Positions 1 through 64,000 of a stretch of 64,000 nucleotides of DNA are shown piece by piece (position 1 is the first letter of the stretch; each line of letters begins with the position of its first letter). Location: the NCBI GenBank assembly GCA_902573755.1, contig CACGLD010000001.1, forward strand, positions 103,241 to 167,240, given 5' to 3'. The DNA is from an uncultured Pelagibacteraceae bacterium (GTDB lineage Bacteria > Pseudomonadota > Alphaproteobacteria > Pelagibacterales > Pelagibacteraceae). Both the position numbers and the translations under genes were made by a program. The notes under the pieces were generated by a model. The model saw only the letters and a list, made by a program, of their open reading frames with translations, was not told where the DNA came from and did no database searches.

Positions 1-1
1 T

Positions 2-193
2 GAAATAACTTACAACAAAATGATCAATTTGATTATATTTAGAAAAAAGAGACTCTTAGAAAAAGGCGCTTTTAAAGATGAGAATGAAATCGATGATCAT
101 ATTAAACATATAGAAACTGAGAACAATAAATTAGATAAAGTTTCTAGAATGAGAGAATTAGAGAATTGGTTAGACTATTTAAATTTAGAATAA
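2..193 (+). CDS. C-terminal part of an unknown small protein (cut by window edge)
   Basis: The frame is open from the left edge to a TAA at 191-193 and contains an internal ATG at 20, so either the gene starts outside the window or it is a 57-residue protein starting at 20. The product is highly charged (rich in Lys, Glu, Asp, Asn), with no membrane segment, and looks helical, possibly coiled-coil; it ends in Trp-Leu-Asp-Tyr-Leu-Asn-Leu-Glu. Its last bases overlap the stop of the convergent formate-THF ligase gene. I do not recognise the family. Confidence 0.5.
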
Positions 194-1870
194 ACCTTCT
201 ATTTCACCTTTTTTATTTAACTTAATCGAGTCAGCTGCTGGAACTCTAGGTAGGCCAGGCATAGTCATGATTGCTCCACAGATAACTACTATAAATTCTG
301 CACCAGATGATAGCCTTACCTCCCTTAATGGAAGAGCATGACCAGATGGAGCACCTTTTAAATTTGGATCAGTTGAAAAACTATATTGAGTTTTTGCAAC
401 ACAGATTGGTAAGTCACCGTATCCAGCTGCTTCAAAGTTTTTAAGCTGTTCTCTAATCTTAGTATCAGCAATTACCTCATCAGCTCTATAGATTTCTTTT
501 GCTATTGTCTCAATTTTTTTGAACAATGGTGTTTTACTTTCGTATAAGAATTTAAATTTTGCTTCATCTTTTTCACATAATTCGGCAACATGAGCTGCTA
601 AATCTTTTGTTCCTTCACCACCATTTGCCCAATGAGTGCAAAGACTTGCTTTAACTCCTAAATCATTACAAAAATCTATTAGTGCTTTTACTTCACTATC
701 TGTATCTTTAATAAAATGATTAACAGCAACAGCAACTGGTAACCCAAATTTTTTAACATTTTCAATATGCCTCTCAAGGTTAACCAATCCTTTTTTAAGT
801 GCATCTACATTTTCGTTTTTTAAATCTTCCTTTGCAACTCCACCATGCATTTTTAATGCTCTGATTGTTGCAACGATAACCACACAACTTGGTTTTAAAT
901 TTGATTTTCTACATTTAATATCTAAAAATTTTTCAGCACCTAGATCAGCACCAAATCCTGCCTCTGTCACAACGTAATCTGCAAGTTTTAATCCAGTTTT
1001 TGTTGCAATAACTGAGTTGCATCCATGTGCTATATTTGCAAAAGGTCCTCCATGTATAATTGCAGGATTGTTTTCTAATGTTTGTGTCACATTAGGTCTT
1101 ATAGCTTCTTTAAGAAGCACTGTCATAGGTCCTTGAGCATTTAAATCTTTTGCATAAACTGGTTTTTTATCTCGGTTATATCCAATTGTAATATTTCCAA
1201 TTCTTTTCTCTAAATCTTCTAGATCATTCGACAAACAAAAGATTGCCATTATCTCAGATGCTACAGTGATATCAAAACCATCTTCTCTTGGAAATCCGTT
1301 AGCAACACCACCTAAATTAATGTTTATTGATCTTAAAGATCTATCATTCATATCCATAACTCTTTTCCAAACAATTCTTCTAACGTCTATGTCTAATTTA
1401 TTTCCCCAATAAATATGATTATCAATTAATGCAGATAACAAATTATGAGCTGATGTGATTGCGTGGAAATCACCTGTGAAATGTAAATTTATTTGTTCCA
1501 TAGGAACAACCTGAGCGTATCCTCCTCCAGCTGCACCACCTTTCATTCCAAAAGAAGGACCAAGGCTAGGTTCTCTTAAACAAACAATAGATTTTTTTCC
1601 AATTTTATTTAATCCATCATTCAATCCAACAGAAGTAGTTGTTTTACCTTCACCAGCTGGAGTTGGAGTGATTGCAGTTACTAAAATTAATTTTCCATCT
1701 GGTTTATCTTTAAGCGTATCTAAATATTCTAAATTTATTTTTGCGATGTGTCTTCCCATTGGGCTGAAAGCTTCACTCTCATCAGGGACATTTATTTTTG
1801 CTAAAATATCATTTATTGGTTGCATTTTAGCTTCTCTAGCTATCTGAATATCTGACTTTACATCGCTCAT
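185..1870 (-). CDS. fhs: formate--tetrahydrofolate ligase (10-formyl-THF synthetase)
   Basis: Cytosolic enzyme joining formate and THF with ATP to give 10-formyl-THF; in a methyl-oxidising marine heterotroph it may also run in reverse and yield ATP plus formate. The 561-residue length is normal for the family. The P-loop-like PAGEGKTTT lies at residues 71-79, followed by the family-typical [21 protein letters not shown] stretch. An AGAGGA ribosome site sits about 8 bases before the ATG. The gene is divergent from the sarcosine oxidase operon, whose products deliver one-carbon units to THF, so a shared role in one-carbon oxidation is likely (inference). Identification is firm; direction of flux is not shown by sequence. 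Confidence 0.97.
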
Positions 1871-1997
1871 GAATAATCCTCTAAATTAAAACATTTACCT
1901 GTGACTTCTTATCCTTTTTTGAGATATTTGGAAACTTCTAAAAAATATATATAAAAAAAATAAGCACTATTTATATTCTTTGTTATAAAATTACTTG

Positions 1998-3254
1998 ATG
2001 CAGAAGTATTCAATATTTAATCTAGTTAAAAATGCTTTTTCTAATCATCAAAATTGGGATTTAGCATGGAAAGATCCAACTCCCAAAGAGGAATACGATG
2101 TTGTAATTATAGGTGGCGGTGGTCACGGATTAGCTACTGCATATTACCTAGCTAAAGAGCACAACATTACAAAAGTAGCTATTATCGAGAAAGGTTGGAT
2201 TGGTGGAGGAAATGTGGGACGTAACACTACAATTATTAGATCCAATTACATGCATGACGAAAATGGTTTGTTTAGTGAGTTTGGAATGGATCTATGGAGA
2301 AAGATGAGTCAGGATCTGAATTACAATGTAATGTTTTCTCCAAGAGGTATTATTAATCTTGCTCACTCTGATGCACAAATGAATGCTTATGCAAGAAGAG
2401 GAAATTCGATGAGGTTAAATGGAATTGATGCGGTTCTTTTAAATAGAGAGCAAGTAAAAGAAATTATTCCAATGGCTGATTTTTCTGAAAATGTAAGATT
2501 TCCAATTTTTGGTGGCTTGATGCAACCAAGTGCAGGTACAGCAAGACATGATGCTGTTGCATGGGGTTATGCACGTCAGGCAGATTCAATGGGGGTAGAT
2601 ATTATTCAGAATTGTGAAGTAATTGGATTTGATGTTTCAGCGGGAAAAATAAATGGCATTAGAACTTCACGTGGAAATATTAAAGCAAAAAAAGTTGGTT
2701 TATGTGTTGCTGGTAGCACAAATATTTTAGCAGAAAAATTAAACATGACTTTACCAATAGAAACTCATTTACTGCAAGCTTGTGTTTCTGAACCAATTAA
2801 ACCAGTGTTGGATAATGTAGTTACATTTGGTGCAGGACATTTTTATGTAAGTCAGTCAGATAAAGGTGAAATGGTGATGGGTGGAGATTTAGATGGGTAC
2901 AATAGTTATGCTCAAAGAGGAAATTTGCCAACATTACAACACGTTTTAACTGAGGGAATAGCGATGATGCCATTTTTGAGCAAATTAAAAATGTTGAGAA
3001 CCTGGGGCGGTATAATGGATATGTCAATGGATGGTTCACCAATTATTGACAAAACACATATTGAAGGATTGTATTTAAATTGTGGATGGTGCTACGGAGG
3101 ATTTAAAGCCACACCTGCATCAGGATGGACATTTGCACACACAATTGCACAAGATAGAGTTCACGAATTAAACGCTGGTTATAGTTTAAATAGATTTAGT
3201 ACTGGCCATCTTATTGATGAAAAAGGACTTGGAACAAAAACCTGGATATCGTAA
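1998..3254 (+). CDS. soxB: sarcosine oxidase, beta subunit
   Basis: Catalytic subunit of heterotetrameric sarcosine oxidase, which oxidises sarcosine to glycine and passes the methylene group to THF. An N-terminal dinucleotide-binding motif VVIIGGGGHG is at about residues 35-44. The ARH motif with His184 matches the place where family members bind FMN covalently. Length (418 aa) is typical. I start at the ATG at 1998; the frame is also open to a TTG one codon earlier at 1995, which adds only one residue. It is the first gene of soxBDAG, with the delta gene starting directly after the stop. A 124-base divergent spacer separates it from fhs. Confidence 0.95.
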   Translation: MQKYSIFNLVKNAFSNHQNWDLAWKDPTPKEEYDVVIIGGGGHGLATAYYLAKEHNITKVAIIEKGWIGGGNVGRNTTIIRSNYMHDENGLFSEFGMDLWRKMSQDLNYNVMFSPRGIINLAHSDAQMNAYARRGNSMRLNGIDAVLLNREQVKEIIPMADFSENVRFPIFGGLMQPSAGTARHDAVAWGYARQADSMGVDIIQNCEVIGFDVSAGKINGIRTSRGNIKAKKVGLCVAGSTNILAEKLNMTLPIETHLLQACVSEPIKPVLDNVVTFGAGHFYVSQSDKGEMVMGGDLDGYNSYAQRGNLPTLQHVLTEGIAMMPFLSKLKMLRTWGGIMDMSMDGSPIIDKTHIEGLYLNCGWCYGGFKATPASGWTFAHTIAQDRVHELNAGYSLNRFSTGHLIDEKGLGTKTWIS

Positions 3255-3524
3255 ATGCTTTACATAAATTGCCCACACTGTGGAATGAGATCTCAAAATG
3301 AATTTTCTTATGGTGGCGATGCAAGCGTTAAAAGACCGGAACTTAATAAAGAAGTTTCTGATCAAGAATGGGATAATTTTGTTTACAATAGAAAAAGTTT
3401 AAGAGGAAAGCATTTAGAGCTATGGCAACATATTTCTGGATGTAGACAATGGATAAAGGTTGAGAGAGATACTGCAACCCATGAAATTTTTAGAACTTTT
3501 AAAGCTGATGAGGAAGTAGCTTAA
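3255..3524 (+). CDS. soxD: sarcosine oxidase, delta subunit
   Basis: Small zinc-binding structural subunit of heterotetrameric sarcosine oxidase. The 89-residue protein shows Cys6, Cys9, His59 and Cys63, exactly the spacing I recall for the zinc ligands in the bacterial enzyme. It begins immediately after the soxB stop and its own stop overlaps the soxA start by one base, so the subunits are probably made by coupled translation. Family assignment is firm because the motif INCPHCG and the context agree. Confidence 0.95.
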   Translation: MLYINCPHCGMRSQNEFSYGGDASVKRPELNKEVSDQEWDNFVYNRKSLRGKHLELWQHISGCRQWIKVERDTATHEIFRTFKADEEVA

Positions 3525-6520
3525 TGACTCAAGCTTTTAGAATTGAAAATGAGGGATTAATAAATAGGGATAAAAAATTATCTTTTAAATTTAATGGTAA
3601 AACTTACTTTGGTTATGAGGGTGATACATTAGCTTCAGCTTTATTAGCAAATGGAGTTCATTTAGTAGGAAGAAGTTTTAAATATCATAGACCCAGAGGT
3701 TTTTTTGGAGCAGGTGTAGATGAACCTTATGCAGTTGTTCAACTTTATAGAAATGGTGAAACAGAACCTAATATCAAAGCAACAGAGCAGGAATTATTTG
3801 AAGGTTTAGAAGCAAAAAGTGTTAATTGTTGGCCAAGTGTTAATTTTGATATAGGTGCAATCAATAATTTTTTAAAAATTTTTTTACCGGCAGGTTTTTA
3901 TTATAAAACTTTTATGTGGCCAAAAAGTTTTTGGTATCGAATTTATGAGCCTTTCATAAGAAAAGCAGCTGGTTTGGGTGTAGCTTCAACTAAACATGAT
4001 AATGAAAGATATGAACATAAATACGAATATTGTGATTTATTAATTGCAGGTTCAGGACCTTCAGGTTTAGCTGGTGCATATGCTGCAGCAAAAAATGGAG
4101 CTAAAGTAATATTAGCTGAAGATAAACCAAGATTTGGTGGATCTTTACTTACTAGTGATGTCAATATTGGTAATCAATCAGGAAAAGATTGGGCTGATAG
4201 CATAGTTGCTGAGTTAAAAACAATGCCAAATGTTATTGTAAAAAATAGATCCCAAATTTTTGGATACTATGATCACAACATGCTTGTGATGTCAGAAAAA
4301 GTTAGTGATCATTTACCATCAACTAAAAAATATCACCCTAACAAAAGGTTATGGTACATCCGAGCAAAAGAAGTTTTGATTTCCTCAGGATCAATTGAAA
4401 GACCAATAGTTTTTGGAAATAATGATACACCAGGGGTAATGCTTTCTTCAGCTGCTAAAGAATATTTAAAAGTATATGGTGTTTTAGTTGGAAGAAAACC
4501 ATTGGTATTTACAAATAACGATAGTGGATACGAAACAGCAATTGAATTTAAAAAACATGGAGTAGATCCAATCGTTTTAGACTCAAGAAAAAATCCTGAG
4601 TCAGAAATAATTGATGAGGCAAAAAATTTAGGAATTAATATTAAAAATTCATATGTAGTTGTTGCAGCACAAGGATACAAAAAAGTAAAATCGGCAGATA
4701 TTGCAAGTATTTCTGAAGACAAAAAACAACTTGGTAAAATAGAAAATATACAATGTGATTGTATTTGTGTTTCTGGTTTTTGGACACCAACTATTCATTT
4801 AGCCTCACAATCAGGAAATAAAACAAAGTTTAAAGAAGAAATTGATGCATTTGTTCCAGGACAATCAAAACAAAATGAAATTACTTTAGGTGCAGCTAAT
4901 GGAGTATTTTCACTAGAGGAAACTTTAAAAACTTCATTTACAGCAGGAAGTAAATTATCAAAAAAAATTACTGAAAATGATAATGAGATAGCTATTCCAA
5001 ATGTTGTTGAAAAGAAGTCTTCTCAACATGATAAGTTTTGGTGTGTTCCATTGCCAAATGGTAAAAATTATAAAAGATTTTTAGATTTTCAAAATGATGT
5101 AGCGGTATCTGATGTAGAAATAGCTTTAAGAGAAGGGTATCGATCAATCGAACATGTTAAAAGATATACCACTCTAGGAATGGCAACAGACCAAGGAAAA
5201 ACAAGTAATTTAAATGGATTGCAATTAGTATCTGAAATTGAAAACAAAGTTGTTCCTGCAGTAGGTCATACAACTTTCAGACCCCCATATACTCCTATTT
5301 CTATTGGCGCAATAGTGGGAAGAGAGGTTGGAAAACATTCAAAACCAACAAGAAAATCTCCAATGCATTCATGGCATGAAAAAAATAATGCAGTTTTTGT
5401 TGATGCGGGTGTTTGGTTAAGACCTAGGTATTATAAAAGAGGAAATGAAAATTTATTTGAGGGATCAAAAAGAGAAGCAAAAAATGTAAGAACAAATGTA
5501 GGTGTTTGCGATGTAACTACATTAGGTAAAATAGATATTAAAGGACCAGATGCAGCGGAGTTATTAAATAGGGTCTATACAAATGCATGGTTGAAGTTAC
5601 CAGTTGGTAAAGCAAGATATGGTGTAATGTTAAGAGAAGATGGAATTGTAATGGATGACGGAACAACTACAAGAATTTCTGAAAATCATTATCATATGAC
5701 GACGACAACAGCTCAAGCAGCAAACGTTCTTTCGCATTTAGAATATTATTTGCAACTCGTTTGGCCTGAATTAAATGTGAATGTAGTTTCAACTACAGAA
5801 CAGTGGGCTGGAGCAGCTATCGCTGGACCCAAATCTCGAGATTTATTACAAAAATTATTTCCAAACTCTGATGTATCAAATGAAGGCTTACCTTTTATGG
5901 GCTATATGGAGGGAGATTTATTTGGTGTTAAAGCAAGAATATATAGAATTTCGTTTTCAGGCGAGCTTGCTTATGAGGTAAATGTTGAATCTGATTATGG
6001 AAATTTTATGTGGGAAAAAATAATTGAACTTGGTGAAGAATTTAATATCCAACCATATGGAACTGAAGCATTATCAACTCTTAGAATTGAAATGGGACAT
6101 GTTGCTGGATCAGAACTTGATGGCAGAACAATTCCATTCGATAACGCCTTAGAAGGTCTAGTTAGTAAAAAGAAAGATTTTATTGGAAAAAGATCATTAC
6201 AAAGATCTGCATTTATAGCTGAAGATAGACAAAGAATAGTAGGCGTAATTCCATTAGACAAACAAACAAGTATACCAGAAGGCTCTCACTTAGTTAAAGA
6301 TGATAAAGCACCGTTACCAAATCCAAAATTAGGTCATATCTCTGCATCTTGTTGGAGTGTTGAATATGATAATCCTTTTTCTTTGGCAATTTTGAAAGAT
6401 GGAAAAAATATGATTGGTCAAAAGCTTTTTGCGATGTCCCCACTTAAAAACAAAGTAATACCAGTTGAGATAGTTTCATCACATTATGTCGACCCGAAAG
6501 GTGAAAGAGTTAGATCATGA
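3524..6520 (+). CDS. soxA: sarcosine oxidase, alpha subunit
   Basis: Largest subunit (998 aa) of heterotetrameric sarcosine oxidase. Domain order visible: an N-terminal ferredoxin-like fold region (about 15-100), an NAD-binding motif [10 protein letters not shown] at 176-185, and a C-terminal aminomethyltransferase (GcvT) half from about residue 610 that carries the folate site where the methylene group is transferred to THF. Length is typical of the family. Overlaps soxD by one base and soxG by four. No frameshift or missing block is seen. Electrons from sarcosine in this enzyme class go to oxygen, giving hydrogen peroxide, with NAD bound in this subunit. Confidence 0.95.
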
Positions 6521-7104
6521 CATTAATTTCAGCTTTATCAAATGTTCACACAAAAGGTCAATTCGGAGATTATGAAGGTAAAAATGAAAATGATATACTT
6601 AAAATATCTGAAATCAAAAATTTATTAATTGTTCAAATAGTTCAGTACAAGAATTCTTCAGTTTCATTTGAGGGTATTGATATTGATGGTTTAAATTTAA
6701 AAAATGAACCTTTAACTGTAGTATTCAATGAAAATACAAGGATTATGTGGAATGGACCAAAAAACTGGCTTTTAGTTTCAACAAAAAAAGATTTAATAAA
6801 AAATGTAGTAGAAAAATTTAAAGATACAGATTTTGCTGTAACAGATTTATCTCATTCTAGAGCTATTATAGAAATCGAAGGAAATGATACAACAGAAGTT
6901 TTGAAAAAAGGATGTCCTTTTAATTTTAATAAATTTGATAAAAACAATTCAATTAACTCAACTTATAATGGAATAGCTTTTACTGTTGATAGGTTGAGCG
7001 ATGATCCAAATAAAGTAAGGATATTTGCGCTAAGAAGCTTTGGAGAGTCTTTATATCACTCTATAACAGATGCATCTCTAGAGTTTGGTTTTGAGACTAT
7101 ATAA
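6517..7104 (+). CDS. soxG: sarcosine oxidase, gamma subunit
   Basis: Fourth subunit of heterotetrameric sarcosine oxidase, a GcvT-like structural partner that helps form the folate cavity. The 195-residue length fits. The start overlaps the soxA stop as ATGA, implying coupled translation. Sequence is divergent in this family, but the segment with [15 protein letters not shown] and the C-terminal RSFGESLYH is characteristic and operon position is decisive. It ends 10 bases before the stop of the convergent DMT permease gene. Confidence 0.9.
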
Positions 7105-7114
7105 ACTTAAGTAT

Positions 7115-7963
7115 TCAATCTCTTGTTGCAATATAAACACCTATAGAAGTAATTAGAAATCCAATTAAATCTAAGCTAGTTAAACTTTCATTTAAGAAAA
7201 GCCATGCCATAAAAGCAGATGTTGCTGGAATTAAAAAAAATATAGAAACAGTTTTGCTAGCTGAATTATTTTTTATTAAAAACATCAATATTGTAAATGC
7301 ACCAAATGATACTAAAAATATTTGATGGCTCATTGCAATGATAAACGTTTGCGAGAAATCAATGTACGGATCAACAAACAAAATAATTATTAATGAATGA
7401 AAAAAGCATCCACCGAGAGCTTGATTCATATTGCTCACAGACAACGGTAAGTTGTTACTTAATTTTTTTTGCCATAAAGTTGAAAATGTAATTGCTAATA
7501 AAGCTATTATTGTTGCGATCAATCCTGTTACCGGTATTTTAGAACCAACATCAAAACCTAATACAAGTCCTGCTCCAGCAAATCCTAACAAAACACCTAT
7601 CCATTGTTTTGTAGATACTTTCTCATTTAAAATTGGTCCACTTAATGCATTTGTAAGAATTGGTTGAAGGGTTACAATTAACGCTGCAATTGCCGTAGGC
7701 ATACCTATTGAAATTGAGTAAAATACACCCCCAAGATAAAAACCATGAAATAAAACACCACTTAAAAAAGATTCAAAAAAATTTCTTTTGCATACTAGAA
7801 TTTTTTGTTTTGAATAAATTGAAAATAAAAAAAAACCGAAAGCAACTAATGCAAATCTAAAAGCTAGAGCAGCAAATGGATCACTGTTATCTATGATAGG
7901 TTTGGTTGTTATGAAAGCTGAAGACCATAGAAGTATAAATATGAAAGGAAATATTTTAATCAT
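7115..7963 (-). CDS. EamA/DMT-family permease
   Basis: A 282-residue integral membrane protein with about ten hydrophobic segments and two EamA-type halves, the normal architecture of the drug/metabolite transporter superfamily. The N-terminal LWSSAFITTKPIID and the mid-protein LQPILTNALSGPILNEKVSTKQWIG-type region are typical. The substrate cannot be read from sequence; members export amino acids, nucleotides or other metabolites. It converges on soxG with a 10-base gap, leaving no room for a separate terminator. Confidence 0.85.
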   Translation of the reverse strand: MIKIFPFIFILLWSSAFITTKPIIDNSDPFAALAFRFALVAFGFFLFSIYSKQKILVCKRNFFESFLSGVLFHGFYLGGVFYSISIGMPTAIAALIVTLQPILTNALSGPILNEKVSTKQWIGVLLGFAGAGLVLGFDVGSKIPVTGLIATIIALLAITFSTLWQKKLSNNLPLSVSNMNQALGGCFFHSLIIILFVDPYIDFSQTFIIAMSHQIFLVSFGAFTILMFLIKNNSASKTVSIFFLIPATSAFMAWLFLNESLTSLDLIGFLITSIGVYIATRD

Positions 7964-8066
7964 CTTGTTTAATAAACAAATAAATCAAATAAAATCAAAC
8001 AAATCGGTACCTATTATGAACAAATTAGAAGTGGAAATGAAATACCAAATCACCTAAGGTTCACCA

Positions 8067-8453
8067 ATGAATTTTAAATTGTTTAGAATTTTAACAGTTA
8101 TACTGTCTTTCTTCTTATTGACAGGCTTTGTGCCCATTCTTTCATTTGTTGGTCCAGGTGTTACCGCTCTTACATCAGGTAATATCTATAAAGCGAGTGC
8201 ACAATTTATAGTTAATCAACGTATAGAAAAAGAAACTGGAAAAAATTCTTTAGCTTTGATCAAAGAAACTTTAGTTGAAGAAAAAGATATAAAAATTAAA
8301 AAAAATTCTTTTGATGAGGACTTAAGACAATTAGTTGAAACAAGAATAAAAATGACCAGACAAAAACTAGATAATCAAAATTTACAAAAACTACTTAAGA
8401 AACGAATTGAGGTTACTAGATCGATACTTGATTTAAATAATATTACTCAATAA
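8067..8453 (+). CDS. small protein with signal or membrane segment, unknown function
   Basis: A 128-residue protein with a hydrophobic N-terminus (about residues 8-40) rich in Leu, Phe and Val that could be a signal peptide or signal anchor, followed by a charged, mostly helical tail rich in Lys, Arg, Glu and Gln with repeated register (Lys/Arg-x-x-Leu) suggestive of a coiled coil. I do not recognise a family. It resembles small SAR11 proteins annotated only as hypothetical. The end overlaps the convergent gene at 8443 by 11 bases. Confidence 0.7.
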   Translation: MNFKLFRILTVILSFFLLTGFVPILSFVGPGVTALTSGNIYKASAQFIVNQRIEKETGKNSLALIKETLVEEKDIKIKKNSFDEDLRQLVETRIKMTRQKLDNQNLQKLLKKRIEVTRSILDLNNITQ

Positions 8454-8883
8454 TATTTAGATATATCAAATCTTTTTGATCAGTTTCATTACACCACATT
8501 TCATAGCTTTCACAAACTCTCCACAAATGATCAAAAGCTCGTTGTGAAATTTCTAATGGAAAATGACTTTTAGTATAATAAAGCTTTGGTATCTTCATTA
8601 AAAATTTTATCATAGAATCTTTTTGTAGTTCTAAAAGTCTTAAAGTTTCTTCATTGATTTTCTTTTTAGTTATTTTATCAATAAATTTATTATTCTTAAG
8701 TTCTAAAAACCATTTATCATGAAATTCTCCAGAACTTAGAATGTCAAATTCCTTAGTAGTCATGAAAATTTCAAAAGCTTGTATATTATTGATTTCAGGA
8801 TTTTGTTTTTTAATTTCTATTATATTTGAATAAACAAATTCAGCAGCTCTCAACACATATGGCTTTTCAGTCTTGATAGACAT
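8443..8883 (-). CDS. uncharacterised 146-residue soluble protein
   Basis: No signal peptide, no membrane segment and no motif that I recognise. The protein is rich in Lys, Glu and Ile and probably all helical; a C-terminal stretch with two Trp and two Cys (LWRVCESYEMWCNE) may be structurally important. It lies three bases downstream of the Asp/Glu racemase gene on the same strand and is probably co-transcribed with it, but this does not define a role. Confidence 0.7.
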   Translation of the reverse strand: MSIKTEKPYVLRAAEFVYSNIIEIKKQNPEINNIQAFEIFMTTKEFDILSSGEFHDKWFLELKNNKFIDKITKKKINEETLRLLELQKDSMIKFLMKIPKLYYTKSHFPLEISQRAFDHLWRVCESYEMWCNETDQKDLIYLNIIE

Positions 8884-8886
8884 AAA

Positions 8887-9633
8887 CTAGTTTTTATGTT
8901 TAACCATAGCTGAATGAGCCAAAATTAAATTAGGATCTAAGAAAACTTTTGAGGATTTAACATTTTTAAATGATTTAAATGCAAAAATTGCAATAGGGAG
9001 CTCTGTACAACCTAAAATGATTTTTTTACACTTCATTTTAATTAAGGAGTCAATTGCAGGTTTAATTGCTTTTGCTGCAGCCTTTACATTACCCATTTTA
9101 ACTAATTTAATTGCTTTATTAACTGACATTTTTTGTATTTTTTGAGATGGCTCAATTAATTGATAATCTTTATCAAAAAATTTTTTGTAAACTCCAGTTT
9201 TAAGAGTGCCCTCGGTTGCTAAGAGACCAACTTTGGAGTTTCTCTTGCATTTTTTTTTTGTAAATTTGAAAACTTCTTTTGGCATATTGATTATTGGAAT
9301 ATTAATTTTATTCTGCAAATCATCGAACCAATAATGAGCTGTATTACAAGGTATAACTATAAATTTACATTTATTCTTTTCCAAAAGTTTACAACCATTA
9401 AGCAAACTCTTTAAAACTTTGTTATATTTTGCTCTACTTATTTTATTTGTAGATTTGTTTGAAAGGTTTTTAGTTTGAGAGCCAATAGATTCAGGTCTAC
9501 CAGGAATATTTGATTTATTATAAAGTATAAATAATGGATACTCTTGATCTATTTTTCCTCTATTTAAAACTGCAAGTTTGTTGCAAAAATCAAGACCTGC
9601 TTGAGTTCCCATTCCACCTAAAATTCCAATCAT
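8887..9633 (-). CDS. aspartate/glutamate racemase family protein
   Basis: Cofactor-independent amino-acid racemase of the Asp/Glu/hydantoin superfamily, 248 residues. The N-terminal IGILGGMGTQAG and the two catalytic cysteines, Cys96 in PCNTAH and Cys209 in LGCTELPIA, are both present, so the protein should be active. The GGMG-type start favours the aspartate racemase/YgeA branch over MurI. It could make D-amino acids or belong to a broad-specificity amino-acid racemase; substrate is undetermined. Confidence 0.88.
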   Translation of the reverse strand: MIGILGGMGTQAGLDFCNKLAVLNRGKIDQEYPLFILYNKSNIPGRPESIGSQTKNLSNKSTNKISRAKYNKVLKSLLNGCKLLEKNKCKFIVIPCNTAHYWFDDLQNKINIPIINMPKEVFKFTKKKCKRNSKVGLLATEGTLKTGVYKKFFDKDYQLIEPSQKIQKMSVNKAIKLVKMGNVKAAAKAIKPAIDSLIKMKCKKIILGCTELPIAIFAFKSFKNVKSSKVFLDPNLILAHSAMVKHKN

Positions 9634-9710
9634 AATTTTGATTAATTTATTAATTTTTTATTTTAAATCTATAATTAATAATTGTGTTTAAAGATTGTTA
9701 TTAAATAAGG

Positions 9711-9761
9711 TATTGGCTGAATAATAAATTTTTTAAAGTTAAATAAATTTTTCAGCCAATA
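9711..9761 (-). terminator. hairpin after the cold-shock gene
   Basis: Arms TATTGGCTGAA (9711-9721) and TTCAGCCAATA (9751-9761) form a perfect 11-bp stem enclosing an AT-rich loop of 29 bases, about a dozen bases beyond the csp stop on the minus strand. It could terminate or stabilise the csp mRNA. The large loop and lack of a clean U tract make a classic Rho-independent terminator only one possibility. Confidence 0.45.
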
Positions 9762-9773
9762 GGAAGTGTGAAA

Positions 9774-9980
9774 TTATGCAGTTTTTAAGTTAACTGCTGA
9801 AGGACCTTTAGGACCATCTTCAACATCGAAAGTCAAAGCTTGACCCTCATCTAAACCGTTCATACCAGCATCTCTTACTGCTGAAACATGTACAAACACA
9901 TCTTTTTCTTTATCTTCTCTTTCAATAAAACCAAAACCTTTGGTTGGATTGAACCACTTTACTTTACCTTGTAGACTCAT
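9774..9980 (-). CDS. cold-shock domain protein (CspA family)
   Basis: A 68-residue single cold-shock domain that binds single-stranded RNA or DNA and melts secondary structure. RNP1 (KGFGFI, residues 14-19) and RNP2 (VFVHV, residues 28-32) are intact, and the N-terminal [11 protein letters not shown] is typical. It stands alone between the racemase and a GNAT gene and has a 117-base leader with a perfect 11-bp hairpin, consistent with the post-transcriptional control known for csp genes. Confidence 0.96.
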
Positions 9981-10009
9981 ATTTATCTTCTTACTTTTTG
10001 TTATGTTTA

Positions 10010-10035
10010 ATTATTACTTATAATTAAGTAATAAT
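10010..10035 (-). promoter_or_regulatory. AT-only hairpin in the csp 5' leader
   Basis: ATTATTACTTA (10010-10020) and TAAGTAATAAT (10025-10035) form a perfect 11-bp stem with a four-base loop, 30-55 bases upstream of the csp start codon. On the minus strand a TTGACA-like hexamer lies further upstream (around 10058-10063), so the hairpin is probably in the transcribed leader. A stem this weak would melt as temperature rises, which is suggestive for a cold-shock gene, but no function is shown. Confidence 0.4.
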
Positions 10036-10097
10036 GGCTTTCTTTAGATTTTATTGGGTTTTGTCAACAAAATAGAACAACAATTAAAAATAATTTT

Positions 10098-10565
10098 TTA
10101 ATTATCGTCAATAAACATACTTAAATAAACAGAATTGATGTCTTCTTTATAGTGCGCAAAAGGTTCGCATACGGTGAAACCAGTTTTTTTGAAAAGTTTT
10201 CTTGCGGGTATAAAAAAATCACCTGCCCCTGTTTCGATACTTAATCTTTTTATTTTTAGCTTTTTAGCTTCATCGATTAAATGATTGATTACATGGATCC
10301 CTTTACCTTGTTTTCTAAAATCATCGTGAATTCTTATAGATTTAAATTCTCCATGTTCTTTATCTAAAAATTTTAAAGCACCACAACCGATCAATTTTTC
10401 ATCATCCCACAAACTCCAAAACTTAATTGATGAAACTTTTAATCCTGGAATATCAAGGACGTGAGCACTTCCCTCTGGAGAAGCAGCTCTAAGCTCAACA
10501 AAATGCTTAGCTAGAAGCTCATTAACTTCTGGATTATCAAAATTACCTTCTATTGATTTTAACAT
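10098..10565 (-). CDS. GNAT-family N-acetyltransferase
   Basis: A 155-residue acetyl-CoA-dependent transferase. Motif A for the pyrophosphate of CoA is RKQGKG at residues 84-89, in the normal setting after the SIRIHDDF beta strand. The C-terminal half ends in the usual aromatic-rich region. It starts directly after the purK stop and is probably the third gene of a purE-purK operon. The substrate is unknown. Confidence 0.88.
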   Translation of the reverse strand: MLKSIEGNFDNPEVNELLAKHFVELRAASPEGSAHVLDIPGLKVSSIKFWSLWDDEKLIGCGALKFLDKEHGEFKSIRIHDDFRKQGKGIHVINHLIDEAKKLKIKRLSIETGAGDFFIPARKLFKKTGFTVCEPFAHYKEDINSVYLSMFIDDN

Positions 10566-11612
10566 TTATACTAAAGTTGTGATATGACCCATTTTTCTTT
10601 TTTCTTTTATATCTTTTTTCAAATAATCAAAGAAAAATTCATTGTCATTAAACTTTTGCATATTTCTATAATGAGTAATTTGATCACCAAGCAAATTCAT
10701 CATTTTAGCATTAGATATTTTTTTTAAAGGAATTTGTTCTAAACCACAAACAGCTCTTACGTGATTTTCAAATTGACTCACATTAAAAGCATTTATTGTT
10801 AGATGTCCTGAATTATGTACTCTTGGAGCAATCTCATTAACATAAAGATTATCATTTCTATCAATAAAAAATTCTACACACAAAGTTCCAACATATTTAA
10901 GTTCTTCAGCTATTAGCATTGCCCAATCTTTAGATTGATTAAAAATTTTTTCATTAATTTCAGCAGGTATTTTTGAATATTTTAAAATTTGATCTTCATG
11001 AGTGTTTTCTATTGGTTCATAAATTTCATATTTATTATTACTAAATCTTGTGATTATAATTGAAATCTCTTTTTTTAATTTTACAAATTTTTCAAGAATA
11101 TATCCTTTTGAAAAATCAATATTCAATGAATTAAGATCATCACCTGATTTAATTGGATATTGACCTTTACCATCATAACCAAGTGTTGTTGTTTTTAATA
11201 TTCCTGGCAAAAAATCTTCTAAAGCATCTATGTCAGATTTTTTTTCGATTGAAACATATCTGGTTGTTCTAATATTTAATTTATTAACAAAATCTTTTTC
11301 AGCCAATCGATGTTGAATTAATCTGTTGACAGAGGGCTTTGGCAAAACAGGTTTAAATTTGTTTATTTCATTTAATGTTTCATAAGGAATATTTTCAAAT
11401 TCATAAGTGACCAAATCAACCTGATTTATAAATTCTGATATCTTTTCTTTATTATCATAATTTCCATTAACAAATTGATTACAAAAATTTTGTGCTGGCG
11501 CATCTATGTCATCACAAAAAACAACAGTTTTAACATTTAATTTTTTAGCCGCAATTGCAAGCATACTTCCAAGTTGACCACCCCCAATGATACCAAGAGT
11601 AATTTCTGACAT
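10566..11612 (-). CDS. purK: 5-(carboxyamino)imidazole ribonucleotide synthase
   Basis: ATP-grasp enzyme of purine synthesis that carboxylates AIR with bicarbonate and ATP to N5-CAIR, the substrate of PurE encoded next to it. The 348-residue length is typical. N-terminal GGGQLG is at residues 10-15; the ATP-grasp core and the metal-site NEIAPRVHNSGH are present. The gap to purE is one base, so the two are one transcription unit. Confidence 0.96.
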   Translation of the reverse strand: MSEITLGIIGGGQLGSMLAIAAKKLNVKTVVFCDDIDAPAQNFCNQFVNGNYDNKEKISEFINQVDLVTYEFENIPYETLNEINKFKPVLPKPSVNRLIQHRLAEKDFVNKLNIRTTRYVSIEKKSDIDALEDFLPGILKTTTLGYDGKGQYPIKSGDDLNSLNIDFSKGYILEKFVKLKKEISIIITRFSNNKYEIYEPIENTHEDQILKYSKIPAEINEKIFNQSKDWAMLIAEELKYVGTLCVEFFIDRNDNLYVNEIAPRVHNSGHLTINAFNVSQFENHVRAVCGLEQIPLKKISNAKMMNLLGDQITHYRNMQKFNDNEFFFDYLKKDIKEKRKMGHITTLV

Positions 11613-11613
11613 T

Positions 11614-12105
11614 TTATTTTGGAGATTTCTTTACAGATTTAGTTTGTGATGTTCTAAAATTTTTAAGTTTTTTTCGAACATTTGAATTATTATTAGCAAT
11701 TATTGCTGCAGCTAATAAAGCAGCATTAATAGCGCCATCCTCTCCTATAGCAAGCGTTCCTACAGGAATTCCTTTAGGCATTTGTGCAATTGATAACAAA
11801 CTATCCAAACCTTTAAGTTTTTTACTTTCAACAGGAACACCAAGTACTGGCACATGTGTAAGTGCTGATACCATACCTGGAAGATGAGCAGATCCTCCAG
11901 CACCCGCAATAATTACTCCTATATTATTTTGCTCAACTTTTGCAGCATATTCATACATTCTTTGTGGTGTTCTGTGAGCAGATATAATTTTTGTTTCAAA
12001 TGAAACTCCAATTTTTTTTAGGGTTTTTTCGGCTAGTTTCATTACTTTATAGTCAGATTGACTTCCCATTATGATTGAAACTTTTAATTTACTATTTTTT
12101 TTCAT
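11614..12105 (-). CDS. purE: 5-(carboxyamino)imidazole ribonucleotide mutase
   Basis: Class I PurE, converting N5-CAIR to CAIR in purine synthesis. The substrate loop GSQSD is at residues 14-18 and the catalytic histidine sits in SAHRTP (His45). Glycine-rich AGAGGSAHLPGM matches the family. 163 residues is normal. First gene of the minus-strand purE-purK-GNAT unit. Confidence 0.97.
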   Translation of the reverse strand: MKKNSKLKVSIIMGSQSDYKVMKLAEKTLKKIGVSFETKIISAHRTPQRMYEYAAKVEQNNIGVIIAGAGGSAHLPGMVSALTHVPVLGVPVESKKLKGLDSLLSIAQMPKGIPVGTLAIGEDGAINAALLAAAIIANNNSNVRKKLKNFRTSQTKSVKKSPK

Positions 12106-12199
12106 GAAAATTGATCAATCTGTTTATTTCAAAATTAACTTAAAATTTCAATAAAATTAATAGTATTTAAAATACATATTGATTAGAGTTAAGCATACT

Positions 12200-13165
12200 A
12201 TGAATTATAAAATTGATAATCTTCAATATTGTAATTGGTCTAGGAAAATCTTTGAGATCAATAGATCTGCTGGATTAGATGCTGTTCATGTTACCATTGT
12301 CTACCATGAAGATTTTGATGAATTACAACTTGAAATTAAAAAATGGGAAAAATTATTTCATGAAAATTCTGATTTAATTTTTCTTGGTAAGAATTTCCAA
12401 GATATTGAGAAAGCTAATAAAGAAAACAAAACTGCAATATTTTTTGGTTTTCAAAACTGTTCACCAATTGAAGATGACATAAATCTTGTTGAAAAGGTTC
12501 ATCAATTAGGATGCAGATTTATGCAACTTACTTATAATAACCAGTCTTTGCTAGCAACAGGTTGTTATGAAAAAGTAGATAGTGGAGTTACAAATTTTGG
12601 ACGTGAGGTTATAAGAGAGATGAATAGAGTTGGCCTTGTAGTTGATATGTCACATTCTGCAGAAAAAAGTACTATAGATGCAATTGAGTTTAGTCAAAAA
12701 CCAATTGCAATTACTCATGCCAATCCATCTTTTTGGCATCCAGCTAAAAGAAACAAATCCTCAGATTTATTAAAAATTTTAAGTGATAGTGGTGGTATGT
12801 TGGGTTTATCATTATACCCTCATCACTTAAAAGATAACACAAATTGTACTCTAGATAGTTTTTGTGAAATGGTGGCAAAAACATCTGAAATAATGGATGT
12901 AAAAAAAATAGGAATAGGATCAGATCTTTGTTTAGATCACCCAGATACTGTTGTTGAGTGGATGAGAAATGGTTCTTGGTCTAAAAGTAAAAATTATGGT
13001 GAAGGTTCGAAAAATAAACCAGGTTTTCCAAAACAACCTGACTGGTTTCTTGATGCAAGAGGGTTCTCAAATATTGAAAAAGGTCTAAAAAAAGCAGGTT
13101 TTTCAGAAACCGAGACACATGGAATACTTGGAAATAACTGGTACAATTTTTATAAAGCTATTTAA
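12200..13165 (+). CDS. M19 (renal dipeptidase-like) amidohydrolase-fold protein
   Basis: A TIM-barrel protein of the membrane-dipeptidase (M19) family, 321 residues from the ATG at 12200; a TTG 21 bases upstream is also in frame but less likely. Late metal-site elements are visible: His152 in VVDMSHSAE, His173 in ITHANP and Asp242 in GIGSD. The usual N-terminal His-x-Asp is not recognisable, and the position of the bridging glutamate reads GFQN, with Gln85. It may therefore have an altered metal site or a non-peptidase activity. It heads a tight plus-strand cassette with a 553-residue unknown, a DUF3726-like protein and a small four-cysteine protein. Confidence 0.82.
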   Translation: MNYKIDNLQYCNWSRKIFEINRSAGLDAVHVTIVYHEDFDELQLEIKKWEKLFHENSDLIFLGKNFQDIEKANKENKTAIFFGFQNCSPIEDDINLVEKVHQLGCRFMQLTYNNQSLLATGCYEKVDSGVTNFGREVIREMNRVGLVVDMSHSAEKSTIDAIEFSQKPIAITHANPSFWHPAKRNKSSDLLKILSDSGGMLGLSLYPHHLKDNTNCTLDSFCEMVAKTSEIMDVKKIGIGSDLCLDHPDTVVEWMRNGSWSKSKNYGEGSKNKPGFPKQPDWFLDARGFSNIEKGLKKAGFSETETHGILGNNWYNFYKAI

Positions 13166-13167
13166 TT

Positions 13168-14829
13168 ATGAAAGTTGAATTAAGAGACCCAAACAAGATA
13201 ATGAAATTATCAAGGCTAGGATCTTTTCATCAATCAAAATTATCTTTTTTAAGAAGTTTTCTTAATGAATTTAAAGAGTGGGAGTATAAAAGAGATTTAT
13301 TTAATTTAAACGAAAATGGTTTTGGAGAAGCTGTTTATTCATTTAAAAAAAATAAAAGAGTTTATTCTTTAGTTTGTTTTGCAAATGAAATCAAAGATGA
13401 AGAAAGATCAGATAGAGTTATCGCAACAAAATGGGATGCAGCTTTTACATTACATGATGGAGTTCCTACAAAAAAAGATATTGAAAGATTAAAAAATGAA
13501 GTTCCAAAACAAGAAGTTGGTAGACTTTCTTATAAAGAATTAACCTTATCGAGAGCAAACAAATCAGTAAGAATTTATAATCACGTAGTTGAAAGTTTGA
13601 GCAAAGGTCAGCAGCCAGATTTAAACTTATTATCAAAAGTAGGCTATTTATATAGGACTACAGCAGTATATGGCTCTGGTAAGTTTGGTCTAGCAGATCG
13701 ATTTAGAATTAAAAATCGTGAAGAAATTAATGGCCCATTCAGATTAGAAATGATGTTGGTATATTTGGTAAGACAATTTACTTTTGATCAAGTTAATCAT
13801 GTTGCTTATTATAAAAATCCAAAAACAGCCGTTAAGTTAGATGATAATATTTGTAAAAACTTGGGAATAGGTAATTCCACAGGCTTAGGTATGGCTCCAT
13901 TTATAGTCAATCACCCAACTCTATTAAATAATTGGATTTTAAGTAGAGAAAAAGCACTTAAGAAAATTAGAGAAATCAAAGATGTAGAAAGTCAAGATAG
14001 TGATTTGTTTATAGATTGTGTAAAAAAATCTTTAAAAAATATAACAAGCTGGAATACTGATAGTGAATATCAGCAAACAAAAATCACATCATTACTAAAA
14101 GATGTTGAAAAATTTTTAAACTTTATAAACAAAGATTTTAATTTTGAGATCGAATATCCTTTTAACAAAATATATCAATGGCTGGAGGACAATACTTGCG
14201 AGGAATGCATTGAATACATTGTTTCAATAATGATGGAACCCTACAACAATATAGTAAATCCTTTGGTGAAAGAAATGAGTTCAGATGAAGAAAAATATTT
14301 CAATATTCCAACGTATCGAAAAGTTGAAGAATTGCAAAATATTATCGAAAAAAAGTATCCAAACATTTTAGATATTAATTTTGATGAAAAAGAAAATAAT
14401 AAAAACTTTTGGTTTATTTCAAAAAATAAAGAGGAACCTAGATTAGCGGATCGTTTTGAGGAGCATGGATCAGAATTAGAACAGCCGTTAGCAATAGCAA
14501 GAGATATAAAAAAACTTTATGATAAATTATTAGTCTCAAAAAATAGTTTAACTATTGCTGAATTTTTAACATCAAATTCTGAATTAAGACATGTTGTAAG
14601 GAGAGCATTCATTGTAGAAAAATTTCCTTATTCAGAAATACAAGATAATACAATTGGTAAAGATTTAATGCCAATTGATATGCTTAGACTAAAATTGTCT
14701 TTTTTTGGGGCATTAAAATTTGATCCACGATCTGACAAATGGTTAAGAATCTGTATGTTTCAAGGAGCGCCACTTCCAAATGAGCTAAAAAATTATGACG
14801 AGCAGTGGGTATATAAAACCAATATTTAA
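13168..14829 (+). CDS. uncharacterised 553-residue protein
   Basis: Large soluble protein without signal peptide or clear membrane segments. It is rich in charged residues and predicted helices. Potentially functional pieces include the glycine-rich GIGNSTGLGMAPF near residue 233, a DNTCEECIEY stretch, paired RLADRFEEHG and FGLADRFRIKN segments that look like an internal motif repeat (G/R-LADRF), and a C-terminal segment with MFQGAPLPNEL. I do not recognise a family with a known function. It sits two bases after the M19-like gene and two bases before the DUF3726-like gene, so it almost certainly works with them. Confidence 0.85.
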   Translation: MKVELRDPNKIMKLSRLGSFHQSKLSFLRSFLNEFKEWEYKRDLFNLNENGFGEAVYSFKKNKRVYSLVCFANEIKDEERSDRVIATKWDAAFTLHDGVPTKKDIERLKNEVPKQEVGRLSYKELTLSRANKSVRIYNHVVESLSKGQQPDLNLLSKVGYLYRTTAVYGSGKFGLADRFRIKNREEINGPFRLEMMLVYLVRQFTFDQVNHVAYYKNPKTAVKLDDNICKNLGIGNSTGLGMAPFIVNHPTLLNNWILSREKALKKIREIKDVESQDSDLFIDCVKKSLKNITSWNTDSEYQQTKITSLLKDVEKFLNFINKDFNFEIEYPFNKIYQWLEDNTCEECIEYIVSIMMEPYNNIVNPLVKEMSSDEEKYFNIPTYRKVEELQNIIEKKYPNILDINFDEKENNKNFWFISKNKEEPRLADRFEEHGSELEQPLAIARDIKKLYDKLLVSKNSLTIAEFLTSNSELRHVVRRAFIVEKFPYSEIQDNTIGKDLMPIDMLRLKLSFFGALKFDPRSDKWLRICMFQGAPLPNELKNYDEQWVYKTNI

Positions 14830-14831
14830 TA

Positions 14832-15443
14832 ATGAAATCACTGAGTGAAATTGAAACTACTGTTAAAAGAGCTTCAAAGGCGGCAGGATATTCTTGGGGA
14901 GTTTCCGAGGAAACAGGAAAAAGTATAAGATTGTTAGAGCTATTTAGTTTACCGGGTATTAAGCACCTTAATGAATATTTAAATCAAAAAAATAAAAGTA
15001 AATTTGAAAGTTTAAGTTTAATTAGTGAAAATAACTCTTCATTGAAGAATCCTTACTGTCCAATTACTTTAGGTGTTAGTTTTTTAGATCAAATAAATGT
15101 TTTAGAAAATTTAAAAAAAATTGAGTTTAAAAATGTTGCTTATCCAATAATTTTTATTTCCTTCATAAGTCGTTCATCAGAAATTATTGGAAAAAAAATT
15201 AATGTAAAAATAGATGAAAAAAAAATGTTACTAAATCTAAATGTAAATATTTTTTCAAATTTTATTGATCAAGAATTTCCAAAGATAGCGAATACAATTG
15301 AGGTCAATCTACTTGAAAATGAAGATAACTTTACAGACGAAGAATGGAATAATTTATACAAGTTATCTGAAGAGACTTTTGTTGAAGAGAGTGACAGTTT
15401 AAAAGAGGGTGCGGCAGGTGCTGGTTTGACAGATAATGATTGA
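14832..15443 (+). CDS. DUF3726-like protein
   Basis: A 203-residue protein whose start, with SLSEIETTVKRASKAAGYSW followed by acidic and Arg-containing residues, resembles the uncharacterised DUF3726 family known to me from marine alphaproteobacteria. No catalytic motif is obvious. The C-terminus is acidic and ends in a Gly/Ala-rich tail. It lies two bases after the 553-residue unknown gene, and its stop overlaps the start of a 55-residue cysteine protein. The family name is from memory and would need a profile search. Confidence 0.7.
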   Translation: MKSLSEIETTVKRASKAAGYSWGVSEETGKSIRLLELFSLPGIKHLNEYLNQKNKSKFESLSLISENNSSLKNPYCPITLGVSFLDQINVLENLKKIEFKNVAYPIIFISFISRSSEIIGKKINVKIDEKKMLLNLNVNIFSNFIDQEFPKIANTIEVNLLENEDNFTDEEWNNLYKLSEETFVEESDSLKEGAAGAGLTDND

Positions 15444-15603
15444 TAAAATTGATGAAAAAAATCTAAAGGTAGATACTGAAGAATTAAACAATATTTGTGA
15501 TGAATGCAAAGAGGAAGACGAAAGTGTTACTCAAAATTTAATTCTTACCGGGTTTAAATTATGTAAATCTTGTAGAGTATCTAAGACTTTATTTCCACTT
15601 TAA
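15436..15603 (+). CDS. small four-cysteine, zinc-ribbon-like protein
   Basis: A 55-residue frame starting with ATG at 15436, inside the last codons of the DUF3726-like gene, and ending TAA at 15601-15603. It has two Cys-x-x-Cys knuckles (residues 21/24 and 43/46), the layout of a small zinc ribbon, with an acidic N-terminal half. The eight-base overlap with the upstream gene suggests translational coupling. Its stop overlaps that of the convergent Yip1 gene by two bases. It is short enough to be missed by gene callers. Confidence 0.6.
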   Translation: MIDKIDEKNLKVDTEELNNICDECKEEDESVTQNLILTGFKLCKSCRVSKTLFPL

Positions 15604-16145
15604 CTGATTTGACTTACTGGGAGCATATTCATTCTACTCATTACAAATGAGATAGATAAAAATGCAATAATTAAAAAGGATAAAAGTACAATCCCAAAAG
15701 ATTTAAAATTAGATTTTAAACTTAATATTTGTTTAGTTGAAATTATTAAACCTGCAAAAATCCAGAACTGAGTGAGAAAAATTATTGGTATCATTAAATC
15801 TGGTGTGACCGCAAAAAATCTTAATAAACCAGGGGCATGTGCAAATCCAACAGCTGTTAAAACTTTTTTGAACGAAACTTTAGTTTGCTTATCAGGAAAT
15901 AATTTAACTCCAATTACAAAAATAAAAATTGCCCATATTAGCCAAGTAACTATTGCAGTTAGACCAGACATTGCAATAGCTGTTTTAATAATGGTATTAG
16001 CTGCTACTGCGCCAGCGATACCATCTAGGATCATTATAATACCAGCAAAGTATATTGACGCTTCTCCAAAATTTTTATTATCCGAATAAAGAGTTTTGTC
16101 TAATTTTATTGACTTTAAAATTATATTTAAAAATTCAGCAAACAT
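15600..16145 (-). CDS. Yip1-domain integral membrane protein
   Basis: A 181-residue protein with about five membrane segments and the GFAHAPGLLRFF motif seen in bacterial Yip1-domain proteins. The function of these bacterial homologues is not established. A 36-residue one-segment membrane ORF lies immediately upstream and overlaps its start by one base. Confidence 0.75.
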   Translation of the reverse strand: MFAEFLNIILKSIKLDKTLYSDNKNFGEASIYFAGIIMILDGIAGAVAANTIIKTAIAMSGLTAIVTWLIWAIFIFVIGVKLFPDKQTKVSFKKVLTAVGFAHAPGLLRFFAVTPDLMIPIIFLTQFWIFAGLIISTKQILSLKSNFKSFGIVLLSFLIIAFLSISFVMSRMNMLPVSQIS

Positions 16146-16255
16146 TAATTTTTTTTATTTTTATTTTTTTGAGCTTTATAAGAAACAATTAATGGAAATA
16201 TTATTAAAGCAATAGCAATGATAATGCAAACTGCTATTAGAAAACTTTTGGTCAT
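16145..16255 (-). CDS. putative 36-residue membrane peptide upstream of the Yip1 gene
   Basis: ATG at 16253-16255 opens a frame of 36 codons that ends TAA at 16145-16147; the final A of the stop is the A of the Yip1 ATG (TAATG), a typical coupled arrangement. The peptide has one hydrophobic helix (about residues 5-26, rich in Ile, Ala, Leu) followed by a Lys/Asn tail, like many small single-pass membrane proteins. Support is the overlap and composition only. Confidence 0.4.
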   Translation of the reverse strand: MTKSFLIAVCIIIAIALIIFPLIVSYKAQKNKNKKN

Positions 16256-16264
16256 TAGAATTGA

Positions 16265-16290
16265 AAAGGGGAGCTGAAATTAGCTCCCCC
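16265..16290 (-). terminator. Rho-independent terminator of the betaine-type cluster
   Basis: GGGGAGCT (16268-16275) pairs with AGCTCCCC (16282-16289) around a six-base loop; on the minus strand the stem is followed by TTTTC. It lies just after the stop of the DmdA-like gene and closes the minus-strand unit starting at 20386. Confidence 0.85.
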
Positions 16291-16300
16291 TTAGTAAATT

Positions 16301-17659
16301 TTAGCCTTTTACAACTTCTCTTGTATTTGCGTTGAAAGACTCTTTGAATGGAATATCCACCACAACAGCATCTACAGGTGTTCCTGGAGTTTCTGAATAT
16401 TGTTCTGGTAGATGAACTTTATATTTAGTTCCCACTTTTCCTTTTGGAAAACCATTTGCATTTAACGTTCCATCGAAAGGAACATATCCCATTGCAATAT
16501 TTGTTTTCTTTTCAGGGTGCCACCATGGTGATGTTAAAAATCCTACTGGATCACCACCACTTTCTGGGGAAACTAACCAAAAGTCAGGTGCATAATTATC
16601 AATAGGTTTACCACCTAATTCCATACCAACTAATTGAAGTTTGTAAGGTTTTTTTCCTGCTTTTAATTCTTCTTTCATTTTTTCTAGTGCAGCCTTACCA
16701 ACATAATCAGCAGTTTTGTTCCATTCTCCTTTTCCAGACAAAGAAACTTGATAACCTAAATTACATTGGAACGGATTGTGTTGCTGATCCATGTCTTGTC
16801 CCCATGAAAGAATACCCGCTTGAATTCTTCTATGGTGAGCAGGAGCAATAACCATCAAGCTATGTTTTTTTCCAGCAGCAAGCACAGCATTCCACATATC
16901 CTCAGCATACAAAGTTGAATTTCTTAAATAAATCTCATAACCAGCTTCACCTGAGAAACCAGACTGAGAAATAACAACATCTCTTCCTCCAACTTTAGCA
17001 GCTGCTAAGCCGTAGAAAGGCATATTATCAAAATCAACTTGATCGCCACATAGATCTTTCATTAATGCTTTTGATTTAGGTCCTTGTATTTGAACTGGAC
17101 TGACATCAATTTCTTCAATAGTACAATTAAATCTTCCATCAGCATTAACACCTTGTAAATACATTCCAATATCAGAGTCTGATAATGAAAACCAAAACTC
17201 ATCATCTGAAATTCTTAAAAGAATTGGATCATTTAAAACTCCACCATAAGCGTTACATAAAATAACGTATCTTGCTCTCATTGGAGAAATTTTTGTTGCA
17301 TCTCTAGTGATTACATAGTCCGTAAATTTTTCTGCATCTGGACCCTTTACTCTTATTTGTCTCTCAACAGCAACGTTCCACATTGTTACGTGGTTTACGA
17401 TCGCATCGTATTCAACCATAGCTCCACCATCTTCAGGTTTTACATAACCTCTTGGATGATAAATTCGATTGTATACAGTTGCTCTCCAACAACCTGCCTG
17501 CATTGATAAATGCCAATAAGGTGATTTTCTTACCCTTGTTGAAATTAGCATTTCAACTTTTGTTGGCCCACTTTGTCTTAAGTTGTATGGTACTTCTCTA
17601 TCTGATTGATCAACAGAAGTAACATGTTTTAGTTTAGTATAGTCAAATTCATTAGACAT
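16301..17659 (-). CDS. DmdA-like, GcvT-family THF-dependent methyltransferase/demethylase
   Basis: Aminomethyltransferase-fold protein of 452 residues that should move a methyl group from a substrate to THF. It is longer than the classic DMSP demethylase DmdA (about 370 residues as I recall) but shares the start-side pattern RVRKSPY and ATVYNRIYHPRGY, followed by DVAAERQ-like NVAVERQIRVKGPDA. The C-terminal half keeps the GcvT folate-site style (SGFSGEAGYEIYL). Linked genes encode betaine-type uptake and a MetF-like protein, so a quaternary amine or sulfonium methyl donor is likely; 5-methyl-THF could then be oxidised by the neighbour. True DMSP demethylase, or a demethylase for another methylated compound, cannot be separated by sight. 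Overlaps the MetF-like gene by eight bases. Confidence 0.8.
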   Translation of the reverse strand: MSNEFDYTKLKHVTSVDQSDREVPYNLRQSGPTKVEMLISTRVRKSPYWHLSMQAGCWRATVYNRIYHPRGYVKPEDGGAMVEYDAIVNHVTMWNVAVERQIRVKGPDAEKFTDYVITRDATKISPMRARYVILCNAYGGVLNDPILLRISDDEFWFSLSDSDIGMYLQGVNADGRFNCTIEEIDVSPVQIQGPKSKALMKDLCGDQVDFDNMPFYGLAAAKVGGRDVVISQSGFSGEAGYEIYLRNSTLYAEDMWNAVLAAGKKHSLMVIAPAHHRRIQAGILSWGQDMDQQHNPFQCNLGYQVSLSGKGEWNKTADYVGKAALEKMKEELKAGKKPYKLQLVGMELGGKPIDNYAPDFWLVSPESGGDPVGFLTSPWWHPEKKTNIAMGYVPFDGTLNANGFPKGKVGTKYKVHLPEQYSETPGTPVDAVVVDIPFKESFNANTREVVKG

Positions 17660-18380
17660 AACTATTCTCCTTCAACCACTTGTTAGTTTCCTTCAAGCCG
17701 CCGAATGTATAAATGTGGAAGTTATCAGTGTGCGATTTAACTTTCCCAATTAAATCATTAGGGTCTTTAGGTTTCAATAAATCTAATGCCTTAGTAAAAT
17801 TAGATTTAAGAAAGTTTAAGGAATTTTTTGCCCCTACAATATTAGCAAATTTAATTAAGCTAGATATTTTTAATGGCCCAGTAATTCCCACATGCACTGG
17901 TACGCTTTGCTTAGAAATAAAATCTATAATAGGCTGAGGATCAAGTAACCACTGCGTTACAATATAATCAGCATAAGGCTTTTTATCTATCATAGCTTTT
18001 TCTAATTCTGAATCGGATATATCAGGACTCCCCTCGGGATGTCCAGCAATTCCTATTTTCATTTTTTCAAAATAACCTGTCTCTAAAAGTTGAAAGGAAC
18101 TATCAAATTTTCCTGCTGGCTCTCTTCCGCCTCCAATAATCAAGGCTTGCTTTACCCCTCCATCTTTGCATCTAGAAACATAATCTTTAAGTTCGTTTTC
18201 ATCCTGCATTGATCTTGCTGGAAAGTGAGGTACCGGATTAAAACCTTTTTTTACTAGCTCTATGGCTTTTTCAGCTGTCTCTTTATAGTCTCCGCCAGGC
18301 AGCATTGTAATGTAAACGTCACTAACAGCAGGAACTGTTTCGATGTCAGTTTTAGGACCTATTTCCAAAGAAAAATTCAT
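17652..18380 (-). CDS. methylenetetrahydrofolate-reductase-like protein
   Basis: A 242-residue TIM-barrel protein of the MetF type, shorter than the usual 280-300. The N-terminal FSLEIGPKTD contains the family's key Glu, and PHFPARSM, GGGREPAGKF and the late HVGITGPL region follow family order. It is likely to interconvert 5-methyl-THF and 5,10-methylene-THF, and beside a GcvT-type demethylase it most plausibly works in the oxidative direction to recover the methyl group (inference). Overlaps the DmdA-like gene by eight bases, indicating coupling. Confidence 0.85.
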   Translation of the reverse strand: MNFSLEIGPKTDIETVPAVSDVYITMLPGGDYKETAEKAIELVKKGFNPVPHFPARSMQDENELKDYVSRCKDGGVKQALIIGGGREPAGKFDSSFQLLETGYFEKMKIGIAGHPEGSPDISDSELEKAMIDKKPYADYIVTQWLLDPQPIIDFISKQSVPVHVGITGPLKISSLIKFANIVGAKNSLNFLKSNFTKALDLLKPKDPNDLIGKVKSHTDNFHIYTFGGLKETNKWLKENSYV

Positions 18381-18438
18381 TTTCTTGGATATTTATTTAT
18401 TTTGAAATATGAGTCTAGAAAATTCGATTGAGGTAAAT

Positions 18439-19326
18439 TTACTTCTTCAGTTGGCCTCTGTGCTTTTGAATTCTTTGTCCGTACTGCTGAGTTACTCTAT
18501 CAAAGATAATTGCTAGAGCCACAATAGCCAAACCATTCATCATTCCAAGGGCTAAATATTGGTTAGAAATGGCCTGTAAAATAGGAACTCCCAATCCTTT
18601 TACTCCTATCATTGAAGCAATTACTACCATTGCTAGAGCCATCATAATTGTCTGATTGATCCCTGCAAAAATGGTTGGTAGAGAAAGTGGTATTTGAACT
18701 GACCTTAATTTTTGCATTGGGGTTGCCCCAAAAGCTTCGCTAGCCTCTAAAGTCTCTTTATCAACTTCTCGAATTCCAAGGTTTGTTAATCTAACTATTG
18801 GAGGTAGAGCATAAATACAAACTGCGAGCAGTCCTGGAACTTTACCAATACCTAGAAGCATAATTATAGGTATAAGATATACAAAACTTGGAATAGTTTG
18901 CATCATATCTAAAACAGGTAAAATTGCTTTTTCTGCTCTTGCAGATTTTGACATGACAATTCCAATTGGAATTCCAACTACAATACAAACTAATGTTGAA
19001 ACAGAAATTATAGCAACTGTAGCCATACAATTTTTCCACATTCCGAAGTAGCCAATTACCAAGAAACAAACCACTGTACCAATAACAAGTTTAACACTTC
19101 TTGATCCAATCCAAGCTAATAAAGCAAATACACCGATTACTAAAGGCCAAGGACTATTTACTAATAATTTTTCTAACCAAATTAAAAAATGTAAAAGTGG
19201 ATCAAAAAAACCTTCAATACCATCACCATACGCTCTAGAAAATTCTTTGAAACTAGAATCAATTCCTTTTTTAAGCTCTCTAAGAGCCGTTCTATCCATT
19301 ACAGGAATTTTATTAAAGAAGTCCAT
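18439..19326 (-). CDS. glycine betaine/proline-type ABC transporter permease (ProW/OpuAB)
   Basis: Inner-membrane permease of 295 residues with six or so membrane segments and the EAA-loop region (DKETLEASEAFGATPMQKLRSVQIPLSLPT) that docks the ATPase, so it needs a ProV-type ATP-binding subunit. No ATPase gene occurs in this cluster or elsewhere in the window in a fitting context. The binding protein gene lies upstream, separated by a strong intercistronic hairpin. Confidence 0.92.
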   Translation of the reverse strand: MDFFNKIPVMDRTALRELKKGIDSSFKEFSRAYGDGIEGFFDPLLHFLIWLEKLLVNSPWPLVIGVFALLAWIGSRSVKLVIGTVVCFLVIGYFGMWKNCMATVAIISVSTLVCIVVGIPIGIVMSKSARAEKAILPVLDMMQTIPSFVYLIPIIMLLGIGKVPGLLAVCIYALPPIVRLTNLGIREVDKETLEASEAFGATPMQKLRSVQIPLSLPTIFAGINQTIMMALAMVVIASMIGVKGLGVPILQAISNQYLALGMMNGLAIVALAIIFDRVTQQYGQRIQKHRGQLKK

Positions 19327-19338
19327 AATTTTTATTTA

Positions 19339-19364
19339 ATCAAACCCGCCTAGGCGGGTTTGAT
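19339..19364 (-). repeat. perfect palindromic hairpin between binding protein and permease genes
   Basis: Two perfectly complementary 12-base arms (ATCAAACCCGCC at 19339-19350 and its complement at 19353-19364) with only TA between. GC-rich in an AT-rich setting. On the minus strand it follows the binding-protein gene and could act as a partial terminator or an mRNA 3'-end protector, giving more binding protein than permease, as is common in ABC operons. Confidence 0.75.
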
Positions 19365-19375
19365 AATATTTTTAA

Positions 19376-20386
19376 TTAAAGTGCTTTTTTGATTTTTTTT
19401 GCAGCATCACTTGAAACCCATTTACTCCAAACACTTTCTTGTGTTTTTAGGAATTCAATTGCAGCATCAGCACCTTCAGCTTGGTTTTCACCCATCCAAA
19501 CTAACATACCGTTCATAACTGGGCCTGGATACGTTCTTTTCTTAAAGTATTCCATACCAGCGTTTCCAGCTGTTTTTTTGAAATTATCAGTTACGATTGT
19601 GTAAACTTCAGATTTTGTCCATGAAGTTTTTTTAGGGTTAGCACATTCTTGCTCTGGTAAAACAATACAACCATCCCAGTTGTCTTTACCACCCCATTCA
19701 CCCATATCCACAGCTCTCATATCATATTTACCAATAATAGCTGTTGGTGACCAATAATAACCAAACCAGTTTTCTCCTCGCTCAGCAGCTTTAGCAATTG
19801 ATCCGTCAAGTCCTGCAGCAGAACCTGTTTCAACAATAGCCCAACCTTTAGCTTCCATGTCCCAAGCTCTAAAATGGTTTCTGTTACTTAATTCACAGTT
19901 CCAACCTGGAGGACAAATGTGGAAACCACCTTTTGATGGATCCTCTGGGTGAGGAAACAAATCCGGTCTTGCTAAAATAGCTTCAGCAGTTGTTAACTCA
20001 GGATGTTTTTTAAGTGTGTGAGGTAATACCCACCAACCTTCACCCAAACCAGTAATTGGCGCTTTATTAAGTGAGTGCATTTTTCCTTCATCAACAGCTT
20101 TATTCAAAGCGATGATAGCAGCGTTAGCCCAAAACTCAGGAGCAACATCTGGCTCACCTTTTTCTTGCATAGATGTAAACGTAGGCATTGTAGCACCAGG
20201 TACTAATTCTACTGAACATCCATAACCTTCTTCTAATATGATCTTATCAACCTCAGCCATAAAGTTTGCTGAAGCCCAGTTCATATTAGCAATCGTTATA
20301 TTTCCACAAGCTGCATTTGCAACACTTCCAAAAGAAGTAAGACCAAACACAACAGCTAGTGAAAGAAGTATTCTTTTAATCTTCAT
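19376..20386 (-). CDS. glycine betaine/choline/DMSP-type ABC substrate-binding protein (OpuAC/ProX)
   Basis: Periplasmic binding protein, 336 residues from the chosen start. I start at the ATG at 20386, which is preceded by GGGAGAAAT at ideal spacing and gives a clean signal peptide (MKIKRILLSLAVVFGL...SVANA); an ATG at 20410 would add eight unlikely residues. Aromatic residues typical of quaternary-amine cages occur (for example Trp residues in GEGWWVLP, GYYWSP). First gene of the minus-strand unit binding protein, permease, MetF-like, DmdA-like. Confidence 0.92.
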   Translation of the reverse strand: MKIKRILLSLAVVFGLTSFGSVANAACGNITIANMNWASANFMAEVDKIILEEGYGCSVELVPGATMPTFTSMQEKGEPDVAPEFWANAAIIALNKAVDEGKMHSLNKAPITGLGEGWWVLPHTLKKHPELTTAEAILARPDLFPHPEDPSKGGFHICPPGWNCELSNRNHFRAWDMEAKGWAIVETGSAAGLDGSIAKAAERGENWFGYYWSPTAIIGKYDMRAVDMGEWGGKDNWDGCIVLPEQECANPKKTSWTKSEVYTIVTDNFKKTAGNAGMEYFKKRTYPGPVMNGMLVWMGENQAEGADAAIEFLKTQESVWSKWVSSDAAKKIKKAL

Positions 20387-20430
20387 TATTTCTCCCAACA
20401 TTTGATTCATTTAAAAGTTAAATTGAACAT

Positions 20431-20441
20431 ATCGAGGCTTA
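20431..20441 (-). promoter_or_regulatory. copy 1 of an 11-bp motif at the divergent promoters
   Basis: ATCGAGGCTTA at 20431-20441 is the exact reverse complement of TAAGCCTCGAT at 20615-20625. Read in the direction of the binding-protein gene, it gives ATTATAAGCCTCGAT, so the motif directly follows a -10-like sequence 45 bases before the start codon. It may be a shared operator or a conserved transcription start region. Confidence 0.5.
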
Positions 20442-20614
20442 TAATGCAAATTTAATTCAACTATTGGTTGCAGTAAAATTGTCTTTAACTGGCCTAAATT
20501 TTTGTTTAGGGTTTTACCATGACTTTTTCTGCAAATTTTTTTTTCAAAGAATTTGTTTATATTTTAAATTGCAAAACTGTTTTTCAACAAATCATAATTA
20601 GAGAAAGATAATTT

Positions 20615-20625
20615 TAAGCCTCGAT
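20615..20625 (+). promoter_or_regulatory. copy 2 of an 11-bp motif at the divergent promoters
   Basis: TAAGCCTCGAT, read toward the Rieske oxygenase gene, follows an AATTT that could be part of a -10 element and lies 33 bases before the start codon. The matching copy is at 20431-20441 in the opposite direction. The 170 bases between them hold AT-rich DNA with a small CCTAAA/TTTAGG hairpin and two similar TGCAAA-type words; no riboswitch was recognised. Confidence 0.5.
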
Positions 20626-20657
20626 TAATTTTTTAATTAATTAAAAAAAGGAGGTTT

Positions 20658-21845
20658 ATGAATTTAAATAAAAAATTATCAGACATCTTAGATCCCAATA
20701 AAATAGAAGTTGTTAAAAATCCTATAGAGAAAGCTCATGGATTACCTAATGAATGCTATTTGAATAATGATTATTTAGAGTTTGAGAAAGAAAAAATATT
20801 TAAAAATAATTGGACGATGATTGGGGTTGCAAGTTCTGTACCAAATCCAGGCGATGCAAAACCTTTTAATCTTTTAGGAATACCAATACTAATAGTTAGA
20901 AACAAAGAGAATGAAGTAAAAGTTTTTCACAATGTTTGTAGTCATAGAGGTTTCAAATTAGTTGATCAGGAATGTAAATTAAAAAATGTAATAAGATGCC
21001 CCTATCATTCCTGGTCCTATGATTTTAATGGAAAATTAACTGTTACTCCACACATAGGAGGACTAGGAAAAAATGAGGTTGAAGGGTTCGATAAAAACAA
21101 GAGTAACTTAAAAGAAATTAAATCAAATATTTGGATGGATTTAATTTTTATTAATATTAATTCTAATGCAAAACCATTTGAAGATTTTATTAAACCTCTA
21201 GAGGATAGATGGTCTAAGTTTATTTCTAAAAAAGATCAAAAATTAATAAGACATTCGACTGATAACGGATATTTTAATATGACTGTAAATAGTAATTGGA
21301 AATTTGCAATTGAGAATTATTGTGAAAGCTATCATTTGCCATGGATACATCCAGAACTAAATAAAGTTTCAAATATTTCGGATCACTATCATATTGAAGA
21401 TGAGAATTTTAATTTTTCAGGACAAGGAAGTAATAAATATTCACAACAGTTTGATGGAAATATTAAATTTAAATGCTTTCCTAACTGGCCAACTGAACTT
21501 TCTGAAAAATCTGAATATGTATCATTATATCCAAACGTAATGTTAGGAATACATATTGATCATTTCTATGCATTTTGGTTAGAGCCAATTTCTAACAATC
21601 AAACTAAAGAACATTTTGAATTATATTATGTTGGAGACGAAAGTGCCTCCAGTGATGAGTTTAAAGATATAAGAGAAAAAAATTTTGCATTTTGGCAAGA
21701 AGTTATGAATGAAGATGTAACTGCAATAGAAGGAATGCAAAACGGGCGAAATTCCCCAGCTTACAATGGTGGGAATTTTTCACCTGTAATGGATACTCCT
21801 ACTTTGATGTTTCATAAGTGGGTTGCAACCAACTTAACAAAATGA
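20658..21845 (+). CDS. Rieske-type ring-hydroxylating/betaine-demethylating oxygenase, alpha subunit
   Basis: 395-residue oxygenase. The Rieske [2Fe-2S] ligands are Cys94-x-His96 and Cys114-x2-His117; the mononuclear iron site is in the NYCESYHLPWIHPEL region with His226 and His231. Homologues of this kind remove methyl groups from glycine betaine, proline betaine or carnitine, or act on choline. Being first in an operon with BHMT and a DMGDH-type enzyme, a quaternary-amine monooxygenase such as GbcA is the best guess. No reductase gene is adjacent. A near-perfect AGGAGGT ribosome site precedes the ATG. Confidence 0.88.
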   Translation: MNLNKKLSDILDPNKIEVVKNPIEKAHGLPNECYLNNDYLEFEKEKIFKNNWTMIGVASSVPNPGDAKPFNLLGIPILIVRNKENEVKVFHNVCSHRGFKLVDQECKLKNVIRCPYHSWSYDFNGKLTVTPHIGGLGKNEVEGFDKNKSNLKEIKSNIWMDLIFININSNAKPFEDFIKPLEDRWSKFISKKDQKLIRHSTDNGYFNMTVNSNWKFAIENYCESYHLPWIHPELNKVSNISDHYHIEDENFNFSGQGSNKYSQQFDGNIKFKCFPNWPTELSEKSEYVSLYPNVMLGIHIDHFYAFWLEPISNNQTKEHFELYYVGDESASSDEFKDIREKNFAFWQEVMNEDVTAIEGMQNGRNSPAYNGGNFSPVMDTPTLMFHKWVATNLTK

Positions 21846-21856
21846 GAGGGTAAATT

Positions 21857-22897
21857 ATGAAAAAAGATCTAATTACAAGATTAAATGAAGGTCCAATAAT
21901 GTGTGCAGAAGGCTATCTTTTTGCAATGGAAAGAAGAGGTTATCTTTCAGCAGGTCCATTTGTTCCAGAAGTGGTTTTAGAACATCCAGAGGTAGTAACT
22001 CAATTACATCGAGAATTTATTAGAGCTGGTTCAGATGTTGTTCAGGCATTTACTTATTATGGTCATAGAGAAAAGTTGAGAATAATTGGCAAAGAACACT
22101 TGTTAGAACCAATGCAAAAAGGTGCTCTTAAAATTGCAAAAGATGCTGCAGCTGAGTTTAAAGATTTAGATCTTATGGTTTGTGGAGATGTGGCAAACAC
22201 CAATGTATTTGATCCAGGTGATGCCAATACTCATAAACAGTGTCAACAAATGTATGAAGAACAAGTAGCTTGGGCAAAAGAAGCTGGTGTTGATTTTGTT
22301 ATTGCTGAAACAATAAGTTGGACTGACGAAATGAAAATTGCATTAAAAGCAATTAAAGATGCTGGACTTATTGCAGTTTGTAATTTTGCAATCCCTAGAG
22401 GGGATAAAACTAGAGAAGGTCATAGTGCTGAGGATGCATGTAAGATGATGGAAGATCTAGGCGCTGATGTAGTTGGTTTAAATTGTTATAGAGGACCAGA
22501 GATGACAATGAAACTTTTAAAAAAAGTTAGAGACAAAGTTTCATGTCATGTATCAGGGCTTCCAGTTCCTTACAGAACTACAGAGGAAGAACCTGGTTTC
22601 TTGAATATCACAGATCATGGATGTGACTGTATTCCAGGTGGAAATGCATTCCCAGTTGCTTTAGATAATTTATTTTGTAACAGATTTGAAATGGCCGAGT
22701 TTGCAAAAGATTGTGTAAAAAATAAAATAAATTTTATTGGTATTTGTTGTGGAGCTGAAGCTCACCATGTTAGAGAAATGTCAGTTGCGATTGGTAAAAA
22801 ACCAATTTCAATGAAATATATGCCAGACATGAGCAAACATTTTCATCATGGAACAGACAAATCTCTTAAAAAAGTAAATAAGGAAATTAAATATTAA
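21857..22897 (+). CDS. bhmT: betaine--homocysteine S-methyltransferase
   Basis: Zinc-dependent methyltransferase that moves a methyl group from glycine betaine (or a sulfonium such as DMSP) to homocysteine, giving methionine and dimethylglycine. 346 residues. The three zinc cysteines are visible: Cys210 in GLNCYRG and Cys297-Cys298 in GICCGAEAHH. The following gene encodes the FAD enzyme that would oxidise the dimethylglycine formed. Its stop and the next start overlap by one base. No SAM-type riboswitch is evident in the 11 bases before it. Confidence 0.93.
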   Translation: MKKDLITRLNEGPIMCAEGYLFAMERRGYLSAGPFVPEVVLEHPEVVTQLHREFIRAGSDVVQAFTYYGHREKLRIIGKEHLLEPMQKGALKIAKDAAAEFKDLDLMVCGDVANTNVFDPGDANTHKQCQQMYEEQVAWAKEAGVDFVIAETISWTDEMKIALKAIKDAGLIAVCNFAIPRGDKTREGHSAEDACKMMEDLGADVVGLNCYRGPEMTMKLLKKVRDKVSCHVSGLPVPYRTTEEEPGFLNITDHGCDCIPGGNAFPVALDNLFCNRFEMAEFAKDCVKNKINFIGICCGAEAHHVREMSVAIGKKPISMKYMPDMSKHFHHGTDKSLKKVNKEIKY

Positions 22898-25302
22898 TGG
22901 AAAAACATGCCAAAGTTGTAATCATAGGTGGTGGTGTAGTTGGATGTTCTATTCTTTACCATTTATCAAAATTTGGATTAAAAGATTGTATTTTACTTGA
23001 AAGAAATGAACTAACATCAGGTTCTTCATGGCATGCTGCCGGAAATGTTCATGTAATTTCTTCTGACCCAAACATCTCTCGGATGATGGCTTACACAATT
23101 GGTTTATATAAAGAGATTGAAAAAGAATCTGGTCATTCAACAGGATTTAAACCTAGTGGAGGTTTTTATTTAGCTTCAAATGAAGTGTGGGCTGATTATT
23201 TAAAGAGAGAAAGATCAAAAGCGAGATACATGGGGCTTGATCAAGAGTTTATTTCTCTAGAAGAAGTAAAAAAGAAACATCCGTTAATTGATCCATCTCG
23301 ATATTTGTTAGCTTTATGGGATCCTATTGATGGTGAAGTTGATCCATCAGGAGTTACTTATGCTTTTGCAAAAGCCGCAAAAGTTCATGGTGGAAAATAT
23401 TATACTCACACAGTTGTTAAGGATACGAAACAAAAAGAGGATGGAACTTGGGATGTCTTTACTGAAAAAGGAAACATCAATGCTGAAATAGTAATTAATG
23501 CAGGAGGACTTTGGGCAAGAGAAGTTGGTCAACTAGCTGGGCTTAATCTTCCAGTTCAACCAATGGAGCATCATTATTTGATCACTGAACCTATTCCAGA
23601 AATTGAAGCAATGGGTGACCAAAGATTACCAATTGGAACAGATTTTGAGGGAAATATTTACTTTAGACAAGAAGGAAAAGGAATGTTGCTTGGAACTTAT
23701 GAGCCAAAATCAACTCCTTGGAAAGTTGAAGGCACACCAATGAATTTTGGACATGAGTTACTTGAGCCAAAGTTAGATAACATTGAAGATAGATTGGCAA
23801 TTGGGTTTGAGAGAATGCCAGCATTAGAGCGGGCAGGAATAAAAAATATAGTTAATGGACCTTTTACTTTTGGTCCAGATGGAAGCCCTCTTATTGGTCC
23901 AGTACCAGGAATGAAAAATTATTGGGTTGCTGTTGGTGTTATGGCTGGATTTTGCCAAGGCGGTGGTGTTGGAAAATGTATAGCAGAATGGATTATTGAC
24001 GGAGAACCATCAATTGACGTTTGGGCAATGGATGTTGCAAGATTTGGAGATTATGCATCACCTCAATATGGAACAATAAAATCCTCAGAAAATTATGAGC
24101 GAAGATTTATTATGACTTTTCCAAACGAAACTTTACCAAAGGGAAGAAAACAAAAAACTACTGCACTGTATGATCGTTTTGTAAATCAAGGTGCTGTTAT
24201 GGGAGATAGCTTTGGATTAGAAAATGTTTTGTGGTTTGCAAATAATAAAGAAGATGCTCATGAAGAACCTACTATTAAAAGATCAAGATCACATGACTAT
24301 GTTTCAAAAGAAGTTATTAATGTAAGAGAAAATGTTGGTTTAATCGAAGTTGCCAACTTTTCAAAACACGAATTCAAAGGTCCTGATGCTAGAAAATTTT
24401 TAGATCATATAATGGCTGGAAGACTTCCAAAACCAGGAAGAATATCTTTATCTCCAATGTTGTCGTATAGAGGAAAATTATGTGGTGATTTAACGGTTGC
24501 TTGTTTAGATGAAAATGAATTTATGGTATTTGGTTCTGGAGCTGCTCAAGAAATGCATAGACGTTGGTTTGAGAGTCACATAGATAAATTTAATTTAAGT
24601 TATTCTAATAGATCTGATGAGTATCATGGTTTGTCTATTGCAGGACCAAATTCAAGGAAAGTCTTGGAAAAAATTGTAAGAGATGATGTTTCAAATGAAA
24701 AATTTAAGTTTAGAGATTCTAGAAGAATGTTTGTTGGTGGAGTTCCAGCTATAATAAATAGAATTTCATTTACTGGCGAACTCGGTTATGAAATTTATGT
24801 AGCACCTCACTATCAACTAAAACTTTATGAAGAATTAATGGAAGCTGGAAAAGAATTTAATATTAAACCTTTTGGTGGAAGAGCATTAATGTCAATGAGG
24901 TTGGAGAAAAATTGGGGAGCTTGGACTTTAGATTATAGACCTGATTTTACTGCAAAAGAGACAGGCTTAGATGCTTTTATAAATTGGGACAAAGAGTTTA
25001 TTGGTAAAGAAAGTGCACAAAAGGAAAATTCTTCAAATAAACTCGTACCATTAATTGTTGAAACAAATGAAATTGATGTAACAAATAATGAAGCCGTCTT
25101 GAATGGAGATCAAAGTATTGGCTATGTAACTTCAGGTGGGTTTGCTCATTTTGTAAACAAAAGTGTAGCGTTTACTTTTGTTGATCAAAAAAAAATTAAA
25201 TCTGAAAATAAAATTCAAGTAGAGATAAATGGAGATTTATTTAATTGTTCAATTATTAAAGAACCACTTTACGATCCAAGTGGTCAAAAAATGAGAAGCT
25301 AA
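22897..25302 (+). CDS. dimethylglycine/sarcosine dehydrogenase (FAD + GcvT domains), copy 1
   Basis: 801-residue enzyme: N-terminal DAO-type FAD domain with VVIIGGGVVG at about 7-16 and the SGSSWHAAG motif whose His46 matches the covalent FAD site of the family; C-terminal GcvT half (from about residue 420) that passes formaldehyde-level carbon to THF. Substrate is dimethylglycine or sarcosine. It follows bhmT, so dimethylglycine is most likely. Electrons should pass to ETF, encoded downstream at 35322-37024. A second homologue lies at 32890. Confidence 0.92.
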   Translation: MEKHAKVVIIGGGVVGCSILYHLSKFGLKDCILLERNELTSGSSWHAAGNVHVISSDPNISRMMAYTIGLYKEIEKESGHSTGFKPSGGFYLASNEVWADYLKRERSKARYMGLDQEFISLEEVKKKHPLIDPSRYLLALWDPIDGEVDPSGVTYAFAKAAKVHGGKYYTHTVVKDTKQKEDGTWDVFTEKGNINAEIVINAGGLWAREVGQLAGLNLPVQPMEHHYLITEPIPEIEAMGDQRLPIGTDFEGNIYFRQEGKGMLLGTYEPKSTPWKVEGTPMNFGHELLEPKLDNIEDRLAIGFERMPALERAGIKNIVNGPFTFGPDGSPLIGPVPGMKNYWVAVGVMAGFCQGGGVGKCIAEWIIDGEPSIDVWAMDVARFGDYASPQYGTIKSSENYERRFIMTFPNETLPKGRKQKTTALYDRFVNQGAVMGDSFGLENVLWFANNKEDAHEEPTIKRSRSHDYVSKEVINVRENVGLIEVANFSKHEFKGPDARKFLDHIMAGRLPKPGRISLSPMLSYRGKLCGDLTVACLDENEFMVFGSGAAQEMHRRWFESHIDKFNLSYSNRSDEYHGLSIAGPNSRKVLEKIVRDDVSNEKFKFRDSRRMFVGGVPAIINRISFTGELGYEIYVAPHYQLKLYEELMEAGKEFNIKPFGGRALMSMRLEKNWGAWTLDYRPDFTAKETGLDAFINWDKEFIGKESAQKENSSNKLVPLIVETNEIDVTNNEAVLNGDQSIGYVTSGGFAHFVNKSVAFTFVDQKKIKSENKIQVEINGDLFNCSIIKEPLYDPSGQKMRS

Positions 25303-25928
25303 TGGCTCAAAAAGACGTAGGAAACAAAATTCCAATTTATAAACTTAAAACCACAGATGAAGTTATGAAGTACTACGATGAGTGGGGAGACAAAGATAAA
25401 TATAATAAAGACATGGTTGATTGGAACTATACTGGACCCAAAGAAACCGCTGAAATATTTAATAAATATGAGAAAAATAAAGATACTTTAATTTTTGATG
25501 CTGGATGTGGAACAGGTTTAGTGGGATTAGAGCTTAAAAAATATAGTTTTAAAAATTTTCATGGAGCAGATTTATCTCAAACTTTATTAGACACTGTACC
25601 AAAAGATCTTTATCAAAAATTAGTAAAGGTTGATTTAAATAAATCAATAGAAGTTGAGGACAACTTTTATGGTGGAGTTATGTGTGTTGGAACATTTACT
25701 TTTGGGCATGTAAAACCAAATGCATTAGATGAATTTATAAGAATAACAAAACCAGGTGGTTTAATTTGTTTCACAATTAATGAAGGAATTCATGAAGAGT
25801 ATGGTTTTGATAAAAAAATTGATATACTCAAAGATAGCAAGAAGTGGGAAGAAGTAGAATTTTTTAAATCCGACTATATTGCAAGCAAAGATGTTAACGC
25901 ATGGTTAGGTTTGTATAGAGTATTATGA
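25302..25928 (+). CDS. class I SAM-dependent methyltransferase
   Basis: 208-residue Rossmann-fold methyltransferase with motif I DAGCGTG at residues 66-72 and the later FIRITKPGG-type motif. It looks closest to the small WBSCR27-like group. Substrate unknown. It overlaps the DMGDH gene before it by one base and the M24 gene after it by four, so it belongs to the betaine operon. Confidence 0.85.
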   Translation: MAQKDVGNKIPIYKLKTTDEVMKYYDEWGDKDKYNKDMVDWNYTGPKETAEIFNKYEKNKDTLIFDAGCGTGLVGLELKKYSFKNFHGADLSQTLLDTVPKDLYQKLVKVDLNKSIEVEDNFYGGVMCVGTFTFGHVKPNALDEFIRITKPGGLICFTINEGIHEEYGFDKKIDILKDSKKWEEVEFFKSDYIASKDVNAWLGLYRVL

Positions 25929-27160
25929 GGTTTAGTAGAAAAATAGCTCCTGAGATAAAACCAAGACAAAATTTTATTACTAAAAAAAGATTAAGAGAAG
26001 ATGAAATTGATTTTGATAAGTTAAGATCATATCGTTTAGATAGAGTTAGAAAAGAATTAGTAAAAAACAATTTAGAAGCTTGTATTCTATTTGATCCAGT
26101 GAATGTTCGTTATGCTTTAGATACTGTAAACATGAGTGTCTATAACATGCATAACTTAACAAGATATTGTTTTGTACCGGTCAATGGACCAACCATTCTT
26201 TATGAGTATTTTAATTGTGAAATATTATCGAAGCATTTAAATCTAATTGACGAAATTAGACCTGCAATCACATGGGATTATTTTAGCAATGGAGATCAAG
26301 CAAATTTACAATTATCAAAATGGATAAATGAAGTTAAAGATTTATCAAAAAATTATTTTAAAACTAAAAAAATTGCAATCGATGTTTTAAATGGTCCTGC
26401 GGTTACAGCTTTAAATAAAGAAGGAATTGAAGTTGTAGATGCAAAATTGATTTTAGAACAAGCAAGAGTAATAAAATCACCTGATGAATTGACTTGTATG
26501 AAAGCTGCAATAGAAGTTGCAGAAAAAGGTGTATCAAAAATGAGATCAGATCTTAAGCCAGGAATGACTGAAGATGAATTGTGGTCAATTTTACATAAAA
26601 CGAATATTGAAAATGGAGGTGAGTGGATTGAGTGTAGGATTTTATCGTCTGGTGAAAGAACAAATCCATGGATGCAAGAGAGTAGTAATAAAGTTATGCA
26701 ACAAGGAGAAATTGTTGCTTTTGATACAGATATGGTTGGTCCCTATGGATACTGTGCTGACATATCAAGAGCCTTTGTAGTTGGACATAAATTTAATGAT
26801 GAGCAAAAAAAACTATATTCAATGGCTAGAAATCAAATTGAACATAATTTTAGATTAATAAAACCAGGAATGAGTTTTAAAGAATTTATAAAAAAATCTT
26901 GGGTTTTGCCTGATGAGTATTATGGAAATAGGTATTCATGTATGGTTCATGGAATTGGGTTGTGTGATGAGTGGCCTCAAATAAGATATCCAACTGATGG
27001 TGGAGAAGAAAGTGGAACTTTTGAGAAGAACATGACAATTACACTTGAGAGTTATATTGGTAAAGTTGGTGGTAAAGAAGGTGTAAAACTTGAACAACAG
27101 TATCTTGTAGGTGAAAATGGACTTGAATTAATGTCCCATCATCCGTTAGAAGATATTTAA
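25925..27160 (+). CDS. M24-family metalloprotein, DddP-like (possible DMSP lyase)
   Basis: 411-residue creatinase/aminopeptidase-fold protein. Instead of the ordinary M24 set, it has six candidate metal ligands: Asp267, Asp269, Asp279, His342, Glu375 and Glu390. The D-x-D plus ten-residue spacing and the Tyr337/His342/Asp348 trio parallel the positions I recall for DddP (Asp295/297/307, His371, Glu406/421; Tyr366, Asp377). DddP splits DMSP into dimethyl sulfide and acrylate. An AcuI-like acrylyl-CoA reductase occurs at 40211. Alternatives: prolidase/creatinase acting on a methylated amine, which also fits the operon. It overlaps both neighbours. Confidence 0.75.
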   Translation: MRFSRKIAPEIKPRQNFITKKRLREDEIDFDKLRSYRLDRVRKELVKNNLEACILFDPVNVRYALDTVNMSVYNMHNLTRYCFVPVNGPTILYEYFNCEILSKHLNLIDEIRPAITWDYFSNGDQANLQLSKWINEVKDLSKNYFKTKKIAIDVLNGPAVTALNKEGIEVVDAKLILEQARVIKSPDELTCMKAAIEVAEKGVSKMRSDLKPGMTEDELWSILHKTNIENGGEWIECRILSSGERTNPWMQESSNKVMQQGEIVAFDTDMVGPYGYCADISRAFVVGHKFNDEQKKLYSMARNQIEHNFRLIKPGMSFKEFIKKSWVLPDEYYGNRYSCMVHGIGLCDEWPQIRYPTDGGEESGTFEKNMTITLESYIGKVGGKEGVKLEQQYLVGENGLELMSHHPLEDI

Positions 27161-27570
27161 TGAAAATTATTTTAGTAATGGGTTTACCTGGAGCTGGTAA
27201 AACAACTCTAGCAAACGAAATGGCACCACTCTTAAATGCAAAAAGATTAAATGCAGACGAAGTAAGAAAAGCTGCAAATGATTGGGATTTTTCAGAAGAA
27301 GGAAGGGTAAGACAAGCAAAAAGAATGGCTGAAGCAGCTTTAAAATTAAAAGGAGAAGGTAATTATGTAATCGCAGATTTCATTGCACCAACCCCTGAAG
27401 CAAGAAGCTTATTTCCAGCAGATTTTAGAGTGTGGGTCGACACTATTAAAAAGGGAAGGTTTGAAGACACTAATCAAATGTTTGTTAATCCTAAGAATTT
27501 TGATTTTCATGTAACAACTCAGGATGCAAAAAATTGGGCACCAAAAATAATAAAGGAGATAAAAAAATGA
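27160..27570 (+). CDS. small P-loop kinase resembling adenylylsulfate kinase
   Basis: 136-residue NTP-binding protein with Walker A GLPGAGKTT at residues 8-16 followed by an APS-kinase-like LNADEVR motif and RVRQAKRMAEAA segment. It is shorter than CysC (about 200 residues) and lacks the long C-terminal part, so its acceptor may not be APS. The stop overlaps the next gene as ATGA. Together with the HxGH protein downstream it resembles a miniature two-gene PAPS-synthase pair; true substrate unknown. Confidence 0.75.
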   Translation: MKIILVMGLPGAGKTTLANEMAPLLNAKRLNADEVRKAANDWDFSEEGRVRQAKRMAEAALKLKGEGNYVIADFIAPTPEARSLFPADFRVWVDTIKKGRFEDTNQMFVNPKNFDFHVTTQDAKNWAPKIIKEIKK

Positions 27571-27941
27571 CATATAAATGGGATAACAAAAAACCAACAG
27601 CGCAAATGCTAGGCAGATGGCAACCTTTTCACGATGGACATTATACTTTGTTTAAAGAAATTATTAAAAAAACAGGACAAGTTTGTATTCAAATTAGAGA
27701 TGTGCAAGGTGTAGACGATAATCCTTTTGATTTCGAAACAGTAAAAAAAAACATTGAAGATAGATTAAATCCTGAATTTGAAGGACAATTTAAAATAATG
27801 TTAGTACCTAATATTACAAATATTTGTTATGGTAGAGGAGTTGGATATAAGATTGAGGAAATAGTTTTGGATGAAGAAACTCAAAAAATATCAGCTACTA
27901 AGATAAGAGCAAAAATGAGAGAAGAGGGAAAGTTAAAATAA
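27567..27941 (+). CDS. small HxGH nucleotidylyltransferase-like protein
   Basis: 124-residue protein of the nucleotidyltransferase/cytidylyltransferase fold. The HDGH motif is at residues 22-25 in GRWQPFHDGH and the family's late motif appears as ISATKIR at 108-114 (compare ISxTxxR). I start at the ATG at 27567, which overlaps the previous stop and follows AAAGGAGAT; an in-frame start 33 bases upstream would lie inside the kinase gene and lacks a ribosome site. It may activate a small acid or phosphate compound with AMP or CMP. Confidence 0.78.
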   Translation: MTYKWDNKKPTAQMLGRWQPFHDGHYTLFKEIIKKTGQVCIQIRDVQGVDDNPFDFETVKKNIEDRLNPEFEGQFKIMLVPNITNICYGRGVGYKIEEIVLDEETQKISATKIRAKMREEGKLK

Positions 27942-27947
27942 ACTTAA

Positions 27948-28799
27948 ATGAACGATAGACTTAAGACTATTGTAGATTTAGAAAAATATCCAATATACGA
28001 TTTAAATTCACCAATAATTAAAAATCTTATTAAAAAATGTAAAGAAGAACTTGATCAATATAGTTGTTCAACAATTCCAAATTTTATTTTACCTAAATCA
28101 CTTAAGGTAATGAATTCTGAGTTAGAAAAACAATTAGATGAAGTTTATATGTCTAAAGAAAGTATAAATGCATACTTGTATGCGAAGGACGATCCTTCAT
28201 TACCAAAAGATCATCCAAAAAGAACTTTTATGAATAGATATAATGGATATTTAAATTCAGATTGTTTTCCAAAAGACTCTGAAATGAAATATCTTTACGA
28301 AACTGAAGAACTTTTAAAATTTGTATCTGCTTGTTTAGGCGTTTCACCTATTTACAGATGGGCGGATCCTTTAGCATGTCATGCGTACAATGTTATGAAA
28401 CCAGATGGGGTACTCCCATGGCATTTTGATAGTTGTGAATTTACACTCAGTTTAATGATACAAAAACCTGAGAAGGGAGGAATATTTGAGTACTGTCCAA
28501 ATATTAGAGAACCAGGAAATGAAAATTTCGAAGAAGTTCAAAAAGTTATAGCAGGAGATAGAACTAGAGTGAGACAATTGAAATTAGAGCCAGGAGATTT
28601 ACAAATATTTAAAGGAAGATTTACTTTGCATAGAGTAACAAAAGTTGAAGGTCAAAAATCAAGATATATGTGTATTCCTGCTTATGTTTTGGATCCATGG
28701 AGAGTTAATACACCAGAACATTCCAAAGCTATTTATGGCAAAGTTTTACCAATTCATATAGAAAGAAATCAGGCTAGATCTGACGGATTAACTGATTAA
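27948..28799 (+). CDS. Fe(II)/2-oxoglutarate-dependent oxygenase (ArpA/HalD-like)
   Basis: 283-residue non-haem iron oxygenase. Iron ligands appear as His159-x-Asp161 in PWHFDSCEF and His228 in LHRVT; Arg239 in SRYMCIPAY suits 2-oxoglutarate binding. The family resembles proteins near the free-amino-acid halogenases, but the HxD (rather than HxG) motif predicts hydroxylation or oxidative demethylation, not halogenation. Six bases after the nucleotidylyltransferase and directly before the enoyl-CoA hydratase gene. Substrate may be a methylated amine or amino acid. Confidence 0.82.
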   Translation: MNDRLKTIVDLEKYPIYDLNSPIIKNLIKKCKEELDQYSCSTIPNFILPKSLKVMNSELEKQLDEVYMSKESINAYLYAKDDPSLPKDHPKRTFMNRYNGYLNSDCFPKDSEMKYLYETEELLKFVSACLGVSPIYRWADPLACHAYNVMKPDGVLPWHFDSCEFTLSLMIQKPEKGGIFEYCPNIREPGNENFEEVQKVIAGDRTRVRQLKLEPGDLQIFKGRFTLHRVTKVEGQKSRYMCIPAYVLDPWRVNTPEHSKAIYGKVLPIHIERNQARSDGLTD

Positions 28800-29579
28800 A
28801 TGACAAGCAATATAAAAATTAAAAAAAATAACAACGAAGTTTCATCAATTATTATTGATGAACCAAAAACTTATAACTCTTTATCATTCAAAAATCTTTC
28901 AGATTTATTAAAGACATTAAAAAAATTAGATGCTGATAAAAAAGTTAAAGTAATAATATTAGAGGGTGCCGGTAAAGGATTTAGTGCAGGTCATAATTTA
29001 AAAGAAGTTAGAGGTTTAAAAAAGAAAGATAAATATTTAAAATTATTTAATCTTTGTTCAAAAGTAATGCTTCAGATTGTTGAAGGTAGGAAACCTGTAA
29101 TTGCTAAAGTTCATGGAGCAGCATTTGCAGCTGGATGTCAATTGGTTGCAAGTTGTGATTTAGCTTATAGTACTAAAGACGCATTATTCGCTACTCCTGG
29201 TGTCAATATTGGTTTGTTTTGTAGTACACCTATGGTGGCTGTCAGTAGAAAGATAAATCGAAAACCTATGATGAAAATGCTTTTAACTGGAGAACCTATC
29301 AATGCAAATTATGCAAAAGAAATAGGGTTGATAAATGATAATTTTTCAAAAGCCAAATTAAACAAAGAAGTGTTAAAAGTAGCAAATAAAATTGCTTCTA
29401 AATCTAATTTAACAATAAAAATTGGAAAGCAAGCTTTTTACAAACAATTAGAAATGCCATTAAGTAAAGCTTACGCTTATACAAGTAAAATGATGACCCT
29501 TAATATGATGGCAATGGATGCAAAAGAAGGAATTTCTGCTTTCCTTGAAAAAAGGAAACCTAAATGGAAAAATAAATAA
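28800..29579 (+). CDS. enoyl-CoA hydratase/isomerase family protein
   Basis: 259-residue crotonase-fold enzyme with the oxyanion-hole regions GKGFSAGHNLKEV and the AFAAGCQLVASCDLAY segment. The usual catalytic Glu residues of true hydratases are not obvious in the second site (VNIGLFCSTPM), which is the pattern of the divergent ECHDC3-like branch. It sits in the chain after the 2-oxoglutarate oxygenase and before a small membrane protein and a CoA-binding protein. Possible acyl-CoA from acrylate or a similar product as substrate is an inference. Confidence 0.88.
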   Translation: MTSNIKIKKNNNEVSSIIIDEPKTYNSLSFKNLSDLLKTLKKLDADKKVKVIILEGAGKGFSAGHNLKEVRGLKKKDKYLKLFNLCSKVMLQIVEGRKPVIAKVHGAAFAAGCQLVASCDLAYSTKDALFATPGVNIGLFCSTPMVAVSRKINRKPMMKMLLTGEPINANYAKEIGLINDNFSKAKLNKEVLKVANKIASKSNLTIKIGKQAFYKQLEMPLSKAYAYTSKMMTLNMMAMDAKEGISAFLEKRKPKWKNK

Positions 29580-29764
29580 TGATAAAGAATATTTTAACAG
29601 TTGTTTTTCTTATTGTTGCAATGTTTGTAATTTATAATTTTAAAGATCATAATCAAAAAAGAGCAATAGATGCATGTATTGCTGGTAGCCAAAAACTAGA
29701 AAAACCAATGACAGTTCCTGAAGCTAAAATATTTTGTGAAGAACAAATTAAAAATAATAAATGA
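29579..29764 (+). CDS. small single-pass membrane protein, unknown
   Basis: 61 residues with one N-terminal hydrophobic helix (about residues 4-21) then a charged periplasmic or cytosolic domain with two Cys (residues around 37 and 53). Overlaps the enoyl-CoA hydratase gene by one base and the CoA-binding gene by four, supporting that it is real. No family recognised. Confidence 0.65.
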   Translation: MIKNILTVVFLIVAMFVIYNFKDHNQKRAIDACIAGSQKLEKPMTVPEAKIFCEEQIKNNK

Positions 29765-30195
29765 GTGATATTAAAGAAGTTCTTTCTAAATATAAATCAA
29801 TTGCAATGGTAGGAGTTAGTAACGATCCAACAAAAGCATCAACTATAGTTATGAAATATATGCAAAAATATGGATTTAAAGTTTATCCTGTCAATCCTAG
29901 AGCTGAGGGTCAAAAAATTTTAGGAGAAGAAGTTTTTGCTAAAATATCTGATATTAATGATCAGGTTGATATTGTAGATGTTTTTAGACCATCAAAAGAA
30001 GTTTATGCTATTGCAGAAGATACAGTTAAAATTGGAGCTAAAGTTTTATGGTTACAGCTCGGTATACGAGACGAAAAGGCAAAAGAATTGATGGAAAAAA
30101 ATGATATTAAGTATATTGAAAACAAATGTACTAAAATGGAATATCAAAAATACTTTTTAAAAGTTAGACAAGCTTTTCCAGTTTTAAGTGACTAA
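29761..30195 (+). CDS. CoA-binding domain protein (YccU-like)
   Basis: 144-residue Rossmann-like protein of the CoA_binding_2 family. The N-terminal SIAMVGVSNDPTKAS, VYPVNPRAEGQKILGE and the KVLWLQLGIRDEKA / NKCTKMEY segments are diagnostic. Such proteins bind CoA or acyl-CoA, function unproven. Overlaps the gene before it by four bases and the transporter gene by one. Confidence 0.88.
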   Translation: MSDIKEVLSKYKSIAMVGVSNDPTKASTIVMKYMQKYGFKVYPVNPRAEGQKILGEEVFAKISDINDQVDIVDVFRPSKEVYAIAEDTVKIGAKVLWLQLGIRDEKAKELMEKNDIKYIENKCTKMEYQKYFLKVRQAFPVLSD

Positions 30196-31805
30196 TGAGC
30201 AAAATAATTAAATTTTTAGACAGCACATTTTTAGATTTGGGTCGTCAATTTAAATGGACTTATCTACCTCCATTAATGGTTTATATGGCTGCGGGTATTT
30301 CTGGTTTAACAGGTATTGTTGGTACATTTTTTGTTAAAGATTATTTAAATTTATCAGCAGCATTTTTAGCAGGCCTAGGGTTTTGGGCTGGAATTCCTTG
30401 GGCATTAAAAATGCCATTAGGACATTTAGTAGATCTAATCTGGGAGAGAAAAAATTATATGGTCTACTTTGGAGCTTCATTGATAGCTCTTAGCTTACTA
30501 ATTATGTATGGATTGATTATTCATACTGAAGATATGTCCCAGATATTTTCGGTAGAAACATGGTTTGTGATAAGCGTGATTTTAGCTCCAGTTGGTTATG
30601 TGGTTCAGGACGTCGTAGCCGATGCTATGACAGTTGAGGCAGTTCCTTTGGTTGATGAAACAGGAAATGATTATTCTAAAGATCAAATAAAAATAATGCA
30701 TACAACAATGCAGACACTTGGAAGGTTTGCAATTATTGGCGGTACAGTACTTGTTGCATTAGTTAATGTAATATTGTTTAGAGATGTGGAAAGCCTTGAG
30801 CAGGCCGATAAGATAAATTTATATGGAACTATCTACATTTATGCTCTTGTAATACCTTTAGTTTCTATACTAGGTGTAATTTTAGCAAATTATTTAAGAC
30901 ATAAAAAAATACAAACTTTAAAATCTAAAGGTCTAGAATTTAAAGATGAAAGAGGTAACGAAAAAACAAAAATAAACTGGTGGATATTAGGAGGAAGTTT
31001 AGTTTTTGTTATTTTCACATTGTCTATTGGTTCCTTTAAGGTTCCGTTTGCACAAGAAATTGTGTTTATTGGCTCAGTCATAATCATTTTGTTTTTAATG
31101 TTTAAACTTATTAAGGAATTACCTGAGGAACTAAGATTAACAATTGTAGGTACAGCAGTAATTATTTTTGTATTTAGAGCTATGCCAGGTCCTGGACCAG
31201 GATTAACTTGGTTTGAAATTGATGAGCTTGGATTTAATGAACAGTTTTTTTCTGTTCTATCATTATTGGCATCAATTTTAACATTAGCAGGAATTGTATT
31301 ATTAAGACCTTTTATGGCAAATAATTCAATTGCTAAAATAATTGTAGTTCTAAGTATTGCGGGTGCGATTTTGTTTTTACCCAGTGTTGGAATGTATTAT
31401 GGTTTTCATAACTGGACATCCTCGTTAACAGGTGGAGTTGTTGATGCTAGGTTTATTGCATTAATTAATACTGCGTTGGAGTCTCCGCTTGGCCAAGTAT
31501 CAATGATACCTTTACTTGCTTGGATAGCAAAAAATGCTCCAGCACATTTAAAGGCAACCTTTTTTGCAGTTTTTGCATCGTTTACAAATCTAGCATTATC
31601 AGCGAGTGCGTTAGGAACAAAATATTTAAACGAAATATTTACTGTAACAAGAGAGGTTAAAGATAAGGTTTCTGGCGAAATACAAACCACAGCAGATTAT
31701 TCTGAACTTGGAATTTTATTGATAGTTGTAACACTTTTAACTTTAATTCTTCCAATTGTATTTGTATTTATAATTAATAATAGTAAATACAAAACTACAG
31801 AATAA
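30195..31805 (+). CDS. BT1/folate-biopterin-type major facilitator transporter
   Basis: 536-residue membrane protein with about twelve segments. The N-terminal half with MVYMAAGISGLTGIVGTFFV and WALKMPLGHLVDL, and the DVVADAMTVEAVP motif resemble the BT1 folate-biopterin transporter family. It carries a central loop before the second half. Position at the end of a long THF-using operon fits a pterin or folate role, but BT1-like transporters in bacteria have little proven specificity. Start overlaps the CoA-binding gene by one base. Confidence 0.78.
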   Translation: MSKIIKFLDSTFLDLGRQFKWTYLPPLMVYMAAGISGLTGIVGTFFVKDYLNLSAAFLAGLGFWAGIPWALKMPLGHLVDLIWERKNYMVYFGASLIALSLLIMYGLIIHTEDMSQIFSVETWFVISVILAPVGYVVQDVVADAMTVEAVPLVDETGNDYSKDQIKIMHTTMQTLGRFAIIGGTVLVALVNVILFRDVESLEQADKINLYGTIYIYALVIPLVSILGVILANYLRHKKIQTLKSKGLEFKDERGNEKTKINWWILGGSLVFVIFTLSIGSFKVPFAQEIVFIGSVIIILFLMFKLIKELPEELRLTIVGTAVIIFVFRAMPGPGPGLTWFEIDELGFNEQFFSVLSLLASILTLAGIVLLRPFMANNSIAKIIVVLSIAGAILFLPSVGMYYGFHNWTSSLTGGVVDARFIALINTALESPLGQVSMIPLLAWIAKNAPAHLKATFFAVFASFTNLALSASALGTKYLNEIFTVTREVKDKVSGEIQTTADYSELGILLIVVTLLTLILPIVFVFIINNSKYKTTE

Positions 31806-31817
31806 AAATTTTATAAA

Positions 31818-32387
31818 ATGAAAAAAATTTTCCTGGTGTATGGGCATTACAATGACAATTCATTTAATGCAGCAATTCGAGACGAATTCGTTAAGCAATC
31901 AAAAGCAAATGGAAATCAGGTAGATGTTGTTGATTTATATAAAGAGAAATTTGATCCTGTTTTTGCTGGAGAGGAACCTGATCAAGAAGTTTTAGATCAT
32001 AGAAAAAGAATTGAAGATTGTGATACTATTGTACTAATTGCTCCAATTTGGAACTTTAGAATGCCAGCAATAGTTGAAGGTTGGATTGATAAAGTATTGG
32101 CACCACCTTGGGCTTTCAAATTTAAACAGTTAGTAGGAAACTACGGTTATCCAATCGGAAACTTAAAAGCTAAAAAAGCTATAATTTTTTGCACATATGG
32201 TTCACCAAGATTGGCAATCACTACATTTTTCTTAAACTTGCCAATTAGAAGGTTAAAACGAGGAGTGTTTCATATGTGTGGCATATATAACATTGTCTAT
32301 AGAAGATATTTTGCAGTACCCTTTGTAAGTGATGCAAAGAGACAAGAATTTTTAAGCGATGTTAGAAAAACTGCTAATAATCTCTAA
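31818..32387 (+). CDS. flavodoxin-fold NAD(P)H oxidoreductase (quinone reductase type)
   Basis: 189-residue FMN-dependent protein of the NQO1/KefF-like family: HYNDNSFNAAIRDEF at the start and the LIAPIWNFRMPAIVEGWIDK segment are the phosphate-binding and dimer motifs. Probably a two-electron quinone or azo reductase. It begins 12 bases after the transporter stop. Confidence 0.85.
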   Translation: MKKIFLVYGHYNDNSFNAAIRDEFVKQSKANGNQVDVVDLYKEKFDPVFAGEEPDQEVLDHRKRIEDCDTIVLIAPIWNFRMPAIVEGWIDKVLAPPWAFKFKQLVGNYGYPIGNLKAKKAIIFCTYGSPRLAITTFFLNLPIRRLKRGVFHMCGIYNIVYRRYFAVPFVSDAKRQEFLSDVRKTANNL

Positions 32388-32832
32388 AGTTTTAATATTA
32401 TTTTTTTTCTCTATTTCATTTTCTAAAGCTGAATTATTAAGCCCAAATAGTACAATAAGCCCTAAAGAAGTTGTTAAAATTCAACTTAGTGGACTTCAGC
32501 AAAATGATCTTGATTACAAAGATAGTGGTATCGAACAAACTTGGCAATTTGCACATCCAAACAACAAAAGGGTTACGGGGCCATTAAATAACTTTAAGAT
32601 GATGATAAAAAGTGACTCTTATAGCATGATGATCAATCACCTAAGTCACACAATAACTGAACTTGGAAGTAGTGACAAATGGGCTCAATTTGAAGTTATC
32701 ATTCTTGATAAAGATAAGATTTATCACAAATTCAATTGGCAAGTCGAAAAGTACACCTCCGAGGGCACTTTAAAAGACTGTTGGTTAACCACAATGGTAT
32801 CTAGCCCAATCCCCCTTGGAAGCTCAATCTGA
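32359..32832 (+). CDS. DUF4864-like exported protein
   Basis: 157-residue protein with a signal peptide (about 24 residues ending in FSKA) and a compact mature domain of the DUF4864 type (PKEVVKIQLSGLQQNDL, IEQTWQFAHPNNKRVTGPL). Function unknown. The chosen ATG lies 29 bases inside the preceding gene; no later ATG would keep the signal peptide, so the overlap is accepted. Confidence 0.75.
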   Translation: MLEKLLIISKVLILFFFSISFSKAELLSPNSTISPKEVVKIQLSGLQQNDLDYKDSGIEQTWQFAHPNNKRVTGPLNNFKMMIKSDSYSMMINHLSHTITELGSSDKWAQFEVIILDKDKIYHKFNWQVEKYTSEGTLKDCWLTTMVSSPIPLGSSI

Positions 32833-32865
32833 TTGTTAACAGATACATTTTTGTTTCGTAACAAT
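32832..32865 (+). promoter_or_regulatory. inverted repeat before the second DMGDH gene
   Basis: ATTGTTA (32832-32838) and TAACAAT (32859-32865) form a 7-bp inverted repeat with a 20-base spacer, in the only gap between the DUF4864 gene and the DMGDH gene. It could be a weak terminator (followed by TAAAAATTT) or a regulator site. Weak evidence. Confidence 0.3.
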
Positions 32866-32889
32866 TAAAAATTTAGTAGGAATCGCAGA

Positions 32890-35322
32890 ATGAAAACAAA
32901 AACTAAAGTTGTAGTAGTTGGCGGAGGAGTTGTAGGGGTTAGTGCCCTTTATCACTTAGCAAAAAAAGGCTGGTCTGATGTTGTTCTAGTTGAAAGAAAA
33001 GAATTAACATCAGGATCAACTTGGCATGCTGCAGGTTTGTTACCATTATTTAATATGAGTTATTCAGTTGGACAACTTCATAAATATGCAGTTAATCTTT
33101 ATAAAACATTAGAGGAAGAAACTGGGAAAAATGTTGGCTTTAGTGTTGTTTCAAATATTCGTCTAGCAAGCACAAAAGATAGAATGGATGAATACCATCA
33201 ATACGCAGGCGTCGCTCGAACTATCGGAGTAGATGTTAAATTTTTGAAACCAGAACAAGTAAAAGAAATTTGGCCATTATGTCATACAGATGATTTAGTT
33301 GGCGCAATACAACACCCTGAAGATGGATATATTCAACCAGCAGATTTAACACAAGCATTAGCAACAGGTGCAAGAAATAGAGGAGCAGAAATTTATAGAA
33401 ACACAACTGTCCTATCAATGAGGCAAACTAAAGATGGATGGATTGTGGAAACAGATAAGGGATCAATAGAGTGCGAACATGTTATTTCTTGTTCTGGAAA
33501 TTTTGCGAGACAAACAGGTGAAATGGTAGGATTAGATATTCCAGTCATACCTGTTGAACATCAATACATTGTTACAGAACCGCATCCCGCAATTCAAAAA
33601 AGAAAAAAAGATGGATTACCAGAAATGGGTGTCTTAAGAGATAGTGATAGTAGATGGTATATGAGGGAGGAAGCTGGAGGATTAATTTTAGGTCCTTACG
33701 AAGATGGTGCACCAGCTTGTTATGTAGAAGGGCCATCAAAAAATTCAGAATATGAATTATTTCAAGAAGACTTAGACAGATTAGCTCCACACATTGAAGG
33801 TGCAATTCATAGAGTGCCTGCGTTTGGAGAAGTTGGAGTTAAGAAAGTTTATAATGGAGCAATCTGTTACACTCCTGATGGAAATCCAATTGTTGGACCA
33901 GCTTGGGGACTTAAAAATTTTTGGATTAATGAAGGACATAGTTTTGGAATAACAGCAGCAGGTGGTGCAGGCTGGCAGTTAGCAGAGTGGATCGTTGATG
34001 GCGAACCTACAATTGATATGTTAGGAGTTGAACCAAGACGTTACGGAAACTACGCAACTAAATCTTATTTGAAAGCAAAAAATGAAGAAGCATACAGCCA
34101 TGTATTTATTGTTCACTATCCAGATGAAGAAAGACCAGCGGCAAGACCATTAAGAACAGCTCCTTGTTATGAACGAATGAAAAATTTAGGTGCTGTGTTT
34201 GGTCAGAAGTTTGGATGGGAAAGACCTAATTTTTTTGCAACAGACGGAATGGAACAAAAAGATGATTGGTCATTTAGAAGATCGAAATGGTTTGATGCTA
34301 TTAAAAAAGAATGTCAAAATGTTAAAGAAAACGTAGGTCTTTTAGATATGACTGCGTTTGCAAAATGCAGAATTAGGGGACCTAAAGCAGAGGAATTTTT
34401 AGATTATTTAGTTGCAAACAAGCTTCCTAAGAAAATTGGAAGAATAAATTTATGCCATGCTTTGAACACTAAAGGTGGAGTGCATTCAGAATTTACAATA
34501 ATGAAAGAAGCGGAAAATAGTTATTATCTAGTTTCTGCTGGAGCAAATTTAAGATTAGACCATGATTGGATACAAAAATGGATGCCAGATGATGGGTCTG
34601 TAATATTTGAAGATCTAACAAATAGCACAGGAGTTCTGGTAGTAGCTGGTCCAAAAGCAAGACAATTAATGCAAAAGGTTTCAACAGACGATTTTTCTAA
34701 TGAAAATTTCAAATGGTTGACTGCTAAAAATGTTAATGTTGGCTATGCTCCAGTAAATGCAATGAGAGTAAACTTTGTGGGTGAGCTTGGTTGGGAACTA
34801 CATCATCCAATTGAATATCAAAACCATATTTTTGATAAATTAATGGAAGCAGGAAAAGATTTAGGAATTAAACCTTTTGGAATTAGAGCTATGAATAGTT
34901 TAAGAGTTGAAAAATCTTACAAGCTAGTTGGAACAGAATTATCAATTGAATATTCACCATATGAGTCTGGTCTTGATAGATTTGTTCATCCAAATAAAGG
35001 AAACTTTATTGGATTAGAAGCTCTTAACAAATGGAGAGAAAAAGGTTTTGATAATAAATTGGTCACTTTAGAGGTTCATAATACGAAAGATGCAGATGTA
35101 TTAGGAAATAATCCTATTTTCAAAAATGGAAAAGTTGTTGGAAGAGCAACCGGGGGTGAATTTGGTTTTAGATTAGATAAATCAATAGCGCTCGCGATGG
35201 TTAAACCAGATTGTTCGAATGTGGGCGACAAATTACAAGTTGATATATTAGGTGAAATGTACGACGCTACTGTCTTAGATGAAAGTCCATACGATTCAGA
35301 AAATAATTTATTGAGAGCTTAA
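32890..35322 (+). CDS. dimethylglycine/sarcosine dehydrogenase (FAD + GcvT domains), copy 2
   Basis: 810-residue paralogue of the enzyme at 22897, same layout: [10 protein letters not shown] near residues 7-16, GSTWHAAG with covalent-FAD His46, and a C-terminal GcvT half from about residue 430. It leads into etfB, etfA and the ETF-quinone oxidoreductase, making a complete route from N-methyl oxidation to the quinone pool. One copy may prefer dimethylglycine and the other sarcosine; sight alone cannot say which. Stop and etfB start overlap by one base. Confidence 0.92.
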
Positions 35323-36071
35323 TGAAAATTTTAGTAGCTGTAAAAAGGGTTATTGATTACAACGTTCAAATCAGAGTTAAAGAAGATGGAACGGGTGTAG
35401 TTACTGACAATGTTAAAATGTCAACCAATCCTCCTGATGATAATGCAATAGAAGAGGCTGTAAAAATTAAAGAGGCTGGTAAAGCTACAGAGGTAGTTGC
35501 AGTAACTGTCGGTGAAGAAAAAGCTCAAGAAACTGTTAGGAAAGCTTTAGCGGTTGGTGCAGACAGAGGTGTTCATGTGAAAGTTGATGGAATTTTAGAA
35601 CCACTCGCTGTTTCAAAAATTTTACAAAAAATAGTAGATAAAGAAAAACCAGATTTAGTATTTATGGGTAAACAAGCAATAGACGATGATTGTAATCAAA
35701 CAGGCCAAATGTTGAGCGCTTTATTAAATTGGCCACAAGCAACATTTGCCTCTAAGATTGATGTTAAAGATAATAAATTAGAAGTAACTAGAGAAATAGA
35801 TGAAGGTCTTGAAACAATTGAAATAAATGTTCCAGCTATTGTAACTTGTGATCTTAGGCTGAATGAACCAAGATATGCATCACTACCAAATATAATGAAG
35901 GCTAAGAAAAAACCTATAGAGGAAATTGCTGCTTCTGATTTAGGCGTGGATGTATCACCAAGATTAGAACAATTAAAAGTAGAGGATCCTCCAAAAAGAA
36001 AAGCAGGTATAAAAGTAGCAAATGTTGCTGAATTAGTTCAAAAGTTAAAAAATGAGGCGAAGGTAATTTAA
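35322..36071 (+). CDS. etfB: electron transfer flavoprotein, beta subunit
   Basis: 249-residue AMP-binding subunit of ETF. Diagnostic pieces are [20 protein letters not shown] at the start and the [25 protein letters not shown] signature near residue 175-200. It accepts electrons with EtfA from the DMGDH encoded just upstream and delivers them to ETF-QO. Overlaps both neighbours by one base. Confidence 0.97.
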
Positions 36072-37024
36072 TGGCAGTTTTACTTATAGCGGAACACAAT
36101 AATAAAGAATTAAGACCATTTACTCTTAATGCAGCTACAGCAGCATCTCAAATTGATTCAGATGTTCATGCCGTAATTATTGGTCAAAATTCTGCAGATG
36201 CTGCAAAACAATTATCTGAACTTCCAGTAGTTAAAAAGGTATTGAGTGTAGAAGCAGCTCATTATGAAAACTTTACAGCAGAAAATTTTGCTCCAGTGAT
36301 TGTTAAACTTGCAGAAAAATATTCTCACATTGTTAGTTCAGCAAATACATTTGGAAAAAATTTGATGCCACGAATTGCTGCTCATCTTGATACGTCGCAA
36401 GTAAGTGACATTATTAAAGTGATATCGCCAGATACTTTTTTAAGACCTATTTATGCAGGTAATGCTTTTGCAACAATTAAGAGTAACGATGCTAAAAAGT
36501 GCGTAACAATCAGACCTACTTCATTCGATCCATGTGAGAGCACAGGTGGGTCAGCCGCAATTGAAAAAGTGGATGCTAGTGAAGAGTTTTCAAATACAAA
36601 ATTTATTAAAAGAGAAGAAATTAAATCTGATCGACCCGAGCTTGGAACAGCAAGAATTGTTGTATCAGGTGGGAGAGGAATGCAAAGTGGGGACAATTTT
36701 AAATTAATTACAGAAATTGCTGATAAACTAGGTGCAGCAATTGGAGCATCAAGAGCTGCTGTAGACGCTGGATATATAAGTAATGATCACCAAGTGGGGC
36801 AAACAGGAAAAGTGGTAGTACCAGATCTATATATCGCTGTTGGAATTTCAGGTGCTATTCAGCATTTAGCAGGAATGAAGGAAAGTAAAGTTATAGTTGC
36901 AATTAATAAAGATGGTGAAGCTCCAATCTTTAGTGTTGCAGATTATGGACTTGAAGCTGATTTATTTGAGGCATTGCCTCAGTTCATGGAAGAGCTGAAC
37001 AAATTAAACACTATACAAAAATAA
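36071..37024 (+). CDS. etfA: electron transfer flavoprotein, alpha subunit
   Basis: 317-residue FAD-binding subunit of ETF. The C-terminal FAD signature is clear: [37 protein letters not shown] and [18 protein letters not shown]. Start overlaps the etfB stop. The next gene, ETF-QO, begins 23 bases later. Confidence 0.97.
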
Positions 37025-37047
37025 TCCTTACAGTTAAAAACTAGATT

Positions 37048-38256
37048 ATGTCTAGAGAATCAATGGAATATGATGTTGTAATCATTGGTGGAGGACCATC
37101 AGGATTATCAACTGCAATAAAGTTAAAACAATTAGATTCAAATTTAAATATTTGTTTATTAGAAAAAGCATCAGAAATTGGAGCTCATATTTTAAGTGGA
37201 AATGTATTTGAAACTCGTGCATTAGATGAATTATTACCAAATTGGAGAGAATTAAATGCTCCAATCAAAACAAAAGTAACTAAAGAAAAATTTTTATTTT
37301 TAGGAAAAACCAAATCTTTAAGTTGGCCAACTTGGCTCCTACCTACTGTACAGCAAAATCATAAAAATTATATTATAAGTCTTGCAAATTTATGTAGATG
37401 GCTTGCAGAACAAGCTGAGAATTTAGGTGTAGAGATTTTTCCAGGATTTCCAGCAAGTGAAATTTTATATAACGAAGATGGATCTGTTAAAGGTGTTGCA
37501 ACTCAAGATATGGGTATAGATAAAGATGGTAATAAAAAAGATAGTTTTGAACCAGGTATTGAGCTTTTAGGTAAAGTAACTGTTTTTGCCGAAGGGTGTA
37601 GAGGTCATTTAGGAAAACAGTTGATTGAAAAATTTGAATTAAATAAAGGTAAAGATCCACAACAATATGGAATTGGTTTTAAAGAAATATGGGAAATAGA
37701 GGATAAAAATCACGAAGAAGGCTTAGTTATGCATACAGCTGGATGGCCATTAGATAACAATACATATGGTGGTAGTTTTATGTATCATGCAGAAAATAAA
37801 CAAGTTTTTTTGGGCTATGTAATTGGTCTAGATTACAAAAATCCACATTTATCACCTTATGATGAATTTCAGAGGTTTAAAACACATCCAGCAATAAAAA
37901 AAATTATAGAAGGAGGAAAAAGAATTTCTTACGGTGCAAGGGCTTTAATTGAAGGCGGATTTCAAAGTTTGCCAAAAATGTTTATGCCCGGAGCTTTGTT
38001 AGTTGGTTGTGATGCTGGAACTTTAAATATGCCAAAAATTAAAGGTTCTCATACAGCGATGAAAAGTGGGATCATTGCAGCCGAAACTATTAATGAACAT
38101 TTAAAAGAAACCAAAGATTTATCAATTTATGAAAATAAATTTAAAAATAGTTGGTTATATAAAGAGCTTTATGAAGCTAGAAATGTAAAACCTAGTTTTA
38201 GTTGGGGGGCTAATTTTAGGAATTATTTTTACAGGAATAGACCAAATTTTATTTAG
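37048..38256 (+). CDS. electron transfer flavoprotein-ubiquinone oxidoreductase, N-terminal part (frameshifted)
   Basis: FAD-containing part of ETF-QO, which takes electrons from ETF to ubiquinone at the inner membrane. FAD motif VVIIGGGPSGLS is near residues 10-21; the following ILSGNVFE and the membrane-associated region match the family. The frame ends early at 38254-38256, after a run of six G (38204-38209). With five G, reading continues as Trp-Gly-Leu-Ile-Leu-Gly-Ile-Ile-Phe-Thr-Gly-Ile-Asp into the rest of the protein. The last 16 or so residues of the present frame are therefore likely not real. Complete, it would have about 539 residues, normal for the family. Confidence 0.85.
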   Translation: MSRESMEYDVVIIGGGPSGLSTAIKLKQLDSNLNICLLEKASEIGAHILSGNVFETRALDELLPNWRELNAPIKTKVTKEKFLFLGKTKSLSWPTWLLPTVQQNHKNYIISLANLCRWLAEQAENLGVEIFPGFPASEILYNEDGSVKGVATQDMGIDKDGNKKDSFEPGIELLGKVTVFAEGCRGHLGKQLIEKFELNKGKDPQQYGIGFKEIWEIEDKNHEEGLVMHTAGWPLDNNTYGGSFMYHAENKQVFLGYVIGLDYKNPHLSPYDEFQRFKTHPAIKKIIEGGKRISYGARALIEGGFQSLPKMFMPGALLVGCDAGTLNMPKIKGSHTAMKSGIIAAETINEHLKETKDLSIYENKFKNSWLYKELYEARNVKPSFSWGANFRNYFYRNRPNFI

Positions 38257-38668
38257 AGGAAAACTTCCTTTTACCCTTAAACATAAACATGCTGATCATG
38301 AAACATTAAAACCCGCAAACCAAATGCCTAAAATAGATTATCCAAAATATGATAATGTGATTACTTTTGATAAAACAAGTTCAGTGTATTTAACAGGAAC
38401 TAATCACGCAGATAATCAGCCGGTTCATTTAAAACTTAAAGATCCTGATTTACCAATCAATTATACTTTAGAAAAATTTGATGAACCTGCTCAAAGATAT
38501 TGTCCTGCAGGAGTTTATGAAGTTCAAAAAGAAAATGATGTAAATAAATTTGTAATTAATTCTCAAAATTGTATTCACTGTAAAACATGTGATATCAAAG
38601 AACCTTCTCAAAATATAACTTGGGTTACACCAGAAGGAAGTGGTGGTCCAAGATATGGAAATATGTAA
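38210..38668 (+). pseudogene. ETF-QO C-terminal part with [4Fe-4S] domain, in the shifted frame
   Basis: In the +1 frame from just after the G run, the protein continues through FRGKLPFTLKHKHADHET and SSVYLTGTNHADNQPVHLKL to the cluster domain. The four cysteines are in YCPAGVYE and CIHCKTCDIK, ending TPEGSGGPRYGNM. An ATG at 38324 in this frame gives a 114-residue stand-alone reading, but the conserved sequence starts before it, so this is the tail of the upstream gene. Either a sequencing or assembly indel, a true mutation, or a frameshift site. Confidence 0.85.
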
Positions 38669-39043
38669 TTAAGATAAATCTATTGCAAACTTTTTTAAAG
38701 TTTCAATAGGTACATATTTAAGAGTGTTTTCGTGAGTTCTTTTCAAAAATATTGGACATCCTTTACCGGCTTCAACTGCTCTTGCATACCAACTAGCACA
38801 CAAACACCATCCATCTCCATCTTTTAAACCTGGAAACCCAAATTCAGGATGTGGAGTAATTAAATCGTTACCTGCTTCTTTCATCCACTCTAAGCATTCA
38901 GTAGTAACTTTAGCACAAACTGTATGAAGTCCATGATCATTCTCGTCAGTGTTACAACAACCATCACGAAACCAACCTGTTAAAGGATCATTTGAACATT
39001 CTTCTAGATCTTCACCTAGAACATTTTTTTGTTTCTCGCTCAT
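38669..39043 (-). CDS. DUF2237 family protein
   Basis: 124-residue cysteine-rich protein with the family start NVLGEDLEECSNDPLTGWFRDGCC, then VCAKVTTECLEWMKEAGNDL and DGDGWCLCASWY. Function unknown. It begins directly after the hisI stop, and its stop is adjacent to the ETF-QO stop on the other strand. Confidence 0.9.
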   Translation of the reverse strand: MSEKQKNVLGEDLEECSNDPLTGWFRDGCCNTDENDHGLHTVCAKVTTECLEWMKEAGNDLITPHPEFGFPGLKDGDGWCLCASWYARAVEAGKGCPIFLKRTHENTLKYVPIETLKKFAIDLS

Positions 39044-39511
39044 TTAAATTTTTGTAGGATTTGGTTGACCTTTATAAACTTCTTCAGGGTCGAATTTTTT
39101 TTCTTTTTCAAGAAATTCCATTTCAACTTTTCTTCCGTTTTCTATTGGTCCCATAGGAATTGATCTATAAAAACATGATCTATAACCAACATGACAACTA
39201 GCTCCATCGCCGATATCAACTGTTAACCATATTGAGTCTTGATCATCATCAATTCTTATTTCAGTAACCTTTTGTGTAAAACCACTTGTTTTACCTTTGT
39301 GCCAGATAGCTTTTCTCGATCTACTAAAATAGTGCGCCTCTTTAGTTTCAATTGTCTTTTTAAGAGCTTCTACATTCATATATCCATGCATTAAAATATC
39401 TTTAGTTTTTGAGCACATAGTAATAACAGGGATCAACCCATCATTATCAAATTTGGGTGAAAGAAGATTTCCCTCTTCAATATCATAGATATTTTCTCTT
39501 TTTTTGAACAT
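39044..39511 (-). CDS. hisI: phosphoribosyl-AMP cyclohydrolase
   Basis: Third step of histidine synthesis, opening the purine ring of PR-AMP. 155 residues. Core motifs: WHKGKTSG at about residues 70-77, the Asp-rich metal site IDDDQDSI at 87-94 and the zinc region DGASCHVGYRSCF with Cys106 and Cys113. It is not fused to HisE. Starts 77 bases from folE in divergent orientation. Confidence 0.95.
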   Translation of the reverse strand: MFKKRENIYDIEEGNLLSPKFDNDGLIPVITMCSKTKDILMHGYMNVEALKKTIETKEAHYFSRSRKAIWHKGKTSGFTQKVTEIRIDDDQDSIWLTVDIGDGASCHVGYRSCFYRSIPMGPIENGRKVEMEFLEKEKKFDPEEVYKGQPNPTKI

Positions 39512-39588
39512 AAGAGGTGATTATGTAGCACATATCTAAATATATTAAATATTTTTAAATTAAGGTAATTACTGTATAAAAAGGCGCT

Positions 39589-40209
39589 ATGAAATTAGTA
39601 AAAGACTCAGACGACAAAAATATAGATACAAAAAAAGTCTCAGATAAAGAAGCTGAAGAGGCTATCAGAACCATTTTATCTTGGATGGGTGAAGATCCTA
39701 AAAGAGAAGGGTTGTTAGAGACTCCTAAAAGAGTTGTAAAAGCATTCAAAGAATATTTTCAAGGTTACAATGAGGATGCAAAAAAAGTATTAGATAAAAC
39801 TTTCGGTGATGTTGAAGGTTATAGTGACATGGTTGTTCAAAAAAATATATCAGTTCAAAGTCACTGTGAACATCACATGGCTCCAATTATAGGTAAAGCT
39901 CATGTTGCCTACATACCCAATGAAAGAGTTGTAGGATTAAGCAAAATTGCAAGAGTAGTTGAAATATTTTCAAAGAGATTACAAACGCAAGAAAGATTAA
40001 CAGTTCAAATAGCAAATACTTTAATGGAAGCTTTGGATGCAAAAGGTGTAGCTGTTACAATAGATTCAACTCATCAGTGTATGACTATGAGAGGTATTAA
40101 AAAAGAACAAGCAACAACAGTAACTAATTTTTACTTAGGCCAATTTAAAGAAGATTTAAGTTATCAAAATAGATATTTACGATTTATCAGCACTACGTTA
40201 AAAGATTAA
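39589..40209 (+). CDS. folE: GTP cyclohydrolase I
   Basis: First step of folate and pterin synthesis: GTP to 7,8-dihydroneopterin triphosphate. 206 residues; zinc ligands are in HCEHHMAP (Cys93, His96 area) and THQCMTMRG (Cys164). The LQTQERLT signature is present. Upstream gene products use THF heavily. The GTG start of the next gene is one base after the stop. Confidence 0.97.
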   Translation: MKLVKDSDDKNIDTKKVSDKEAEEAIRTILSWMGEDPKREGLLETPKRVVKAFKEYFQGYNEDAKKVLDKTFGDVEGYSDMVVQKNISVQSHCEHHMAPIIGKAHVAYIPNERVVGLSKIARVVEIFSKRLQTQERLTVQIANTLMEALDAKGVAVTIDSTHQCMTMRGIKKEQATTVTNFYLGQFKEDLSYQNRYLRFISTTLKD

Positions 40210-40210
40210 A

Positions 40211-41212
40211 GTGTCCGATCAATTCAAAGCAATAGTCCTTAACCAAGAAGGCGAAAATTTTTCGCGAGAAGTAAAGTCTTTAGATAAAAGTTTTTTAAAA
40301 CATGGGGATGTAACAGTAAAAGTAGAATATTCAGATTTAAATTTTAAAGATGGAATGATTCTAAAAAATGGAGGAAGATTAGTAAAAGAATATCCTCATA
40401 TTCCAGGAATTGATTTTTCAGGAAAAGTTATTGGAAGTGATAATCCTAAATTTAAAGAAGGTGACGAAGTAATACTTACTGGCTTTAGAGTAGGGGAAGT
40501 TTTTTTTGGAGGGTTTTCTCAAATTGCAAAAGTAAGTGGAGATTTTTTAGTTAAAAAACCAGATAGCTTGACAAGTAAACAAGCAATGATTTTAGGAACA
40601 GCAGGTTTAACTTCTTTAATGAGTGCTTTTGCTATTCAAGCAAGAGAAAGTATTTTGTTAGGAGAAAAAGTTAACGATGTTTTAGTAACTGGTGCAACAG
40701 GTGGGGTTGGTAGTGTAGCTGTGATGGCTTTAACTAAATTAGGATATAATGTAACTGCAGTAACTGGAAAAGACTCTAAATCAGATTATTTAAAATCATT
40801 AGGAGCTAAAAATATTATAAATAGGGCTGAATTTGATAAAGACCCAAGACCAATAGATAAGGGTTTATGGGATGGAGTAGTTGATACTGTTGGTGGAAAA
40901 ATTTTAGCAAATGCAATTGCTCAAACAAAATCAAATGGAATAATTGCAGTTTGTGGAAATGCAAACAGCAATGAGCTTAATACAAATTTACTTCCTTTTA
41001 TGTTAAGAGGTATAAAAGTTTGGGGAATGGACTCTGCTAATTGCAGTATTAAAAGAAGGGAGTTTATTTGGGCAGAGGCTCCAAAATTATTAGATTTTGA
41101 CTTACTAGAAAAATCAGTTTTAACAGTAAATTTGGAAGAGTTGATTGAAACTTATCCAAAAATTTTAAAAGGTGAAATTTCTGGAAGAGTATTAGTTGAT
41201 TTAAATAAATAA
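40211..41212 (+). CDS. acrylyl-CoA reductase-like MDR quinone oxidoreductase (AcuI/YhdH)
   Basis: 333-residue zinc-free medium-chain dehydrogenase. The pattern DLNFKDGMILKNGGRLVKEYPHIPGIDFSG and VLVTGATGGVGSVAVMALTKLGY at the NADPH site match AcuI/YhdH, which reduces acryloyl-CoA to propionyl-CoA. This would dispose of acrylate from DMSP cleavage, so it is of interest with the DddP-like gene at 25925. The start is GTG at 40211. The LysR gene starts on the last base of its stop. Confidence 0.87.
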   Translation: MSDQFKAIVLNQEGENFSREVKSLDKSFLKHGDVTVKVEYSDLNFKDGMILKNGGRLVKEYPHIPGIDFSGKVIGSDNPKFKEGDEVILTGFRVGEVFFGGFSQIAKVSGDFLVKKPDSLTSKQAMILGTAGLTSLMSAFAIQARESILLGEKVNDVLVTGATGGVGSVAVMALTKLGYNVTAVTGKDSKSDYLKSLGAKNIINRAEFDKDPRPIDKGLWDGVVDTVGGKILANAIAQTKSNGIIAVCGNANSNELNTNLLPFMLRGIKVWGMDSANCSIKRREFIWAEAPKLLDFDLLEKSVLTVNLEELIETYPKILKGEISGRVLVDLNK

Positions 41213-42099
41213 TGGATTGGGACAAATTAAAAATTTTTCATGCAGTAGCCGAGGCTGGAAGTTTTACAAATGCTACTGTTAACTTAAATCTTAGTCAATC
41301 AGCAATTAGCAGACAAATTCAATCATTAGAGCAAGATTTAAAAGTACAACTGTTTGAAAGACACGCAAGAGGATTAACACTTACAGAAAATGGTGAATAT
41401 GTTTTTAAAACAGCTCATGAAGTAATAAGTAAACTGAAAGAAGTTGAAACTTCATTAGGGGATCAAAAAAATAAACCTACAGGCAAATTAACAATTACGA
41501 CCGTAAGAAGTTTCGGAACTCACTGGTTAACACCAAGAATTCAAGAATTTATGAGACTAAACCCTGAAATTGAAATCGAATTAGTTTTTGATGACAAAGA
41601 ATTAGATTTAAGTACTCGACAAGCTGATATTGGAATTTTCATGAGAAGACCAAAACAGCTTAATTATATTCAGAAAAAATTAGTAGATATTAAGTACTAT
41701 ATTTATGGATCAAACAAGTACTTAGAAAAAAATGGAATGCCAAAAACAATAGGTGACTTAAATAAACATAAATTCATTTCTTTTGGAAAAGGCGCCCCTT
41801 CACCAGTTTATAATCCAGATTGGGCACTGAAAATTGGAATGCATGATGGAAAGAAAAGAAAAACAATAATGAAAGTAAATAGTGTAATGGGATTATTGTT
41901 AGCTGTTGAATCTGGAGTTGGATTAGCAGCTCTTCCAGAATATTTAGTATCAAATTCTAATAACGTAATTAAAGTGCTTCCAAAAGTAGAAGGACCTATA
42001 ACAGAAGCACACTTTGTTTACCCGCAATCCTTAAAAAACACAGCTAGAGTTCAAGCTTTCAGAAATTTCCTATTCAGTAAAATTGGCGACTGGAAATAG
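41212..42099 (+). CDS. LysR-family transcriptional regulator
   Basis: 295-residue regulator: winged helix-turn-helix at residues 1-60 (LKIFHAVAEAGSFTNATVNLNLSQSAISRQI), then a periplasmic-binding-like sensor domain. The GcvA-like subgroup is suggested by ARGLTLTENGEYVFKTAHE. It overlaps the AcuI-like gene by one base and so is probably co-transcribed and may regulate that operon. Effector unknown. Confidence 0.92.
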   Translation: MDWDKLKIFHAVAEAGSFTNATVNLNLSQSAISRQIQSLEQDLKVQLFERHARGLTLTENGEYVFKTAHEVISKLKEVETSLGDQKNKPTGKLTITTVRSFGTHWLTPRIQEFMRLNPEIEIELVFDDKELDLSTRQADIGIFMRRPKQLNYIQKKLVDIKYYIYGSNKYLEKNGMPKTIGDLNKHKFISFGKGAPSPVYNPDWALKIGMHDGKKRKTIMKVNSVMGLLLAVESGVGLAALPEYLVSNSNNVIKVLPKVEGPITEAHFVYPQSLKNTARVQAFRNFLFSKIGDWK

Positions 42100-42158
42100 A
42101 AAAATAGCCAAAACCTCCCTAAATTATTAATAAATTTAAATCTGCGACACTATTGCGA

Positions 42159-42198
42159 TTGATAATCATTCTCATTGCGAATAGTTATCATTCTCAAA
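42159..42198 (+). promoter_or_regulatory. tandem Fur-type boxes upstream of the ferric binding protein gene
   Basis: Two copies of ATCATTCTCA (42165-42174 and 42187-42196), each preceded by an AT-rich GATA or TTA, resemble iron-responsive Fur boxes (GATAATCATTCTCATT and TTATCATTCTCA). Their 22-bp spacing is two helix turns. They lie 25-65 bases before the start codon of an iron transporter binding protein, which supports iron-dependent repression. Confidence 0.7.
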
Positions 42199-42223
42199 AA
42201 TAACGTAATAATTAAGGAGTTTA

Positions 42224-43252
42224 ATGAGAAAATTAGCAATTTTAGCGTTAATTACATCTTTATTTGTATCAACTTTTGCGATTGCGAATGAGGTAAATGT
42301 ATTTAATGCAAGGCATTATAAGGCTGATGCTGAAATGTATGGAAAATTTACAGCAGCTACAGGAATTAAAGTAAATTTAATTAATGGAAAATCAGGAGCT
42401 TTAGAAAAAAGAATAGCCGAAGAAGGAGCAGATTCTTCAGCTGATCTTTATATTACTGCGGATGCTGGAAGATGTGGCGCAATGGATGCCAAAGGTTTGC
42501 TTCAACGTGGTTTATCATCTGCAACAATTAAAGCATCTGTTCCACAAAACTTTAGAACCAACAAATGGGTTGGAGTAGCAAAAAGAGCAAGAATTATTTA
42601 TTACTCACCTGAAAGAGTTAGTGGAGCTGAATTATCAGGTTTGACTTATGAAAGTTTAGCTGATCCAAAATGGAAAGGTAGATTGGTAATAAGAAAATCT
42701 AGCAATATTTATAATAAATCTCTTGTAGCTTCATTAATTGCAAATAATGGAAAAAAAGCTACAGCTGAATGGGCAAAAGGTGTTGTTGCTAACATGGCTA
42801 GAGATTCTAAAGGAAACGATAGAGCTCAAATTATGGCAGTAGCAGCTGGCGAAGCTGATATTGCAGTAGCTAACACTTATTATTTAGCACTTATGCTTTC
42901 AGGTAAAAAAGGTGCTGAACAACAAGCAGCTGCAAAAAAAGTTAAAGCGTTTTTTCCAAACCAGCAAGGTAGAGGAACACACATGAATATTAGTTGTGCT
43001 GCTTTAGTTAAAGGTGCACCTAATAAAGCAAACGCAATTGCACTTGTTGACTTTTTGTTATCACCAGAGTCTCAGGAACACTTTACGAATAATACGTTTG
43101 AGTTTCCAATGATTGATGGTGTTTCTCCAAGTCCACTAGTTGTGAATAATTTAGGGTTAGATTTTAAACAAGATTTAGCAACTAAAGTTTCAACTTATGG
43201 AAAAAATCAAGCTGCTGCATTAGAAGTTATGACAGCTGCTGGTTGGAAGTAA
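42224..43252 (+). CDS. ferric iron ABC transporter substrate-binding protein (FutA/FbpA/SfuA type)
   Basis: Periplasmic Fe(III) binding protein, 342 residues, with a signal peptide cut after IAN. The EVNVFNARHYKADAEMYGKF start, WVGVAKRARIIYYSPERV and paired tyrosines (TYYLALML region) are typical iron-site pieces. A good SD (TTAAGGAG) precedes the ATG. Matching permease and ATPase genes follow at 44119 and 45735, separated by a small gene and a peroxiredoxin gene. Confidence 0.93.
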   Translation: MRKLAILALITSLFVSTFAIANEVNVFNARHYKADAEMYGKFTAATGIKVNLINGKSGALEKRIAEEGADSSADLYITADAGRCGAMDAKGLLQRGLSSATIKASVPQNFRTNKWVGVAKRARIIYYSPERVSGAELSGLTYESLADPKWKGRLVIRKSSNIYNKSLVASLIANNGKKATAEWAKGVVANMARDSKGNDRAQIMAVAAGEADIAVANTYYLALMLSGKKGAEQQAAAKKVKAFFPNQQGRGTHMNISCAALVKGAPNKANAIALVDFLLSPESQEHFTNNTFEFPMIDGVSPSPLVVNNLGLDFKQDLATKVSTYGKNQAAALEVMTAAGWK

Positions 43253-43258
43253 CAAATA

Positions 43259-43444
43259 GTGAAAAAGAATTTATTCAATTTTGATTTAAGTAATTCTTCT
43301 GTCATGAGCGGTTCACTTGAGGGTCAGATAACATGTGAACCATGCTCATCAGAGTGTGAAAAGATTAAAAGAAAAATAAATAATAGAAAATTATCTGAGA
43401 TTGAAAAAGACGAGGCTCTAGACATCCTCACTCCTTTTAAATGA
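43259..43444 (+). CDS. small cysteine-containing protein, unknown
   Basis: 61-residue frame from GTG at 43259 with a Cys-x-x-Cys-x3-Cys motif (CEPCSSEC) in its middle and a basic helical C-terminus. It begins six bases after the futA stop. It could bind a metal, which would suit the setting, but I do not recognise it. Confidence 0.5.
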   Translation: MKKNLFNFDLSNSSVMSGSLEGQITCEPCSSECEKIKRKINNRKLSEIEKDEALDILTPFK

Positions 43445-43464
43445 TGATATATTTCTTTTTAGAC

Positions 43465-43524
43465 GGTGCCCACGTCACTCTCCTTTAGGATCTTTACCCT
43501 TTCCTAAAAATTGTCGTGGGCATT
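43465..43524 (+). ncRNA. nested-hairpin element before the peroxiredoxin gene
   Basis: Outer arms TGCCCACG (43467-43474) and CGTGGGCA (43515-43522) close a domain, extended by two G-U pairs; within it TTTAGGA (43484-43490) and TCCTAAA (43502-43508) form a second stem with an 11-base loop. The element fills most of the 88-base gap and ends about 10 bases before the peroxiredoxin ATG, and there is no U tract, so it is not a simple terminator. It may be a leader RNA or a protein-binding site. Strand is not settled by sequence. Confidence 0.45.
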
Positions 43525-43532
43525 AAAAAAAT

Positions 43533-44078
43533 ATGATTGAAGGATTTAAAATACCCCAAGTAACTTTTAGAATTAGAGAAGGTGATACTTCGGATAATGA
43601 AATTGCATGTGCAATTGGTGGGAAGTGGACAAATAAATCTACTGATGATTTTTTTAAAAATAAAAGAGTAATTTTATTTAGTTTACCTGGTGCATTTACA
43701 CCAACATGTTCATCTCAACAATTACCTGGATTTGAAAAAAGTGCTGATGAATTAAAAAAACATGGTATTGACGAAATTTATTGTTGTTCAGTAAATGACT
43801 CATATGTCATGAATGCTTGGTCAAAAAAAATGGGTATTTCTAATGTTAAAGTAATACCAGATGGATCAGGACTTTTTACAAAATATATGGGAATGTTAAT
43901 CTCCAAAGACCATGATGGATTTGGCCAAAGAAGTTGGAGGTATATGGCAGTTATTAATGATGGTATTGTTGAAAAATGGTGGCAGGAGCCTGGAATTAAT
44001 AATTCAGGCTCAGATGATGACCCGTATATAGAAACCACACCAGAAAATACACTAAAATACCTTTCTGAGTCAAAGTAA
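43533..44078 (+). CDS. peroxiredoxin (Prx5-like)
   Basis: 181-residue thiol peroxidase reducing hydrogen peroxide and organic peroxides. The peroxidatic Cys59 lies in LPGAFTPTCSSQQLPGF and the Arg of the active site follows at about residue 130 (GQRSWRY). Compact, no signal peptide. The location within an iron-uptake unit fits oxidative stress coupling. Fusion partner glutaredoxin is absent. Confidence 0.93.
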   Translation: MIEGFKIPQVTFRIREGDTSDNEIACAIGGKWTNKSTDDFFKNKRVILFSLPGAFTPTCSSQQLPGFEKSADELKKHGIDEIYCCSVNDSYVMNAWSKKMGISNVKVIPDGSGLFTKYMGMLISKDHDGFGQRSWRYMAVINDGIVEKWWQEPGINNSGSDDDPYIETTPENTLKYLSESK

Positions 44079-44118
44079 AATCATATTAAAAAAATTTTTT
44101 TATATTATAAAACTCTTA

Positions 44119-45738
44119 ATGTTAAAGAATTTAAATATCTGGTTTCTATCCTCTTTATTGGTGTCTATAGGCGTATTAATTCCAATCGTTACAGTTTTTT
44201 TTAGTTTTTTTGAAGAGACTTCAAATTATTATCAAGTATTAAAAGATACTTTTTTATTTGAGTATATTTTTAATTCTTTCTCACTACTATTCTGTGTCTT
44301 GATCTTAACATTTATAATAGGTACTGCATCTGCATACTTGGTTTCATTTTATAAATTTCCTTTAAGTGATTTCTTTAAATGGGGTCTTATACTTTCTTTC
44401 GCTGTTCCACCTTACATTTATGCATATTCTTTGACGGCCTTTTTTGAAAATTATGGTACAGCTTTTACAATCTTGACAAATTTATTTGGAGAAGGGGAAT
44501 ACAACAAACATATCCCAAAGTTCGATGGTGTTCTTGGAGCGGTACTTTCCCTTTCATTTTCATTATACGCTTATGTATATATTCTTTCTAGAGCATCATT
44601 TTTATATCAATCTCAAAACTTAATTGACTTAGGAAGAAGTTTAGGTTTTTCAAAATTTAAATCTTTATATTCTTTGATATTACCAGCTGCTAGGCCAGCT
44701 ATAGTCGCTGGATTATCTCTTGTTGCGATGGAAACATTAGCGGAATTTGGTGCAGTTGATTTTTTTTCAATAAACACCTTAACCACTGGAATTTATAATT
44801 CATGGATTACATTTGATGACTTGGCTTTTTCAAATAGATTGTCCTTTTTCTTACTAATATTTATATTTACATGTTTTATAATTGAAAATTTTTCTAGAAA
44901 AAAAGCTAAATATCATTTTAATTCAAGAGGTGGATTTAAACAAAAAGAAAAAATTATATTGTCTGGAAAAAAATCTTTTTTTGCATTTTTGTTTTGTTTT
45001 ATTATTTTCTTTTTAAGTTTTTTATTTCCTTTAAGCCAAATGTTATATTGGACAATTAAATTTCCAGAAAATCTCTTTGATATTGATGTAATTTCACTTA
45101 CTTTAAATACAATTTATTTGGTGATTTTATCTAGCATAGTCTTGATTTTATTTTCTTTAATTTCAAATTATGGAAATAGAGTTTCTAGAAACAAAGTTTT
45201 AAATTTTTTATCAACTATATCCATATCAGGTTATGCTATTCCAGGTGTTATTTTAGCTGTAGCATTTATTACTTTTATTGCTTGGTTTGATGAAAATATT
45301 GTTAAAACTCTAGGATTTTTGTCTATTAAAAAAATCTTTATTGGTTCTGTTCTTGGTCTTGTTTTAGTTTATTTTGTAAGATTTTATTCATTAGCATTTA
45401 ATGGAATTAAGTCAGGCTATGAAAAAATAAATATTTCAGTTGATGAAAGTTCATATCTACTTGGTTACTCCAAAAAGAAAACCTTCATGAATATTCACGT
45501 TCCTTTCTTAAGAAATTCTCTTTTATTTGTAGCTATATTGATTTCTTTAGAAATAATAAGAGAGTTACCAATAACCCTTATTTTAAGACCATTTAATTTT
45601 GAAACTTTTGCAACAACCGCTTATATATCTGCATCTGAAGATTTGTTAGAAGCTGCAGCAGTTCCATCATTATTTTTAATTTTAATTGCAACTATATTTA
45701 TTATGTTTACATCTAAATATATTCTTAGAGAAAAATGA
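44119..45738 (+). CDS. ferric iron ABC transporter permease (FutB/FbpB type)
   Basis: 539-residue double-length permease with about twelve membrane segments and two permease domains, each with an EAA-type loop (SLGFSKFKSLYSLILPAARPA and SYLLGYSKKKTFMNIHVPFLRN). The stop overlaps the ATPase start as ATGA. Together with FutA at 42224 and the ATPase at 45735 it completes an iron importer. Confidence 0.92.
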   Translation: MLKNLNIWFLSSLLVSIGVLIPIVTVFFSFFEETSNYYQVLKDTFLFEYIFNSFSLLFCVLILTFIIGTASAYLVSFYKFPLSDFFKWGLILSFAVPPYIYAYSLTAFFENYGTAFTILTNLFGEGEYNKHIPKFDGVLGAVLSLSFSLYAYVYILSRASFLYQSQNLIDLGRSLGFSKFKSLYSLILPAARPAIVAGLSLVAMETLAEFGAVDFFSINTLTTGIYNSWITFDDLAFSNRLSFFLLIFIFTCFIIENFSRKKAKYHFNSRGGFKQKEKIILSGKKSFFAFLFCFIIFFLSFLFPLSQMLYWTIKFPENLFDIDVISLTLNTIYLVILSSIVLILFSLISNYGNRVSRNKVLNFLSTISISGYAIPGVILAVAFITFIAWFDENIVKTLGFLSIKKIFIGSVLGLVLVYFVRFYSLAFNGIKSGYEKINISVDESSYLLGYSKKKTFMNIHVPFLRNSLLFVAILISLEIIRELPITLILRPFNFETFATTAYISASEDLLEAAAVPSLFLILIATIFIMFTSKYILREK

Positions 45739-46796
45739 AAAATAATTTTTTAGAAATTAAAGGTGTTGATTTTATAATTGGTGGAAAAACCAAAGTTAAA
45801 AACGCATCATTTGCAATTGAAAATGAAGGAGAAACTTTGTGTATTTTAGGTCCTTCAGGAATTGGAAAAACAACAATCTTAAGAACAATTGCTGGCTTGG
45901 AGAATGTTGAAAAAGGTTCAATTAAATTAAATGGAAAATTAATATCTTCCAAAGATAAACATGTTGAGCCTGAAGACAGAAATGTATCTTTAGCTTTTCA
46001 AGATAATAGCTTGTTTCCACATTACACTGTTGAAAAGAATATATTGTTGGGCACTGAGAGAAATAAAGCAAAAAAGAAAAAAAAACTTACTTTTAAAGAG
46101 ATTATTGATTTACTGGATATTTCAAAAATACTTAAAAAATATCCACATGAAATAAGTGCTGGAGAGGCACAAAGAGCATCTCTTGCAAGATCTTTACTTA
46201 CACAACCTGATCTTTTGTTGTTAGACGAACCGTTATCGAATGTCGATCAAAGCTTTAAAGAGGAAATTCAAGTAAGATTAAAAAAAATTTTAACCAAATT
46301 AAAGATTACAACAATAATCGTAACTCATGACTCATACGAAGCTTTTTATTTGGGACACAAATGTGCAATTATATTAGATGGTCAAATCAAACAATTTGAT
46401 GATCCTTATAATGTTTATCACTTTCCAAATTCAGTCGAAGTAGTAAATTTTTTAAATCGTGGAATTTTAATTCCAGCAAAAGTTACAGGAGAAAATTCAC
46501 TAGAAAATGAGGATCTTGGAACAATTAAAGGTAATTTTATTAAGCATTATCCAAAAGGTTCAAATGTACAATTATTATTGCAACCAGAAGATCTTGAGCA
46601 CGATGATAAAAGTAATTTAAAACTAGAAGTAGTTGATCGAAAATTTAGAGGTACCAACTTTATTTATACTTTAAAAACTAATAGCGATTTATTAATACCA
46701 GTTTTTGTTCATTCTCATCACGAACATCAACATGAAGCTGATGAAAAGTTCGGAATTAAAAGACCGATTAATATTGATCACATAGTTTGTTTTTAA
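45735..46796 (+). CDS. ferric iron ABC transporter ATP-binding protein (FutC/FbpC type)
   Basis: 353-residue ATPase with Walker A GPSGIGKTT (about residue 38), signature ISAGEAQRASLARSL, Walker B LLLLDEPLSNVD and a C-terminal TOBE-like extension. The signature reads SAGEAQ in place of SGGQQQ, a mild variation. A histidine-rich tail (HSHHEHQHEADE) near the C-terminus is notable for an iron system. Confidence 0.93.
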   Translation: MKNNFLEIKGVDFIIGGKTKVKNASFAIENEGETLCILGPSGIGKTTILRTIAGLENVEKGSIKLNGKLISSKDKHVEPEDRNVSLAFQDNSLFPHYTVEKNILLGTERNKAKKKKKLTFKEIIDLLDISKILKKYPHEISAGEAQRASLARSLLTQPDLLLLDEPLSNVDQSFKEEIQVRLKKILTKLKITTIIVTHDSYEAFYLGHKCAIILDGQIKQFDDPYNVYHFPNSVEVVNFLNRGILIPAKVTGENSLENEDLGTIKGNFIKHYPKGSNVQLLLQPEDLEHDDKSNLKLEVVDRKFRGTNFIYTLKTNSDLLIPVFVHSHHEHQHEADEKFGIKRPINIDHIVCF

Positions 46797-46808
46797 TAAA
46801 ACAAGCGA

Positions 46809-47495
46809 ATGCTTACAAAAAAACAATTATTTACTCGAGGGATGTTGGATATTTCTCCACATATGCTTTCAGTAATTCCATTCGGAATAATTTGTGGAGC
46901 AATCGGTGTTGAACTCGGATTTCACCCATATTTAGTTTACGCAATGTCTTTCATAATTTTTGGAGGAGCTTCACAGATAGTATTTTTACAATTGTTATCA
47001 GGGGGCGCGTCTAGTTTGGTTGCAGTTGCTTCTGTTGGAATTATAAATTCCAGACATTTATTATATGGAGCTGTTTTATCTGAATATTTAGAAAAATTAT
47101 CTTTTATAAAAAAATTATTAATTTCTTATGTTGTTGTAGATCAAGGGTTTGCTGAGTCTAATAAGTTTTTCAAAAAAAATAGAAGTGAAGAATTTTTACA
47201 TTATCATTTAATTGGTACTGGTTGTACAATGTGGGTTTGTTGGCAAATTGCAACCTTATCAGGTATTGTTTTAGGTTCATTTGTTCCAGAAGAACTTGGG
47301 TTAAAATTTGCAATACCTTTAACATTTATAGCAATTGTTGTTCATGATTTAAAAAAATTAGATCATGTAATTGTAATGATTACTTGCGGTTTAAGTTCAC
47401 TATTATTTTTTGATGCTCCATTTAAATCTTACATAATTATTTCACCTATAATTGCTTTATTTGTAGCTGCACTATTGTTGAGGTTAAAAAAATGA
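46809..47495 (+). CDS. azlC: branched-chain amino acid exporter subunit AzlC
   Basis: 228-residue membrane protein of the AzlC family, with GVELGFHPYLVYAMSFIIFGGASQ and SRHLLYGAVLSEYL segments. With AzlD, it exports branched-chain amino acids or analogues. Start lies 12 bases after the iron ATPase stop. Confidence 0.92.
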   Translation: MLTKKQLFTRGMLDISPHMLSVIPFGIICGAIGVELGFHPYLVYAMSFIIFGGASQIVFLQLLSGGASSLVAVASVGIINSRHLLYGAVLSEYLEKLSFIKKLLISYVVVDQGFAESNKFFKKNRSEEFLHYHLIGTGCTMWVCWQIATLSGIVLGSFVPEELGLKFAIPLTFIAIVVHDLKKLDHVIVMITCGLSSLLFFDAPFKSYIIISPIIALFVAALLLRLKK

Positions 47496-47809
47496 CCCTT
47501 ACATCAATTATTTTTGCTGGAATATTAACTTACCTTACCAGAATGACTATGATCGCTTTAATTAGCAGGGATATGTTGGGAGACAAAATTAAAGCAGTGC
47601 TAGAATATGTTCCTTCTGCGGTATTTCCAGCAATAATATTTCCAGGAATATTTATAAATGATTTTGGAACTTTTATAGAAATGAATGATCCCAAAATTTT
47701 TGGAGCATTAGTTGCTGTTATTGTAGGTTATTTTTCAAAAAATATTATTGCAACAATTTCAGCTGGATTAGTTTCTTATTGGTTTTTAATATTTGTAGTA
47801 TTTAATTAG
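47492..47809 (+). CDS. azlD: branched-chain amino acid exporter subunit AzlD
   Basis: 105-residue partner of AzlC with three to four membrane segments and the VLEYVPSAVFPAIIFPGIF motif. The start overlaps the azlC stop by four bases. Its end overlaps the convergent MBL gene by eight bases. Confidence 0.9.
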   Translation: MTLTSIIFAGILTYLTRMTMIALISRDMLGDKIKAVLEYVPSAVFPAIIFPGIFINDFGTFIEMNDPKIFGALVAVIVGYFSKNIIATISAGLVSYWFLIFVVFN

Positions 47810-48485
47810 CACCTAATTTTATATTTTTACTTACATTGATATCTATTAATTTTGGTTTTGCTAAATTAAGATTTGACATTAGCTCGACATACTCATCAAC
47901 ATTTTTAACCTGCAATCTTGGATTAAATTTTTTTTCATTACCGATTGTACTAGATTCCTTACCGTTATAATCATGACCAGGATACAAAATGGTATCTTCA
48001 GGTAATTTTAACAATCTGTTAAAGATCGAGTTATAAGCATCCTTCGAACTACCGTTTTGAAAATCAGTTCTACCAGTTCCATTTATTAAGAGGGTATCTC
48101 CTGAAAATAAATATTTATTCATCAAGAAACTATAGCTGTCAGAGGTGTGTCCTGGAGTATACATTGCTTTAATTTCTAATTGATCAATTTTAATTATATC
48201 GTCATCTTTTAGTTTTATATCTACTGTATCTGCAGGTGTGTGTTCACCCATAATAGTAGAACAATTTGTTGATTGTTTTAATTTTGATGCACCTGTAACA
48301 TGATCTGCGTGAATGTGTGTATCTATTACTTTGACTAGTTTTAATTCTAATTCATTTAGAATACTTATATAGCTTTCAACATTTTCAATTACTGGATCGA
48401 TTATAACGGCCTCGCGACCTTTTGCCGAAGCGATAATATAAGTATATGTTGAAGATTTTTCGTCAAATACTTGTTTAAAGATCAT
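47802..48485 (-). CDS. persulfide dioxygenase-like MBL-fold protein (ETHE1 type)
   Basis: 227-residue metallo-beta-lactamase-fold protein. The iron motif THIHADHVTG (His57, His59, Asp61, His62) and later GHTSDSYSF and YPGHDYNG match the ETHE1 group, which oxidises glutathione persulfide to sulfite. A role in sulfur detoxification after organosulfur breakdown is plausible. No rhodanese domain is attached. Confidence 0.88.
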   Translation of the reverse strand: MIFKQVFDEKSSTYTYIIASAKGREAVIIDPVIENVESYISILNELELKLVKVIDTHIHADHVTGASKLKQSTNCSTIMGEHTPADTVDIKLKDDDIIKIDQLEIKAMYTPGHTSDSYSFLMNKYLFSGDTLLINGTGRTDFQNGSSKDAYNSIFNRLLKLPEDTILYPGHDYNGKESSTIGNEKKFNPRLQVKNVDEYVELMSNLNLAKPKLIDINVSKNIKLGAN

Positions 48486-48507
48486 TAAATATTATTATCA
48501 AATAATT

Positions 48508-48945
48508 ATGAGTACCTCTACATTTCATTGGTCTTGTAAACACACTTGGAAACGCAGCGCAAAAAATACTATGTGGTGTGTAATTGGTTGTTCTATAGGT
48601 GATTTTGGGACAATTTTATTTTTTCAATTAACACAAATACCATTTCCTATTTTAGCGATTATGATTTTAGCTATTATTAATGGCTTAATCACAAGTATAA
48701 TCCTTGAAACTATTATTCTTATTAAGCAAGGTTTCTCATTTAATGGAGCTTTAAAAACTGCGTCAGGTATGAGTTTGATTTCAATGCTAAGCATGGAAAT
48801 AATGATGAACCTTACAGACTATTTATTAACTGGTGGAGCAATTTTAACATGGTGGGTTGTACCGATAATGTTGATTGTTGGGTTTTTAACTCCATGGCCA
48901 TATAATTATTGGCGTCTTAAAAAATTTGGAATTAATTGTCATTAA
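48508..48945 (+). CDS. DUF4396-like membrane protein
   Basis: 145-residue protein with an N-terminal cysteine/His region (HWSCKHTWKRSAKNTMWCVIGCSIGD) and about four membrane helices, ending in TPWPYNYWRLKKFG. The pattern matches the DUF4396 family, whose function is unknown; the Cys and Met residues hint at metal handling. Divergent from the MBL gene by 22 bases. Confidence 0.82.
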   Translation: MSTSTFHWSCKHTWKRSAKNTMWCVIGCSIGDFGTILFFQLTQIPFPILAIMILAIINGLITSIILETIILIKQGFSFNGALKTASGMSLISMLSMEIMMNLTDYLLTGGAILTWWVVPIMLIVGFLTPWPYNYWRLKKFGINCH

Positions 48946-48950
48946 TAAAT

Positions 48951-49478
48951 TTAAAGCATTCTTTTTAATAAATTATCATTAAAAAAAATTTTATGTACTA
49001 TCACAGCCAGTATATGAATTGAAATTAGAGCGATCATAAAATAATTAGATAAAATATGAATTTCATAAAATTGATCAGCTAATCCAAAATTATCTTGAAT
49101 TTTTATTTCTTTAAATAAAATTATTAATGTTTCTCCATTAAATAATTTTTTTAAAATCCCTGAAATTGTGATTGATAAAATTGTCACATATAAAAGTAGA
49201 TGATTTAATTTTGCTAAAAACTTTTGTCCTTTAAAAATACTAGGTTCTAATTTTGGTGTAGGATTAAATATCTTAATAAGTAATCTTATTATTACTATGT
49301 AAAATAAAGACAATCCTATTATGATATGGATATTTTCAATATTAATTCTTTGTTCACCAAAGTCTAAATCTACAAGATAGAAACCAAGTGGAATTTGAAT
49401 AAATAGTAGTAACGCACTAACCCAATGCAAAATCTTTGAAATAACACCATACTCTGTTATGGTATTTTTTATATGCAT
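48951..49478 (-). CDS. cytochrome b561-type membrane protein
   Basis: 175-residue four-helix cytochrome b561 with haem histidines in KILHWVSA (His18), the NIHIIIG region and two late ones (YEIHIL and ISIHILAVIVH). It likely moves electrons between quinol and a periplasmic acceptor. The start ATG shares the palindrome ATGCAT with the start of the divergent cytochrome c gene. Confidence 0.88.
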   Translation of the reverse strand: MHIKNTITEYGVISKILHWVSALLLFIQIPLGFYLVDLDFGEQRINIENIHIIIGLSLFYIVIIRLLIKIFNPTPKLEPSIFKGQKFLAKLNHLLLYVTILSITISGILKKLFNGETLIILFKEIKIQDNFGLADQFYEIHILSNYFMIALISIHILAVIVHKIFFNDNLLKRML

Positions 49479-49940
49479 ACTTTAGTTAAACACATAAACA
49501 GTTCTTTTAAAATATTTTTATTATCAACAATTATTTTATTAATTGGGTTTAATTCAAATGCAGAGATGACTGCTGAGGAAATCATTAAAAATAGACAAGC
49601 CTTGTTTAGTAAAAACTATCGAACAGCAAAAAAAGTTAAGTCATTAGCTTCAAATCTTGATTTTGAAGATGCTGTATTATTAATGAATGAAATGAGTGAA
49701 AATTATAGAGTGTTATCTGAATTATTTCCTGATAATACAAAAGAAGGATTTGATACCGAAGCGTTACCCATAATATGGGAAGAAAAAGATAAATTTACCA
49801 AATTAATGCTAAAGGCTTCTGATGATGTGACACAACTTGCGTCTATAATTGAAGATGCTGACGATGTGGGGGGCGTCCTTACTAAATTGATGTGGAGTAA
49901 TTGTAAGGCTTGTCATAATAGGTACAGAGAAGAACATTAA
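49473..49940 (+). CDS. cytochrome c' family protein
   Basis: 155-residue exported haem protein: signal peptide of about 30 residues ending in NSNA, four-helix body and a C-terminal CKACH (Cys144, Cys147, His148), the position typical of class II cytochrome c'. Binding of NO or electron transfer is possible. Divergent pair with cytochrome b561; the two probably act together. Confidence 0.9.
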   Translation: MHTLVKHINSSFKIFLLSTIILLIGFNSNAEMTAEEIIKNRQALFSKNYRTAKKVKSLASNLDFEDAVLLMNEMSENYRVLSELFPDNTKEGFDTEALPIIWEEKDKFTKLMLKASDDVTQLASIIEDADDVGGVLTKLMWSNCKACHNRYREEH

Positions 49941-49953
49941 GTACTAAGTTAGA

Positions 49954-50481
49954 ATGATACCTCAAAAAGTTAAAGATCATATTGAAGAATATATTAGCCA
50001 AGAAGTTTACGTTCAAATAGCTATAATTAAGGGCAAAGAAAAGGTTTCAACAGAAACAGCTATTGATAAATATTTTAATACAAATCACTTTAAAGATTTT
50101 TCTGAAGGTAAACCTTATTTTCATTTCATTGATGGATTAAGAGATAAATGCCTTGGAAAACTTAAGAATTCTCCCATGAGAGATAAGAAAACAGAGGATG
50201 AGACTATAAAATTATTACAAAAAAAATTAAACGATTTAACTGATGATGAGCTTGGAGACACTTATTGGGAAATAGAAACAGGAGAATTTTTTTCAGGAGA
50301 GCAAATAAAAGAATTAGAAAAAAATTGCAGAGAATTAATTAAAGACCTTAATCTTTCAAATAAAAATAAAAAAGAAGTTCAAAAAACTATTTTGAGTTTT
50401 TGTGAAAACTATGAAAAGTTGTGTCAAAAAAAATACCCAGAAGCTCCACTTCCACTAGAAATATTAAAATCTGTAAATTAG
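49954..50481 (+). CDS. uncharacterised 175-residue soluble protein
   Basis: No signal peptide or membrane segment. Charged helical protein with three or four Cys (including LSFCENYEKLCQKK near the C-terminus). Thirteen bases after the cytochrome c' gene, so probably co-transcribed. No family recognised. Confidence 0.7.
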   Translation: MIPQKVKDHIEEYISQEVYVQIAIIKGKEKVSTETAIDKYFNTNHFKDFSEGKPYFHFIDGLRDKCLGKLKNSPMRDKKTEDETIKLLQKKLNDLTDDELGDTYWEIETGEFFSGEQIKELEKNCRELIKDLNLSNKNKKEVQKTILSFCENYEKLCQKKYPEAPLPLEILKSVN

Positions 50482-50765
50482 TTTTTAAAGGGTTCGCTCT
50501 TTAAGTGTATACCTAAAGAGCTCCCTTGTATCGCCTCTTTGGCATTATAATTCCGAGAGGAATTTATTTTTTGTTATATTTTTGAAATATGAGCTGTTCA
50601 GCTAAGTATCAGGTGGTGAAAGTATTAACATAAACCTCCTTCCATAAAAAAGGTAATTATAATTTATACAATTTCAATTTATTTATTTTAATTTTGAGTA
50701 AATATATTTATTGAATACAACCTAGTGCTTTAGTAGATTCCCGGTAACTTAAGTTACTTCTTAAA
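50482..50765. other. 284-base convergent spacer with hairpins
   Basis: Lies between the ends of convergent genes. Hairpin A: GCTCTTTA (50496-50503) with TAAAGAGC (50514-50521), extended past a small internal loop by AAGGG (50488-50492) and CCCTT (50523-50527). Hairpin B: CCTCT...GG (50534-50542) with CC...AGAGG (50553-50560), followed by an A2T3AT6 tract, so on the plus strand it may be a terminator for the upstream gene. The rest (50580-50765) is AT-rich with no clear gene, tRNA or repeat. Confidence 0.5.
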
Positions 50766-51623
50766 TTATTTTTTATTTATTAATTCACTAATAAAATTTT
50801 CACCGTAACCATCATCAACAGCTTTTTGAAAATAATTTTTATTTACCTCTGCAACTTTTTCTGCTTCAGGAAAATCTTTTAACAAGTCTTGAATATAAGT
50901 TAAATCTTTTACAGAATTACTTGCCGTAAATTTAAATCCAGTAAAATCACCTTTTAAAAGATTGTCAAAAACTCTATTGAGTGCTGCAGAATTTCCAGAA
51001 CCAAGTTTTGCAACATCAAATACTTTTTTTAAATCTAAACCCAATTCTGTAGCACTTTTAGCCAAATGATTAACTAATGCAGCATTTCCAAGGGATAAAA
51101 AATTATTTAAAAGCTTAGATTTTGCCCCCATTCCAACAGTCCCAAAATGAAAATATTCTTTACAGAAAAAATTAAAGTATGGTTTAGCAATTTTAAAATT
51201 TTCATCTGACGCTCCAACAATTCCTCCCAATATACCTTCCTCTGCTTGAACAGGTCCTCCCATCACAGGACATTCAACATAATTAATATTTTTTACTTTG
51301 AATATTTTCTCAGTTTCCATTGAGCCAGTTTTATTGTGAGTAGTGATATCAATAATTAAAGTTTTACTATCTAAAATATCAGATATTTTTTCTGATATTG
51401 ATTTTGCTATAGGAGTGTTGGTAACACACATAAACATCGCATCTAAATTTTTACTAGAAAAGTCTTCAAAAGATTTTACTTCCTCAGCTCCATCGCTGAT
51501 AATTTTCTCAATTGGTTTTCTATTTTTATTAGCAATGACAAAAAGCTTATTTTTATGTTTTAAAATATTTTTAGCTATTCCATAGCCCATATACCCAACA
51601 CCAATAAAACCAATATTTTTCAT
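50766..51623 (-). CDS. NAD(P)-dependent 3-hydroxyacid dehydrogenase (HIBADH family)
   Basis: 285-residue beta-hydroxyacid dehydrogenase with NAD motif GFIGVGYMGYGIA at residues 5-17, the substrate motif CPVMGGPVQAEEGILGG and the catalytic Lys in MGAKSKLLNNFL. Natural substrates include 3-hydroxyisobutyrate and tartronate semialdehyde. Followed by a DMT permease upstream on the same strand. A second member of the family is at 59924. Confidence 0.88.
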   Translation of the reverse strand: MKNIGFIGVGYMGYGIAKNILKHKNKLFVIANKNRKPIEKIISDGAEEVKSFEDFSSKNLDAMFMCVTNTPIAKSISEKISDILDSKTLIIDITTHNKTGSMETEKIFKVKNINYVECPVMGGPVQAEEGILGGIVGASDENFKIAKPYFNFFCKEYFHFGTVGMGAKSKLLNNFLSLGNAALVNHLAKSATELGLDLKKVFDVAKLGSGNSAALNRVFDNLLKGDFTGFKFTASNSVKDLTYIQDLLKDFPEAEKVAEVNKNYFQKAVDDGYGENFISELINKK

Positions 51624-51637
51624 TCAAACCTCACTAT

Positions 51638-52504
51638 TTAACTTTTCTTTTTACCTTCTGTTCTTATAAACATTATACCAAAAACAATAATTCCTATTAC
51701 ACCAACAATTTTATTATAATCAAACGGTACACCAAAAATTAAGAAATTAATAATTGTAGACCAAACTAATTGTGAGTATTGAAAATTAGTTACAAATGAC
51801 AAATTAGAAAGTTGTATTGCGTATATAATCAAAGAATGACTTACAAAACCTGCCACACCAAGAATTACTAAATAAAGCCAAAAGATATTTTTCTCTAATG
51901 GCACCCAATTAAAAAATATAAAAATACTAAAAATTATTGCACCTAAAATTGAAGTATAAAATATAGCAGCAAATGGATCGTTATCACCTGATACAACTTT
52001 AGTAAAAAATTGATAAAGAGCCCAGCAAATTGGAGGAACAATAGGGAATATTAAATCTAAACTAAATATTCTCATACTTGGACCTAACGAATAAACAATT
52101 GAACCAAAACTTAGCAGCATTAGAAATATACCCTTTGTACTTAAGATATCTTTTAGAAAGTATGCTGAAAGCAACGAGACGATTAAAGGCGCTGTGAAGA
52201 AAACAACATAAATATCTACCAAATCAAATTTCTGCAAAGAATAGAACATGAACGAGGTAGCAGTAACCATTAATATTGATCTAATTATTTGGACTTTAAA
52301 ATTTTTTTTTAAATTTACTTTTGGCTTAAAAATTAAAAAAAATATAATTAAAGATACCAAGTGAAAAAAAAACCTCCCCCAAATTGCTTGAGTAACCGGC
52401 ATTACTGTTCCAAGATATTTTGCTGTAGAGTCCATACAAACAAACATAAAAAAACCACCAGCGGCTAATAAAATTACATTAATTAAGGATGTTTGTTGAG
52501 GCAC
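51638..52504 (-). CDS. EamA/DMT-family permease (second)
   Basis: 288-residue ten-helix transporter of the drug/metabolite superfamily; motifs WGRFFFHLVSLIIFF and SNLSFVTNFQYSQLVWSTIINFLIFG are typical of the second EamA half. Located between the HIBADH gene and the UxaA-like gene, all minus strand with gaps of 12-14 bases. Substrate unknown. Confidence 0.85.
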   Translation of the reverse strand: MPQQTSLINVILLAAGGFFMFVCMDSTAKYLGTVMPVTQAIWGRFFFHLVSLIIFFLIFKPKVNLKKNFKVQIIRSILMVTATSFMFYSLQKFDLVDIYVVFFTAPLIVSLLSAYFLKDILSTKGIFLMLLSFGSIVYSLGPSMRIFSLDLIFPIVPPICWALYQFFTKVVSGDNDPFAAIFYTSILGAIIFSIFIFFNWVPLEKNIFWLYLVILGVAGFVSHSLIIYAIQLSNLSFVTNFQYSQLVWSTIINFLIFGVPFDYNKIVGVIGIIVFGIMFIRTEGKKKS

Positions 52505-52516
52505 AGGAGAAATTAA

Positions 52517-54022
52517 TTACATTACAACGCCAACTTGCCAAGGATTAAACTCCTCGTCACCGTAGCCGTTGATTTCACTTTTCGATTTATTTCCTGAAGC
52601 AGTATTTACAACTAATTCAAATATTTTTTGACCAACTTCTTCAACTTTTTCTTTTCCTTCAGCAATTGTGCCACAATTAATATCCATATCTTCTGACATT
52701 CTTTCAAACATCGCTGAGTTTGTTGAAAGTTTTAAACTTGGAACTGGTTTGCAACCAAAGCAAGACCCACGTCCTGTTGTAAAACAAATAATATTAGCAC
52801 CTGATGCAACTTGACCAGTTACAGATACAGGGTCATAACCAGGAGAATCCATAAAATTAAAACCTTTATTTTTTAAAGGTTCAGCATAATGCAATACATC
52901 TTGAAGGATTGAGTTTCCTCCTTTTGCAACAGCACCTAAGGATTTTTCTAATATAGTTGTAAGGCCACCTTTTTTATTTCCTGGCGCAGGATTGTTGTCC
53001 ATAGAACTATTATTAATTGAAGTATAATGTTTCCACCATTCAATTCTTTTTATAAGTTTATCAGCAGTCTCTTGTGAGCTTGCTCTATTAATTAATAAAT
53101 GTTCAGCTCCATAAATCTCTGGAGTTTCTGATAAAATTGAACTTCCACCTTTTTTAACCAAGAGATCTGCTGCAACTCCTAGTGCAGGATTTGCAGTTAT
53201 TCCTGAATATCCGTCCGACCCACCACATTGAAGAGCTAAAGTTAGATGACTTACTGGTTGTGAAGTTCTTTGAACATTATTAGCTTCTGAAAGCAAATTT
53301 TTAATTTGAGATAACACTTTTTCGACTATTTTTTTAGTTCCACCTTCATCTTGGATTGTTAGAAAATGAATTCGGTTATGTTTCTTTAAAGACTCATCAA
53401 ATAAACTAACTTGCGCACATTCACATCCTAAACCAATAACAAATACATGAGAAAAATTGGGATGATTTTTAAATCCATCTATAGTTCTTTGAAAAATTTG
53501 CATTCCTTCACTTTCAGTATTCATTCCACATCCTGTTGAGTGAGTAATTGGTACTATGCCATCAATGTTTGGGTAATCTTTTAAAATGTCAGAATATTTA
53601 ATCTTCTCAACTATCATTTTAGTGACAGTAGCTGAGCAATTTACTGTACTTACAATTCCAATGTAATTTCTAGTAGCAACCTGTCCATTATCTCTTAAAA
53701 TTCCATTAAAGAAGGTGTCTGCTTTTTCATCAATAACATGTTTTTTATCTGTAACTTTAAAATCTCTTTTAAATTCTCTAAATTCTAAATTATGAGAATG
53801 AACATGTTGTCCTGGTTTAATATCATCTAAAGCAAATCCAATAATTTGATCATATTTTATGATTGGATCACCTTTTTTAATAGTTTTTAAACAAACTTTG
53901 TGTCCAAAAGGGATTGGATCGATAGTACTGATCTCATGACCCTCAATTTTAGTTTTTTCTGGAATAATAAATTGGCTAACACCCACATTGTCATTCTTGT
54001 TTAAAACTATTAGATTATTCAT
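52517..54022 (-). CDS. UxaA-family (altronate/galactarate) dehydratase
   Basis: Sugar-acid dehydratase of about 501 residues: N-terminal SAF domain (VGVSQFIIPEKT...GHKVCLKTIKKGDPIIKY) fused to the catalytic domain with conserved Cys (GLGCECAQVS, ALQCGGSDGYSG, TGRGSCFGCKPVPSLKL). I start at the ATG at 54022; an ATG at 54058 would add twelve hydrophobic residues that the family lacks. Divergent from the IlvD/Edd gene, so together they probably process two sugar acids or consecutive steps. Confidence 0.88.
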   Translation of the reverse strand: MNNLIVLNKNDNVGVSQFIIPEKTKIEGHEISTIDPIPFGHKVCLKTIKKGDPIIKYDQIIGFALDDIKPGQHVHSHNLEFREFKRDFKVTDKKHVIDEKADTFFNGILRDNGQVATRNYIGIVSTVNCSATVTKMIVEKIKYSDILKDYPNIDGIVPITHSTGCGMNTESEGMQIFQRTIDGFKNHPNFSHVFVIGLGCECAQVSLFDESLKKHNRIHFLTIQDEGGTKKIVEKVLSQIKNLLSEANNVQRTSQPVSHLTLALQCGGSDGYSGITANPALGVAADLLVKKGGSSILSETPEIYGAEHLLINRASSQETADKLIKRIEWWKHYTSINNSSMDNNPAPGNKKGGLTTILEKSLGAVAKGGNSILQDVLHYAEPLKNKGFNFMDSPGYDPVSVTGQVASGANIICFTTGRGSCFGCKPVPSLKLSTNSAMFERMSEDMDINCGTIAEGKEKVEEVGQKIFELVVNTASGNKSKSEINGYGDEEFNPWQVGVVM

Positions 54023-54068
54023 AAATTTATTATATAACCAATAACTTAAACAAACCATTATATTAATT

Positions 54069-55853
54069 ATGCCTAAAAAAAGAAAAAAGAGTTTCCGAAG
54101 TCAACAATGGTTCAATAATCCAAAAAACCCTGACATGACGGCTTTATATCTAGAAAGGTATTTAAATTATGGTCTTACAAGAAAAGAATTACAATCTGGA
54201 AATCCAATTATAGGAATAGCACAATCTGGTAGTGATCTTTCTCCATGTAATAGGCATTTTATGTCTCTAAGCAAAAGAATTAAAGATGGAATTAGAAGAG
54301 CAGGTGGTATACCAATGGAATTTCCTACTCACCCAATTCAAGAAACTGGAAAAAGACCAACTGCAATGTTGGATAGAAATCTTTCTTATTTATCACTAGT
54401 TGAGGTTTTGTATGGATACCCTATTGATGGAGTTATACTAACAACAGGATGTGATAAAACTACGCCAGCAGCTTTGATGGCAGCTGCAACTGTAAACATT
54501 CCTGCAATAGTTTTATCAGGCGGTCCAATGTTAGATGGAGTTTACAAAGGAAAATTAGCTGGTTCAGGAATGGTAGTTTGGGAAGCAAGAAAAATGTTAG
54601 CCAAAGGAGAAATTAAATACGAAGAATTTATGGATATGGTTGCATCTTCCGCACCGAGTGCTGGACATTGCAATACAATGGGAACAGCTTCTTCAATGAA
54701 CTCTGTTGCTGAAGCGTTAGGTATGTCTTTACCAGGGGGCGCTGTTATTCCAGCTCCTTATAGAGAAAGAGAACAAATTTCTTATGAAACAGGAAAAAGA
54801 ATTGTTGGAATGGTTCATGAAGATTTAACTCCATCAAAAATTATGACACGTAAAGCATTTGAAAATGCAGTCGTTGTTGCAAGTGCAATTGGTGGATCTA
54901 GTAATTGTACTGCTCATCTAAGTGCTATTGCAAAACATATGGGAATTAAATTTGATCTTTCTGATTGGCAAAAACTTGGGCACAATATTCCTTTATTGGT
55001 AAATTGCCAACCTGCAGGTGAATACTTAATGGAAAGTTTTCATAGAGCTGGAGCAATACCTGCGGTAATGAAAGAATTAATTAAAAACAAAAAAATTCAT
55101 ACAAACATAAAGACAGTTACAGGAAAAACTGTAGGAGAAAATTTAAGAAAGAAAGTTGATGTAGATAACAAAGTAATTAAAACATTTAAGAACGCATTGA
55201 CTGAAAAAGCTGGTTTTTTAGTTATGAAAAGTAACTTTTTCTCATCTGCTATTATGAAAACATCAGTAATTAGTAAAGAATTTAGAGATCAATATTTATC
55301 AAATCCTAAACACCCAAATGTTTTTGAATGTAAAGCTATAGTTTTTGAAGGTCCTGAGGATTATCATAAAAGACTTAATGATAAGAAGTTAAAAATAGAC
55401 GAAAACTCTCTATTAATTATTAGAGGCTGCGGACCTGTTGGTTATCCTGGATCAGCCGAAGTAGTTAACATGCAACCACCAGATAGATTATTAAAAAAAG
55501 GAATAAGACATCTACCAACTTTGGGTGATGGAAGACAAAGTGGAACATCAGAAAGTCCATCAATTTTACATGTTTCACCAGAGTCTGCAGTAGGTGGAGA
55601 TCTTGGAATTGTTAAAACTTACGATAAAATAAAAATAGACTTAAATAAAAGAAGAGTTGATTTATTGATTTCTCAAGCTGAGTTTAAAAAACGAAGAAAA
55701 AATAAAAAAGTATTTAAACCAAATAATCAAACTCCTTGGCAGGAAATATTTAGAAATACTGTTGGTCAATTGGATGATGGTGCATGTATTAACTCTCGAG
55801 GTAAATATTTAGACGTATCACATACCAAAGGTTTACCAAGAGATTCTCACTAA
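54069..55853 (+). CDS. IlvD/Edd-family sugar-acid dehydratase
   Basis: 594-residue iron-sulfur dehydratase. Candidate cluster cysteines are Cys60 (SDLSPCNRH), Cys128 (TTGCDKTTPA) and Cys201 (AGHCNTMGTASSMN). The branch with KRPTAMLDRNLSYLSLVEVLYGYP is that of pentonate/hexonate dehydratases rather than IlvD proper. It removes water from a sugar acid such as arabonate, xylonate or galactonate to give a 2-keto-3-deoxy acid. Confidence 0.88.
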   Translation: MPKKRKKSFRSQQWFNNPKNPDMTALYLERYLNYGLTRKELQSGNPIIGIAQSGSDLSPCNRHFMSLSKRIKDGIRRAGGIPMEFPTHPIQETGKRPTAMLDRNLSYLSLVEVLYGYPIDGVILTTGCDKTTPAALMAAATVNIPAIVLSGGPMLDGVYKGKLAGSGMVVWEARKMLAKGEIKYEEFMDMVASSAPSAGHCNTMGTASSMNSVAEALGMSLPGGAVIPAPYREREQISYETGKRIVGMVHEDLTPSKIMTRKAFENAVVVASAIGGSSNCTAHLSAIAKHMGIKFDLSDWQKLGHNIPLLVNCQPAGEYLMESFHRAGAIPAVMKELIKNKKIHTNIKTVTGKTVGENLRKKVDVDNKVIKTFKNALTEKAGFLVMKSNFFSSAIMKTSVISKEFRDQYLSNPKHPNVFECKAIVFEGPEDYHKRLNDKKLKIDENSLLIIRGCGPVGYPGSAEVVNMQPPDRLLKKGIRHLPTLGDGRQSGTSESPSILHVSPESAVGGDLGIVKTYDKIKIDLNKRRVDLLISQAEFKKRRKNKKVFKPNNQTPWQEIFRNTVGQLDDGACINSRGKYLDVSHTKGLPRDSH

Positions 55854-55854
55854 T

Positions 55855-56823
55855 ATGAAGCCGAAAATATTAGTTTCTAGAAAAATCTCAGATTTAGCAG
55901 AGGAAAAACTTCAAAAAGAATTTGAAGTAACTCTTAATCCAAAAGACGAACCTATTCCAGAAAGTGAATTAATTAAAATTGTTAATGATTATGATGGAAT
56001 GATATCAACAGGTTTTGATAAAATTGGTGAAAATTTTTTTAAAAATTTAAATGGCAAATTAAAAATTATAGCTCAGGTTGGTGTTGGCTATGATAATATT
56101 TCAATTAAATCTGCTGAAGAAAAAAAAATTAAAGTAACAAATACTCCAGATGTATTAAATGAGGCGGTAGCTGAAACTACAATACTTTTGATTTTAGCTG
56201 CATCTAGAAGAATTGGTGAAGCTTACAATTTAGTTAGAGCTGATGATTGGAAAAATCAAAAACCAGATTTAACTAAATTCATGATTGGAAATTCTGTTAC
56301 AGGTAAAACCTTAGGTATCATTGGCATGGGGCGTATCGGAAGAATGGCTGCAAAATGTGCTAAAGCTTTTGGAATGAAGATTATTTATTATAACAGAAAT
56401 AAATTATCTGATGATTTAGAGGATGGGGCTAAATATTTTTCTGATATTAAAACTATGCTACCAGAGTGTGACTTTGTAAGTATTCACACTCCCGCAACTG
56501 CTGAAACTAAACATATTCTTAATTCTTCTACAATTAGCTTGTTACCGAAACATGCTGTAGTTATAAATACTTCAAGAGGATCAACAATTGATGATGATGC
56601 TTTGATAGATGCATTAGAAAATAAAAAAATTTATGCAGCAGGTCTAGATGTTTTTAACAATGAACCAAATTTAGATAAAAGATATTTAAAATTAGATAAT
56701 TGTTTTGTTTTACCTCATATTGGAAGTGCAACACACGAGACAAGATTAGCCATGAGTATGATGGCTGTTGATAATATTTATTGTTTTTTCAATAAAAAAC
56801 CACTTATTTCAGAAGTAGTTTAG
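55855..56823 (+). CDS. D-isomer-specific 2-hydroxyacid dehydrogenase (glyoxylate/hydroxypyruvate reductase type)
   Basis: 322-residue NAD(P)-dependent dehydrogenase. GMGRIG lies at residues 157-162 and the family catalytic Arg (NTSRGSTID), Glu (DVFNNEP) and His (LPHIGSATHETR) are in place. Likely to act on 2-keto sugar-acid intermediates or hydroxypyruvate. One base after the IlvD/Edd stop, so one operon. Confidence 0.9.
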   Translation: MKPKILVSRKISDLAEEKLQKEFEVTLNPKDEPIPESELIKIVNDYDGMISTGFDKIGENFFKNLNGKLKIIAQVGVGYDNISIKSAEEKKIKVTNTPDVLNEAVAETTILLILAASRRIGEAYNLVRADDWKNQKPDLTKFMIGNSVTGKTLGIIGMGRIGRMAAKCAKAFGMKIIYYNRNKLSDDLEDGAKYFSDIKTMLPECDFVSIHTPATAETKHILNSSTISLLPKHAVVINTSRGSTIDDDALIDALENKKIYAAGLDVFNNEPNLDKRYLKLDNCFVLPHIGSATHETRLAMSMMAVDNIYCFFNKKPLISEVV

Positions 56824-56948
56824 AACAACTATAAGTTGTCTGTTTAGAGAATATATATAATTTCTATATATAAAAGTTAAACGAAATTATTGATCTCAAA
56901 AACCATTTATGATTAACTTTCAAAAAAAACATAAACGAGAGGAAGATA

Positions 56949-57965
56949 ATGTTTAAACTTATATCTAAAACTATAGCAGCTGTAGCTATTGTTTCAGTTG
57001 CTTTATTTGGCTCTGCAAATGCAAAGACTTTAAAGATTGAAACACACTTTACTGCTAGTTCACCTAATGGTGAAGTTGCGGCTCAATTTGCTAAAAATGT
57101 AGAAATGTTTTCTGGCGGAAGCTTAAAAATAGAAATGTTCTACTCATCATCAGTAACAGGAAAATCTGCTGAGGTGTTTAACTCTGCACAAACTGGAATT
57201 ATCGATTGTGATATGACTGGTGCTGGTTACCAAACTGGTAAAAATGCAGCGTTCCAATTCGCAGGTGATGTAATGGGTGGATACGATAACCCTTATCAAC
57301 AATATGAATTCTTGAATTTCCCAGGAGCTCAAGAAGCTGTTGATGCACTTTACAACAAATATGGAATGACTTTAATTGGTTGGTGGATACCAGGACATGA
57401 GTCTCTAATTTCTAGCAAACCAATTCCAGATGTTGCATCTATCAAAGACTTTAAATTTAGATCACCTCCAGGAATGGAAAGTATGATCTTTACAGCATTA
57501 GGTGCTAAGCCAATAGTAATGGACTTTGGTGAAGTTCCAACTGCTTTACAAACTGGTCTAATCGATGGTGCTGACTATTCATCTTTAGCTACTAACTATG
57601 CAGGTGGACACTATGAGCAAAACAAATATGCTACATACCCAGGTTTCCACTCTATGCCAGCTGACCATTTAGCTTGTAATACAAAAGTATGGAAAAAGCT
57701 AAAACCTCATGAAAGAGGAGCGATGAAAGCAGGTATTGAGATTGCTGGTAGAACAATCACTAGCTTGGTTGAGAGAAAAAACGCAGAAGCAGTTAAAGCT
57801 TTAAAAGAAATGGGTGTTACACTTCATGACTGGTCTAGAGAAGATAGACTTAAGTTCAGAAATGCTGCACTTAATGCTTGGCAGGAATGGAAAAAGAAAT
57901 CTCCTGAAGCTGCTGCTCTTATAGATATACATACAGCTTATATGAAAGCTAACGGTATCCTATAA
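56949..57965 (+). CDS. TRAP transporter substrate-binding protein (DctP/DctP7 type)
   Basis: 338-residue exported binding protein with a signal peptide ending in SANA and the start KTLKIETHFTASSPNG. The FKFRSPPGMESMIFTALGAKPIVMDFGEVPTALQTGLIDGAD region contains the Arg that binds the substrate carboxylate and is typical of sugar-acid/mandelate-type TRAP proteins. Upstream GAGGAAG ribosome site. A strong hairpin (57990-58011) separates it from dctQ. Confidence 0.93.
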   Translation: MFKLISKTIAAVAIVSVALFGSANAKTLKIETHFTASSPNGEVAAQFAKNVEMFSGGSLKIEMFYSSSVTGKSAEVFNSAQTGIIDCDMTGAGYQTGKNAAFQFAGDVMGGYDNPYQQYEFLNFPGAQEAVDALYNKYGMTLIGWWIPGHESLISSKPIPDVASIKDFKFRSPPGMESMIFTALGAKPIVMDFGEVPTALQTGLIDGADYSSLATNYAGGHYEQNKYATYPGFHSMPADHLACNTKVWKKLKPHERGAMKAGIEIAGRTITSLVERKNAEAVKALKEMGVTLHDWSREDRLKFRNAALNAWQEWKKKSPEAAALIDIHTAYMKANGIL

Positions 57966-57989
57966 ATTAAAAGCATATAATAAAATCTT

Positions 57990-58011
57990 GAAGGGCCTGA
58001 AAAGGCCCTTC
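57990..58011 (+). terminator. intercistronic hairpin between dctP and dctQ genes
   Basis: GAAGGGCC (57990-57997) and GGCCCTTC (58004-58011) form a perfect 8-bp stem with a six-base loop and a short T-rich flank (TTAT). It may attenuate transcription into dctQM or protect the dctP message, giving more binding protein than membrane subunits. Confidence 0.75.
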
Positions 58012-58039
58012 TTATAAAATAAAAAGAATTTTTTAGCTT

Positions 58040-58609
58040 ATGCTTGATAAAGAATTACAAGAACAAAATGAAAAAGTTGCAAGTAAAGATGATTTTCCAA
58101 TAAATTGGATTGATAGAATTTCCTTATTTTTAAGCCACACAATCAAATATTTAATCCCGATAATAGTCCTTGTAATGATGTACGAAATTTTTATGAGGTA
58201 CGTTGTATTTAAACCAACTTTGTGGGCTAATGAACTATGCCTGTGGCTAGCTGGTGTTTGTTATTTGGTTGGTGGAATATATGCAACAAGGTTAAGAAGC
58301 CATATTAGAATAGTATTGTTATATGATTGGGTTAGTAGACCAACACAGAGAATTTTTGATCTAATAAGTACAATTATTATTGTTCTTTTTGCTGCAGCTG
58401 TAATTTATGGTGGTGTGGAAGATGCATACAGATCTTTTATAAATTGGGAGAGGTTTGCTACTTATTGGGATCCACCAATTCCTGCTACTATGAAGCCGCT
58501 TACGCTAATATGTGTATTTCTTATTGCTGTTCAATCAGTAAATAACTTAATAATTGATTGGAAAAATCCTAAAGAAAAACAATACGACCCTTCTAAAGAA
58601 TTAAAATAA
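58040..58609 (+). CDS. TRAP transporter small permease (DctQ)
   Basis: 189-residue four-helix protein with the family motif WANELCLWLAGVCYLVGGIYA. Binds DctM and the binding protein. Ends one base before the DctM start. Confidence 0.92.
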   Translation: MLDKELQEQNEKVASKDDFPINWIDRISLFLSHTIKYLIPIIVLVMMYEIFMRYVVFKPTLWANELCLWLAGVCYLVGGIYATRLRSHIRIVLLYDWVSRPTQRIFDLISTIIIVLFAAAVIYGGVEDAYRSFINWERFATYWDPPIPATMKPLTLICVFLIAVQSVNNLIIDWKNPKEKQYDPSKELK

Positions 58610-58610
58610 A

Positions 58611-59927
58611 ATGGAAATAGGATCACTTTCGATAATACTTATAGTTGGATTATTATTGCTTATATCTATTGGTGTTCCAATGGGTTTTGCCTCAGGTTTT
58701 ATGGGGGCAGTACTTGTATTTTTATATATAGGTGAACACGCTTTAGGGATCTTACTTTCAAGATATTATTCTCTAGTTGTTACTTATTCTTTTTTGTCGG
58801 TGCCATTATTTATATTTATGGCCTCCTTGCTTGAACGCTCGAACATAGCTAGAGATTTATATGATGCCTTAAATGCGTGGCTAAGAAAAACTCGAGGTGG
58901 AGTAGGAGTGGTGACTGCCATCATGGCAACAATTATGGCTGCTATGAGTGGAATTATTGGAGGAGAAATAGTTTTATTAGGATTGATTGCACTGCCTCAA
59001 ATGTTGAGATTAAAATATGATCAAGATATGTCGATTGGTATTATCTGTGCATCAGGTTCATTAGGAACCATGATACCTCCTTCTATTGTTTTAATTATCT
59101 ATGGATTGACAACAGAAACTTCAATTACAATGTTATTTCAAGAAGCAATAGTTCCAGGTTTGATGATTTCAGGTTTGATAATTACTTACATTTTAATTAG
59201 AACAAGATTGCAGCCACATCTTGCACCATTAAGTGATGAGCCGCCATTAACTTTAAAAGAAAAAATTTCTTATCTACCAGGTCTTTTGCCACCAATTGGA
59301 ATAGTGATAATTGTTTTAGGTTCAATCTATTCAGGAATAACAGGTATTACAGAAGCTGCTGGTATGGGTGTTGTTGCTACATTAATTATAATTTTTGCTA
59401 GAAAAGAATTAACATGGTTTTTGTTTAAAGATGCATTAACCAGAACATTTAAAGCTTCAGGAACTATTTTAACAATTACTTTTGGTGCAACAGTTTTAGC
59501 GGGTGCTTATTCTCTTGCTGGTGGTCCAAAATATGTTGCAGAAACTATTTTGGCTTATGATTTAAAACCAATGTATTTAATCTTCATGATGCAGATAATG
59601 TTCTTAATAATGGGAGCATTTATGGATTGGGTTGGAATTGTATTGTTAGCAATGCCAGTATTTTTACCAATAGTTATAGCTCTTGGTTTTGATCCTATTT
59701 GGTTTGGAATATTATTTTGTGTAAATATGCAAGTTTCATTTTTAAGTCCACCTTTTGGACCCGCCGCTTTTTATTTAAAATCAGTTGCTCCACCACATAT
59801 CTCCTTAACAGATATATTTAGAGGTTTTGCTCCATTTATAGTAATACAATTAATAGTATTAGCATGTGTTATGTTCTTTCCTGAAGCAATGACGCAAAAC
59901 TTCCACGAGTTTAAACCGAAACCATGA
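58611..59927 (+). CDS. TRAP transporter large permease (DctM)
   Basis: 438-residue multi-helix transporter with LISIGVPMGFASGFMGAVL, IIGGEIVLLGLIALPQML, GSLGTMIPPSIVLIIYG and the late VSFLSPPFGPAAFYLKSV, all diagnostic. Sodium-coupled uptake of a carboxylate such as a sugar acid. The next gene starts over its stop. Confidence 0.95.
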   Translation: MEIGSLSIILIVGLLLLISIGVPMGFASGFMGAVLVFLYIGEHALGILLSRYYSLVVTYSFLSVPLFIFMASLLERSNIARDLYDALNAWLRKTRGGVGVVTAIMATIMAAMSGIIGGEIVLLGLIALPQMLRLKYDQDMSIGIICASGSLGTMIPPSIVLIIYGLTTETSITMLFQEAIVPGLMISGLIITYILIRTRLQPHLAPLSDEPPLTLKEKISYLPGLLPPIGIVIIVLGSIYSGITGITEAAGMGVVATLIIIFARKELTWFLFKDALTRTFKASGTILTITFGATVLAGAYSLAGGPKYVAETILAYDLKPMYLIFMMQIMFLIMGAFMDWVGIVLLAMPVFLPIVIALGFDPIWFGILFCVNMQVSFLSPPFGPAAFYLKSVAPPHISLTDIFRGFAPFIVIQLIVLACVMFFPEAMTQNFHEFKPKP

Positions 59928-60793
59928 TGAAAATAGGCTTTATTGGAACAGGTCTTATGGGCCTGCCAATGGCTAAAAATTTATTAAAATCAGATTTTAA
60001 ATTAAAAGTATTCAATCGTTCAATTAATAAAGCAGAACCTTTGAAAGAGTTTGGTGCTGAAATATCAAAAACATTAGGTGAAGTTGTAAAAGATAATGAC
60101 TTTATTATAACAATGTTAACAGATGATAGTGCTGTTGACGCAATAATGAATAATTCAGATTTGTTAGAGAATTTAAAATCTGGATCAACTGTTATTGATA
60201 TGAGTTCTGTTAAACCAACGACAGCAACAAAATATGGAAATAATCTAAAATCAAAAAATGTAAATTACTTAGACGCACCGGTTTCAGGAGGAACAATTGG
60301 AGCTGAAGAAGCTTCATTAGCCATAATGGTTGGAGGAGAACAAAGTGTTTTTGATAATTCTGTAAATATTTTAAAAGCAATGGGAAATCCAACTTTGGTA
60401 GGTCCTATTGGTAGTGGACAAGTTTCAAAGTTAGCAAATCAAATTGTAGTAGGAGTTACAATAGGAGCGGTTGCGGAGGCAATAACTTTATGTGAAAAAG
60501 CTGGAGCTGACCCAGTAAAATTAATTAAAGCTCTATCTGGAGGTTGGGCAGATAGTAAAATTTTACAAACTCATGGAAAAAGAATGATAGATAAAGATTT
60601 TACACCAAAAGGTAAAACATCTACCCATTTAAAAGACATGAATAACATTTTGGAGTGTGCAAATTCATATAATACACATTTACCTATTTCAAATTTAGTG
60701 AAAGAAATGTATAAAACCCTTGTCGATAATGGTCATGGAAACACTGATCATAGTTCACTTTATAATGAAATCGAAAGGATAAATAAAAAATGA
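59924..60793 (+). CDS. NAD(P)-dependent 3-hydroxyacid dehydrogenase (HIBADH/tartronate semialdehyde reductase family)
   Basis: 289-residue beta-hydroxyacid dehydrogenase: GFIGTGLMGLPMA at the start, DAPVSGGTIGAEEASLAIMVGG and catalytic Lys in GSGQVSKLANQI. The start is ATG-ATG at 59924/59927 and overlaps the dctM stop. Beside sugar-acid dehydratases it may reduce tartronate semialdehyde to glycerate. Confidence 0.9.
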   Translation: MMKIGFIGTGLMGLPMAKNLLKSDFKLKVFNRSINKAEPLKEFGAEISKTLGEVVKDNDFIITMLTDDSAVDAIMNNSDLLENLKSGSTVIDMSSVKPTTATKYGNNLKSKNVNYLDAPVSGGTIGAEEASLAIMVGGEQSVFDNSVNILKAMGNPTLVGPIGSGQVSKLANQIVVGVTIGAVAEAITLCEKAGADPVKLIKALSGGWADSKILQTHGKRMIDKDFTPKGKTSTHLKDMNNILECANSYNTHLPISNLVKEMYKTLVDNGHGNTDHSSLYNEIERINKK

Positions 60794-61533
60794 GTGGAAG
60801 ATTAGAAGGTAAAAAAATTCTCGTAACAGCAGCGGGCCAAGGGATTGGAAAAGCAACAGCAATAGCATTCCATAAAGAAGGTGCTCATGTCACTGCAACT
60901 GATTTAAATGATAAAACTTTAGCTGATTTAAATAAAGAATATCCTGATATAAAAGTGCAAAAGTTAGACTCGACAGACAGCAATGCAATTTTAGAATTTA
61001 CTAAAACTTTAGATAGAGTTGATGTTTTATTTAATGCTGTCGGATTTGTTCATCATGGAACAATATTAGAATGTGATGAAAAAGATTGGGATTTTTCTTC
61101 TAATGTAAACGTCAAGTCGATGTATTTTATGTGTAAAGCTATTTTACCTTTAATGATTAAACAAAATGGTGGAAGTATTATTAATATATCTTCATGCGCA
61201 TCTAGCTTTAAAGGTTTTCCAAATAGATTTGTTTACGGAACAACTAAGGGCGCAGTGATTGGCTTAACAAAGGCGATTGCAGCAGATTTCGTTAAACAAA
61301 ATATTAGATGTAATTCAATTGCGCCAGGTACAGTTTATTCACCTTCTTGGCAAGATAGAGTCAATCAAAGTCCAGATCCTGTTCAAGCAAAAAAAGATTT
61401 TATAGCAAGACAACCTATGGGAAGATTAGGTACCGCAGAGGAAATAGCAGCTGTGGCTGTTTATTTAGCTAGCGATGATGCAACATTTACAACAGGAAGT
61501 ACAATTCATGTTGATGGTGGAATTTCAATATAA
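60790..61533 (+). CDS. short-chain dehydrogenase, 2-keto-3-deoxy-L-fuconate dehydrogenase-like
   Basis: 247-residue SDR with GQGIGKA NAD motif and Tyr149-x3-Lys153 catalytic pair in VYGTTKGA. The family resemblance is to DHRS6-like and 2-keto-3-deoxy-L-fuconate dehydrogenases, supported by the FAH hydrolase and enolase-superfamily dehydratase next in line. Substrate could equally be a rhamnonate-type intermediate. Overlaps the previous gene by four bases. Confidence 0.88.
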   Translation: MSGRLEGKKILVTAAGQGIGKATAIAFHKEGAHVTATDLNDKTLADLNKEYPDIKVQKLDSTDSNAILEFTKTLDRVDVLFNAVGFVHHGTILECDEKDWDFSSNVNVKSMYFMCKAILPLMIKQNGGSIINISSCASSFKGFPNRFVYGTTKGAVIGLTKAIAADFVKQNIRCNSIAPGTVYSPSWQDRVNQSPDPVQAKKDFIARQPMGRLGTAEEIAAVAVYLASDDATFTTGSTIHVDGGISI

Positions 61534-61554
61534 TTAAATAACAAAAGGATAAAT

Positions 61555-62397
61555 ATGAAATTATTAAGAGTAGGAAATAAAGGAAACGAAAAACCAGCTG
61601 TTTTAGACAAAGATGGTAAAATCAGAGATATTAGTTCTCATGTTAAAGATTTAAATCCTGATCATTTAAATTTTGAGACTATTTCCAAATTACAAAGTGC
61701 TGATTTATCTTCTTTACCAGAATTATCTGCAAGTGATCGAATAGGATCTTGTATTACTACGCCAGGTAAATTTGTTGCAATTGGATTAAATTATTCTGAT
61801 CACGCAGCTGAAACAGGTGCAGAGGTTCCATCTGAACCAATTACTTTTATGAAAGCTACAAGTTCAATTAATGGACCAAACGATGATATCGAAATAGTTT
61901 CAGGATCAAAAAAACTTGATTGGGAAGTTGAATTAGGAATTGTTATTGGAAAAGAAACAAAACATATCTCAGAAAGCCAAGCTCAAGATCATATTTTGGG
62001 TTATTGTTTAGTAAATGATATCAGTGAAAGAGAATGGCAAATTGAAAAAATGGGTCAATGGGTTAAAGGAAAATCTCATGATACTTATGGACCAATTGGG
62101 CCTTACTTGGTTACAAAAGATGAAATTGCAGATGTTAACAATTTAAAAATGAGTTTAGATGTTAATGGTACAAGAATGCAAACAGGTAACACAAGCACAA
62201 TGATATTCAATGTTGATATAATTGTATCTTATTTAAGTAAATTCATGTCTCTTCAAGCTGGCGATATAATTACAACTGGAACACCTCCAGGAGTTGGAAT
62301 GGGTATGAAGCCTCAACAATTCTTAAAAGCTGGTGATACAATGAAATTATCAATAGAAAACTTAGGAGAGCAAAACTCGAAGGTAGTTGCTTTATAA
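61555..62397 (+). CDS. fumarylacetoacetate-hydrolase family protein (2,4-diketo-3-deoxyfuconate hydrolase-like)
   Basis: 280-residue FAH-fold enzyme. Metal ligands in DWEVELG (Glu124, Glu126) and Asp155 in NDISERE; the start KFVAIGLNYSDHAAETG is that of the ureidoglycolate-lyase-like branch used in the L-fucose and L-rhamnose diketo pathways, cleaving 2,4-diketo-3-deoxy acids into pyruvate and lactate. SD AAAGGAT precedes the ATG. Confidence 0.9.
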   Translation: MKLLRVGNKGNEKPAVLDKDGKIRDISSHVKDLNPDHLNFETISKLQSADLSSLPELSASDRIGSCITTPGKFVAIGLNYSDHAAETGAEVPSEPITFMKATSSINGPNDDIEIVSGSKKLDWEVELGIVIGKETKHISESQAQDHILGYCLVNDISEREWQIEKMGQWVKGKSHDTYGPIGPYLVTKDEIADVNNLKMSLDVNGTRMQTGNTSTMIFNVDIIVSYLSKFMSLQAGDIITTGTPPGVGMGMKPQQFLKAGDTMKLSIENLGEQNSKVVAL

Positions 62398-62403
62398 TTA
62401 ATT

Positions 62404-63576
62404 GTGAAAATAACTTCTATTAAAAGTCATGTACTTAGATATGAGTTAGAAAAAGAACTTGGTTACTCACAACAGTATTATAAACATCGTACAGCCCATC
62501 TTGTAGAAGTTCAAACAGACGAAGGAATAACAGGTTGGGGTGAATGTTTTGGTCCTGGAAATATAGCTTTAGCAAACAAATTTATTGTTGAAAAGGTTAT
62601 ACAGCCTTTAGTAATTGGTGAAGATCCTTTAAACAAAGAACACATTTGGCAAAAAGTATACAATCTTTTAAGAGATAGTGGTCAAAAGGGAATGCCAATT
62701 CAAGCATTATCAGGAGTGGATATTGCTTTATGGGATATTCTTGGAAAGAAAACAAATGCTCCTCTTTACCAACTTGTTGGTGGTAAATGTAATAATGAAG
62801 TTCCAGTGTATGGATATGGAATGATGTTACAAAAAAAATCAGTTGATGAATTAATCACCTTATTCAAAGAAGAGTCTAAGCAAATAAAATCAAAAAATTT
62901 TAAAGCTATGAAAATGAAAGTTGGATTAGGTCCAAACGAAGATTTAAAGTTGGTTCAGGCTGTAAGAGACACTGTTGGAAAAGATTTTAAATTAATGGTT
63001 GATGCAAATCATGCATATAATTTAAAAGACGCTCTTTATGTCGGAAAAGGTTTAGATGAACTTGATATTTATTGGTTTGAAGAACCTGTGGCCCCTGAAG
63101 ATTATGAAGGTTACAGAGAATTAAAACAAAAAATCTCTACTAGCATTGCAGGAGGAGAAGCTGAATTTACCAAATATGGTTGGAATAAATTAATATCAAA
63201 TAAATGTATTGATATAGCTCAACCAGAGGTTTGTGGACTTGGCGGAATTACGGAGTATTTAAAAGTTGCAGCATTAGCGCAAGCAAATTTTATACCAGTA
63301 ATTAATCATGTATGGGGCTCTGCAGTTAGTATCGCAGTTAATCTTCATTTGTTGACAGCACAACCAGATATGCCAGGTGGATTATTTCCATCTAAATCTA
63401 TGCTTGAGTTTGATACAACAGAGAAAAATATTTTTATTACAGATTTGCCAAAGGAAGAATTTTCAATTTTAGATCAAGTTAAAAACAATAACGGTTTTGC
63501 ATCAGTAACAGATAATATAGGTATTGGTATTAACCCTGATCAAGACTTTATAGAGGAGTTTGAAGTAAATGAATAA
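62404..63576 (+). CDS. enolase-superfamily (mandelate racemase type) acid-sugar dehydratase
   Basis: 390-residue barrel enzyme, start GTG at 62404. Catalytic and metal residues of the mandelate racemase group: Lys170-x-Lys172 (MKMK), Asp200 (DANHAY), Glu226 (WFEEPV), Glu252 (GGEAE) and His302 (NHVWGS). Complete set implies activity as an acid-sugar dehydratase or epimerase. Substrate probably L-fuconate, L-rhamnonate, galactarate or similar. Confidence 0.9.
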   Translation: MKITSIKSHVLRYELEKELGYSQQYYKHRTAHLVEVQTDEGITGWGECFGPGNIALANKFIVEKVIQPLVIGEDPLNKEHIWQKVYNLLRDSGQKGMPIQALSGVDIALWDILGKKTNAPLYQLVGGKCNNEVPVYGYGMMLQKKSVDELITLFKEESKQIKSKNFKAMKMKVGLGPNEDLKLVQAVRDTVGKDFKLMVDANHAYNLKDALYVGKGLDELDIYWFEEPVAPEDYEGYRELKQKISTSIAGGEAEFTKYGWNKLISNKCIDIAQPEVCGLGGITEYLKVAALAQANFIPVINHVWGSAVSIAVNLHLLTAQPDMPGGLFPSKSMLEFDTTEKNIFITDLPKEEFSILDQVKNNNGFASVTDNIGIGINPDQDFIEEFEVNE

Positions 63577-64000
63577 AATAAAAACCTCAGAACCAAAACC
63601 TCTTTGGAAAATAAGATGTACCTTAGGTGAAGGAACATTATGGGTTGGTGAACATAATTCAATTTATTTTGTAGATATTAAAAAAAAGAAAATTTGTTCT
63701 TTCAATATTAAAAATAAAAAAAAGAAAATTTTTAAAGTAAATAAAGAAATTGGTTTTATCGCTCATATCAAAGATCATATTTTTATTTTAGGCCTTCAGG
63801 GTGAGTTAAGAATTCAAAATCTAAAATCAAAAAAAATTTTAAAATCAATTAAGATAGAACCAAACTTGAAACTAAATAGAATTAATGATGGAAAAACAGA
63901 TCCTGCTGGAAATCTTTGGTTTGGCACAATGGACAACTTAGAGAGAAAAATTGAAAAAGGTTCTTTATATAAATTAGATAAAAATTTTAAATTAATAAAA
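63569..64000 (+). CDS. SMP-30/gluconolactonase-like protein, N-terminal part (cut by window edge)
   Basis: Open frame from ATG at 63569 to the end of the window, 144 codons. The start LGEGTLWVGEHNSIYFVDI and RINDGKTDPAGNLWFGTMDN are the signature of SMP-30/regucalcin sugar lactonases. Overlaps the enolase-superfamily gene by eight bases and has a GAGGAG site inside it. It would open the lactone that feeds the acid-sugar dehydratase. Confidence 0.88.
   Translation, partial: MNKIKTSEPKPLWKIRCTLGEGTLWVGEHNSIYFVDIKKKKICSFNIKNKKKKIFKVNKEIGFIAHIKDHIFILGLQGELRIQNLKSKKILKSIKIEPNLKLNRINDGKTDPAGNLWFGTMDNLERKIEKGSLYKLDKNFKLIK

Follow-up and report, generated by a model that had tools for sequence, protein, structure and literature searches.

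A potC RNA at the binding protein-permease junction of a SAR11 iron-type ABC operon and its likely role in transporter stoichiometry

Among the ABC operons of Escherichia coli for which differential mRNA decay is known, it is in every case the binding-protein gene that is stabilised, and RNA structure at the 3' end can protect the mRNA of the gene upstream of it (PMC5927463). Stem-loops located after binding-protein genes are also known from clostridia, where many of them are low in U and cause partial termination, besides influencing the stability of the upstream mRNA (PMC9045158). In HTCC1062, iron limitation raises the mRNA levels of the transporter genes sfuC, sfuB and sfuA by 16, 10 and 5 times, respectively, as measured by microarray, and the SfuC protein by 27-fold (PMC2864753).

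The potC RNA family was described in 2010 by Weinberg et al., in whose main text it occupies one table row with the entry 'Marine only' (PMC2864571). The family is catalogued in Rfam as RF01751, and our search of the literature found no paper on potC RNA function.

Structure and identity of the element

The window, that is, the whole 64-kb stretch of DNA that was analysed, belongs to a Pelagibacter-like SAR11 bacterium, and the close relatives of its peroxiredoxin come from Pelagibacteraceae and Candidatus Pelagibacter single-cell genomes. The two nested perfect stems (8 and 7 bp) that a preliminary description had noticed before the peroxiredoxin gene are confirmed by the sequence and by RNAfold on the forward strand, at 43465-43524 (Table 1), and the fold contains two additional pairs at 43476-77/43512-13. 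Its minimum free energy is -23.6 kcal/mol against a mean of -11.05 for dinucleotide shuffles (z = -4.58), and none of the 200 shuffles is as stable as the native fold.

Table 1. Features of the potC locus (positions within the window)
Feature	Position	Strand	Basis and remarks
Two Fur-box-like sites before fbpA	42155..42195		15/19 and 14/19 to GATAATGATWATCATTATC
fbpA/sfuC-like periplasmic binding protein	42224..43252	+	SBP_bac_6/SBP_bac_8 (Pfam); iron role from HTCC1062 synteny
61-aa ORF (orf61)	43259..43444	+	CxxCxxxC pattern; first two Cys in 117/117 distinct homologues, third in 99/117
potC RNA, Rfam RF01751	43460..43529	+	cmscan 93.8 bits, gathering 44, model 1-70/70
Outer stem, 5' arm	43465..43474	+	8 Watson-Crick pairs (43467-43474 with 43515-43522) and two G-U pairs at the base, extending to 43465/43524; RNAfold; columns 23/84 and 26/81 covary
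Inner stem, 5' arm	43484..43490	+	7 bp; RNAfold; columns 47/63 and 49/61 covary
Apical loop UCUUUACCCUU	43491..43501	+	11 nt; UUACCCU invariant (alignment)
Inner stem, 3' arm	43502..43508	+	RNAfold
Outer stem, 3' arm	43515..43524	+	RNAfold
Peroxiredoxin (prx)	43533..44078	+	Redoxin PF08534; optional, located between potC and fbpB where present
fbpB/sfuB-like permease	44119..45738	+	BPD_transp_1
fbpC/sfuA-like ATPase	45735..46796	+	ABC_tran

The hairpin is certainly a potC RNA, as judged from its match to RF01751, which covers the full length of the model at more than twice the gathering score and has no non-standard pair. This match is the only one reported by cmscan across the whole window, where no known riboswitch family gave a match, and the genome portion searched contains one copy. 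The element is hence not the new RNA that had been suggested as a possibility, but one already catalogued. It shares its stems, loop and marine source with the family, as well as having transporter or peroxiredoxin genes as neighbours; peroxiredoxin neighbours are also part of the family description. In contrast to the 2010 paper, the RNA is here assigned to named SAR11 genomes and to a single operon junction, and the namesake 'potC' gene is an iron-type permease.

A covariation search in relatives, which the preliminary description had advised as a check, found compensatory changes in both the outer and the inner stem. In 44 distinct copies, 97.9% of the cells are paired, compared with 38-60% after one side has been shifted by 1-3 columns, and cells with a double change number 63, against a shuffled mean of 19.8. 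Counted by pairs, a double change is present in 6 of 13, a value that 108 of 500 shuffles reach and that the slid controls do not (at most 3), so that the count exceeding the shuffles is that of cells and not that of pairs. These compensatory changes support the predicted potC fold.

While the stems covary, the loop sequence UUACCCU never varies among the 44 copies. A mere barrier needs no fixed loop, and this invariance is therefore unaccounted for by the barrier role favoured below and leaves room for a specific partner. Together with the covarying stems, it speaks for the loop being the site of a trans-acting factor, be it a cold-shock protein such as CspE/CspL, some other protein that binds RNA, or a small RNA, with which the bacterium would exert iron-dependent control on the translation or decay of prx-fbpB or fbpA. 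Cold-shock proteins suit a pyrimidine-rich single-stranded loop. The abundance of CspE and CspL tracked iron in HTCC1062, and they have been proposed to favour the translation of SfuC (PMC2864753). Sister clades, however, manage without the UUACCCU loop, and we regard this kind of control as unlikely.

Directly 3' of the potC 3' arm stands AAAAAAAT, with A's and no U tract. This flank argues against an ordinary intrinsic terminator of fbpA-orf61, in which case prx-fbpBC would be expressed from a promoter of its own, and so do the terminator scan, which does not report the potC hairpin, and the finding that at only 11 of 48 potC junctions are 5 or more of the 8 nt that follow the predicted stem T. 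U-tracted hairpins do follow other SAR11 binding-protein genes, but for potC itself such a terminator appears highly improbable, and the initial judgement that this is not a usual terminator holds.

The iron-type operon and the placement of potC

The potC stem begins 20 nt past the stop of orf61, and the ATG of the peroxiredoxin gene lies 8 nt downstream of the stem. The protein encoded by orf61 has no match in Pfam or NCBIfam; the ORF, which the preliminary description does not mention, is conserved and found at most of the junctions studied.

The gene order fbpA-fbpB-fbpC-azlC is the same as that of sfuC-sfuB-sfuA-azlC in HTCC1062 (PMC2864753). Searches in Pfam and NCBIfam identify the fbp products as binding protein, permease and ATPase, with no iron label, and the iron specificity of the operon rests on this synteny and on the Fur-like boxes before fbpA, which together bear out the earlier reading of the locus as an iron unit. 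Boxes of at least 14/19 occur in 177 of 179 fbpA upstream regions, these loci being related, whereas random stretches contain them in 11 of 300 cases. Judging by these predicted boxes, it is most likely the fbpA promoter that receives the iron signal. A private promoter was sought for potC, and only weak 9/12 matches, no better than background, were obtained. As for the arrangement of the boxes, the palindromes in the window (42155-42195) neighbour each other, and relatives show enrichment of such sites at this place.

Among 399 sampled genomes of the genus, RF01751 scores above the cut-off in 42 (46 at E <= 0.001), with one copy each. The order-level sample yielded a single match outside the genus (L128, from another family, 33 bits), which is below the cut-off and lies antisense within an NADH-dehydrogenase-subunit-like ORF, and was dismissed as chance. 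Carriage by phages was also rejected: when IMG/VR was scanned for the core pattern, 12 contigs matched, but they lack the outer stem and the fbp genes, and 11 have nearly identical flanks that look like phage coding DNA.

Every fetched locus above the gathering score shows the order fbpA/sfuC - orf61 - [potC] - (prx) - fbpB/sfuB - fbpC/sfuA, and where the prx gene is absent, potC directly precedes fbpB. Downstream of the RNA there are prx and then fbpB in the window, and a transporter or peroxiredoxin gene in all placed relatives. Because it is found at one syntenic place wherever checked, potC can be assigned to the iron-type ABC operon. The distance from the orf61 stop to the stem is 17-23 nt when prx is next and 13-25 nt when fbpB is next, while that from the stem to the next start is 8-66 nt and 49-150 nt, respectively. 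The spacing is thus narrow upstream and loose downstream, and potC therefore appears to be tied to the upstream gene.

This placement bears on the proposal that potC is a riboswitch or sensor leader through which iron or oxidation would control the peroxiredoxin. Its filing in Rfam under the type Cis-reg, the complexity of its nested stems with their conserved loop and the closeness of the prx start in the window are all consistent with it. However, when prx is missing, the same RNA stands at the longer distances given above before fbpB, and no alternative terminator or anti-SD arrangement is seen. In addition, relatives carry unlike hairpins instead, and the Fur-like promoter would already give iron control. 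We consider such a leader very unlikely. The link to peroxiredoxin and oxidation made in the preliminary description is unsupported, because the same RNA precedes the permease gene where the peroxiredoxin is absent. An iron-sensing leader is likewise unneeded, since the Fur-like boxes before fbpA most likely carry the iron signal, and it is disfavoured by the unlike hairpins found at the same junction in relatives and after non-iron binding-protein genes.

Hairpins at the junction in relatives and after other binding-protein genes

Stable structure at this junction extends beyond potC. Among 121 distinct gaps between orf61 and the next gene from across the genus, z is below -2 in 113 and below -3 in 98, with a median of -4.5. 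The junction hairpins mostly retain a GUG..C/G..CAC outer end, and those other than potC are internally unlike, including plain perfect stems, AAAUGGGGAUUU, GUCUCCUU and UUACCCCCUUUU. Of those that were rescanned at a loose threshold, only L127 and L203 scored weakly as potC.

Another nested hairpin of considerable length, UUCUGUU..AGUGUUC..UCAAG(A/U)UGUCUCCUUAAUUAU..GAACACU..AACAGAA, is located upstream of prx in L047-L055, L069 and L190, and upstream of fbpB in L180 and L187. Its loop is conserved and it varies little (double change in 1 of 28 pairs). The four loci scanned (L047, L049, L053 and L055) gave no Rfam match, and this hairpin is possibly an unlisted RNA.

In sister clades (L141-L153, L169, L171, L174, L179, L182 and L196), the junction loop shows complementarity to the fbpB Shine-Dalgarno region, either as UUUACCCU with AGGGUAAA, over 8 nt, or as AUUACCC with GGGUAAU, forming a candidate translational pseudoknot. 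This complementarity at the fbpB start is what favours the alternative that the potC loop pairs with the downstream Shine-Dalgarno region and represses translation, but p for single loci is no lower than 0.005-0.1, and these loci are relatives of one another. The loop of canonical potC matches the start over about 3-6 nt at best, which is no better than in shuffles (3 nt for the copy in the window, p = 1.0), and no conserved GGGUAAA exists nearby. Pairing of this kind, although present in the sister clades, is absent from canonical potC and was rejected as its mechanism, for which we hold it to be extremely improbable.

In the five SAR11 genomes analysed, most of the remaining binding-protein genes also have a hairpin within tens of nt of the stop. 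By type, they follow SBP_bac_3a (5/5), AapJ-like (5/5), PotD-like (5/5), Ugp-like (2/2) and OpuAC (8/8) genes, and one SBP_bac_3 type (SBP3b) is devoid of them (0/4 genomes), which speaks against the role favoured below. The ten downstream genes tested comprise five of the permease family, two ABC ATPases, two with no family match and a MORN-repeat gene 3' of one OpuAC. The U-tracted hairpin before the latter may be a plain terminator, as may some U-tracted hairpins of standalone OpuAC genes.

The control sequence of 464 kb was made up of the window together with 20 stretches from a single complete genome, and folding was applied to its 63 gaps of 25-200 nt between co-directional genes. With labels taken from family searches, z is below -3 in 6 of 7 gaps after binding-protein genes and in 6 of 56 other gaps (p = 9e-5). 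Four of the six strong hairpins among the latter follow binding proteins too (one OpuAC and three DctP), and relabelling gives 10/11 versus 2/52 (p = 5e-9), with a label set that was completed post hoc, when the strong hairpins were already known, and in which 3 of the 11 gaps are TRAP-type (DctP). A tally over all 63 upstream proteins revealed no further DctP, OpuAC or SBP_bac_3 among the families listed, although single-member families may be hidden.

In the window, strong hairpins that have no long U tract stand after an OpuAC gene (19379-20410, reverse strand) and after a DctP gene (56949-57962, forward strand). Outside the binding proteins, a bacteriorhodopsin-like (proteorhodopsin) gene (L273, 9389-10165) has a strong U-tracted hairpin before the next co-directional gene.

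A likely role in transporter stoichiometry

The explanation we favour is that potC acts as a junction hairpin raising the amount of binding-protein mRNA relative to that of permease mRNA, and we consider it probable. The RNA is a stable stem-loop placed soon after the binding-protein unit, formed by fbpA and orf61, and before the translocator genes, with prx inserted in some lineages. The E. coli and clostridial systems have the same anatomy, which suggests that potC serves to keep the fbpA-orf61 mRNA in excess. The graded rise of the sfuC, sfuB and sfuA mRNAs in iron-limited HTCC1062 is in keeping with such a role.

Two routes, separately or together, could lead to this outcome. The downstream part of the transcript would decay or be cleaved, and the hairpin would then block 3'-5' exonucleases, leaving a stable fbpA-orf61 mRNA. 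Alternatively, the RNA polymerase would stop at the hairpin in part of its passes. Either way, the fbpA-orf61 mRNA would exceed that of (prx)-fbpBC. Because there is no U tract, we lean towards 3' protection over termination. The transcription of potC as part of the operon, its action by protection or attenuation and the resulting stoichiometry are all likely. The processing site put forward in the preliminary description comes close to this explanation, while the leader proposed in the same claim is unsupported.

Like the structure at the malE-malF junction of E. coli (PMC5927463, ref. 8), potC lies between the binding-protein unit and the permease and has a stable stem without a U tract. It differs in being present as a single copy, rather than repeated throughout the genome like REP, in its lineage-specific invariant loop, and in being known here from its sequence only. 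With the internal terminators of Ruminiclostridium (PMC9045158), many of which have few U's, it shares the position of the stem-loop after a binding-protein gene and a similar folding energy. However, A's follow potC, and termination in SAR11 is only presumed by analogy.

On top of these lineage-wide 3' hairpins on most SAR11 binding-protein genes, potC could act as more than an inert barrier, its UUACCCU loop being bound by an RNA-binding protein or small RNA of SAR11 through which the ratio of binding protein to permease would follow iron status, a tentative extension that we judge unlikely.

An orphan since 2010, when it was listed as a marine RNA, potC is now placed at a single junction of a SAR11 iron-uptake operon. 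This placement, the unlike hairpins occupying the same slot and those after other binding-protein genes point to a concrete and likely role, namely in setting how much binding protein is made per transporter. SAR11 bacteria are among the most abundant in the ocean, and sfuC has been proposed as a marker of iron limitation. For users of metatranscriptomes, this carries the warning that a difference between the signals of sfuC and sfuB may have post-transcriptional causes.
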